Virus record (IMG/VR): IMGVR_UViG_3300010379_000035
Coordinates: 1-29,504 of that record
Source: a virus
Strand: one strand, 5' to 3'
DNA: 29,504 nt
Shown here piece after piece: positions 1 through 29,504 of this stretch; the first letter of the stretch is position 1; each line of letters opens with the position of its first letter. Made by a program: the position numbers and the translations under genes. The notes under the pieces are model-generated. The model was not told the DNA's origin. It did not search any database and saw only the letters and a list, made by a program, of their open reading frames with translations.

Positions 1-271
1 AGACGTAGACGGTGTCGCCGACCGATGGAACGAGACTGCTCTCCATCAGCACGGTCTGGCGTCCGATACAGGCCACGAGAACGCTCGTCCCCGGCGCTCC
101 CGCCCCGCTGATCACGACCCCGTTCACACCCTGCACGTGTGGAGCTGAGTCGGCCTGCGCTCGAACGACGTTGTTGTTCGCTCCTGGCTTGAGCCGGACG
201 ATCATCCCCGCGGTCAGACTTACGGAATCGCCGTTGAAAGTGGGAGAGACGGTGACGCTATCAGTTGCCAT
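1..271 (-). CDS. Collagen-like fibre protein, N-terminal domain (partial, runs off window edge)
   Basis: The frame opens with ATG at 271-269 and stays open to the left edge, so only the first 90 residues are visible. They match the N-terminal domain of the two full collagen-like proteins at 5206-6582 and 6594-7976. Shared blocks are NGDSV at residues 14-18, a GMIVR-type segment, VVRAQADS, a GV.GVV stretch and a GR..V segment. A collagen Gly-X-Y part presumably follows outside the window. A strong Shine-Dalgarno (AAAGGAG) lies 4 bases before the ATG. The domain probably anchors or trimerises the fibre; that role is inferred from architecture. It is the third paralogue in the window and is separated from the others by the glycosyltransferase cassette. 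Confidence 0.8.
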   Translation of the reverse strand, partial: MATDSVTVSPTFNGDSVSLTAGMIVRLKPGANNNVVRAQADSAPHVQGVNGVVISGAGAPGTSVLVACIGRQTVLMESSLVPSVGDTVYV

Positions 272-347
272 GCGACTCCTTTATCTAGACGCCCGATTTT
301 CGAGTCGCCACAGGGGTGGGCCTCCGAGGAGACCCTATGTAGCCGGT

Positions 348-376
348 ATGATCGCGGACTAGCGCGAATGTGTCAA
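348..376 (-). promoter_or_regulatory. Possible promoter for the partial collagen-like gene
   Basis: On the minus strand a perfect TTGACA (371-376) is followed after 17 bases by GATCAT (348-353), which matches 4 of 6 positions of the sigma-70 -10 hexamer. Transcription would start near 341, leaving a leader of about 70 bases before the ATG at 271, and that ATG has a strong Shine-Dalgarno. The -10 is weak, so this is tentative. Confidence 0.35.
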
Positions 377-381
377 ACCGG

Positions 382-1692
382 CTACCAGGGGCGGACCAGC
401 AGACGCTCGTAGGCGGGCAGCGCACGAAATCGGTTGTCTTCGGCGCGCTCCAGCGCTCGCGCGCGGTCGTCCTGGGTCGCCCACCACGACGCCGCGAAGT
501 TGTAGACGCACACCACTTTGTCGATAGCTGCGTAGCGCTCGCCGGCCATCTCCAAGAGGGGGTACATCACTGCGTGGTCGATGGCGAGATCACACCACGA
601 GCCGTCAGGCTTCAAGAGATCTGCCGACTTGATCTTCTTCACGAGCCCAGCGCGGAACGTCTTGAGGTGCGTGGCGCGCCAGTCGATCTGGCGGACGTTC
701 GCGCCGGCCGGGTAGCGCGAGGCGAAGCCGATCGTGCCGTCCGGCATCATGAACTGCCCGTAGGTAAGCCACACGTCCGGATCGGTGTAGGTCTCGGCGA
801 GCACCTCCAGAGCGCGGTTGTGCGCGAGCCAGTCATCCCCGTCGAGCCACACCACGATCTCGTCGTCGGGCAGGTCGTTCCACGTCTCGACTGCGTTCTG
901 GAGCGCAGGCTGTCGAACGTCGTTCTGCGCGAGCCGCGTGCGCGTGTCCTGGTTCGCCATCTTCGTGTTCATCCACGTGTTGTCGTCGCTCTTCGCGTCG
1001 ATGAAGATGTGGGTCCAGTCTATGAACGTCTGTCGATGCACACTCTCGATGCACCGCTTGACCCACTTCTCGGCGTTCAGCGCCGTCGAGACGACCGTCA
1101 TGTGCAGCTTCGGCTTCGGCACGAGCACGAAGAAGTTTTGCCGTCCGAGCACGTGCTGCGCGTTGGTCGACAGCATCAGATCGCGGAGCTTGATCGTCTT
1201 CGTCTGCGCCGGAACCCATCCGTGAGCTGCGAACTTCTCCAGCCAGTAGGCAGGCGGCTGGAGATTCACGTGGCCCTCCCACAGTTGTCCCGGCGCCGCG
1301 GCGGACCAGACGATGAAGTTGCGTGCGAAGTTGACGACGTTGGACACGATCGTGTCAGCATGCTCCTGCGGAATGTGCTCGGCGGTCTCCGTACAGATCG
1401 CGGTGTCGTAACGGGTGGTGATGAGCCCCGGCGCGTCGGGCATCGCGAGATTGAACACAGCCACCTCTACGCCTGGCTCTCGCATCTCGATCGCGGCCGG
1501 CGCGTCGTCAGCGCCTACTATCCCCCAGCCTAGCTCCTTCAAGCGCGCTGTCACCAACCCGATTCCACATCCGATATCAACAGCGCTCCCCTGAACGCCC
1601 ACCACCTCGTGGATGCAATCGGCGAGACGTCGATACGGCTCGCGGCACGTGCGCATGAATTCGAAGAAGGCTTGGTCGTGAGGGTTTTCCAT
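382..1692 (-). CDS. Class I SAM methyltransferase fused to family 2 glycosyltransferase
   Basis: This is a two-domain enzyme of 436 residues. The N-terminal half (about 1-193) is a class I SAM-dependent methyltransferase: motif I DIGCGIG at 39-45, an acidic GADD at 60-63, and TETAEHIP near 101-108, the usual Methyltransf_11/23 pattern. The C-terminal part (about 198-420) is a GT-A fold family 2 glycosyltransferase that opens with MTVVSTALNAEKWV and carries the metal/nucleotide-sugar site WLDGDDW at 283-289. It probably transfers a sugar from an NDP-sugar and methylates a sugar or acceptor. The ATG at 1692 was chosen; an in-frame TTG at 1728 adds 12 residues and is possible because a TAGCAT -10-like element sits 5 bases before it. 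The gene is divergent from the triple-fusion gene and lies in the collagen-fibre cassette, so fibre or virion glycosylation is the likely job (inference). Confidence 0.85.
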   Translation of the reverse strand: MENPHDQAFFEFMRTCREPYRRLADCIHEVVGVQGSAVDIGCGIGLVTARLKELGWGIVGADDAPAAIEMREPGVEVAVFNLAMPDAPGLITTRYDTAICTETAEHIPQEHADTIVSNVVNFARNFIVWSAAAPGQLWEGHVNLQPPAYWLEKFAAHGWVPAQTKTIKLRDLMLSTNAQHVLGRQNFFVLVPKPKLHMTVVSTALNAEKWVKRCIESVHRQTFIDWTHIFIDAKSDDNTWMNTKMANQDTRTRLAQNDVRQPALQNAVETWNDLPDDEIVVWLDGDDWLAHNRALEVLAETYTDPDVWLTYGQFMMPDGTIGFASRYPAGANVRQIDWRATHLKTFRAGLVKKIKSADLLKPDGSWCDLAIDHAVMYPLLEMAGERYAAIDKVVCVYNFAASWWATQDDRARALERAEDNRFRALPAYERLLVRPW

Positions 1693-1731
1693 CGTGTGAT
1701 GATCCGGGTTGCCTGCTCCCGAAGTCAAGCC

Positions 1732-1764
1732 TTATGCTAGGTTCCCAACTCGTGCTAGGTTCCC
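1732..1764. promoter_or_regulatory. Divergent start region with an 18-base tandem repeat unit
   Basis: TGCTAGGTTCCC occurs at 1735-1746 and again at 1753-1764, an 18-base period. Each copy holds a plus-strand TAGGTT; the second (1756-1761) ends 6 bases before the ATG at 1768, the spacing seen for other -10 elements here. The minus strand of the first copy reads TAGCAT (1734-1739), a -10-like element facing the methyltransferase-GT2 gene. The -35 partners are poor. It may be a duplicated overlapping divergent promoter, or simply a small tandem duplication. Confidence 0.4.
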
Positions 1765-1767
1765 GGC

Positions 1768-3744
1768 ATGCTCTATTTCTACACGGCGGTATACGGCGAC
1801 CACATCCCGCTAATGGAATTCGACACGAAGGGCTTCGAGTTCCGGTGCTACACCGACCGGAAGATCGAGTCGAGGACGTGGAAGATCGAGCAGCGCGCAC
1901 CTGTACCGGGCGGTCCGCGGATGGCCGCGAAGTGGTGGAAGATGTTCCCGCCGGAGGTCGCGAGCGGTGACATCTCGATCTGGATCGACGCCTCTATCAC
2001 CGTCACCGATGTCCACGAGATGGTGCGCGTCTGCAAAGCGGCGCTCAAGGGTCACGACGTCGCGTTCTTCAAGCACCCCGAGCGCACCAACATCTTCGAC
2101 GAGGCCGTCGCGTCGCTTCAGATGCCCAACAAGTACGACGGACTCCCGCTGATCGCACAGGTCGAAGCGTATCGTGAGGAAGGGCTGCCACACGATTCGG
2201 GGCTGTGGGCTGGCGGCGTGATCGCTAGGAAGCACAGCCTGAAGCGTGTCAATTTCGAGAACGACTGGTGGGCGGAGAACGAAAAGTGGTCGTACCAGGA
2301 CCAGCTCAGTCTCCCCTACGTGCTGTGGAAGCACGATGTGAAGCCTGGCGTGATCCCCGGTAGCGTCTACAAGACCGCCTTCCACACGTGGACGCCGACT
2401 CCTGATCCAGTGAAACCCGTGGCTCCCGCACCAGCATCTCCTATGCTCGTGAACCAGCTGGTCTCGATCATCACGCCGACGCACAACACGAAGTGGCTGG
2501 CAGACTGCTGGGCGTCGCTCCGGAGCCAGACGTACACGAACTTCGAGTGGCTCGTCTCAGTGAACGACAAGAGCGGGAAGCGGCAACAGGTGCAGCGAGT
2601 CGCAGATGAGGTCAAGGCGATTGTCGGCGACGACCCGCGCGTGAGGATTCTCCACGACTTCGCGCCATTCTCCCACGTAGGACAGCGCAAGGCGTTCGCG
2701 TTTGGGAGTGCTGCGGGTGAGATCGCTGTCGAGTACGACCACGACGACCTGCTGACCCCCGATGCGCTCGCCGAGATCGTAAAGGCGTTCTCCGATCCCA
2801 CCGTCGGCTTCGTCTACTCTGACTTCGCCGACTTCCATGACGGTGCGGTCGATCCGAAGGGCAGGCCGATCCAGGGCAACCTTACCTATCGACATCCCGA
2901 GGTCCGTCCCGGCTGGATTACGGGCGGCTTCAAGTTCTACGACGCCAACGTGCTCTCGTGCATCCGTCCTGGCAAGTACGAGTGTGTGCATTCGCCCGAG
3001 CCCACGGCGCGTCTGGTCTCGCACATCTACACGGCGCCGAATCATGTGCGCGCATGGCGGCGCAGCGTCTATGAAGCGGTCGGTGGCCACGACCCGAGCT
3101 TTCCGATCGCGGACGACCACGAGCTGATCTGCCGCACGTACTTGGCGACGAAGTTCCACCACATCGAGAAGCCGCTCTACCTCTATCGGATCACAGGTGA
3201 GAACACGTGGGCGAAGAACGTCAGTTCGATCAAGGAGACGAGCGACCGCATCCAGAATGACTACCTGGAGCGCTTGGTGCTGCGCGAGTGCGAGCTGCTC
3301 GGCGTGCCGGCGATCGAGCTGGGAGGCGGCATCGACCCGCGTGCGGGCTGGACCGCGGTCGACCTCGAAGGTGCGCCGATCAGCGCAGACCTGCGACAGC
3401 GCTGGCCATTCGAAGATGGATCGGTGGGAGCGTTCCGCGCGAGCGATCTCCTCGAACACCTGCCCGACAAGATGCACACGATGCGCGAGATTCACCGGTG
3501 TTTGCGGGCGGGCGGATGGTTGATTTCGATGACGCCCAGCTCGGAGGGATGGGGTGCTGATGCCGATCCGACCCACGTGAGCCGCTGGAACCCGATGAGC
3601 TTTTGGTACTACACACGGGATGCCTCGGCGCGGTACATTCGCAACACCACGATGCGCTTCGCCGAAGTCCACCTCGATACCGTTCCGATCAACATCCAGG
3701 GCGTCACGGTCCCCTACGTGCGCGCGGATCTGGTGAAGCTGTGA
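1768..3744 (+). CDS. Triple-domain protein: DUF616/TOD1-like transferase, GT2 glycosyltransferase, SAM methyltransferase
   Basis: A 658-residue protein with three apparent enzyme domains. Residues 1-210 resemble the DUF616/TOD1 glycosyltransferase-like family: an opening YTAVYGDH strand, KWWKMFPPE at 55-63, the acidic WIDASITV at 72-79 and a DSGLWAGG block at 143-150. A Pro/Ala linker (211-229) leads to a family 2 glycosyltransferase at about 231-475, with LVSIITPTHN at the start, the metal site YDHDDLL at 323-329 and ADDHEL at 448-453. Residues 510-658 form a class I methyltransferase with a degenerate glycine motif ELGGG at 517-521, DLLEHLPD at 560-567 and EIHRCLRAGGWL at 574-585, typical of Methyltransf_11. 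It heads a plus-strand pair with the oxygenase-like gene (GTGA overlap). It likely builds and methylates a glycan on virion fibres; the acceptor is unknown. Confidence 0.85.
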   Translation: MLYFYTAVYGDHIPLMEFDTKGFEFRCYTDRKIESRTWKIEQRAPVPGGPRMAAKWWKMFPPEVASGDISIWIDASITVTDVHEMVRVCKAALKGHDVAFFKHPERTNIFDEAVASLQMPNKYDGLPLIAQVEAYREEGLPHDSGLWAGGVIARKHSLKRVNFENDWWAENEKWSYQDQLSLPYVLWKHDVKPGVIPGSVYKTAFHTWTPTPDPVKPVAPAPASPMLVNQLVSIITPTHNTKWLADCWASLRSQTYTNFEWLVSVNDKSGKRQQVQRVADEVKAIVGDDPRVRILHDFAPFSHVGQRKAFAFGSAAGEIAVEYDHDDLLTPDALAEIVKAFSDPTVGFVYSDFADFHDGAVDPKGRPIQGNLTYRHPEVRPGWITGGFKFYDANVLSCIRPGKYECVHSPEPTARLVSHIYTAPNHVRAWRRSVYEAVGGHDPSFPIADDHELICRTYLATKFHHIEKPLYLYRITGENTWAKNVSSIKETSDRIQNDYLERLVLRECELLGVPAIELGGGIDPRAGWTAVDLEGAPISADLRQRWPFEDGSVGAFRASDLLEHLPDKMHTMREIHRCLRAGGWLISMTPSSEGWGADADPTHVSRWNPMSFWYYTRDASARYIRNTTMRFAEVHLDTVPINIQGVTVPYVRADLVKL

Positions 3745-4313
3745 GCGAGTTCGTTCCCGCGCAGCCCGAGATCGTGATCGTCGACGACTTCTTACATCGT
3801 CCCGCCGAGATGCGCGCACTGGCGCTCGCGCAGTCGTACGAGAAGATGGGCTCGGCTGGCAAGCGGTCGATCGAGACGTTCCGGCACCTGCTAGATTTCC
3901 GCGTGTTCGAGCAACTGCTGAACCGCAAGCTCGCGAAGCCGTGGGACCACTACCCCATCAACGGTCGTTTCCAGTTCTGCACGGCCGAGGACCCGCTCGT
4001 GTACCATGCCGACGAGCAGTCTCACGCTGGCATCATCTTCCTCACGCCCGATGCGCCGTTCGAGTCGGGCCTTTCCCTCGTTCGCAGCCGCGTGACCGGC
4101 GCGCGCGAGTCGACCAAGGACGGCAACTCCGGTGCGACCTACGGCAACAATCTGCTCGACGGCACGAAGTGGGAGACGGTCGACAAGATCGGCAACATCT
4201 ACAACCGGCTCGTGCTGTGGAACGGTCGTCTCAATCACGCGCCGAGCTGCTACTTCGGCACAGAGCTGTCGAACGCGCGTCTGTTCTGGATGTTTTTCTT
4301 CGACGCGGCATAG
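3741..4313 (+). CDS. 2-oxoglutarate/Fe(II) oxygenase-like protein (DUF6445-like)
   Basis: The GTG start at 3741 overlaps the stop of the preceding gene (GTGA), giving 190 residues. The sequence fits the double-stranded beta-helix oxygenase layout: a YHADEQ segment supplying the HxD iron ligands (H89, D91), a distal His in LNHAP (H166), and an Arg about 14 residues later in [10 protein letters not shown] (R180) that could bind 2-oxoglutarate. The opening IVIVDDFLHRPAEMRALAL resembles DUF6445 and prolyl-hydroxylase-like phage proteins. Reaction and substrate are unknown. Because it lies between glycosyltransferases and collagen-like fibre genes, hydroxylation of the fibre or its glycan is an attractive inference. 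Its 3' end overlaps the convergent GT4 gene by 64 bases. Confidence 0.75.
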   Translation: MSEFVPAQPEIVIVDDFLHRPAEMRALALAQSYEKMGSAGKRSIETFRHLLDFRVFEQLLNRKLAKPWDHYPINGRFQFCTAEDPLVYHADEQSHAGIIFLTPDAPFESGLSLVRSRVTGARESTKDGNSGATYGNNLLDGTKWETVDKIGNIYNRLVLWNGRLNHAPSCYFGTELSNARLFWMFFFDAA

Positions 4314-5209
4314 GGCAGCGCGCGCATCTGCACCAGCGCCTTTCGCCAGCGCGGGACCGACGCCTCGATCGAGAACTTCTGCTGCGTCAGGGATTGGCAG
4401 CGCACGCGATCGATCTCACCAGCGCGCCCGATCGCCGCGACCATCTCGTCTACCGAAGCGCAGCGAAATCCCGTGGCACCGTCATCGACCGTCTCGACGA
4501 AGCCCCCATAGTTGCTCGTCACGACAGGCGTCCCACAGAGCATCGCCTCGATCGCGCTCCCGCACAGGGACTCAACGAACTCGGTCGGACACAGGTGCAC
4601 GGCTGCGTCGCCGAGAAATGGAGCCCGCTCTGTTCCGAGCAGTGGGCCGACGAATTCTACATTGGGAGGCGGCGGCTCGTTTCTGACCCACAGACCGTTC
4701 ACAGCATCCGTGCTCGCGATCTTGAACGACATACCAGGCAACTTTTTCGCCACCTCGATCAGCGCGCGTATCCCCTTCTCGGGCATCAGCCGTCCCAGGA
4801 ACGACACGTACTTTCCGCCGCCGCTGCCGAGCGGCCACGCGTTGCAGTCGAAGGCCCAAGGGATGACCCACGAGTTGCGTCGTCGATCGAGCGGCTCGTT
4901 GTACTTCGCGAAGCAGTAGTGCCGCCAGATCTCCGTTTCGTACACACGAAGCGCCCCCCACGGCTTGGCGTCGTATGCAACACCGCACTCGATCTCGGTG
5001 ACGGTCGCCCCTTCGACCAGTGGAGCGTACCCAGGCTCCGGAGGGTAGGTGTAGAAGATCAAGTCTCCCTCGATCAAACCCCACGCCTCGACTCCGTGCG
5101 TGCTGTACGGCTCACCGAGGATATCAAGCACGCGCAGTAGATTCGCGGTGCGCTGTACGAACGGGCACGCGCGGGATCGATACGCCGGAGGAAGGACGAT
5201 GTGAATCAC
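4250..5209 (-). CDS. GT4-type (group 1, GT-B fold) glycosyltransferase
   Basis: A 319-residue retaining glycosyltransferase of the GT-B fold. The C-terminal nucleotide-sugar domain shows [11 protein letters not shown] at 137-147, VEFVGPL at 184-190 and the family's E-x7-E signature from E213 to E221, followed by [16 protein letters not shown]. The N-terminal acceptor domain is short (about 120 residues) and begins [13 protein letters not shown]. The ATG at 5209 overlaps the stop of the upstream collagen-like gene (ATGA), so the two are translated together, which suggests the fibre is its acceptor (inference). The last 64 bases overlap the convergent oxygenase-like gene. A decayed copy of its 3' end lies at 10854-11027. 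Confidence 0.9.
4316..4480. repeat. Dispersed 165-base duplication, copy A (inside GT4 gene)
   Basis: This stretch aligns without gaps to 10863-11027, in the same orientation. By eye I count about 24 mismatches in 165 bases, roughly 85% identity, including one identical run of 30 bases (4352-4381 against 10899-10928). Copy A is the living 3' end of the glycosyltransferase gene; copy B is a remnant. Confidence 0.9.
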
Positions 5210-6582
5210 GGCGTCAGATAGAGCGTCGCAGTGAAGTCAGTGGAGAACGTGGAACTGAACAGTCCGTTCACGTCGATGCGCAGTCCGACAGTCTGGCCCG
5301 CGGTGACGGCCTGAGCGACGGTGCCTGACGAGGTGATTCCGGTGGTGTTAACGCCCGCTAGGGTGACACCCGTGGCGACGCCGTTGATCGTCAGCGTGAT
5401 CGAAAAGCTCTGAACCGATCCTGAGATCGGCGTGAAGTCCAGCACGTTGACCACAAGCAACGCTTGCGTGATGTTGACCGGGACGCGCCACTCCCACAGG
5501 GTGCTGTCGGCGGGACCGTCGCCAGTGTAGCTGTCGGTATCTGCTGTTAGAAGCGCCCAAAACTCGCCACCGTGGGTCAGAACGTTGTTGCCTGGAGACA
5601 TCCCTCCACCGAAGGAGGTGAGCAGCATGAAGAAGTCGCCGATGGGCCCTTGGAAGCCCTGCACGCCCTGTGCGCCCGTCGAGCCCTGCGTACCTGTCGA
5701 GCCTTTTGCGCCCTGCGCTCCGCGCGCGCCCTGGAACCCGGTAGGAGACGCGCCCGTCACACCCTGCGATCCCTGCGGGCCGCTCAAGCCTTGCGCGCCT
5801 GTTGCTCCTGACGACCCGGCGCCCGTCGCACCCTGGAACCCACCGCTGCCGGTCGCGCCTTGCGATCCCTGCGTCCCCTGTGCGCCACCGGTCGATCCTT
5901 GCGTGCCTGTCGATCCCTGAGCACCCTGTGGACCACCAGTCGAGCCCTGTGCACCCTGCGAGCCAGCTCCTCCTGCCGACCCTTGCACGCCCTGCGCGCC
6001 GCTCGCTCCCTGTGCACCCTGTGAGCCGGCTCCTCCCGCAGCACCCTGCGCCCCGGTCGCCCCCGAGGTCCCAGAAGCACCCGATGCGCCTTGCACACCG
6101 GCGCCGGTGTCTCCGCTCGCGCCGGCTGCGCCGCTTGCACCGCCTGCGCCCTGTGCCCCTTGAACACCGCTACTTCCCGTGCTCACGTCGTTCACCGCGA
6201 TCGTAGCGGCCGCGAGCCCAAGGCGCGCGTATGTGCTGACATCTACAAGCGTGCCGAGCGAGACGCTGATCGCAGGCGCGATGTTTGTTGCGCGCCCCGG
6301 TGTGACGCTCGATAGGTAGAGCAGTTGCCCTGTGGTGGGAGTCAGCCCACTCACGAGCGCGACCGGCCTTCTCCCGTCTGTCTGCACGAGGACAGGCCCG
6401 CTGGGCGCCACGCTGCCATCAACAACTACACCAAGAACGCCAGCAGCATGTGGCGAGCTGTCCGCTTGCGCGCGAACGACCGTATTCGGCGTGCTGGTTA
6501 CCTGACGAACAATCATCCCGCGCGTCAGCGGGACGGAGTCTCCGTTGTACAGCGGAGGGATTATGGTTCCGTCGCCTGCCAC
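5206..6582 (-). CDS. Collagen-like fibre protein
   Basis: A 458-residue protein in three parts. Residues 1-138 are a globular N-terminal domain shared with the genes at 1-271 and 6594-7976. About 139-315 is a Gly-X-Y collagen-like region built from triplets such as [12 protein letters not shown] and GPQ, with several short interruptions. It is rich in Gln, Ser and Thr and poor in Pro and Lys. About 316-458 is a beta-rich C-terminal domain, with a [13 protein letters not shown] opening, LWEWRVPVN and a TAGQTVGLR strand near the end, also shared with the paralogue. Such proteins usually form trimeric phage fibres or spikes. The many Ser/Thr in the triplets are plausible O-glycosylation sites, and the stop overlaps the start of a GT4 glycosyltransferase. 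The paralogous gene ends 11 bases upstream, so they form one operon. Confidence 0.9.
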
Positions 6583-6593
6583 AGACGCACCGA

Positions 6594-7976
6594 CTAGGTG
6601 AGCTTCAGGTCAGCCGTGAAATTGACAGTTGCCGTGGCGTTGAGGCTTCCCGCGAACGTCACCTTCAGTCCGACCGTCTGCCCGGCGGTGACAGCCTGTG
6701 AGACTACGCCAGTCGTGGAGATTCCGGTTCCGTTCAGGCCGCCGAGACCGACAGTCAGCGAATTGGTGCCGTTGATCGTCATGGCGACAGAAAAGTTCTG
6801 CGCCGATCCAGACCCAGGAGTGAACGTGACGACGTTGATGCTGAGATCAGCGTGCGTCGTGTTGATCGGGACGTACCACTCCCACACCAGGGTATCGCCA
6901 GTAACACCGCCGCCATTCAGGTTGTTGTTGTTGGTCGTCTCTAGCATCCAGAACGACGCGCCCGCGGTGAGCACGTTAGATCCTCCCGTTATGCCGCCGC
7001 CGTACGAGAAGTTCATCTCGACGAAGTTGGAGCCTATGGCCCCCTGGAATCCCTGCGTGCCTGTCGAGCCCTGCGTGCCTGTCGTGCCCTGAGCACCCGT
7101 CAATCCTTGTGCGCCAGCCGATCCCTGCGCCCCTTGAGCCCCAGTCGCACCAGTCGCTCCCGCTGTCCCCTGAAAGCCTTGTGCTCCGGTGGCGCCCTGC
7201 GCGCCTTGTGACCCAGCGCCAGTCGCGCCCTGCGATCCCTGCGCACCAGTCGATCCCTGCGCACCAGTCGCGCCTTGCGCACCGCCGCCGGCTCCCGTCG
7301 CACCCTGTGATCCCTGCGGCCCCTGCGACCCGAGCGTGGAGCCTTGAGCGCCTTGCGCCCCTTGCGCGCCCGCGCCGCCCTGAGCGCCGCTGGTTCCCGC
7401 TGCGCCCTGAGCGCCCTGCGTTCCGGCGCCAGATCCGCCCTGCAATCCAGTGTTCCCCTGCGCGCCCTGCGGACCTTGTGCTCCTTGCGGACCGGTGCCC
7501 GTCGCCCCTTGCGCCCCCTGCGCACCCTGAGATCCTTGAGCCCCCGTCGCCCCCTGCGCACCGGGAATCCCGACGCTGGAGAAGTCGACGTTGATGGCAG
7601 CGATGACCGTTCCGAGGCGCGCGTAGTTCGTGGTGTCGAGGATCGTTCCGATCGCCACGCCGATCGTGGGCTGCACCGTAGTTGCGACACCAGGAGTCGC
7701 CGCCGACAGGAACACGATCTGACCATTCGTGGGCGAGAGGCCGCTCGCGAGCTGCAGCGGCCGCCGTCCCGATGTCTGGACGACCACAGGGCCTGTGGGC
7801 GACACGCTGCCGTCGATCACGACACCAAGAACACCCGTGGCATGCGGCGTCGTGTCGGCTTGTGCGCGTACGACAGTATTCGAGCTACCGACGACCTGTC
7901 GGACGACCATCCCCTGCGTGAGCGAGACGCTGTCGCCGTTGTAGAGCGGAGGGACTATCGTGCCGTCGAGCGCCAT
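6594..7976 (-). CDS. Collagen-like fibre protein, paralogue
   Basis: A 460-residue protein with the same three parts as its downstream neighbour: N-terminal domain about 1-135, Gly-X-Y region about 136-315, beta-rich C-terminal domain about 316-460. The outer domains align along their length ([35 protein letters not shown]), while the collagen part differs in triplet order as expected for slippage and recombination. It is the first gene of a leftward operon (7976 to 4250) and has a TAGGCT element 9 bases before its ATG and no good Shine-Dalgarno, which suggests a leaderless message. It is likely a virion fibre or adhesin that acts outside the particle, probably as a homo- or heterotrimer with the paralogue (inference). 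Confidence 0.9.
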
Positions 7977-7985
7977 CAGGAAAGT

Positions 7986-8014
7986 AGCCTACACCTCATG
8001 CCGCTAAGTACAAA
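7986..8014 (-). promoter_or_regulatory. Promoter, predicted leaderless, for the fibre operon
   Basis: On the minus strand TAGGCT (7986-7991) ends 9 bases before the ATG at 7976. TTTGTA (8009-8014) lies 17 bases upstream of it, or TTGTAC with 16. The GTGTAGGCT context is repeated exactly at the promoter of the plus-strand gene at 9472, also 9 bases before the start. The -35 is weak. Confidence 0.55.
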
Positions 8015-8035
8015 ATCGGCTCACACCTGCACGGA

Positions 8036-8299
8036 CTAGCTCAGGTCGGCGAGGGCTCGGACAACTCGCGCAGCGTCTCCAATGAGCTGGTTGCTCTTTT
8101 CCATCTTATCCGCCAGCTCACTGAGTCTTCGCCTGCGTTCATCGCCTTCCAGGACTGAGAGAGTCCGTGCAGACTCCCGACAATCGACACCAAGCTCATT
8201 AATGGCGAGGGTGAAGCTCTGGATGGCGGATTCGACAGTTGGAGGTCCGCCGGGTTTGGTAGGCTCTTCGCTGCCAAGCTCATCGTCCTTTTTCTCCAT
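8036..8299 (-). CDS. Small charged helical protein, unknown
   Basis: 87 residues, not recognised. The first 20 residues are polar and acidic (MEKKDDELGSEEP) and the rest is predicted helical with heptad-like hydrophobics around AIQSFTLAINELG, RRRLSELADKMEKSNQL and AARVVRALADL, so a coiled coil is plausible. It is the last gene of the leftward string from 9383, 20 bases after the peptidoglycan-binding-like membrane protein, so it may work with that protein. Confidence 0.65.
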   Translation of the reverse strand: MEKKDDELGSEEPTKPGGPPTVESAIQSFTLAINELGVDCRESARTLSVLEGDERRRRLSELADKMEKSNQLIGDAARVVRALADLS

Positions 8300-8319
8300 T
8301 CCAGGGGCTCACAGGGGTG

Positions 8320-8985
8320 TCACGCTTTCGCGGGTTGCGCTGCTGGAGATCGACGTACGGACCGCGCTACGATACCGAGCACGAGCAAAACCGAGACCCC
8401 GCCGACGACGTACCAGATCCACTTGTTGTCGCTCGACGGGCCTGTCGATGTCGATGTGGGACCCGCCGTAGATGGCCCGAGTGGAATCGGCGCGCTACCG
8501 CGCCCGCGCGCCTTGGATGCCGGTGGGGCTAGTATCTTCCCGCCACGCTGCTTGATGTAGCTGATGAACGTCTGTGCGAGGCCGCCTGCGTACTGGCGGG
8601 TATTCGTGACGTTCATGTTCCCCTTCGAAAAGTAGGGCAGCGGACCCGTGATCTTGTCGATCGCGTAATTGACAGCCTTGACCGTCTTGGGTCCGATGAC
8701 CCCATCTGCATCTACATTCATCAGATACGAGTCGCCAGCCATCACTCCTAGTGACCGTAGTGCAATCTGGAGTTGCTTGGGAGCCGGCAGGGATGAGATG
8801 GACACAGTTGAAGCTGCTGCTGGAGCAGCGACGCTCGCCTGTGCAGGCGACGGCATCGTCCCACCCGCCCTAGCGACATAAGCCGCCCCGCTAGCGACGT
8901 CGGCTGCAATATCAGCGGGGCTGTACTTGTACCAAGGCGTCGAGGTACCGAGTCCAGCTCCCGAGATGGTGTACACCTCCGACAT
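8320..8985 (-). CDS. Peptidoglycan-binding-like protein with C-terminal membrane anchor
   Basis: 221 residues, starting at the ATG that overlaps the preceding stop (TGATG). Residues 70-113 resemble a PG_binding_1 three-helix repeat: KQLQIALRSLGVM, then NVDADGVIGPKTVKAVNYAI with the typical G-xx-G-xxT core. An Ala/Pro/Ser/Thr-rich linker spans about 155-188, followed by a single membrane helix at 189-208 (WIWYVVGGVSVLLVLGIVA) and a basic tail. No catalytic lysozyme or peptidase domain is present. It could hold a virion or membrane complex at the cell wall during entry or lysis; this is inferred from the domain and anchor. A second, shorter protein with a similar repeat is at 16042-16332. Confidence 0.75.
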   Translation of the reverse strand: MSEVYTISGAGLGTSTPWYKYSPADIAADVASGAAYVARAGGTMPSPAQASVAAPAAASTVSISSLPAPKQLQIALRSLGVMAGDSYLMNVDADGVIGPKTVKAVNYAIDKITGPLPYFSKGNMNVTNTRQYAGGLAQTFISYIKQRGGKILAPPASKARGRGSAPIPLGPSTAGPTSTSTGPSSDNKWIWYVVGGVSVLLVLGIVARSVRRSPAAQPAKA

Positions 8986-9383
8986 CACACGCTCTGAGGT
9001 TGAATGCCTGTCGGGCTGGATACAGCGATGACCGCCGCGCCGGCCGTGACGCACGCCTGGATGCGTGCGAGAGCGGCCTGTCGAACGAACTGCATCTCGA
9101 AGCCGTAGTCACCGTCCGTGAGCGCCGTACCGTTGTTGTTCGCGAACGTACGCACGACCGCAGGCATCGAGACGACGCCCTTGCCTGCGTCCTCTTCGGC
9201 GACCTCGCGGCGCCACGGGCCGGCGGGGTCAGAGGCGAATTCCAAGTACCACTCCAGCGTCGTGGGGCCACTCGACGCGGTGATGTCCCAGTCCAGCGTC
9301 AGCTGGTTCGCTACGAGCAGCACGGGGGCAGAGGGCTGGAACGACCCATCCAGAGTCGCCTTGAGCAAGATGACCGAAGCCAC
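8985..9383 (-). CDS. Unknown beta-rich small protein, possible virion component
   Basis: 132 residues starting with GTG at 9383; not recognised. It begins with alternating strands (ASVILLKATLDGSF, APVLLVANQLTLDWDI) and contains TLEWYLEFASDPAGPW, reminiscent of the beta-sandwich folds of minor structural proteins. No membrane segment is seen. First gene of a three-gene leftward operon whose next member overlaps it by one base. The start has no Shine-Dalgarno, but a promoter-like TACCGT lies 7 bases upstream. Confidence 0.7.
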   Translation of the reverse strand: MASVILLKATLDGSFQPSAPVLLVANQLTLDWDITASSGPTTLEWYLEFASDPAGPWRREVAEEDAGKGVVSMPAVVRTFANNNGTALTDGDYGFEMQFVRQAALARIQACVTAGAAVIAVSSPTGIQPQSV

Positions 9384-9390
9384 GAGATCG

Positions 9391-9420
9391 ACGGTAGCAC
9401 GACGCGGGGCGCCCCTGCAA
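9391..9420 (-). promoter_or_regulatory. Promoter, predicted leaderless, leftward
   Basis: Minus strand: TTGCAG (9415-9420), an 18-base spacer, TACCGT (9391-9396), then 7 bases to the GTG start at 9383. Spacing matches the promoters at 9971-10000 and 14586-14615. It is divergent from the promoter at 9433-9462. Confidence 0.6.
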
Positions 9421-9432
9421 AACGGCCTAGAG

Positions 9433-9462
9433 TTGAGCAGGGTGGGGCTTCGGGTGTAGGCT
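9433..9462 (+). promoter_or_regulatory. Promoter, predicted leaderless, rightward
   Basis: Plus strand: TTGAGC (9433-9438), an 18-base spacer, TAGGCT (9457-9462), then 9 bases to the GTG start at 9472. The GTGTAGGCT context equals that of the fibre-operon promoter. Confidence 0.6.
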
Positions 9463-9471
9463 GGTCAAGTC

Positions 9472-9960
9472 GTGAAACACCCCGTCCTAGTCGGCGCGGC
9501 CGTGGGCATCGTCGGCGTATTCGCCTGGTGGAAGCGCCGCGCGATCGTGGCGGCCTGGCAGCGCCTGCGCGGCCGTGGAGTGCACGGGCTCGGCGACAAC
9601 CGGGGCATGGTAGGGCTGCCGGCGACGGCCGATCCTGGCATCTGCGTTCGGCAGATCAAGCGCTACACGTTCGCCGCGATGCAGGATCAGTCGCCCATCG
9701 TCGGGCTCACGCACGCGAGCTACGCGCTCATCTTGATGGACACGCTGGAGGAGATGGTCGGCCGCGACGCGATCAAGAGCGCCGGTTACGACCCGGTGAC
9801 CGTACGGCAGCTCATCACGCAGCTCCAGGACCAGCACGCCGAGCGCCTACAGGCGTGCGATCCCTACATCGGGCGCGTGCTGGAGCTGCAGAAGACGAGC
9901 GGGGCAGCGCTGCCAGGCTTCGTGATGAACAGCGCGATGGGCGCGCCGACAGGGGCTTAG
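9472..9960 (+). CDS. Unknown protein with N-terminal membrane anchor
   Basis: 162 residues from GTG at 9472. Residues 4-19 form a short membrane helix (PVLVGAAVGIVGVFAW) followed by a strongly basic stretch (WKRRAIVAAWQRLRGRG), so an inner-membrane protein with its body in the cytoplasm, or a virion membrane protein, is likely. The rest is mixed helical, with a CVRQIKRYTF segment and a polar helix QLITQLQDQHAERLQ. No family recognised. It heads a short plus-strand block of four genes (9472-10857), three of which have membrane segments. Confidence 0.75.
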   Translation: MKHPVLVGAAVGIVGVFAWWKRRAIVAAWQRLRGRGVHGLGDNRGMVGLPATADPGICVRQIKRYTFAAMQDQSPIVGLTHASYALILMDTLEEMVGRDAIKSAGYDPVTVRQLITQLQDQHAERLQACDPYIGRVLELQKTSGAALPGFVMNSAMGAPTGA

Positions 9961-9970
9961 GCCGCCGTTT

Positions 9971-10000
9971 TTGACAGCATAGGCGCTTGCCCGCTACCAT
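9971..10000 (+). promoter_or_regulatory. Promoter, predicted leaderless, rightward
   Basis: A perfect TTGACA (9971-9976), an 18-base spacer, TACCAT (9995-10000), then 7 bases to the ATG at 10008. An AGGGG at 10002-10006 could act as a Shine-Dalgarno for read-through message from 9472, but a transcript starting here would begin at the ATG itself. Confidence 0.6.
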
Positions 10001-10007
10001 CAGGGGT

Positions 10008-10433
10008 ATGAAGATCCTTCGCGGCCTCGCATCCCTCATCGCCACGCTCATCGCCATCGTCGGCATCGGTGAGGCGACCACGGTCCTGCACATCGGGCCC
10101 AGCCTCGTCGCCTTCATCCTGGCGGCCGGCGGCGTGCTCGGCGTGCTCGGCATCTCGCCGCTCAGCCTGAGCCAGTCGACGGCGAACCTGCTCTCGAAGC
10201 TGTCGATCTTCGTCACTGGTGGCCTGGGCACCTTCGCCACCTACAGCGCGGGGCATCCGCTCTGGGCACCCGATCACATGGTCCTGGTGAAGATCATCCA
10301 CGCCATCGGCATCGTCGGCACGTTCATGGCCATCGCCGGCTCGACGCCGACGCTCGCTGTGCCGCCCGCGCCGCCGGCTCCTCCTGCACCCGCTCCCCTT
10401 GCACCAGCGCCCGAGCCGCCCAAGGCCGCGTGA
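10008..10433 (+). CDS. Multi-pass membrane protein with Pro/Ala-rich tail
   Basis: 141 residues from the ATG at 10008. Hydrophobic segments at about 5-22, 30-50, 64-80 and 92-111 predict three or four membrane helices with little polar loop. Residues 113-141 are a Pro/Ala tail (PPAPPAPAPLAPAPEPP). Size and topology would suit a holin or a virion membrane protein, but no family signature is visible, so no function is assigned. It overlaps the next gene by GTGA. Confidence 0.75.
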   Translation: MKILRGLASLIATLIAIVGIGEATTVLHIGPSLVAFILAAGGVLGVLGISPLSLSQSTANLLSKLSIFVTGGLGTFATYSAGHPLWAPDHMVLVKIIHAIGIVGTFMAIAGSTPTLAVPPAPPAPPAPAPLAPAPEPPKAA

Positions 10434-10681
10434 GGATCGTCGACGCACGCAGCGGCAAGGTCGTGCAGATCGGCAAGCCGGTCAAGAATGGCCCGGATCC
10501 CGACGACTGGTACACCATCTTGCGAGTCAACTACCGCACGCTTCTTTCGCGCACGGCGACCGTGGTTCGGCACGATGGTCGCCGCGAAGAGGTCGCGTGT
10601 CCGGTGAAAGTGCTGCCACGGCTGATGTATGGGCCGCGTTTCCCGATCGCCGACGCTGCTGCGATCATTTACCCCTCATGA
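10430..10681 (+). CDS. Small unknown protein
   Basis: 83 residues from GTG at 10430, overlapping the previous stop. The sequence looks like a compact beta protein (KVVQIGKPVK, DDWYTILRVNYRTLLSRTATVV, EEVACPVKV) with a C-terminal hydrophobic IADAAAIIYP. No membrane helix, no recognised family. Both neighbours have membrane helices and both junctions overlap (GTGA and ATGA), so the three are probably made together. Confidence 0.7.
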   Translation: MRIVDARSGKVVQIGKPVKNGPDPDDWYTILRVNYRTLLSRTATVVRHDGRREEVACPVKVLPRLMYGPRFPIADAAAIIYPS

Positions 10682-10857
10682 CGCTGTTTTCGCCGCTCAC
10701 GCGCTCACGCATCCGCCTCGCGATCTTCGCCGCAGGGCTCATCCCGCTCGCGATCTTGGCGCGGATGGCCAGCAACGGGAAGCTACAGGAGCTGGTGCAG
10801 CGGCTCGGCGCGAAGGCATGGAAGGCGCACGAGAACGTCAAGATGCGGGAGCCTTAG
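10678..10857 (+). CDS. Small single-pass membrane protein
   Basis: 59 residues from the ATG at 10678 (ATGA overlap with the previous stop). One hydrophobic helix lies at about 13-29 (RLAIFAAGLIPLAILAR), followed by an amphipathic basic helix (KLQELVQRLGAKAWKAHENVK). It is the end of the plus-strand block, and its stop overlaps the stop of the leftward glycosyltransferase remnant. A holin, antiholin or virion membrane peptide is possible but unproven. Confidence 0.65.
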   Translation: MTLFSPLTRSRIRLAIFAAGLIPLAILARMASNGKLQELVQRLGAKAWKAHENVKMREP

Positions 10858-11027
10858 TGAGACAGCGCGCGCATCTGCGCTAAGGCTTTTCGCCACCGCG
10901 GGACCGCTACCTCGATCGAGAACTTCTGCTGCGTCAGGGTTCGACAGCGCACGCGATCGATCTCGCCAGCATGCTTGATCGCCTCGACCATCGCGCCTAC
11001 CGAGGCGCAGCGAAAGCCTGTGACACC
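10854..11027 (-). pseudogene. Remnant of GT4 glycosyltransferase C-terminus
   Basis: Reading leftward from 11027 gives 57 codons that match the last part of the GT4 protein at 4250-5209 (VTGFRCASV, then [30 protein letters not shown]), ending in TAA at 10856-10854. The corresponding DNA (10863-11027) aligns gap-free to 4316-4480 at about 85%. An in-frame stop lies just upstream of the homologous part and no start codon or nucleotide-sugar site remains, so it cannot make a working enzyme. It marks an old duplication or recombination next to the end of the plus-strand membrane-protein block. Confidence 0.85.
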
Positions 11028-11060
11028 CTCCTCGGGCTCAGCGCCTCAGCGGCTCGGTGC

Positions 11061-11312
11061 TCAGCGCACCCATTTTCGCACGTTCATCACGATCGGCTCG
11101 ACGTCCTCAGCTGGCACGCCGACACGAAGGAGCGCGAGCCGCAGGCCGTGGAAGGCATCGGCGAGCCCGCGAGTGTGCCCGAGCGTGTAGCCCTGCTCGA
11201 AGTCGGGTAGGGGAAGGCCCCGCGGCGGCGTCGGAACCCCATGGGTTACGATCGTGGGCTCCTCAGGAGTGAAAAAGTCGTCGTCTGCGGGCACGCGGCG
11301 TCCGCTACCCAT
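11061..11312 (-). CDS. Small unknown protein
   Basis: 83 residues, ATG at 11312. The first third is Pro-rich and polar (DDDFFTPEEPTIV, PTPPRGLPLPDFEQG), the rest helical (GYTLGHTRGLADAFHGLRLALLRVGV). No family recognised. It is the last gene of the leftward string that starts at 14578, 20 bases after its neighbour, and lies directly beside the glycosyltransferase remnant. Confidence 0.6.
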   Translation of the reverse strand: MGSGRRVPADDDFFTPEEPTIVTHGVPTPPRGLPLPDFEQGYTLGHTRGLADAFHGLRLALLRVGVPAEDVEPIVMNVRKWVR

Positions 11313-11332
11313 GACGGATTAACGAAGGGGCA

Positions 11333-11563
11333 TCAGCGGCTCCGCGCCGGCCCCAGCAGCGCGTCGAGCCGGCGCTCCAGCTTGAAGCGCGCATCCTGTG
11401 CGTGCCGGTGCATGTCGGCACAGTGCCCACGGTTCGCGGCGTCCTGCGCGGCGCGGAGCGCGCGGAAGATCGCAGCGTTCGTCTGGTGCGGCAGCGACCG
11501 ACGCACGCCGTGATAGGTGTGCATCGTGTCTTCGAGCACCCGGATGTTGCAGCGCTTGGTCAT
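11333..11563 (-). CDS. Small basic helical protein, G-x-C family member 1
   Basis: 76 residues; helical and Arg/His-rich. It contains RALRAAQDAANRGHCADMH and a following helix ending HAQDARFKLERRL. The G-x-C turn between two helices, with Ala 10 residues after the Cys, recurs in the proteins at 12163-12456 and 13446-13658, so the three look like diverged paralogues. Function unknown; the helix-turn-helix repeat looks TPR-like. The ATG overlaps the upstream stop (ATGA). Confidence 0.65.
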   Translation of the reverse strand: MTKRCNIRVLEDTMHTYHGVRRSLPHQTNAAIFRALRAAQDAANRGHCADMHRHAQDARFKLERRLDALLGPARSR

Positions 11564-11820
11564 CGGCGGCAGACCTTCACGCGTGCATCGGCACGAATCA
11601 GCATGCCAGTTCGCTCGTGCAGTCGATCCTGCGCCGCGCGCCAGGCGTCGTGGTTCGGGAACGTCTTCGGCATGGCGTTGTACAGCTTCCGAATACGCAC
11701 AGCGGTGCTTCGGCAGTGCACGAATATCGAGATCCCGAAGCCTTTCTGTCCTGGCGGGCTGCCGGTAACGGAGAACCCCTCTTTGCCTCGATAGACGTGC
11801 GGACGAACACGCGTCGCCAC
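11560..11820 (-). CDS. Small basic protein, unknown
   Basis: 86 residues from GTG at 11820, one base after the previous stop. It looks like beta strands (HVYRGKEGFSVTG, GFGISIFVHCRSTAVRI) then a helix (NHDAWRAAQDRLHERTGM) and a basic C-terminal strand. No known family. It lies in a run of small basic proteins and could bind nucleic acid, though nothing specific shows this. Confidence 0.65.
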   Translation of the reverse strand: MATRVRPHVYRGKEGFSVTGSPPGQKGFGISIFVHCRSTAVRIRKLYNAMPKTFPNHDAWRAAQDRLHERTGMLIRADARVKVCRR

Positions 11821-11821
11821 T

Positions 11822-12163
11822 TCAGCACTTCACCTTCCATCCAGAATGCAACGGCTTCTGCCAGTGCCGTTCGGCCTGAGCGCGCGTTGCAACGCTAACG
11901 GCTACAGCGGGCCCGACTCCGCGCATGTCCTCGCGAGGCCGGACGATCGTGCGGCCTGTGCGCTCATCCATGATTGCGTAGAGCACGTTCTTCGCTCCGC
12001 CGTGCCAGCCCTTCGCCGCAGAGTAGCGGGGCAGCGTCGTACCGGACACACACTGCCGGCGGGCCACGTCCTTGGCTGTCTCGACGTGCCCGCTGTGGCG
12101 CAGATCGGGCGCCAGCGTCTTGATCAGGAAGTCGGCGTGCGCCTTTGGGCTTCGACGTGCCAT
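11822..12163 (-). CDS. Small basic protein, unknown
   Basis: 113 residues. The ATG at 12163 is part of a TGATG junction with a GAGG in the last codons of the upstream gene, which fixes the start. N-terminal MARRSPKAHADFLIKTLAP is helical and basic; the middle (NVLYAIMDERTGRTIVRPREDM) looks like a beta hairpin; the C-terminus is ARAQAERHWQKPLHSGW. Not recognised. Confidence 0.65.
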   Translation of the reverse strand: MARRSPKAHADFLIKTLAPDLRHSGHVETAKDVARRQCVSGTTLPRYSAAKGWHGGAKNVLYAIMDERTGRTIVRPREDMRGVGPAVAVSVATRAQAERHWQKPLHSGWKVKC

Positions 12164-12456
12164 CAGCGACGCCTCGGGAGGCACGCGTCGAGGAATGCAT
12201 GCCGAGCACGGTCCACAATGACTCCAGTGTTCTCCGCACCGATGTGGCCAGCGCTGCGCCGTTCCGCCTCGCGGTTTCCGAAACGCCTATAAGCATCCGT
12301 CAGCATCGAGACTGCATCGCGGCATCGACCTCCGGTGGCGTCGTGGATGGCATCTTCAGCCGAGCGCTCTGCCGCGCGCGCGTGCAGATCGGCGCGCCGA
12401 TTATGGTCCTCCGCCGACGACCCGAGACGGATGCCCTTGCGACGACGTTTCGCCAT
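12163..12456 (-). CDS. Small basic helical protein, G-x-C family member 2
   Basis: 97 residues from the ATG at 12456, in a TGATG junction. After a basic leader (MAKRRRKGIRLGSS) it is helical, with SAEDAIHDATGGRCRDAVSM and then LTDAYRRFGNREAERR. The GRC turn, with Ala 10 residues after the Cys, aligns without gaps to the turns in the proteins at 11333-11563 and 13446-13658. Ends in Arg codons (LPRRR) that contain the Shine-Dalgarno of the next gene. Confidence 0.7.
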   Translation of the reverse strand: MAKRRRKGIRLGSSAEDHNRRADLHARAAERSAEDAIHDATGGRCRDAVSMLTDAYRRFGNREAERRSAGHIGAENTGVIVDRARHAFLDACLPRRR

Positions 12457-12881
12457 CACCGACGCCTCCGCCTCTTCGCCCCGCGCAGCGGCACCAGCCG
12501 GCCACTCGGCGTCGGCACGATCATGATCGTCTGGGCCATCCTGCGCGGATCGCGCGGGAGCTGCTTCTTCTTCCCCTTGAACGGCCACCAGCCGGCGACC
12601 GGCGCGGCCGCGGAGGCTGCTGCCGGCTTGGGCGCGGCGGGGGCTGGCGCGGGCGCGCCGTCGCGGAAGCCACGCAGGTTGACGCCCAGCGCGCCACAAA
12701 TGGCGCGGTCAAGCTCCGTTTTGTTGTCGCGGATGAACGCCGACATGGACTGGCGCGACGAGCGCTTCCAGTTGTACAGACCCTTGTCGTTGTCGATCCA
12801 CTGACGACGATCGTCGTTGTTGAGCTTGCAGATTCCTCGATCGCGATCGAGGTGCATGCCGAGCCGTCCACGTCGGGCCAT
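12456..12881 (-). CDS. Basic protein with Pro/Ala linker, unknown
   Basis: 141 residues, ATG at 12881 in a TGATG junction. N-terminal about 70 residues form a compact, polar domain (LNNDDRRQWIDNDKGLYNW, then SRQSMSAFIRDNKTELDRAI). A Pro/Ala stretch (about 75-97) leads to a basic tail with WWPFKGKKKQ and MIVPTPSGRLVPLRG, ending in six basic residues. The domain order suggests a binding domain on a flexible linker; no known family is assigned. The final Arg codons hold the GGAGG for the next gene. Confidence 0.7.
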   Translation of the reverse strand: MARRGRLGMHLDRDRGICKLNNDDRRQWIDNDKGLYNWKRSSRQSMSAFIRDNKTELDRAICGALGVNLRGFRDGAPAPAPAAPKPAAASAAAPVAGWWPFKGKKKQLPRDPRRMAQTIMIVPTPSGRLVPLRGAKRRRRR

Positions 12882-13207
12882 CAGCGTCTCCTCCGACGAG
12901 CCCCGTCGAGCTTGTCCCAGTACGGCGATGACGAACGCGGCGGTGCGTGCTTCATCACGCGGCAGCTCGCCGACAGCCCGTCACCCCACCCGCGGCAGCC
13001 GTACCAGAGCCCTTGGTGCTTGAACTGGTAGCTGCACCGCTCGTTCGAAAACCAGTCGTGGCGCTGACCGGGCCGGATCTTCGTACAGTTGACTTTGCGC
13101 CCCTTGGCGATGGTCTTGCCCTGCCCGTCGGTCAGACGCGTCCCGTTGTCCTTCGGGTAGCCGTAGAGGCGCAACGGCGGCGCGTCGCCGAGTCGATGGC
13201 GTCTCAT
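12881..13207 (-). CDS. Small Cys-containing basic protein, unknown
   Basis: 108 residues from the ATG at 13207 (ATGA overlap). Cys at about 41, 58, 71 and 82 are set among aromatic residues (HDWFSNERCSYQF, LWYGCRGWGDG), so a small zinc-binding or disulphide fold is possible. Ends in five Arg residues encoded by CGG AGG AGA CGC, which doubles as the Shine-Dalgarno of the next gene. Family unknown. Confidence 0.65.
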   Translation of the reverse strand: MRRHRLGDAPPLRLYGYPKDNGTRLTDGQGKTIAKGRKVNCTKIRPGQRHDWFSNERCSYQFKHQGLWYGCRGWGDGLSASCRVMKHAPPRSSSPYWDKLDGARRRRR

Positions 13208-13446
13208 CGCCGCCTCGTCGCGCCTGACACGCGCACGGCTTCATTGTGCAGGCGGTCGAGCTTGTAGACGACGCCTCGCCCGCCGCCACGTGGCGACACC
13301 ACGCTCACCCGCGCGCCGGGGTTCTGCATCAGCACGGTCTCGGCAGCCTCGCGCGCGGACCGGTGCTGCTTCGCCGAGAGCGTGCGGCACGGATTGCGAC
13401 GGAGGTTGCCGGGGAACCACCAACAGACTTTGTAGCCCTTCGCCAT
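13204..13446 (-). CDS. Small basic protein, unknown
   Basis: 80 residues from the ATG at 13446, in a TGATG junction with GGAGG 11 bases before. Pattern: beta strand KVCWWFPG, a basic loop, helix SAREAAETVLMQNPG, strand ARVSVVSPRGG, then VVYKLDRLHNEAVRV. The strand-helix-strand order resembles the protein at 14008-14259 (KFCVFWQG, then a helix, then SALVKEKSG), suggesting distant paralogy. Function unknown. Confidence 0.7.
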   Translation of the reverse strand: MAKGYKVCWWFPGNLRRNPCRTLSAKQHRSAREAAETVLMQNPGARVSVVSPRGGGRGVVYKLDRLHNEAVRVSGATRRR

Positions 13447-13658
13447 CAGCGCTTCCTCCCCAGTGCCTTCCGCACCGAGCTGATCGCGTGGCGCAGCGTC
13501 GTGCGCGCCATGTCGCATTGGCCTTGACGAGCGTACTTCTCCGCGACCACGGTCAGCGTACTCGCCGCCTTCCCGCGAGAATTCATGTGGCTCACGTCGT
13601 AGGCGATCTTGCGCGCCCACGCGATTCGACGATGAAGCGATGCGGGGCACGACCTCAC
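13446..13658 (-). CDS. Small basic helical protein, G-x-C family member 3
   Basis: 70 residues from GTG at 13658 (GTGA overlap). All helical: RRIAWARKIAYDVSHMNSRG, then VVAEKYARQGQCDMARTTLR and HAISSVRKALGRKR. The GQC turn aligns gap-free with those at 11333-11563 and 12163-12456, including the Ala at Cys+10. Strongly basic. Possibly a two-helix repeat scaffold or nucleic-acid-associated protein; no family known to me. Confidence 0.65.
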   Translation of the reverse strand: MRSCPASLHRRIAWARKIAYDVSHMNSRGKAASTLTVVAEKYARQGQCDMARTTLRHAISSVRKALGRKR

Positions 13659-14011
13659 CGGCGCCCCCGACGCTTCTTCGAGCCCTGGAAGTGCGCCACG
13701 CCTGCTGCTCGCCAGAACGCAGGCGGCAGCACCTCAGTCTCGGTCCCCGACGTGAACTGGCAGACGCCCTTCTTGTCGGTGTAGATGATCGCCGTCGAGC
13801 CATACTTCGGATCGCGTGCGAACGCCCGTACTGGCTGCCCTGCGCAGCGCGTGTGCAGGCACATCTCGGAGTACGGCGCCTTCTTGTTCTCGGCCGACGT
13901 GCGCACGCTCGCCGTGGAGCGGACGGGCAGATTACGCTGCTCGGCCCAGTAGGCGAGGAGCGATCCGCAATTCGTGTTGCGCTTGCGGCGGAAGAAGTCT
14001 CGCTGGCTCAT
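13655..14011 (-). CDS. Small basic Cys-containing protein, unknown
   Basis: 118 residues from the ATG at 14011 (ATGA overlap). N-terminal basic segment RDFFRRKRNTNCGSLLAYW, a middle MCLHTRCAGQPVRAF with two Cys, then beta strands GSTAIIYTDKKGVCQF and TEVLPPAFW, and a basic end. No known family. It sits in the run of thirteen small proteins between 11061 and 14578. Confidence 0.65.
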   Translation of the reverse strand: MSQRDFFRRKRNTNCGSLLAYWAEQRNLPVRSTASVRTSAENKKAPYSEMCLHTRCAGQPVRAFARDPKYGSTAIIYTDKKGVCQFTSGTETEVLPPAFWRAAGVAHFQGSKKRRGRR

Positions 14012-14259
14012 CGATGCAGCCCCAGCTTTCTACCGAAGTGCGTCGCCCTGCACTTCGACTTGTGACACGTCATGAGCGTCAGCGTGAGCCCCGACTTCTC
14101 TTTCACCAGCGCGCTGCTACCGCGCCGCTTGGCGATGGTGCGCGTTGCGTGCAGCGCTTGGTCGATGCCTCTGTAGCAGCGCTCGAAGACCGCGTGCTTG
14201 CGCACGCCCACTGACGTCGCCTTACGGCCTTGCCAGAAAACACAGAACTTGTCGGCCAT
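14008..14259 (-). CDS. Small basic protein, unknown
   Basis: 83 residues; the ATG at 14259 lies in a TGATG junction. Begins MADKFCVFWQGRKATSVGV, then helix AVFERCYRGIDQALHATRTI, strand SALVKEKSGLTLTLM and a Cys-containing basic tail. Strand-helix-strand order and start resemble the protein at 13204-13446. Unknown function. Confidence 0.65.
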   Translation of the reverse strand: MADKFCVFWQGRKATSVGVRKHAVFERCYRGIDQALHATRTIAKRRGSSALVKEKSGLTLTLMTCHKSKCRATHFGRKLGLHR

Positions 14260-14378
14260 CACCGACCGCCCTTCCGCCGCTCCTGCCGCTCGCGTGGCTC
14301 GAAGCGTCTCCGCCGTGTCCAGCCGCGCAGCAGGACCCCATCGGGAATTCCCAACACGTGCACGCAGCGCGCTTTCAC
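14259..14378 (-). CDS. Very small basic protein
   Basis: 39 residues from GTG at 14378, which overlaps the upstream stop (GTGA) and has AAGGAG 8 bases before it; the stop forms TGATG with the next start. Sequence begins MKARCVHVLGIPDGVLLRG and ends in a highly basic stretch with RRRRFEPRERQERRKGG. The good ribosome site and the two overlaps are the main support for a real gene. Confidence 0.5.
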   Translation of the reverse strand: MKARCVHVLGIPDGVLLRGWTRRRRFEPRERQERRKGGR

Positions 14379-14578
14379 CGCCGGCACTCCTTCGGCGAGA
14401 AGATCCAGATGGCGAGCCCCGCGGCAAGGAAAGCGCCGAAGAAGCCGATCCCGCGGTTGCGCTGGATGAGGCACTCCTGGCGCTTCGCCATGCAGATGAG
14501 GTGCGCGAGCGCGACGTCGTGCGGGACCGTCGGAGCCAGCTGTTGCGTGGTGTCGATGGGCGCGTCGCCGAAGGTCAT
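14375..14578 (-). CDS. Small membrane protein
   Basis: 67 residues from the ATG at 14578. A polar N-terminus with two Cys (LICMAKRQECLIQ) precedes one membrane helix at about 43-60 (GIGFFGAFLAAGLAIWIF) and a short basic end. First gene of the leftward string 14578-11061. The start has no Shine-Dalgarno but a -10 element ends 7 bases upstream, so a leaderless message is likely. Family unknown. Confidence 0.65.
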   Translation of the reverse strand: MTFGDAPIDTTQQLAPTVPHDVALAHLICMAKRQECLIQRNRGIGFFGAFLAAGLAIWIFSPKECRR

Positions 14579-14585
14579 GGAGACG

Positions 14586-14615
14586 AGCGTACCGCTACGG
14601 GGGCGGGGCGGTCAA
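14586..14615 (-). promoter_or_regulatory. Promoter, predicted leaderless, for the small-protein string
   Basis: Minus strand: TTGACC (14610-14615), an 18-base spacer, TACGCT (14586-14591), then 7 bases to the ATG at 14578. One of the best matches to the pattern shared by several gene strings here. Confidence 0.65.
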
Positions 14616-14616
14616 A

Positions 14617-14796
14617 TCAGCGCCGACCAGGCGAGTGTCGGCTCTCGAATTCCGCCAGCGCCACGCTCAGTACGGCCGCGAGTGTAGGCGGATCATCTCG
14701 ATCTGGACAGCCGATGCTTCGCCACCCGTCTCGTGCTGTCTTGCTCGCGAGCCGCTTGAGCCGCGCGTATGCCTCAGCGGGCACCCGTACGGGCAT
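14617..14796 (-). CDS. Ribbon-helix-helix-like DNA-binding protein (probable)
   Basis: 59 residues from the ATG at 14796, which has AAAGG 8 bases upstream; a GTG at 14814 in frame would add six residues. MPVRVPAEAYARLKRLA reads as the strand and first helix of a MetJ/Arc-type ribbon-helix-helix protein, and TLAAVLSVALAEFES as the second helix. The intervening loop is longer than usual (RDGWRSIGCPDRDDPP). It may be a transcriptional repressor or antitoxin-like protein. Third gene of the leftward string from 15486, whose first gene is also ribbon-helix-helix-like. Confidence 0.55.
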   Translation of the reverse strand: MPVRVPAEAYARLKRLASKTARDGWRSIGCPDRDDPPTLAAVLSVALAEFESRHSPGRR

Positions 14797-14806
14797 CGCG
14801 TCGCCT

Positions 14807-15211
14807 TTATCCACGTCGCTCGATCCTTTTTCGCAACGCGGAGTCTCGAATAGGGCTGTTCAGCACCTTGCCGAGACGCGCTGCGTATCGCAACACGAAC
14901 GAACCGTCACACTCCTTGGCGCCGCCATAGAAGCACCCTCGATGGAGCGCCACGGATACGTCTCGTGCTACTTCGCGGCCTTCGGCACCCCACGCCCGTT
15001 CGAACGTGCTCACGACGCCTTTTGAGTTTTCGATCGAGCCGCCAACCATCGCATCGGCTGCGGTGGACGTAGCCAGCCAGACCTTTTCAGCAGCCTGACG
15101 AGCCTGAAGCGTAACACTCTGTCCACGAGCTTCGACCTGCGCTCGTCTCAGAATCGATTTTGCTTCGTCGAGTGTCGCCGAAGGGTTTCCGCGAAGACCT
15201 GTCTTTCGCAT
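14807..15211 (-). CDS. Unknown protein between two ribbon-helix-helix-like genes
   Basis: 134 residues if started at the ATG at 15211; a TTG at 15247 overlapping the upstream stop (TTGA) would add 12 residues, and an AGGGG sits only one or two bases before the ATG, so the start is uncertain. The N-terminal half is helical (SATLDEAKSILRRAQVEARG, LQARQAAEKVWLATSTAADA); the second half includes VVSTFERAWGAEGREVAR and FYGGAKECDGSFVLRYAARL. No family recognised. Position after a CopG-like gene would suit a toxin or effector, but no toxin fold is visible. Confidence 0.6.
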   Translation of the reverse strand: MRKTGLRGNPSATLDEAKSILRRAQVEARGQSVTLQARQAAEKVWLATSTAADAMVGGSIENSKGVVSTFERAWGAEGREVARDVSVALHRGCFYGGAKECDGSFVLRYAARLGKVLNSPIRDSALRKRIERRG

Positions 15212-15243
15212 TCCCCTAAGCTTATGAGGAACTACGAGAGTAG

Positions 15244-15486
15244 TCAATCGCTACGAGAGCGAGCGAAAGCCTTAAGCGCACGCTCCTCGGCAGGAGTGAC
15301 CGCGCCCGCGCGCTCGACCGACGGGATTTCGCCCAGTTGCCTAGAAGCGCCTTCGGCTACCCACGTACGCACGACGTGCTGATACGGGATGCCGAGTGAG
15401 CGCGCTCTTTTTCGCGCTACAACCAGATCGCGTCTACGCAGCCGAATCGCAATGAGATGCAGCTCGGGGTTCTTAGCGCGTGGCAC
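15244..15486 (-). CDS. CopG/BrnA-like ribbon-helix-helix protein
   Basis: 80 residues from GTG at 15486. HLIAIRLRRRDLVVARKRA gives the DNA-contacting strand and first helix, and GIPYQHVVRTWVAEGA is very like the GIPYQTLI... second helix of CopG- and BrnA-type antitoxins. The C-terminal 30 residues are polar. Such proteins bind inverted repeats as dimers and often repress their own promoter. A perfect 5-base inverted repeat lies between its -35 and -10 elements, which supports autoregulation. Two genes follow in the same string. A recognisable toxin partner is not seen. Confidence 0.7.
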   Translation of the reverse strand: MPRAKNPELHLIAIRLRRRDLVVARKRARSLGIPYQHVVRTWVAEGASRQLGEIPSVERAGAVTPAEERALKAFARSRSD

Positions 15487-15493
15487 GTGTTAG

Positions 15494-15522
15494 TGTATAG
15501 CGCTTACATGCGCTGAAGTCAA
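15494..15522 (-). promoter_or_regulatory. Promoter with embedded operator, predicted leaderless
   Basis: Minus strand: TTGACT (15517-15522), a 17-base spacer, TATACA (15494-15499), then 7 bases to the GTG start at 15486. The spacer contains a perfect inverted repeat, AGCGC (15499-15503), six bases, GCGCT (15510-15514). Its position would let a bound repressor block RNA polymerase. The encoded first protein is ribbon-helix-helix-like, a natural candidate for that repressor. Confidence 0.65.
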
Positions 15523-15845
15523 ACGATCTCCCCGTTCTGCACGAAGAAGTGCGCCTCGCAGCCGCCGGTGAGCTTCACCGATGACGAGCCAGCAACGAGG
15601 CTCAGATCGGCGAGCCCTGTTCCGCGCAGCTCCCAGCGGCCTGGCGTCGGCGAGATCGTCTGTGGCACCTTGGGAGACCAGCAGACGATCCAGTGCGTGC
15701 CGACGTCGCTGTTGCTGTTCGCGAGGTAGCACTTAGGACAAAGGAACCAGATGCCGTCCGCCTGCGCGATGTCGTCGACCGTCTCCGACGAGCCCTTGTC
15801 GTCGATGACACGCGCGAAGTGCGCCTGCAGCTCGACGAGCTTCAC
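15519..15845 (-). CDS. DUF6527-like small protein
   Basis: 108 residues from GTG at 15845 (GTGA overlap). It has the features I associate with DUF6527: DGIWFLCPKCY with a CxxC, a WIVCWSPKVP block, PTPGRWELRGTGL, and the closing GGCEAHFFVQNGEIV. The Cys and His residues suggest a bound metal. DUF6527 proteins are common in phages and have no known function. Last gene of the string that begins at 17781. The family call rests on motif memory only. Confidence 0.65.
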   Translation of the reverse strand: MKLVELQAHFARVIDDKGSSETVDDIAQADGIWFLCPKCYLANSNSDVGTHWIVCWSPKVPQTISPTPGRWELRGTGLADLSLVAGSSSVKLTGGCEAHFFVQNGEIV

Positions 15846-16045
15846 CGGCGGCGAGCGCGCCCGAGCGGAATTTGGTAGCGCCGCAGTGAACGCGGCACGG
15901 GATATCCCCCACACCCCTCCTCGCGCAGCACCTTCTCCGCGCCCTTCCGCGTGAGCGTGTTGACCCGCGTCGTCACACGCGGTCGCCCTTCGTGGATCAC
16001 GACGGCCTGGTAGCCGATCCGGCGCTTCTTGATCTCGCAGATCAT
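15842..16045 (-). CDS. Small basic protein, unknown
   Basis: 67 residues from the ATG at 16045 (ATGA overlap). Predicted strands MICEIKKRRIGYQAVVI and RPRVTTRVNTLTRK, then a helix with GAEKVLREEG. The N-terminal half, ending in a three-stranded pattern, resembles small phage DNA-binding domains such as integrase arm-binding or Com-like folds, but no assignment is safe. Ends with basic residues. Confidence 0.6.
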   Translation of the reverse strand: MICEIKKRRIGYQAVVIHEGRPRVTTRVNTLTRKGAEKVLREEGCGGYPVPRSLRRYQIPLGRARRR

Positions 16046-16332
16046 GCGTTCACGTCGGGCAGCACCATCGCGCCGCCTGCAGCCTGTCGCACGAGCCTCG
16101 CCACGACTGGGAGCTGGCGCGCGATGTCGTGCTTCGTGAGCTTTCCCGTGCGCAGCGCGGGCGGCGCATCGTCCCAGCCGTTGAACACGCCGTTGATGGC
16201 CGTGACTGTCGGGTCATCGAGTACGCCGGTCGGGCGCACGGGCAGGCCCATCTTCGAGAGCGTGAGCTGAATGCTCTTGATCGGGCCGCCGCCAGCCGCG
16301 CCGAGATCCACGCGTGCCTGCCCGAAGATCAC
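16042..16332 (-). CDS. Peptidoglycan-binding-like small protein
   Basis: 96 residues from GTG at 16332 (GTGA overlap). IKSIQLTLSKMGLPVRP followed by TGVLDDPTVTAINGVFNGW resembles one PG_binding_1 repeat (helix, G-x-LDD-T loop, helix). The C-terminal half is helical (KHDIARQLPVVARLVRQAAGG). No catalytic domain. It parallels the longer protein at 8320-8985 but lacks its membrane anchor; the next gene upstream has one instead. A wall-contact role during entry or release is inferred. Confidence 0.6.
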   Translation of the reverse strand: MIFGQARVDLGAAGGGPIKSIQLTLSKMGLPVRPTGVLDDPTVTAINGVFNGWDDAPPALRTGKLTKHDIARQLPVVARLVRQAAGGAMVLPDVNA

Positions 16333-16796
16333 TCTGCTGCCTCTCGGCCGCCGCCTTTGCTCACCAGCCAGATCCCGGCCGCGATACATCCGAGCGCCAC
16401 AATCGCCCCGACGACATAGACGCCAATCCCCGGCTTGTGCCCCTCGGGCAGCTCTGACGGCCCCGCGAACTGCGTGCCGTACTGGTAGTATTGCGGCACC
16501 ATCGCCGATTCGCGCGCGACCGGCCGCGCCGCGCCGGCCCCGCACGGCAGCATCGTCAGCTCGTGCGTGTGGCCGTCGGTCGGATCGCTCTCGACCTTGA
16601 AGCTCCGCACGTGGTGCCAGTGCCCCGAGTCGAGATCGGTGTTCCCGTTGCCGAGCTTGTCGATCCAGGCGCCGTGGTGGTGCATCGGGTAGATGCGCCC
16701 CGTGGCGTCGGTCGTCATCTGGCACGGAAAACGAGGCGGCATCGTCTTCGCGTACTTGACAGAATCCGGATCCGGATACTGTCGAGGGTGCTCCAC
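16329..16796 (-). CDS. His-rich membrane-anchored protein, unknown
   Basis: 155 residues from GTG at 16796, four bases after the previous stop. The N-terminal 85 residues are His-rich (PMHHHGAW, SGHWHHVRSF, DGHTHEL) with Cys at 25 and 85, suggesting metal binding. A linker with PQYYQYGTQF leads to a membrane helix at about 123-146 (GIGVYVVGAIVALGCIAAGI) and a short tail. The layout (soluble head, one C-terminal helix) is like that of the protein at 8320-8985. It may belong to a virion or cell-envelope complex. Confidence 0.7.
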   Translation of the reverse strand: MEHPRQYPDPDSVKYAKTMPPRFPCQMTTDATGRIYPMHHHGAWIDKLGNGNTDLDSGHWHHVRSFKVESDPTDGHTHELTMLPCGAGAARPVARESAMVPQYYQYGTQFAGPSELPEGHKPGIGVYVVGAIVALGCIAAGIWLVSKGGGREAAE

Positions 16797-16800
16797 GAGG

Positions 16801-17781
16801 CTACCAGCCGCGCCCGAAGGCGGGAACCGGCCCCGGATTCGGTGGCATGTCGTACTGCGGCTGCTGCTGCGACTCCCACCAACGGTGCCGGTGATGGCGC
16901 GGATACATGCCCGGCTGCGCGCCGTAGGCCGGCTGCGCGTACTGCGGCTGCTGCCAGCCACCGCGTCCGCCCCAGCGCTGTTGTCCCCAGCCCGGATAGC
17001 CGAACCCGGCCATCCCCGAGCCCGAGCCGTACTCGACGCCTGAGCCGGAGTCCGGCATGTTCACGTTGCCCTGTGCGTCCTCGTACTTCACGACGCGCCC
17101 GTTGCAGACCGTGACCTTGATGCCGTCCGCGCGCGGCGGGTAGGTCTCACAGCCGCTCGGGTTGGACGCCTCGCGCGACTGGACCTCGGCAACGGTCTCA
17201 GGAGCGAACATCCGCGAGAACCAGTGCCGGCGCTTGTGGTGCATCGGGCGGCCGAAGCCGTGCGTGGCGGCCGGCATCGGAGCGGCGGCCGGCGGCGGGG
17301 GAGGCGGGGGCGGGGGAAGCGGCGCCGTCTGGAACGGCATCGAGCGCTGGATGCGCGACCCCGCGTTGTGCACGCCTGCGCGGATGTTCGAGCCGCTCGG
17401 GCTCACGCCGGGGATCCAGCCCGATCGCATGACCATGTACGGGTCGACGTGGAAGTGCGAGCGCACCCCGCCCGTCGAGCCGAACCCAGCCCCCCCGAAG
17501 CTGCCGTGCATCGCGGCGCTGGCCGGCGCGGACGAGGGAACCTGCGTCGCGGCGACGGCTGCACCGTTCGGCGCCGGGGGTGGAGGCGGCAGCGGCACGG
17601 CAGGCAGCATCTGCGGGCCCATCGTCGGCACGAGCGGCGGCCGGTACGCCGGAAAGGCTCGCATCCGAGTCGTCACCTCGGAGAAGGGCCAGACGTTGCC
17701 GCTGTAGAAGCCGGTGTGTGGCAGCCGAGCGTGCGGCGGGACAGGCGGGTCGAAGGGAGTTCGGTTTGTGCCGAGAATCAT
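16801..17781 (-). CDS. Proline-rich low-complexity protein, probable structural role
   Basis: 326 residues from the ATG at 17781, with GAGG 9 bases upstream. Mostly low complexity: two Pro stretches (near residues 64-72 and a run of nine prolines near 155-163), and a C-terminal 70 residues rich in Gly, Tyr, Gln and Trp (GYPGWGQQRWGG, YAQPAYGAQPGMYPRHH). A short ordered part lies between, with CETYPPRADGIKVTVCNG and RVVKYEDAQG, which looks like a beta hairpin with two Cys. No membrane helix or known family. First gene of the string 17781-15519. Confidence 0.75.
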   Translation of the reverse strand: MILGTNRTPFDPPVPPHARLPHTGFYSGNVWPFSEVTTRMRAFPAYRPPLVPTMGPQMLPAVPLPPPPPAPNGAAVAATQVPSSAPASAAMHGSFGGAGFGSTGGVRSHFHVDPYMVMRSGWIPGVSPSGSNIRAGVHNAGSRIQRSMPFQTAPLPPPPPPPPPAAAPMPAATHGFGRPMHHKRRHWFSRMFAPETVAEVQSREASNPSGCETYPPRADGIKVTVCNGRVVKYEDAQGNVNMPDSGSGVEYGSGSGMAGFGYPGWGQQRWGGRGGWQQPQYAQPAYGAQPGMYPRHHRHRWWESQQQPQYDMPPNPGPVPAFGRGW

Positions 17782-17803
17782 GCGCGATCACCTCGTAGAA
17801 GGG

Positions 17804-17833
17804 AGCATACGCGCGGGGCGCGCCCGACGTCAA
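17804..17833 (-). promoter_or_regulatory. Promoter for the 17781-15519 gene string
   Basis: Minus strand: TTGACG (17828-17833), an 18-base spacer, TATGCT (17804-17809). The start codon at 17781 lies 22 bases further on and has a Shine-Dalgarno (GAGGTGAT), so this promoter, unlike the others, makes a short leader. The -35 overlaps the end of the upstream gene. Confidence 0.6.
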
Positions 17834-18045
17834 ATCGGGGTCTGGGGGCGGTCGGGCCGCTTCCTCTGGTGCGGCGGGCAGAGCTTCTTCTCGCCACCAC
17901 ACCGCACGCAGACGCGGCGCCCGCATGTCTTTCCTGCGAGGCGCCCGCGCAGCTCGAACACGCACGTTCCCACTGCGACCTCGGAGCAGCTCTGGCAGCG
18001 AAGCTTCTCGCGTCCGAGGCCGCAGATGAAGATGGAGAGGCTCAT
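17830..18045 (-). CDS. Small Cys-rich probable zinc protein
   Basis: 71 residues from the ATG at 18045 (ATGA overlap). Eight potential ligands: C17, C20, C28, C41, C46, C49, C56 and H59, arranged as CQSC, a lone Cys, then a CxxC and CPPH, enough for two zinc sites of a treble-clef or ribbon type. The end is basic and Pro-rich. Last gene of the long leftward string that enters from the right edge. Nucleic-acid or protein binding is likely; no family is named. Confidence 0.65.
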   Translation of the reverse strand: MSLSIFICGLGREKLRCQSCSEVAVGTCVFELRGRLAGKTCGRRVCVRCGGEKKLCPPHQRKRPDRPQTPI

Positions 18046-18272
18046 CGCGAAGGTGGCTTCAAGAGATCCGCGATGGCGTTCTTCACGTTGCTGATCTTCT
18101 GCTGGACCCCGAAGGCCAGACGCATGCCCTGCAGCTGTGCGAACTTGTACGCCCATTGCATCAGGCACGAGGTGCTGCAGACGTCTACGCGGGTTGTCTC
18201 GACGCCCTTCTCGTTGTGGTGGATGACCGTGAAGCCGCCCGGCCGGGCGTTGTTGCAGTTGGTGCACACCAT
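18042..18272 (-). CDS. Small zinc-ribbon-like protein
   Basis: 76 residues from the ATG at 18272, with GGAG 8 bases upstream. MVCTNCNN and a later VCSTSC provide four Cys (3, 6, 32, 36) around a beta hairpin (GGFTVIHHNEKG, TTRVDVC), a zinc-ribbon layout. The C-terminal half is helical (LMQWAYKFAQLQGMRLAFGV). Function unknown. Confidence 0.65.
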   Translation of the reverse strand: MVCTNCNNARPGGFTVIHHNEKGVETTRVDVCSTSCLMQWAYKFAQLQGMRLAFGVQQKISNVKNAIADLLKPPSR

Positions 18273-18277
18273 CGTCT

Positions 18278-19006
18278 TTACTCCAGGTGCCGAAGATACC
18301 GCTCGTGCTCGGGCGACTTCAACAGCAGATGGAGCGTGAGCATCTCCTCCGCCGCCGGCACGCTGTAGTCGTGCACGCAGAACGGCGTCTTGTCTTCGAC
18401 GTCGTAGAGCTGCCGCCGCGTGTGCGCGAGCTGGTCGCGGGCGTGCCGCGACGTCACGATGTAGCGGTGCCCCGTGCCCGCGCCCTCGGTCACGAAGGCG
18501 TTGCGGGTACGGAAGTCCTCACGCTGCTCGTCGTTCAGGAACGCGAAGAGCACGTCTCGCGCTCGCAGCTCGGCCTTGATGAGGTCGGGCTCGGGGCAGC
18601 CGAGCGTCGGCTTCGCGACGGAGACGCCCTTCTTCGGGGCTTCTACCGGGGCAGCGTCTTCGAGATCCTTGTCGGACGGAGGAGGCAGCTCACCGTGCTG
18701 AATCTCCTCGATCTTGCCGTCGCTGAACTGCACGAAGTCGACGGTCTTGCGCCCAGGCTTGAGCGCTTTGACGAGGAACTTCTGGACCTTCGTCAGCTCA
18801 CTCTTGAGCAGCAAGAAACCCTTCGTCAGGTCGTGCTCCGCCTCTTTCGTCCACTGCTTGCTGACCGCATGTGCGAACAACGACTGCAGCACCTTCCGCT
18901 CCGTCGGCGTCACGTTCTCCCACGAGAGGGTCGTCCCCGCTCCCGAGCGTTCCAGTCTCAGATCCCCGTAGAAGCTGGGAACGTACCACAGTGCTGGTGT
19001 TTCCAT
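18278..19006 (-). CDS. Unknown phage protein with conserved C-terminal domain
   Basis: 242 residues from the ATG at 19006, which has a strong AAGGAG site. The C-terminal about 65 residues (TGHRYIVTSRHARDQLAH, TPFCVHDYSVPAAEEML, then LTLHLLLKSPEHERYLRHL) match a pattern common in phage hypothetical proteins: a G.RY.I strand, a Cys-His pair before VP, and a helical LxLxLLLxxxExxxLxH end. The N-terminal half is helical and charged. A long same-strand overlap (209 bases) with the upstream reading frame is unusual; the ribosome site supports this gene. Confidence 0.7.
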   Translation of the reverse strand: METPALWYVPSFYGDLRLERSGAGTTLSWENVTPTERKVLQSLFAHAVSKQWTKEAEHDLTKGFLLLKSELTKVQKFLVKALKPGRKTVDFVQFSDGKIEEIQHGELPPPSDKDLEDAAPVEAPKKGVSVAKPTLGCPEPDLIKAELRARDVLFAFLNDEQREDFRTRNAFVTEGAGTGHRYIVTSRHARDQLAHTRRQLYDVEDKTPFCVHDYSVPAAEEMLTLHLLLKSPEHERYLRHLE

Positions 19007-19433
19007 TCGCGATCTCCTTTCGTAGCGTCTTGATTCGTGTGTCGATGTCTTCGGTCGGTTCGCCGTCGTCCTTCAAGGTTCGGCGTACGGAGAGCAGCTC
19101 GTTCAGCTCGACAGCAGGCGACTGGCGGCGAGCATTGATGTCTTTGAGCGAGTCGATCAGCGTCCGCATCATCTCAGCCTGATCGCCGAAGCCTCCGCCG
19201 AGAGGAGCGCCGTTGATGTAGCCAACCTGGGCGTTCTGAATGATCCCGCCTTCGTAGTCGATCGCGTCGAAGTCTCCGATACGCGAGCTGCTGAGCTGCT
19301 GGAAGTGCTGCGCCTGCTTCGCGAGCGCGACGATGGTAGTGAAGCGGCCCTTCTCGGTCGACTCCGCTGCGCTCTTGATGAGCATCGCGAAGTCGCCGAG
19401 CACGCGCGTGACCAGCACTTCGTCGAGCTTCAC
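18798..19433 (-). CDS. Unknown helical protein, possibly extended by loss of its stop
   Basis: 211 residues from GTG at 19433 (GTGA overlap). Residues 1-140 look like real protein, helical with LVTRVLGDFAMLIKSAAEST, KQAQHFQQLSSSRIGDFDAI and MMRTLIDSLKDINARR. After residue about 142 the frame runs 209 bases into the next gene and its sequence turns to Gly/Asp/Ala-rich, low-information residues, as an out-of-frame reading of a GC-rich gene would. So the ancestral protein may have ended near 19006. No family recognised. Confidence 0.6.
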   Translation of the reverse strand: MKLDEVLVTRVLGDFAMLIKSAAESTEKGRFTTIVALAKQAQHFQQLSSSRIGDFDAIDYEGGIIQNAQVGYINGAPLGGGFGDQAEMMRTLIDSLKDINARRQSPAVELNELLSVRRTLKDDGEPTEDIDTRIKTLRKEIANGNTSTVVRSQLLRGSETGTLGSGDDPLVGERDADGAEGAAVVVRTCGQQAVDERGGARPDEGFLAAQE

Positions 19434-19600
19434 CGCCCGAGCCTCTGCAGCTGCGCGAGCGCGCCCAGGCCATGCGCCAGCTCGAAGCAGACGACGAGCA
19501 GCGCGCAGGCAAAGAGCAGCCGGCCGATCTCGGCGAGCTTGTTATTGCAGAGCGCGTAGAGAAGAAGACCGACGACGAGCAGGATCAGCAGGATGGGCAT
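19430..19600 (-). CDS. Small two-helix membrane protein
   Basis: 56 residues from the ATG at 19600 in a TGATG junction. Two hydrophobic helices at about 2-18 (PILLILLVVGLLLYALC) and 25-43 (IGRLLFACALLVVCFELAH) with a short basic turn. Similar tiny membrane proteins are common in phages, some as holin-like or membrane-tuning peptides; nothing here is specific. Overlaps the next gene by GTGA. Confidence 0.6.
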   Translation of the reverse strand: MPILLILLVVGLLLYALCNNKLAEIGRLLFACALLVVCFELAHGLGALAQLQRLGR

Positions 19601-19842
19601 CACGTACCTCCTTCGAGCAGTTTCACGACGATGTTCACGGGGCGCAAGGCCCGATTTCGATCGAAGCGTTCGGGGAAGCGCGGCTTGTCGTCCGAGGGCA
19701 GAGGAACCGTGTCCTGCACGCCGACGTGCGAGTAGCCGCTCTCTTCGAGGTGCATCTTGATGAGGTTGGCGAGGGTCGTACGCCCCGAGTCGTGCGGTCC
19801 TTCGATCGTGACCGTCACAGCGGGGAAGGTGGGGCGGCTCAT
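19600..19842 (-). CDS. Minimal P-loop protein
   Basis: 80 residues from the ATG at 19842 (ATGA overlap with the ThyX gene). AVTVTIEGPHDSGRTTLANLI is a strand plus Walker A loop of the type seen in nucleotide kinases (GxxxxGKT/S), but the invariant Lys is Arg here. After SHVGVQDTV and a Pro-rich stretch it ends with RALRPVNIVVKLLEGG; no Walker B or lid region exists. It may be a truncated kinase or a small regulatory NTP-binding protein. It lies just downstream of the dTTP genes. Confidence 0.65.
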   Translation of the reverse strand: MSRPTFPAVTVTIEGPHDSGRTTLANLIKMHLEESGYSHVGVQDTVPLPSDDKPRFPERFDRNRALRPVNIVVKLLEGGT

Positions 19843-20738
19843 GGGAGCACCGCGCCGATGTTCTCGTTGGGCAGGGTCTTCCTGTACTGTTTCCAGCCAA
19901 TGAAGTTGCCGCTGCGCTCGGGCGTCGCGAGCGCCTGCGCTACGTGTTCGGCTGGCGAGGCGTGGAGTGGCTGCTGGACAACAAGCCGGTCGTGCAGCTC
20001 GATGTCCTTTTCGATCTCACGCTTGCCCTCGTGTGTGAGGTAGGAGACGCGAGCGCACCGGCCGACAGAGATCTTCTTCATCAGCTCGATCCCGTACGCA
20101 GCCGCGCGCTCTGTATCATTCGGTTCCTTCTCCATCGCGAGCAGGAGAATCGCCGCTTCATCCTCTCCGCCGCCCGCGGTTCGCGTCGATCCGTAAAGCG
20201 GTGTGTGCCACCCTCCGAGCGGCATCTCTTCCGGTGTCGAGGCCGCCATCGCGTCCCGTGCCATGTACGCGAGCTTCTGGAAGTGGGGCTCGGCCGCCGG
20301 ATGGCACCGCAGCCCCCAGACGTTCTCCCACTCGGTCGCGGAGACGATGATCGTGATCCACATCCACGGCTCGATGATGCGGTTGACGACCTGCTTGTGG
20401 ACGCCGAGCTTGAGGAGGCGCCGCGCGTTCTCCACAGCGCTGTCGCGACCATCGAACCAGATACTCTGCGCGAGCACCTTCTGATCCTCACTCAGCTCGT
20501 CCCCCGCCTGCATCCCGCTCTTGTTCGCGCCGATGTACTCGGGAACGAACGGGTCGTCGAGCACCATCTGGATCAGCTTCTCCGTCGGGATCGCGCGGCT
20601 GCTCGCCGAGTTCTTCGAGAGCATCCTGTGCGTCATGATCTCGCTATGGATGCTGCGCGGATACTTCCACTCCATCGTCGTGAGCCGCTTCCCGCATGGC
20701 GCGAGAGAGTCAGCCAGAACCTTAACTGATATCGCCAT
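19839..20738 (-). CDS. thyX: Flavin-dependent thymidylate synthase (ThyX family)
   Basis: 299 residues from the ATG at 20738, which has a strong AAGGAGG; it overlaps the end of the previous gene by 17 bases. ThyX makes dTMP from dUMP with methylene-tetrahydrofolate, FAD and NADPH. The family block is present as THRMLSKNSASSR at about 36-48, where the usual RHRxxSxNExSxR has Thr for the first Arg and Ser for the Glu. Further family marks are VGRCARVSY, HASPAEHVAQA and GNFIGWKQYRK. Length is normal for longer phage versions. A DUF4406-like protein and dTMP kinase lie upstream in the same string, a dTTP supply unit. Confidence 0.9.
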   Translation of the reverse strand: MAISVKVLADSLAPCGKRLTTMEWKYPRSIHSEIMTHRMLSKNSASSRAIPTEKLIQMVLDDPFVPEYIGANKSGMQAGDELSEDQKVLAQSIWFDGRDSAVENARRLLKLGVHKQVVNRIIEPWMWITIIVSATEWENVWGLRCHPAAEPHFQKLAYMARDAMAASTPEEMPLGGWHTPLYGSTRTAGGGEDEAAILLLAMEKEPNDTERAAAYGIELMKKISVGRCARVSYLTHEGKREIEKDIELHDRLVVQQPLHASPAEHVAQALATPERSGNFIGWKQYRKTLPNENIGAVLP

Positions 20739-20901
20739 CGTCGCTTTCCTCCTTATCGAGTTCAACTTCCGCAGATCCGTACACCCATACTCGCAACGGA
20801 TCGAAGTGCAGCTTCATCTCGCGCACAGCGCCATGTACCTCGGCCCTGTCATGCGCCTCTTCCGGCGTCGGCGCAGCGAAGTGGATGAAGTAGCGGGTCA
20901 C
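20722..20901 (-). CDS. Small acidic protein, unknown
   Basis: 59 residues from GTG at 20901 (GTGA overlap). TRYFIHFAAPTPEEAHDRAE, LHFDPLRVWVYGSAEVEL and an acidic tail (DKEESDDGD). Its stop lies inside the ribosome-binding region and first codons of the ThyX gene, so the two are coupled. No family recognised; it sits between nucleotide metabolism genes. Confidence 0.6.
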   Translation of the reverse strand: MTRYFIHFAAPTPEEAHDRAEVHGAVREMKLHFDPLRVWVYGSAEVELDKEESDDGDIS

Positions 20902-21260
20902 GGCAGCGCCAGCCGTTCGATATCGAACGTCAGCAACCAGACCTTCAGTTGCTCGACGCGGTGGAACACCGGCAGCTCCAACCTCTCCGCCTCCCTCAGT
21001 TCTGCCGTCACGCCCTTCGATCCCTCCCAACCCGGCACGAGCACCACGGCGTCGCAGCGCCGCATCAGCTCCAGCGTGCCGTCGTACCAGAACTCGTCGC
21101 GGAGCGTCCCAAAGAAATTGGCTGTGTTCGCGAGCGGATTGAGCGGCATCGCGCCTGCCTCGGCCACAGCGAAGGCGAGCGTCTCCGCAGCACGAACGTT
21201 CCGCGCACGCTGCCATTGGTCGGGTGCGGAGAAACGCCCCGCCACGTAGACGACCTTCAC
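20898..21260 (-). CDS. DUF4406-like, nucleoside 2-deoxyribosyltransferase-related protein
   Basis: 120 residues from GTG at 21260 (GTGA overlap). The fold marks of the deoxyribosyltransferase-like superfamily are present: VVYVAGRFS at the start, a helix RNVRAAETLAFAVAEAG, AMPLNPLANT, then DAVVLVPGWEGSKGVTAE with the conserved G-W-x-S-G-type turn. DUF4406 proteins are common in phages; a role in breaking down or exchanging (deoxy)nucleosides is inferred from the superfamily and from the flanking ThyX and dTMP kinase genes. Confidence 0.75.
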   Translation of the reverse strand: MKVVYVAGRFSAPDQWQRARNVRAAETLAFAVAEAGAMPLNPLANTANFFGTLRDEFWYDGTLELMRRCDAVVLVPGWEGSKGVTAELREAERLELPVFHRVEQLKVWLLTFDIERLALP

Positions 21261-21928
21261 GCCTCCAACCCCAACGCGCGCAGCACGTGCTTCCAGATTC
21301 GCTCCGTCACCTCGTCGATCGTTCCGACGCCATCGACCACGACCCACTGCTCGGCATCGTCTTCAGCGTTCACCTCCCACAGCGTCTTGTAGTTCTGGCG
21401 GATCGCGCGCTGCTTCTCGCGGTCCTTCTCGTATCGGTCGCGCATCTGCGGGCGTCGACGGAGCGCCTCCTCTTCGGGCACGTCGATGAAGACGTTCAGT
21501 GCGGGCTGCGGCAGTATCTCCTGTACTTGCTGTAGCCAGACCGGATCGAGCCCGTCGGCTTCGCCAAAACAGATCGCGCTCGGCGTCCACCGATCACAGA
21601 TGACGACCCGCCCCGCGAAGATGTGTGCCTCGATGTCATGCGCGGCGTGCATCTTATCGGCCAATTGGAGCGCCTGGAAGACGAGAGGATCTTCGGGGGC
21701 GCGCCAGACCGGACAAGGCTTCTCGTGCACACGATTGAAATCCTCTGGAATCGCAGCCAACATCGTCTCGCCCAGCAGGTGCCGCCGAATCGCCTTCCCT
21801 ACCGGCGTCTCGTAGCGCGGGAACGACATCACCACAGCGACGCGGCCGATCGAGTCGAATTTCTCGACCAGACACTTCGATTGGGTCTGCTTGCCGATTG
21901 CGTCGCAGCCGTCCAGGCACATCAACAC
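21257..21928 (-). CDS. tmk: Thymidylate (dTMP) kinase
   Basis: 223 residues from GTG at 21928, with AGGAGG 8 bases before it (an ATG two codons later is an alternative). The enzyme phosphorylates dTMP to dTDP with ATP. The P-loop reads DGCDAIGKQT at 6-15; the DR(Y/W) motif is CDRWTPSA at about 111-118; NVFIDVPEEEALRRR is the strand before the lid, and the lid is Arg/Lys-rich (RPQMRDRYEKDREKQR). SFPRYETPVGK matches the substrate-binding FPR segment of dTMP kinases. Part of the dTTP unit with ThyX. Confidence 0.9.
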   Translation of the reverse strand: MLMCLDGCDAIGKQTQSKCLVEKFDSIGRVAVVMSFPRYETPVGKAIRRHLLGETMLAAIPEDFNRVHEKPCPVWRAPEDPLVFQALQLADKMHAAHDIEAHIFAGRVVICDRWTPSAICFGEADGLDPVWLQQVQEILPQPALNVFIDVPEEEALRRRPQMRDRYEKDREKQRAIRQNYKTLWEVNAEDDAEQWVVVDGVGTIDEVTERIWKHVLRALGLEA

Positions 21929-21931
21929 TTC

Positions 21932-22774
21932 TCAGCCCTCCTCGTCGAGACGCGCCAGATAGCGCCCAAACGACGCGACACGAACCCACACATCAGCGAT
22001 GTGCACGCCTGCGTCGTCGTGCTTCCGAATCTCAACTGGAACGTCGTTCGGGTCCTCCACCCGCGCGAACGTACTTGCAGGCAGTGGCAGCTCGGCTTTT
22101 CCTCCAGCACCAGTCTGAGCGTGCACGCCGATCACTGTCACCGGCACCAACGGCCCCTCGACGATCGCCTGCGCGACGCAGTAGCGGCACGCCCAGTTCG
22201 TCTTCTTGTGCTCGGGGCACTCCCAGTCCTGCAGCACACTCGCCGGCACCGGGAAGACTCGGCCCTGTCGCGAATCTTCGATGCCACGGCGCACGTCGTC
22301 GGCAGCAGTCGGCCCGCTGGCCTCGAACCCATCTGGCAGCTCTCGCCCCGACAAGATGTCGCCCGTCGCGACGAGCCGCTCGCCGAGCGTCTTGCCCTGC
22401 TTGCGCCGCGCGGCCTCGATCAGCTCGATGCGGCCGCGCTCCTCTTTGGTCAGCGGGCGCGACACAGCTTCGACGCACTCACGATGGCGCTGCTCCTGCT
22501 GCTCCTGCAGACCGCCGATCGTGTTGTGCCCGAGACAGAAGCGATCGATCCCGACGAAGCACGGCAGCCCGACGCCGCCGCCCGCGAGGCTGAGGCGCAG
22601 TGCCGTGATCTGCTCGTTCGCGAGCCCCTTCGCCTTCGCGCCGGTGCAGCCGAGCAGCTCGATGTCGCGAGCCGTCTTGACGTCGAGCGAGCGCAAGAGA
22701 TCGCGGACGGGCTCGCCGCCTTCGAAGGGCATGTCTTCGATCGTGCGGTCTTCAAGGGTCGGTGCTGCGGTCAT
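21932..22774 (-). CDS. Unknown protein with an internal zinc-finger-like segment
   Basis: 280 residues from the ATG at 22774, with AGAGGTGA just upstream. Residues 24-60 (LLRSLDVKTARDIELLGCTG onward) look like a short helical DNA-binding or polymerase-tail segment. The middle is a long charged helix. At 186-199 C, H, C and C ligands (CPEHKK...CRYC) form a likely zinc site, followed by a beta-rich end with VPVTVIGVHAQTG and VHIADVWVRVASF. It lies between dTMP kinase and the primase-polymerase, so a replication accessory role is possible. No family is named. Confidence 0.65.
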   Translation of the reverse strand: MTAAPTLEDRTIEDMPFEGGEPVRDLLRSLDVKTARDIELLGCTGAKAKGLANEQITALRLSLAGGGVGLPCFVGIDRFCLGHNTIGGLQEQQEQRHRECVEAVSRPLTKEERGRIELIEAARRKQGKTLGERLVATGDILSGRELPDGFEASGPTAADDVRRGIEDSRQGRVFPVPASVLQDWECPEHKKTNWACRYCVAQAIVEGPLVPVTVIGVHAQTGAGGKAELPLPASTFARVEDPNDVPVEIRKHDDAGVHIADVWVRVASFGRYLARLDEEG

Positions 22775-22777
22775 CGT

Positions 22778-23776
22778 TCACCTCTTTCTGTGTTTGTCGC
22801 GGCCGCTGCCAGTCGAGCGCGAATAGCTGTAGTTGCTCGACGAAGTTGTGTACTCGATGGGCTCCGCCGTGACCCGACGCGCCGACTCAATCGTCTTGGT
22901 CAAGTAGTGCACGCCAGCCTCTCTATACTTCATGGTCCCCACGGGTTGAGTCTCGTAGATCCAGTGAATCAGTGAGTCTGGCGCACCGGCTCGAACGAGC
23001 GCGCATACCACGACCCAGTCAGCTTCGGAACGGCTGATCTGCTTTTCGCTGTACGCGTTCTTCTCACCAGTGTCGATGATGTCCAGCGTTCCTTCGTCGA
23101 GCCGCTTTCGCATCTCGAACCAATCGACCGGCGGATCAACAGGAACAGGAATGCCGTCCTTCGGCGTACGCGCGGGGCCGGCCCCGACTACATCGAGCCG
23201 ATTGTTGATCTCGTCGATGGTGTAGCGCCGAGCCGGATCGCAGTTGGTCAGAAAGCACCACGCGGCGCACCCGCGCTTCCGGTTTAGCGTGCCCGGCACG
23301 CGTCCTATGCGGTTGATTGAGAACACGCTGTCCGAGGTCACGTACTTGCACAGCCGCTCCCAGATCAGCTTCGTGCGGTGCGTGTCGCTCGGCTCCGACA
23401 AGAGCAAGTACAGATGCGCTCCATAGCCAGACCAGCCCGAAATGCTCGGGTACAACCCTGCGCGCACCAGCTTCGAGACTGCGTCGGCGATGGCGATTCG
23501 TTCCGGCTGCACGTCTAAGAACATCGCTGTCGCATAAGGCACGCTCGATTCGAACGCCGCCATCTCGTGACGAGGATTGACCGAGACGAACGCGTTGTAC
23601 CCCGTTTCGCACAGCTCCATCGCGTACTCGGCAGCCAGCTCAGGATAGAAGAAGTAGCGCTTGATCGGCCGGGACTTCTGCATCAGCCCCGTCATTTCGA
23701 TCATGGCTGTTGAACTCGGCATCGGGTGAAGCGTCGAGATCAACGCGAGCGCGTGCTTGTACTGCTCCGTTTGCAT
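22778..23776 (-). CDS. Archaeo-eukaryotic-type primase/polymerase (PrimPol)
   Basis: 332 residues; the ATG at 23776 overlaps the helicase stop (TGATG). The N-terminal two thirds fit the AEP primase-polymerase fold: NAFVSVNPR at 61-69, the metal strand ATAMFLDVQP at 82-91, the His strand SGWSGYGAHLYLLL at 113-126, and RIGRVPGTLNRKRG at 156-169, the R-x-PGT-x-N-x-K signature of phage and plasmid AEPs. In the usual hhhDhD motif the second Asp appears as Gln. A C-terminal helical part (about 250-300) may be the PriCT-type domain. It would make primers and perhaps extend them at phage forks, with the helicase encoded just upstream. Confidence 0.8.
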   Translation of the reverse strand: MQTEQYKHALALISTLHPMPSSTAMIEMTGLMQKSRPIKRYFFYPELAAEYAMELCETGYNAFVSVNPRHEMAAFESSVPYATAMFLDVQPERIAIADAVSKLVRAGLYPSISGWSGYGAHLYLLLSEPSDTHRTKLIWERLCKYVTSDSVFSINRIGRVPGTLNRKRGCAAWCFLTNCDPARRYTIDEINNRLDVVGAGPARTPKDGIPVPVDPPVDWFEMRKRLDEGTLDIIDTGEKNAYSEKQISRSEADWVVVCALVRAGAPDSLIHWIYETQPVGTMKYREAGVHYLTKTIESARRVTAEPIEYTTSSSNYSYSRSTGSGRDKHRKR

Positions 23777-25371
23777 CAAATCCTCCCCAGGTACACAGCG
23801 GCCATCTTCTCCGCTCTCGTGATCGCCGTGTACCCCCAACGACGTCCTTCATCTTCGTTCAGTCGAATTGAAGGCTCGACAACCACAAGCACGTACGGCC
23901 AGGAGGACCCTTGCGATTTGTGACAGGTGTATATGTATCCCCAATTGGCCGATATGTGCGACGCGACCTTGTCTCCAGAGAAGAAGCTCTCCAACCTTGA
24001 CCACTGGCCGCCGGCAATCGCGACGGCAGTCGGCCCAGCCTGAAGGCGCCCATGCAGCTCTTCGATCGCGATCATCGCGAATCCGCCTGACGGCGTCTTG
24101 ATTCCACCGAACCGTGCGATCTCCTCGGTCTTCTTATACCTGTCACGTACCTTCTCTGGTTGTGTTGGCTCCTTCACCCAGCCAGTAAAAGTGAAAGCCT
24201 CGCCGTTCATCAACCCGACCTCGTACGCATTCTTCAGCACGAGCAGCCTCTCACCGGGCTGAGGCATCTCGTCATAGATACCGAGTGAGTGCCTGAACAT
24301 CGCGTTGAGCTGGAAGCGCGTCGCGTTCTTGTGGCAGATCGTTATTCCGCCCTGTCGATGCACGGACAGCGCGACCTCTCCGAAGTTGTTCAGTTCGACG
24401 TGTGGCAGCTCGTGGAACGCCGATACTCCTTCTCCCGCGCGCAGGCGCATCGAGGCGCGAATCACCGGCGAGTCCTGCGCTTGCCGCAGCACTTCTGTCA
24501 TCTCGACTCTCTCGGCGCCCAGCTCAGTGGCGAACTCAGGCGTCAAGATCGAGAACGGCGGCGAGTTCGGTGGCTGCACAGGCGGCAGCTGAAAGCCGTC
24601 ACCGATGATGACGAGACGTAGATCGTTCTGCTCGCACACGGAATGCACGTCGCGCCACGTATCAGGGCCGACCATGGAGCCCTCATCGAGCACCACGAGA
24701 CGCGAGGGCGGAATCTCGATGTCCTCGCTGGACCGCCGAACGAACCTGACCGTTCCTGTCTTCTCGTCGGGGAGAGCGTGGTACAGCCAAGAATGGATCG
24801 TGCGCGCAGGTAGCCCTGTCGCCTCGCGAACTCTCACAGCCGCTTTGCCAGTTGGCGTGACCACCACAGGTGCTCCGTGCTCTCGCGCGATGACGCCGGT
24901 CAAAAATGTCTTGCCTACACCGGCGTAACCAACGAGGACTGTGCAGGCGTGGTGCCCTGGCGCCATCATTCGTCCGACAGCTCCCATGCTGGTCTCTTGA
25001 CCGCGAGTGAGCGTATAGGACGGCAGCGTCGGCGCTGGTGGGGGCTCGGGCGCGGCAGGTGCAGGTTCGACCACTTCGATCGCCGCCCGCCACACACGGC
25101 GCTCCACTCGCTGCGCCAGCTCCGCGAATCCCAGCTCGTGCATCCGAAAGATCGCACTCCGCAGCTCTTCGCCGCGCAGCGAGTCCTGCGCCACGGCGTG
25201 GATCAGCTGGTTGAGTTCGGCACGGCGCGCATCGTCAAGCGAGCCGATCGAGCGGTAGCGATAGGTTGCACGGCATCGAGAATCGAGCGCGGTTTGCGCG
25301 TCGGTCAGGTCTTTGAGCAGCATCCCACAGGCTGCACAGCTTGTTGATACAGGTGTCACTGCAGCAGTCAC
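23776..25371 (-). CDS. SF1B helicase, RecD/Dda-like
   Basis: 531 residues from GTG at 25371 (GTGA overlap); a second GTG one codon earlier is equivalent. The core begins near residue 120: Walker A VGYAGVGKTFLT, motif Ia VVTPTGKAAVRVREATG, Walker B RLVVLDEGSMVG, motif III IIGDGFQLPPVQ, and near the C-terminus CHKSQGSSWPYVLVVV (motif V, UvrD_C_2) and WGYTAITRAEK (motif VI). That order is typical of RecD, TraA and T4 Dda, which are 5' to 3' DNA helicases. The first 40 residues carry CAAC and a third Cys, a possible small metal site, followed by a helical region and a Pro/Ala linker. It is coupled to the primase-polymerase, so it is likely a replicative or recombination helicase. Confidence 0.9.
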   Translation of the reverse strand: MTAAVTPVSTSCAACGMLLKDLTDAQTALDSRCRATYRYRSIGSLDDARRAELNQLIHAVAQDSLRGEELRSAIFRMHELGFAELAQRVERRVWRAAIEVVEPAPAAPEPPPAPTLPSYTLTRGQETSMGAVGRMMAPGHHACTVLVGYAGVGKTFLTGVIAREHGAPVVVTPTGKAAVRVREATGLPARTIHSWLYHALPDEKTGTVRFVRRSSEDIEIPPSRLVVLDEGSMVGPDTWRDVHSVCEQNDLRLVIIGDGFQLPPVQPPNSPPFSILTPEFATELGAERVEMTEVLRQAQDSPVIRASMRLRAGEGVSAFHELPHVELNNFGEVALSVHRQGGITICHKNATRFQLNAMFRHSLGIYDEMPQPGERLLVLKNAYEVGLMNGEAFTFTGWVKEPTQPEKVRDRYKKTEEIARFGGIKTPSGGFAMIAIEELHGRLQAGPTAVAIAGGQWSRLESFFSGDKVASHISANWGYIYTCHKSQGSSWPYVLVVVEPSIRLNEDEGRRWGYTAITRAEKMAAVYLGRI

Positions 25372-25904
25372 CACTTCCGTCCCTTCCCTGTGTCGAACAC
25401 CGGCCCGCGCACGTCCTCGCTGGCTGTGAGCCGTGCTTCGATTCCAGCTCGCACAAGCGCGTCGGCCACGTTCAGTGTGATGATGCTCTGGCGCTGCGCA
25501 CAGCCGAACGCGTGTCTCGTGCCGCTGTCACCCGCAGCAAGGTAGCCGAGCACGCAGTGCGCGCCGTCGACGATCATCGCGTTGCGGGCCAGCAGCGCGA
25601 TCCGGCGCTTCGAGCCCGTAACCCTCGCCAGCTCGATGAACCGCTGATGGATGTTCGGGTTGAAGACGCAGACACGATTCGCAGGATGAATCGCTGCGCG
25701 CTCGAAGTCCTCCCACGGCAAGAAGAGCGAGACGTGGCGGGGGTCCACTGTGTTCGCGCCGCGGGCCCATGCCTGATCAGCGCCAGGGGCGTTGCCCGAT
25801 GTGATGGCGTAGCCCTGCGAGATGAGCTTCGCTCCGGTCTCTTCCATCCACGACAGGATCGGTGCGGGCGTGGCACGGGCGCCGACGCAGGCGATGGTGT
25901 TCAT
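25368..25904 (-). CDS. SLOG-domain (DprA/LOG-like) protein
   Basis: 178 residues, ATG at 25904. The N-terminal Rossmann part begins TIACVGARATP, a helix, and then GYAITSGNAPGADQAWARGAN, the nucleotide-binding glycine motif of the SLOG superfamily (DprA, YpsA, LOG). The middle has HCVLGYLAAGDSGTRHAF, which gives the second half of the Rossmann sheet. Such phage proteins are thought to sense or bind nucleotides or single-stranded DNA; the exact role here is not known. It immediately precedes the helicase and overlaps both neighbours. Confidence 0.75.
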   Translation of the reverse strand: MNTIACVGARATPAPILSWMEETGAKLISQGYAITSGNAPGADQAWARGANTVDPRHVSLFLPWEDFERAAIHPANRVCVFNPNIHQRFIELARVTGSKRRIALLARNAMIVDGAHCVLGYLAAGDSGTRHAFGCAQRQSIITLNVADALVRAGIEARLTASEDVRGPVFDTGKGRKW

Positions 25905-26254
25905 GCGACCCTTTCCAGCTCGCGCTTGCAGTCGTCCCAGCCCTGCACGTAGGCGATACGCCGCGCGCGTTCGAGTGCGTTGACCGGCGGTGTCTCGCCT
26001 GGCACTTCAGTGCGCGCGAGCAGTTTCAGATCGTCTCGCCGCCACTTCCACCAGCCGTACGCGTTGATGACGACGAACAGAAGGTGGTTCGCGCAGAGCG
26101 CCCAGGCCCGCGTGTAGATCCCGTACGGCATCCAGCACAGGTTGCAGGCGATGCGGATGATCCAGCCCTTGAGGCTCTTGGTCGTGAGCGCAAGGTTGCC
26201 GGCGACGTTGAGGATCGCGGCGGCCCACCCGAAAATGTTCCAGAGGAGATTCAT
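25901..26254 (-). CDS. PnuC-like small membrane protein
   Basis: 117 residues from the ATG at 26254. Three hydrophobic segments at about 4-23, 28-46 and 49-66 with paired aromatic residues (CNLCWMPYGIY and VVINAYGWWKW). The NAYGWWKW ending of the last helix resembles the YGWYxW end of PnuC nicotinamide riboside transporters and related PQ-loop proteins, though only half of a full PnuC is present. A C-terminal soluble helix follows (ALERARRIAYVQGWDDCKRE). It may dimerise to form a transporter; related half-size proteins occur in phages. Confidence 0.6.
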   Translation of the reverse strand: MNLLWNIFGWAAAILNVAGNLALTTKSLKGWIIRIACNLCWMPYGIYTRAWALCANHLLFVVINAYGWWKWRRDDLKLLARTEVPGETPPVNALERARRIAYVQGWDDCKRELERVA

Positions 26255-26415
26255 GTCGGCCTCTTCTTCTCTCGCCACTCCGGACAGCCACAGTCGAGCG
26301 CCAGGCACCACGTCCCCTTCGACGCTTTCCCGTCGTCGTGGAAGCTCTCGACGTGGCCGCATTCACAGATGACGAGGTCGCGGTCCATGATTTCCTGTAG
26401 CGGCGGCGTGTTCAC
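26251..26415 (-). CDS. Small zinc-finger-like protein
   Basis: 54 residues from GTG at 26415 (GTGA overlap with the previous stop) to TGA at 26253-26251 (ATGA overlap with the next gene). The core has CECGH (C17, C19, H21), a nearby His (H26), then C37, C42 and C44 (CLALDCGCPEW), a spacing often seen in phage zinc proteins that end with C-x-CxxF/W. Start and stop fit both neighbours exactly. Function unknown. Confidence 0.65.
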   Translation of the reverse strand: MNTPPLQEIMDRDLVICECGHVESFHDDGKASKGTWCLALDCGCPEWREKKRPT

Positions 26416-26756
26416 GCGTCGCCCCTTCGAACCGCGAAGCCCTTATTCTTGAGCGCCACCACCAGCGGGACAAGGTTCCTGCGCGTTGCGGATCCTTCGT
26501 ACAGTTCGTGCCGAGCAGCCTCGTCGTTGGTCGTATTCCACCACTCTGCCCCCGCAGTCCATGCCGCAACAGTATCGTCCACGTTCATGGCATGCGTGCC
26601 GATACTGAGATTGAACTCCAAACCCCCGCGCCGCACAGTCACGAACAGCTCGGGGGACGGACGAACGAAGATCTCGTCCGGCGTGAAGCCGAGCTTGCGG
26701 AAGACTTCGTGCGCAGCGAGCGCCTCGCGGATGATTGGATGGGTCGGGGCGCTCAT
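26412..26756 (-). CDS. Unknown small protein
   Basis: 114 residues from the ATG at 26756 (ATGA overlap). Helix IIREALAAHEVFRKLGF, strands IFVRPSPELFVTVRRGGLEF, then WTAGAEWWNTTNDEAARHEL and a final helix with LVPLVVALKNKGF. Looks like a folded alpha/beta domain; no family recognised. Confidence 0.65.
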   Translation of the reverse strand: MSAPTHPIIREALAAHEVFRKLGFTPDEIFVRPSPELFVTVRRGGLEFNLSIGTHAMNVDDTVAAWTAGAEWWNTTNDEAARHELYEGSATRRNLVPLVVALKNKGFAVRRGDA

Positions 26757-26893
26757 CGGGGCATCCCTGCAAGAAACCACGCGCGCCACAGCCGCGTCGC
26801 AAACGCGTGGTTCCGTTGACAGAGGCACTCGTAGATGGTCATGTTGACCATCCCCCACGGCTTGCCGCACCGCTCGCAGATGTTGTAGCTCAC
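26753..26893 (-). CDS. Very small Cys-rich protein
   Basis: 46 residues from GTG at 26893 (GTGA overlap) to TGA at 26755-26753 (ATGA overlap). CERCGKPW and ECLC provide C6, C9, C23 and C25, with H29 close by, consistent with one zinc site. The C-terminus is basic and aromatic (RLWRAWFLAG). Supported by the exact overlaps and Cys pattern. Confidence 0.6.
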   Translation of the reverse strand: MSYNICERCGKPWGMVNMTIYECLCQRNHAFATRLWRAWFLAGMPR

Positions 26894-27162
26894 GACGCTT
26901 TACCCTCCGCGAACGCCGCGATCAGCTCTTCACTGGTGCGCCCGTCAGGCGAATCGTGCGTGGTGAGCCAGCCGATGCGCTTCACGACGTCGAGGATAGT
27001 CATCCCGTTTTTGGCCGCGTACCCGATCAGGATGCCCGACAGCGCGTCGAACTGGAGCGAGAAGTCGGACGGGTCGCGCGACAAGAGCTTGATGACCTTG
27101 TCGGCCGTGTACTTCGCGCGCTCGATTTCTCGCGGAGTGTATTTGCGCTCTTCGTAGGACAT
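26890..27162 (-). CDS. Unknown small helical protein
   Basis: 90 residues, ATG at 27162, three bases after the upstream stop. Charged N-terminus (SYEERKYTPREIERAKYTAD) then FSLQFDALSGILIGYAAKNG and MTILDVVKRIGW. Predicted mostly helical, no membrane segment, no recognised family. Its position next to the MazG-like gene is the only context clue. Confidence 0.65.
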   Translation of the reverse strand: MSYEERKYTPREIERAKYTADKVIKLLSRDPSDFSLQFDALSGILIGYAAKNGMTILDVVKRIGWLTTHDSPDGRTSEELIAAFAEGKAS

Positions 27163-27165
27163 GGG

Positions 27166-27594
27166 TCAGCTTTGCGCGGCGATCATTTCGGCGATACGGG
27201 GCGGCGTCCATCCCGGGGGCTTGAGCGTTTTTCCGTCGGGCCTCGTCGCGCCACCTTCCTTGGCCATATTGGACCTGTGCACCTCGTCGAAGATCGGCTG
27301 GATGTCGAGGCCGAACTCGATTGCCGCGCCGAACGTCACATAGAGGAGGTCGCAGACGCCGTCAACGGCCTCGACGAAATCCGGTGCCTTGGGTACGGAT
27401 TCACGAAGTTTTTTCAGCTCCGTCAGTAGGAGGTGCATCGTTTCTACTGTCCCCACTGTGCCGACGGAAGTCTCGACGGCCTCCTCGATGATCAGCCCCG
27501 ATCGCAGGTTCGGGCGACCGAATCCCGGCTTCGTCCCGATCGGATGACCGAACTTCTCGTGAAACTCGCGAACTTGCTCCTGCATCCGGTTCAT
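27166..27594 (-). CDS. MazG-like NTP pyrophosphohydrolase
   Basis: 142 residues from the ATG at 27594, which has AAGGAG 6 bases upstream; an earlier ATG at 27612 overlaps the previous stop and adds six residues. All-alpha NTP-pyrophosphatases of the MazG/PRA-PH type hydrolyse NTPs to NMP and pyrophosphate with Mg. The pattern is here: QVREFHEKFGHPIG at the start, an acidic helix GLIIEEAVETSVG, a second helix MHLLLTELKKLRES and FVEAVDGVCDLLYVTFGAA with the ExxxD-type metal ligands. It may trim or recycle nucleotides or alarmones; phages often encode such proteins. Confidence 0.75.
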   Translation of the reverse strand: MNRMQEQVREFHEKFGHPIGTKPGFGRPNLRSGLIIEEAVETSVGTVGTVETMHLLLTELKKLRESVPKAPDFVEAVDGVCDLLYVTFGAAIEFGLDIQPIFDEVHRSNMAKEGGATRPDGKTLKPPGWTPPRIAEMIAAQS

Positions 27595-27608
27595 TGTTGT
27601 CTCCTTTT

Positions 27609-27944
27609 TCATTCCATCGCGCTCCCCTCTTCGAGCCCCTCAATCGGATCGCCTGCGCCCATCTCGATCGCGACCCGGCGCCACTTCTCGCTCTCCCATA
27701 AGTACGGCGCGACGATGCGTGCGGCTTCTTCATCGTTCGGCTTGAAGGCCAGCTCGGCGACTGCGCGCCGTTGCACGGCGAGGTAGCGCGCGGTCGGGTT
27801 CTTGTCGTTCTCCTGCCCCGGCTTGTACTCTTTCCAGATCGCGTCCTGCAGCGGCTTGCGCAGCGAGAACCAGTGCGGACGGCAGAACGCCATTCGCGGC
27901 GGTACCGCCGTCTTGCAGTCGTGAGCATGGCAGGCGTGAGTCAC
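27609..27944 (-). CDS. Cys/His-rich phage protein, unknown
   Basis: 111 residues from GTG at 27944 (GTGA overlap). The first 25 residues have C5, C10, C21 and H24 in a zinc-site layout (THACHAHDC, then MAFCRPHW). A conserved-looking helical part follows: LRKPLQDAIWKEYKPGQENDKNPTA, broken here between LRKPLQDAIWKEY and KPGQENDKNPTARYLAVQRR, a pattern I have seen in many phage hypothetical proteins. No function is known. The stop overlaps the alternative start of the MazG-like gene. Confidence 0.7.
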   Translation of the reverse strand: MTHACHAHDCKTAVPPRMAFCRPHWFSLRKPLQDAIWKEYKPGQENDKNPTARYLAVQRRAVAELAFKPNDEEAARIVAPYLWESEKWRRVAIEMGAGDPIEGLEEGSAME

Positions 27945-28201
27945 GGCGCCTTCGTGTGACAGATGCAGCTGCACACGGCGCCTGGCTTGTGAGTGCAGTA
28001 GCTGCAGTCGAACAGACGCTCTTCGACAGCGGCCTGCCCCGCGCAGCACGCCGCGCCTGGCTCCGCGAGCCTGCACAGCTCGGGTGTCGGGCATTCTGTG
28101 TTGTAGATCCTGCACTCGTTTGGGCGCTTCGGCTTGGGGCCAAAGGTCTCGTCGTATCCCGAACGGTATGCGGCGTTGGCGGGGTGGCTCACGATGGGCA
28201 T
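27941..28201 (-). CDS. Cys-rich small protein
   Basis: 86 residues from the ATG at 28201 (TGATG junction). Ten Cys: 30, 37, 43, 52, 53, 66, 69, 77, 79 and 81, with CSYC and CSCICH near the end. This could bind two zinc ions or form disulphides. No family recognised. One of five small Cys-rich proteins between 26251 and 28718. Confidence 0.65.
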   Translation of the reverse strand: MPIVSHPANAAYRSGYDETFGPKPKRPNECRIYNTECPTPELCRLAEPGAACCAGQAAVEERLFDCSYCTHKPGAVCSCICHTKAP

Positions 28202-28386
28202 CAGGCTCTCCTTCTTCTCAGCTTCTCGATCAGGGTCGTTCTCTTCAGTCCGAGCAGCTCTGCGGCACCCTTCTTCGTTTCCATCGCCTCCAGTGCCTCC
28301 TCGATGTATGCCTCTTCGATCGCTGTGAGAAACTCCGGCAGATCGATCGGGAGCGGCGGGAGCTGGATGTCGCGGATGATGGGCAT
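28201..28386 (-). CDS. Stand-alone Fis-type helix-turn-helix protein (HTH_8)
   Basis: 61 residues from the ATG at 28386 (TGATG junction). After a short Pro-rich start the protein is a Fis/HTH_8 domain: helix AYIEEALEAMETKKGAAELL, turn G-L, then KRTTLIEKLRRR, almost the consensus of the DNA-binding end of NtrC-type sigma-54 activators (K..AAELLGLKRTTL..KLRR). It has no receiver or AAA+ part, so it is probably a DNA-binding or DNA-bending protein, or interferes with host Fis-type regulation. The similarity to proteobacterial and myxobacterial regulators hints at host origin. Confidence 0.8.
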   Translation of the reverse strand: MPIIRDIQLPPLPIDLPEFLTAIEEAYIEEALEAMETKKGAAELLGLKRTTLIEKLRRRRA

Positions 28387-28718
28387 CAGCGTTCCTCCGG
28401 CAGTGTGTCTTCGAACCGCTCGTGCTGCTCGCCGACCAGCTCGAAGTCTGTCAGCGACCGATCGCTCATCGCGCGCATGCGCAGTGCGAGATTGTTGCCG
28501 GGCCCGAGCTGGTGCGCGAGCCAGCCCACGCACGGCAGCTCTCTACCGGCCTTCGACTCGTGGCAGGCCATCATCTGCAGCGGGCCGCCGAGCCGCAGAT
28601 CGCCGGGCTTCGCGATCGTGCTGCGCAGGTTCGCGTGCTTGATAGCACAGTAGCCATTCGGAATCTCGTTGGGGTCGGTCGAGACCTTCCACGGACAATG
28701 GGAGCACTGGCGCCTCAC
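28386..28718 (-). CDS. DUF6283-like Cys-rich protein
   Basis: 110 residues from GTG at 28718 (GTGA overlap). CSHCPWK at 5-11 and later ACHESKAGRELPCVGWL match the pattern of DUF6283: a C-P-W motif, a distal Cys-His pair and a C-x-GWL end, which together could hold a metal. GNNLALRMRAM follows, also seen in that family. DUF6283 proteins are frequent in phages and actinobacteria and have no known function. Confidence 0.7.
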   Translation of the reverse strand: MRRQCSHCPWKVSTDPNEIPNGYCAIKHANLRSTIAKPGDLRLGGPLQMMACHESKAGRELPCVGWLAHQLGPGNNLALRMRAMSDRSLTDFELVGEQHERFEDTLPEER

Positions 28719-28933
28719 AGCTCCTCCTGCGCGTCGTTGCCGACGCAAATCGAGATGTCGCCCATCACCATGACGTCGGCGTGGCTTCCAGACAGCGGCC
28801 CGTTACAGCGCTTCGCGGTGATTCGGCCAGTCGTCTTGAGACGAAGCACAGTGCCCGACTTGCCTTGGATCCAGAGCGTTTGGCCGTTCTCGTCGAACTC
28901 GACGCAGAGGACGTCGATGCAGTAGCGGCTCAC
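28715..28933 (-). CDS. Small beta-rich protein, unknown
   Basis: 72 residues from GTG at 28933 (GTGA overlap). A series of short strands (YCIDVLCVEFDENG, TLWIQGKSGTVLRLKTTGRI, then DVMVMGDISICVG) suggests a small beta barrel such as an SH3- or OB-like fold. Three Cys in the first half. No family named. Confidence 0.6.
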   Translation of the reverse strand: MSRYCIDVLCVEFDENGQTLWIQGKSGTVLRLKTTGRITAKRCNGPLSGSHADVMVMGDISICVGNDAQEEL

Positions 28934-29504
28934 GGCGTGGTCTCCTCGGTGCAGCTCACCAGACCATTCGCGACGTAGCCTTTCTCCGGTATGTCATAGA
29001 CCCGCTGCTTCAATACAGGCTCAACTCTGATAATTTCAGTTCCGGCGACAAGCGGCGTCTCGACACGTGCGCGCGTTCCCCATGCCGCCATCTTGGCCTG
29101 CTGACGCACGAGCTTACCAGGAGCGCGCATTCCGCCCATTGAGACGAATCGAAGTGTGGACGCACGCCGCAGCCTAAGTTTGTAGTACATACGCGCGTAG
29201 GGCTTATTCCAGCTTTCCTCGATGCTGCCCTGTAATCCAAGCATCCCGAGCAGCATCGCAATATCACCGATGAGCCCACGCGATTTCGAGCACAGGGTCA
29301 GATCGCCGACTGCGCCGTCTGTGTCGAAAATCCCGGCCAAAAATGCGAGTGCGACCGACTTCGGCGACTTGAAGATTGGATCTGGCACACGAAACAGCTT
29401 GTATTTGCCGTCGTGTATCCCTAATCGAACCAGAAAACGTCGCCAGTTTGCTGAGTGTATGTCCAGTCGTCCTAGCTCGCCACTTGCCGATAAGGATGCT
29501 CGTC
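28930..29504 (-). CDS. C-terminus of an intein-containing protein: LAGLIDADG endonuclease and degenerate splice end (partial)
   Basis: The frame is open from the right edge to the TGA at 28932-28930 (at least 190 residues). FLAGIFDTDGAV is a LAGLIDADG (DOD) endonuclease motif, preceded by a helical region (SANWRRFLVRLGIHDGKYK) and followed by a beta-rich stretch. Near the end RVYDIPEKGYVANGLVSCT resembles intein block F/G (VYDL.V....FVANGI.VHN and then Cys). Here the usual His-Asn before the Cys is missing, leaving Ser-Cys, and only seven residues follow before the stop. The host protein cannot be named because its extein lies outside the window. It may be a decayed intein or a free-standing Hint/endonuclease gene. 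Confidence 0.75.
   Translation of the reverse strand, partial: RASLSASGELGRLDIHSANWRRFLVRLGIHDGKYKLFRVPDPIFKSPKSVALAFLAGIFDTDGAVGDLTLCSKSRGLIGDIAMLLGMLGLQGSIEESWNKPYARMYYKLRLRRASTLRFVSMGGMRAPGKLVRQQAKMAAWGTRARVETPLVAGTEIIRVEPVLKQRVYDIPEKGYVANGLVSCTEETTP

Follow-up and report, generated by a model that had tools for sequence, protein, structure and literature searches.

A viral gene cassette for collagen-like fibres and their possible glycosylation and O-methylation

Related systems in other viruses and bacteria

Virion glycosylation is already known in a few phages and in giant viruses, and the modification of viral collagen in mimivirus. In PBCV-1, A064R (with A061L) combines two glycosyltransferase (GT) domains and a methyltransferase (MT) in one chain of ~640 aa and extends and O-methylates the virion glycan (PMC9614988). 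One product of the locus described here likewise joins a methyltransferase to two GT domains in a single chain; the A064R glycan, however, is N-linked on the capsid of a virus with a eukaryotic host, whereas here a collagen-like fibre is the putative acceptor. Sequence homology to A064R, of which only the first domain is structurally solved, was absent among the PDB matches of profile A2 at E 0.01. Mimivirus encodes collagen-like proteins and the lysyl hydroxylase-glucosyltransferase L230 (PMC9614988), and so shares with our virus the encoding of collagen-like proteins, a 2-oxoglutarate (2OG) oxygenase and a glycosyltransferase, but L230 acts on Lys, which the fibres studied here nearly lack, and the GT families differ.

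Among phages, cluster O mycobacteriophages have GT genes adjoining an O-methyltransferase gene, and the relevant passage of PMC11600133, citing Freeman et al. 2023, reports that the products modify capsid and tail tube; it names these targets rather than a collagen-like acceptor and makes no mention of a 2OG oxygenase. Because GT and O-methyltransferase genes with products reported on virion proteins are, on that passage's account, already described, the suggestion in a preliminary description of our locus that methylation of the glycan would be new does not stand. The tail-fibre locus of Synechococcus phage DSL-LC02, a T4-like cyanophage unrelated to our virus, has collagen-like genes on both sides of a GT, an MT and a 2OG oxygenase 38% identical to ours, in the same divergent layout and the same sandwich; it differs in that the GT annotated there is without a Pfam match and its MT is an FkbM domain fused to radical SAM, and function is putative there too. 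Bacterial collagen-like proteins of the BclA type are glycosylated GXY proteins, and a prolyl hydroxylase may be present in the same organisms (PMC8968730). They resemble our proteins in combining GXY repeats with glycosylation, which is putative here, but are cellular spore proteins served by different enzymes, and a methyltransferase fusion is not described in PMC8968730.

Gene content of the cassette

The locus, from an uncultured virus, lies in IMG/VR virus record IMGVR_UViG_3300010379_000035, of which positions 1 to 29,504 (29,504 nucleotides, hereafter the window) were analysed. Its genes are listed in Table 1, and for six proteins the gene content originally proposed was confirmed by Pfam, fold and motif evidence, including the two glycosyltransferase-methyltransferase fusions, recognised from their Pfam domains.

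Table 1. Cassette genes in the window
Feature	Coordinates	Strand	Length (aa)	Evidence or remark
Third fibre protein, N-terminal head	2..271	-	90	Cut by window edge; Gly-X-Y none visible in-window
Methyltransferase-GT2 fusion	382..1692	-	436	Pfam Glycos_transf_2 PF00535 3.6e-13; Methyltransf_12/23/11 at 1e-4 to 2e-6
TOD1/MUCI70-type GT - GT2 - methyltransferase, trifunctional	1768..3744	+	658	PF04765 1.6e-10; PF00535 4e-12; Methyltransf_11 PF08241 4e-7
Predicted Fe(II)/2-oxoglutarate oxygenase	3741..4313	+	190	AlphaFold model; Foldseek PDB; HxD/H/R motif
GT4-type glycosyltransferase	4250..5209	-	319	Pfam PF13692 5e-17
Collagen-like fibre protein: head, Gly-X-Y shaft, C-terminal domain	5206..6582	-	458	Pfam Collagen PF01391 1.4e-16
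Collagen-like fibre protein, paralogue	6594..7976	-	460	Pfam Collagen PF01391 1.4e-18

Three collagen-like paralogues had been proposed. Two are complete and match Pfam Collagen, while only the head of the third lies in the window, so that its assignment as collagen-like rests on a relative in genome G001 (65105-66640; 63% identity over 68 residues) which bears a GXY region; the head is also 50% identical to that of the 460-aa paralogue, a head conserved across the virus family. The gene for this paralogue lies 11 nt upstream of the second complete collagen-like gene, and the start codon of the GT4 gene is placed inside the stop of the latter, an overlap that had been described and that measures 4 nt when read directly from the sequence. 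On the other strand, the last 4 nt of the GT-GT2-MT gene (3741-3744) are, by ORF coordinates, also the first 4 of the oxygenase gene. The Pfam domains of this trifunctional protein span residues 68-190, 233-355 and about 538-586, and the protein is 81% identical in G001, which also has a copy of the MT-GT2 fusion (77% identical); the G025 orthologue of the trifunctional gene adjoins a collagen gene.

The Gly-X-Y triplets were described at the outset as rich in Ser/Thr and poor in Pro/Lys, and this holds: the X/Y residues of the GXY runs in the window are 28% Ser+Thr, 1.6% Pro and 0.5% Lys. The 458-aa protein has a GXY shaft with relatives in the PHROG tail and tail fibre families, matches that are driven by the repeat. 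Each fibre protein would have a conserved N-terminal head, probably the particle anchor, a triple-helical shaft rich in Gly-Ala-Gln/Thr/Ser and a variable tip; for head and tip there were no useful PDB relatives. The fibre proteins are predicted to be displayed on the virion.

The oxygenase

The AlphaFold model of the oxygenase (pLDDT 93.6, pTM 0.89) has a double-stranded beta-helix fold, and Fe(II)/2OG oxygenases occur throughout the top of its Foldseek list against the PDB, with likeness to PHD2, OGFOD1 and HygX. The HxD...H iron triad and the downstream Arg for 2OG (H89, D91, H166 and R180) are invariant in 85 of 85 sequences. Judged by model and motif, the product is a Fe(II)/2OG-fold oxygenase, as had been suspected. 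Pfam gave only weak hits (DUF6445) and PHROG a match to phrog_1644, and because fold and motif point elsewhere, the PHROG label 'minor coat protein' was rejected as a misannotation. Several phages have the 2OG domain in fusion with GT2 or GT17.

The initial parallel with the hydroxylation of collagen, by contrast, was not upheld. Animal- or mimivirus-style hydroxylation was rejected as the main reading because the repeats, with almost no Pro or Lys at X/Y positions, would offer it almost no substrate, and known collagen prolyl or lysyl hydroxylases (P4H and the L230 structure) were not matched by the oxygenase profile among PDB chains. Rather than a prolyl or lysyl collagen hydroxylase, the enzyme would most likely be one that oxidises a sugar or a side chain other than Pro/Lys in the pathway that would decorate the fibres.

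Collagen and transferase genes in related viruses

The preliminary description proposed a search for the same gene set in related genomes, and in seven relatives of the virus (89-121 kb) the placing of collagen beside GT and MT genes proved to be kept across the family while the identity of the GT changes. Pfam Collagen is present in all seven; with the window included, five of eight viruses have the oxygenase gene. In 7/7 genomes a GT, MT or 2OG gene, defined by Pfam or profile, lies no more than 5 kb from a collagen gene (mean 3.5 under random rotation, P = 0.003), and 10 of 17 collagen genes have such an enzyme gene within 2.5 kb (rotation mean 4.2, P = 0.006), the seven genomes being kin and not independent. 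Five of the eight viruses have a collagen gene directly followed by a GT gene (gap -4 to +34 nt), the transferase family varying by virus: GT4 in the window (-4 nt), a GT with an EDD motif in G001 and G030 (-4 nt), GT4-type enzymes at two junctions in G026 (0 and +13 nt) and GT4 in G027 (+34 nt). The EDD-motif GT had no useful PDB relatives. In G025, two collagen genes enclose a GT2 and a methyltransferase.

Terminase, capsid and portal genes were not recognised in the family, and none of its structural proteins was identified with confidence. A conserved 262-aa capsid-like protein, whose AlphaFold model reached a pLDDT of 30, was encoded in 0 GTDB genomes when a host or provirus link was sought.

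Distant homologues

The pair of GT2-MT and oxygenase genes is common in environmental phages, and among the 66 non-redundant loci where both are present, the two genes abut (gap <=16 nt) in 52. Of 99 module loci, 27 contain collagen runs, as against none with a GXY run of at least 10 triplets among 45 viral loci taken at random (419 kb), an imperfect control since its contigs, drawn with a random 15-mer after a helicase-gene control had given only 3 loci, were shorter than the module contigs. Within distant contigs the proximity of module and collagen was not significant (Fisher P = 0.08) and is not counted as support, and 39 of 44 phage collagen loci are without the module. A module specific to collagen phages was rejected, the pair being common in environmental phages and collagen runs present in only those 27 of its loci, and exclusivity to collagen fails in that most distant phages with the pair have no collagen nearby. 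Transferases without a collagen-like gene, which had been named as evidence against the fibre as acceptor, were found in none of the seven relatives, but no collagen match was obtained in S-SSM4 or in three IMG/VR contigs (G007, G011 and G018), these three being possibly fragments. The distant pairs without collagen weaken a collagen-only role but leave the claim intact for this virus family.

Proposed function and alternatives

The best explanation, and in our judgement a probable one, is that the cassette encodes collagen-like virion fibres together with enzymes that would glycosylate and O-methylate them. We infer that the fibre is the acceptor, and likewise the order of the steps and the identity of the sugars. 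The translationally coupled GT4 would be the best candidate for placing the first sugar on shaft Ser/Thr, after which the GT-GT2-MT and MT-GT2 fusions, likened to PBCV-1 A064R, would extend the chain and O-methylate its sugars. Glycosylation is assumed to be cytoplasmic and to precede assembly, no export route being seen.

That the GTs, MTs and oxygenase instead modify a surface glycan of the host (O-antigen or similar), blocking superinfection or changing the receptor, with the fibre genes adjoining through common selection, seems unlikely. O-antigens are the best-known setting of Wbp-type sugars, so the donor pathway described below for two relatives fits such a role, as do the PHROG tags of moron or O-antigen conversion on related phage GTs, the distant homologues in large cyanophage glycan clusters with UDP-galactopyranose mutase or with nucleotide-sugar epimerases, and the papers on freshwater and marine phages in which GTs of this kind are assigned to LPS or DNA. 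It is hard, however, to account in this way for the start/stop overlaps and the short gaps that separate collagen genes from GTs of swapped families, and of the gtr conversion module (GtrA, GtrB and serotype-specific Gtr) the cassette showed only one GT2 with a distant GtrB-like PHROG match (4e-4), the GtrA flippase gene of conversion operons not being recognised among its genes.

Glycosylation and methylation of another virion protein, e.g. the capsid, with the fibre genes nearby merely as part of a general late structural region, we regard as quite improbable. Capsid and tail tube are the targets of the mycobacteriophage GTs, according to the relevant passage of PMC11600133, the glycan that A064R modifies belongs to the major capsid protein (PMC9614988), and distant modules exist with no collagen nearby; against this, the 262-aa capsid-like gene lies ~40 kb (G001) or ~49 kb (G025) from the GT-GT2-MT gene, whereas collagen genes adjoin the GTs. 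Hypermodification of DNA, in which the oxygenase would hydroxylate a base that the GTs then glycosylate, is highly implausible, even though 2OG oxygenases and GTs are a known DNA-modification pairing in phages. The oxygenase has folds like those of PHD2, OGFOD1 and HygX, and its only Pfam and PHROG matches were DUF6445 and phrog_1644, with no match to a TET/JBP or AlkB family; in PDB profile searches the MT domain fell in a class of sugar and small-molecule enzymes (D-glucose O-methyltransferase) and the GT2 domain resembled polysaccharide and glycoprotein GTs.

Extending the fibre-modification reading to the whole family is more tentative. These viruses may have collagen fibres bearing O-methylated glycans made by their own GTs, some with their own diacetamido-uronic acid donor, the coupled GT being swapped to change the coat of the fibre; this we hold to be possible, with somewhat more doubt than conviction. 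If true, viruses of prokaryotes would have an equivalent of the modified collagens known from giant viruses. The family couples collagen fibre genes to interchangeable GT and MT genes, some members apparently also making a sugar donor, and offers a clear test system for whether prokaryotic viruses sugar-coat their fibres, what such a coat does and on what substrate the GT-fused phage 2OG oxygenases act. As to the donor, a complete sugar-nucleotide pathway like that of WbpA/B/E/D is encoded by two relatives, G025 and G027, in which, to judge by homology, UDP-diacetamido-glucuronic acid may serve as the donor; the closest PDB matches of the viral genes are WbpB (2e-78), WbpE (5e-42) and a WlbB/WbpD-type enzyme (5e-46), together with a nucleotide-sugar dehydrogenase.

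Genes of the cassette

The window spans an entire IMG/VR record, 29,504 bases long and itself a fragment, and carries in its first 8 kb the cassette that the preliminary description had read there, and its two complete collagen-like genes, two fusions and GT4 gene are upheld by Pfam. The third proposed collagen-like paralogue shows only its head domain here and is probably collagen-like, as judged from its G001 relative. The shafts are rich in Ala and Gln and, as proposed, their Gly–X–Y (GXY) triplets are rich in Ser/Thr and poor in Pro/Lys (X/Y residues: Ser+Thr 28%, Pro 1.6%, Lys 0.5%). The GT4 gene, which starts with GTG, does overlap the collagen stop, by 4 nt, and from ORF coordinates the oxygenase gene overlaps the GT–GT2–MT stop by 4 nt.

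Features of the window (GT, glycosyltransferase; MT, methyltransferase)
Feature	Position	Strand	Basis or remark
Third 'collagen'	2-271		head domain only within window; GXY region present in G001 relative
MT–GT2 fusion	382-1692	minus	Pfam
TOD1/MUCI70 GT–GT2–MT fusion	1768-3744	plus	Pfam
GT4-type enzyme	4250-5209	minus	Pfam
Collagen-like protein, complete	5206-6582	minus	Pfam
Collagen-like protein, complete	6594-7976	minus	Pfam
ThyX-type thymidylate synthase, deoxyribosyltransferase-like protein, thymidylate kinase cluster	19839-21928		

The oxygenase

Sequence searches matched the window oxygenase only to DUF6445 and a PHROG named 'minor coat protein'. Its AlphaFold model (47 relatives aligned; pLDDT 93.6, pTM 0.89) matched Fe(II)/2-oxoglutarate (2OG) oxygenases in the PDB, as the preliminary description had suggested; protein hydroxylases (PHD2, OGFOD1) are among them as well as small-molecule oxygenases (HygX, AsqJ), so the matches settle the fold but would fit either kind of substrate. 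Residues H89, D91, H166 and R180 are invariant (85/85 sequences). In several phages (L087, L101, L185, L213, L223) the 2OG domain is fused at the C-terminal end of GT2 or GT17 proteins, which points to a role in glycan chemistry. The closest viral models came from Virus NIOZ-UU157 and from a giant virus, Satyrvirus, whose GT2-like protein (34% identity, TM 0.85) includes the same 2OG domain.

Collagen neighbourhoods in related viruses

Most window genes recur in the same order, at about 47–87% identity, in G001, a 121.5-kb contig which belongs with G025–G030 to a family of seven genomes (89–121 kb) identified by a 262-aa protein 70–86% identical to the G001 copy. This protein (mean column identity about 83% across the family, e.g. 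L387–L393 at 10001–10789) has no relative in phage or GTDB collections. A search with one terminase family, and a comparison of 36 G025 proteins with PHROG, turned up no terminase, portal or capsid gene; a HerA/DUF87-type ATPase with a weak terminase-like PHROG match is present, and these viruses may lack a tail or have diverged very far.

Pfam Collagen occurs in 7/7 related genomes, and the search for the same gene set proposed at the outset placed a GT, MT or 2OG hit ≤5 kb from collagen in 7/7 (random-rotation mean 3.5, P = 0.003) and ≤2.5 kb from 10/17 collagen genes (mean 4.2, P = 0.006), with P = 0.06 for the collagen gene count at 1 kb, all P values being optimistic because the genomes are related. 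The rotations excluded the window and tried three sizes (1, 2.5 and 5 kb). To avoid picking families for sitting by collagens, GT2, GT4 and Methyltransf_11 were located by Pfam in all genomes, and 2OG by a profile.

Gene order around collagens in the relatives
Genome	Order
G001	two collagen genes, MT–GT2, GT–GT2–MT, 2OG, Methyltransf_24 gene, EDD-motif GT, third collagen
G025	2OG and GT–GT2–MT adjoin 2191-aa collagen protein
G025, separate locus	collagen, 315-aa gene, GT2, MT, collagen
G026	collagen, GT4-type GT, 217-aa gene, collagen, GT4
G027	collagen, collagen, GT4
G028	GT2–MT about 0.5 kb after collagen; 2OG farther along
G029	GT2–MT and 2OG close to collagen gene truncated at record end
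G030	two collagen genes, with a GT2/MT pair at a distance of about 3 kb
G030, separate locus	EDD-motif GT and weakly MT24-like gene following third collagen

Direct collagen-to-GT junctions (-4 nt in the window, G001 and G030; 0 and +13 nt in G026; +34 nt in G027) involve at least two GT families. The unnamed EDD-motif GT-like family (L006:13149–13823, L412:11661–12350; invariant EDD, conserved HVG), whose genes in G001 and G030 are coupled to those for collagens, has no match in Pfam or PDB. In G001 a collagen-like gene is followed, 11 nt downstream, by a GDSL/SGNH hydrolase gene (L006:47–793), which possibly encodes a glycan or host-surface esterase.

The gene pair in wider phage populations

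Environmental phages commonly carry GT2–MT and 2OG genes, with identities of about 40%, and in 52/66 non-redundant loci holding both the two lie within 16 nt of each other. Collagen runs occur in 27/99 loci with this module, mostly upstream and on the same strand, against 0/45 random loci, and Pfam Collagen is found somewhere in 20/23 module-bearing records searched whole. Nevertheless collagen is not a fixed partner of the module, since the distance between the two inside a contig is not significant (P = 0.08), only 5/44 phage collagen loci hold the module, and transferases lacking any collagen gene, which the preliminary description had named as counter-evidence, do occur among distant carriers (S-SSM4 and three IMG/VR records, with no collagen match); in this virus family the module is placed beside collagen. 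An independent case of collagen-like genes with GT, MT and 2OG is cyanophage DSL-LC02, where three such proteins surround a GT, an FkbM-MT/radical-SAM protein and a 2OG. A cyanophage-like glycan cluster near a psbA-like gene (L104:6458–11792) holds UDP-galactopyranose mutase, GT2, two 2OG genes and GT2–MT.

Sugar supply and proposed acceptor

Homologues of WbpA, WbpB, WbpE and WbpD are all encoded in G025 and G027, with B, E and D in G001, A and B in G026 and none in G028–G030. The best PDB matches were to WbpB (2e-78), WbpE (5e-42) and an LPS-biosynthesis acetyltransferase (5e-46), which we take to be WlbB. This virus-encoded, Wbp-like route to a diacetamido-uronic acid sugar nucleotide lies at 84358–85593, 55456–56355 and 100502–102234 in G025, and is also seen in G027 and G001. 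WbpA, B, E and D produce UDP-GlcNAc3NAcA (PMC10622841). In G025 and G027 this may be the donor used. Such a sugar is typical of O-antigens, so the pathway also speaks for the rival reading, in which the enzymes modify a host surface glycan, O-antigen or similar, instead of the virion fibre.

Adjacency of transferase and collagen genes is conserved in the family, and on balance we lean towards modification of the collagen-like fibre in the cytoplasm, ahead of assembly. GT4 would prime Ser/Thr of the fibre, the GT–GT2–MT and MT–GT2 fusions would then extend the glycan and O-methylate it, and the oxygenase would oxidise a sugar or another side chain, the product presumably being displayed on the virion.

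Comparison with known systems

No report of phage collagen-like proteins linked to their own GTs was found in the literature searched. Mimivirus L230 and its collagens resemble the cassette, although both the Lys/Pro substrate and a sequence link are absent here. PBCV-1 A064R, a GT–GT–methyltransferase building the viral capsid glycan (PMC9614988), works in the mode proposed for the window GT–GT2–MT, but homology between them is not detectable. Methylation, which had been put forward as new for a phage, has a precedent in mycobacteriophages, where GTs neighbouring an O-methyltransferase are reported to act on virions (PMC11600133).
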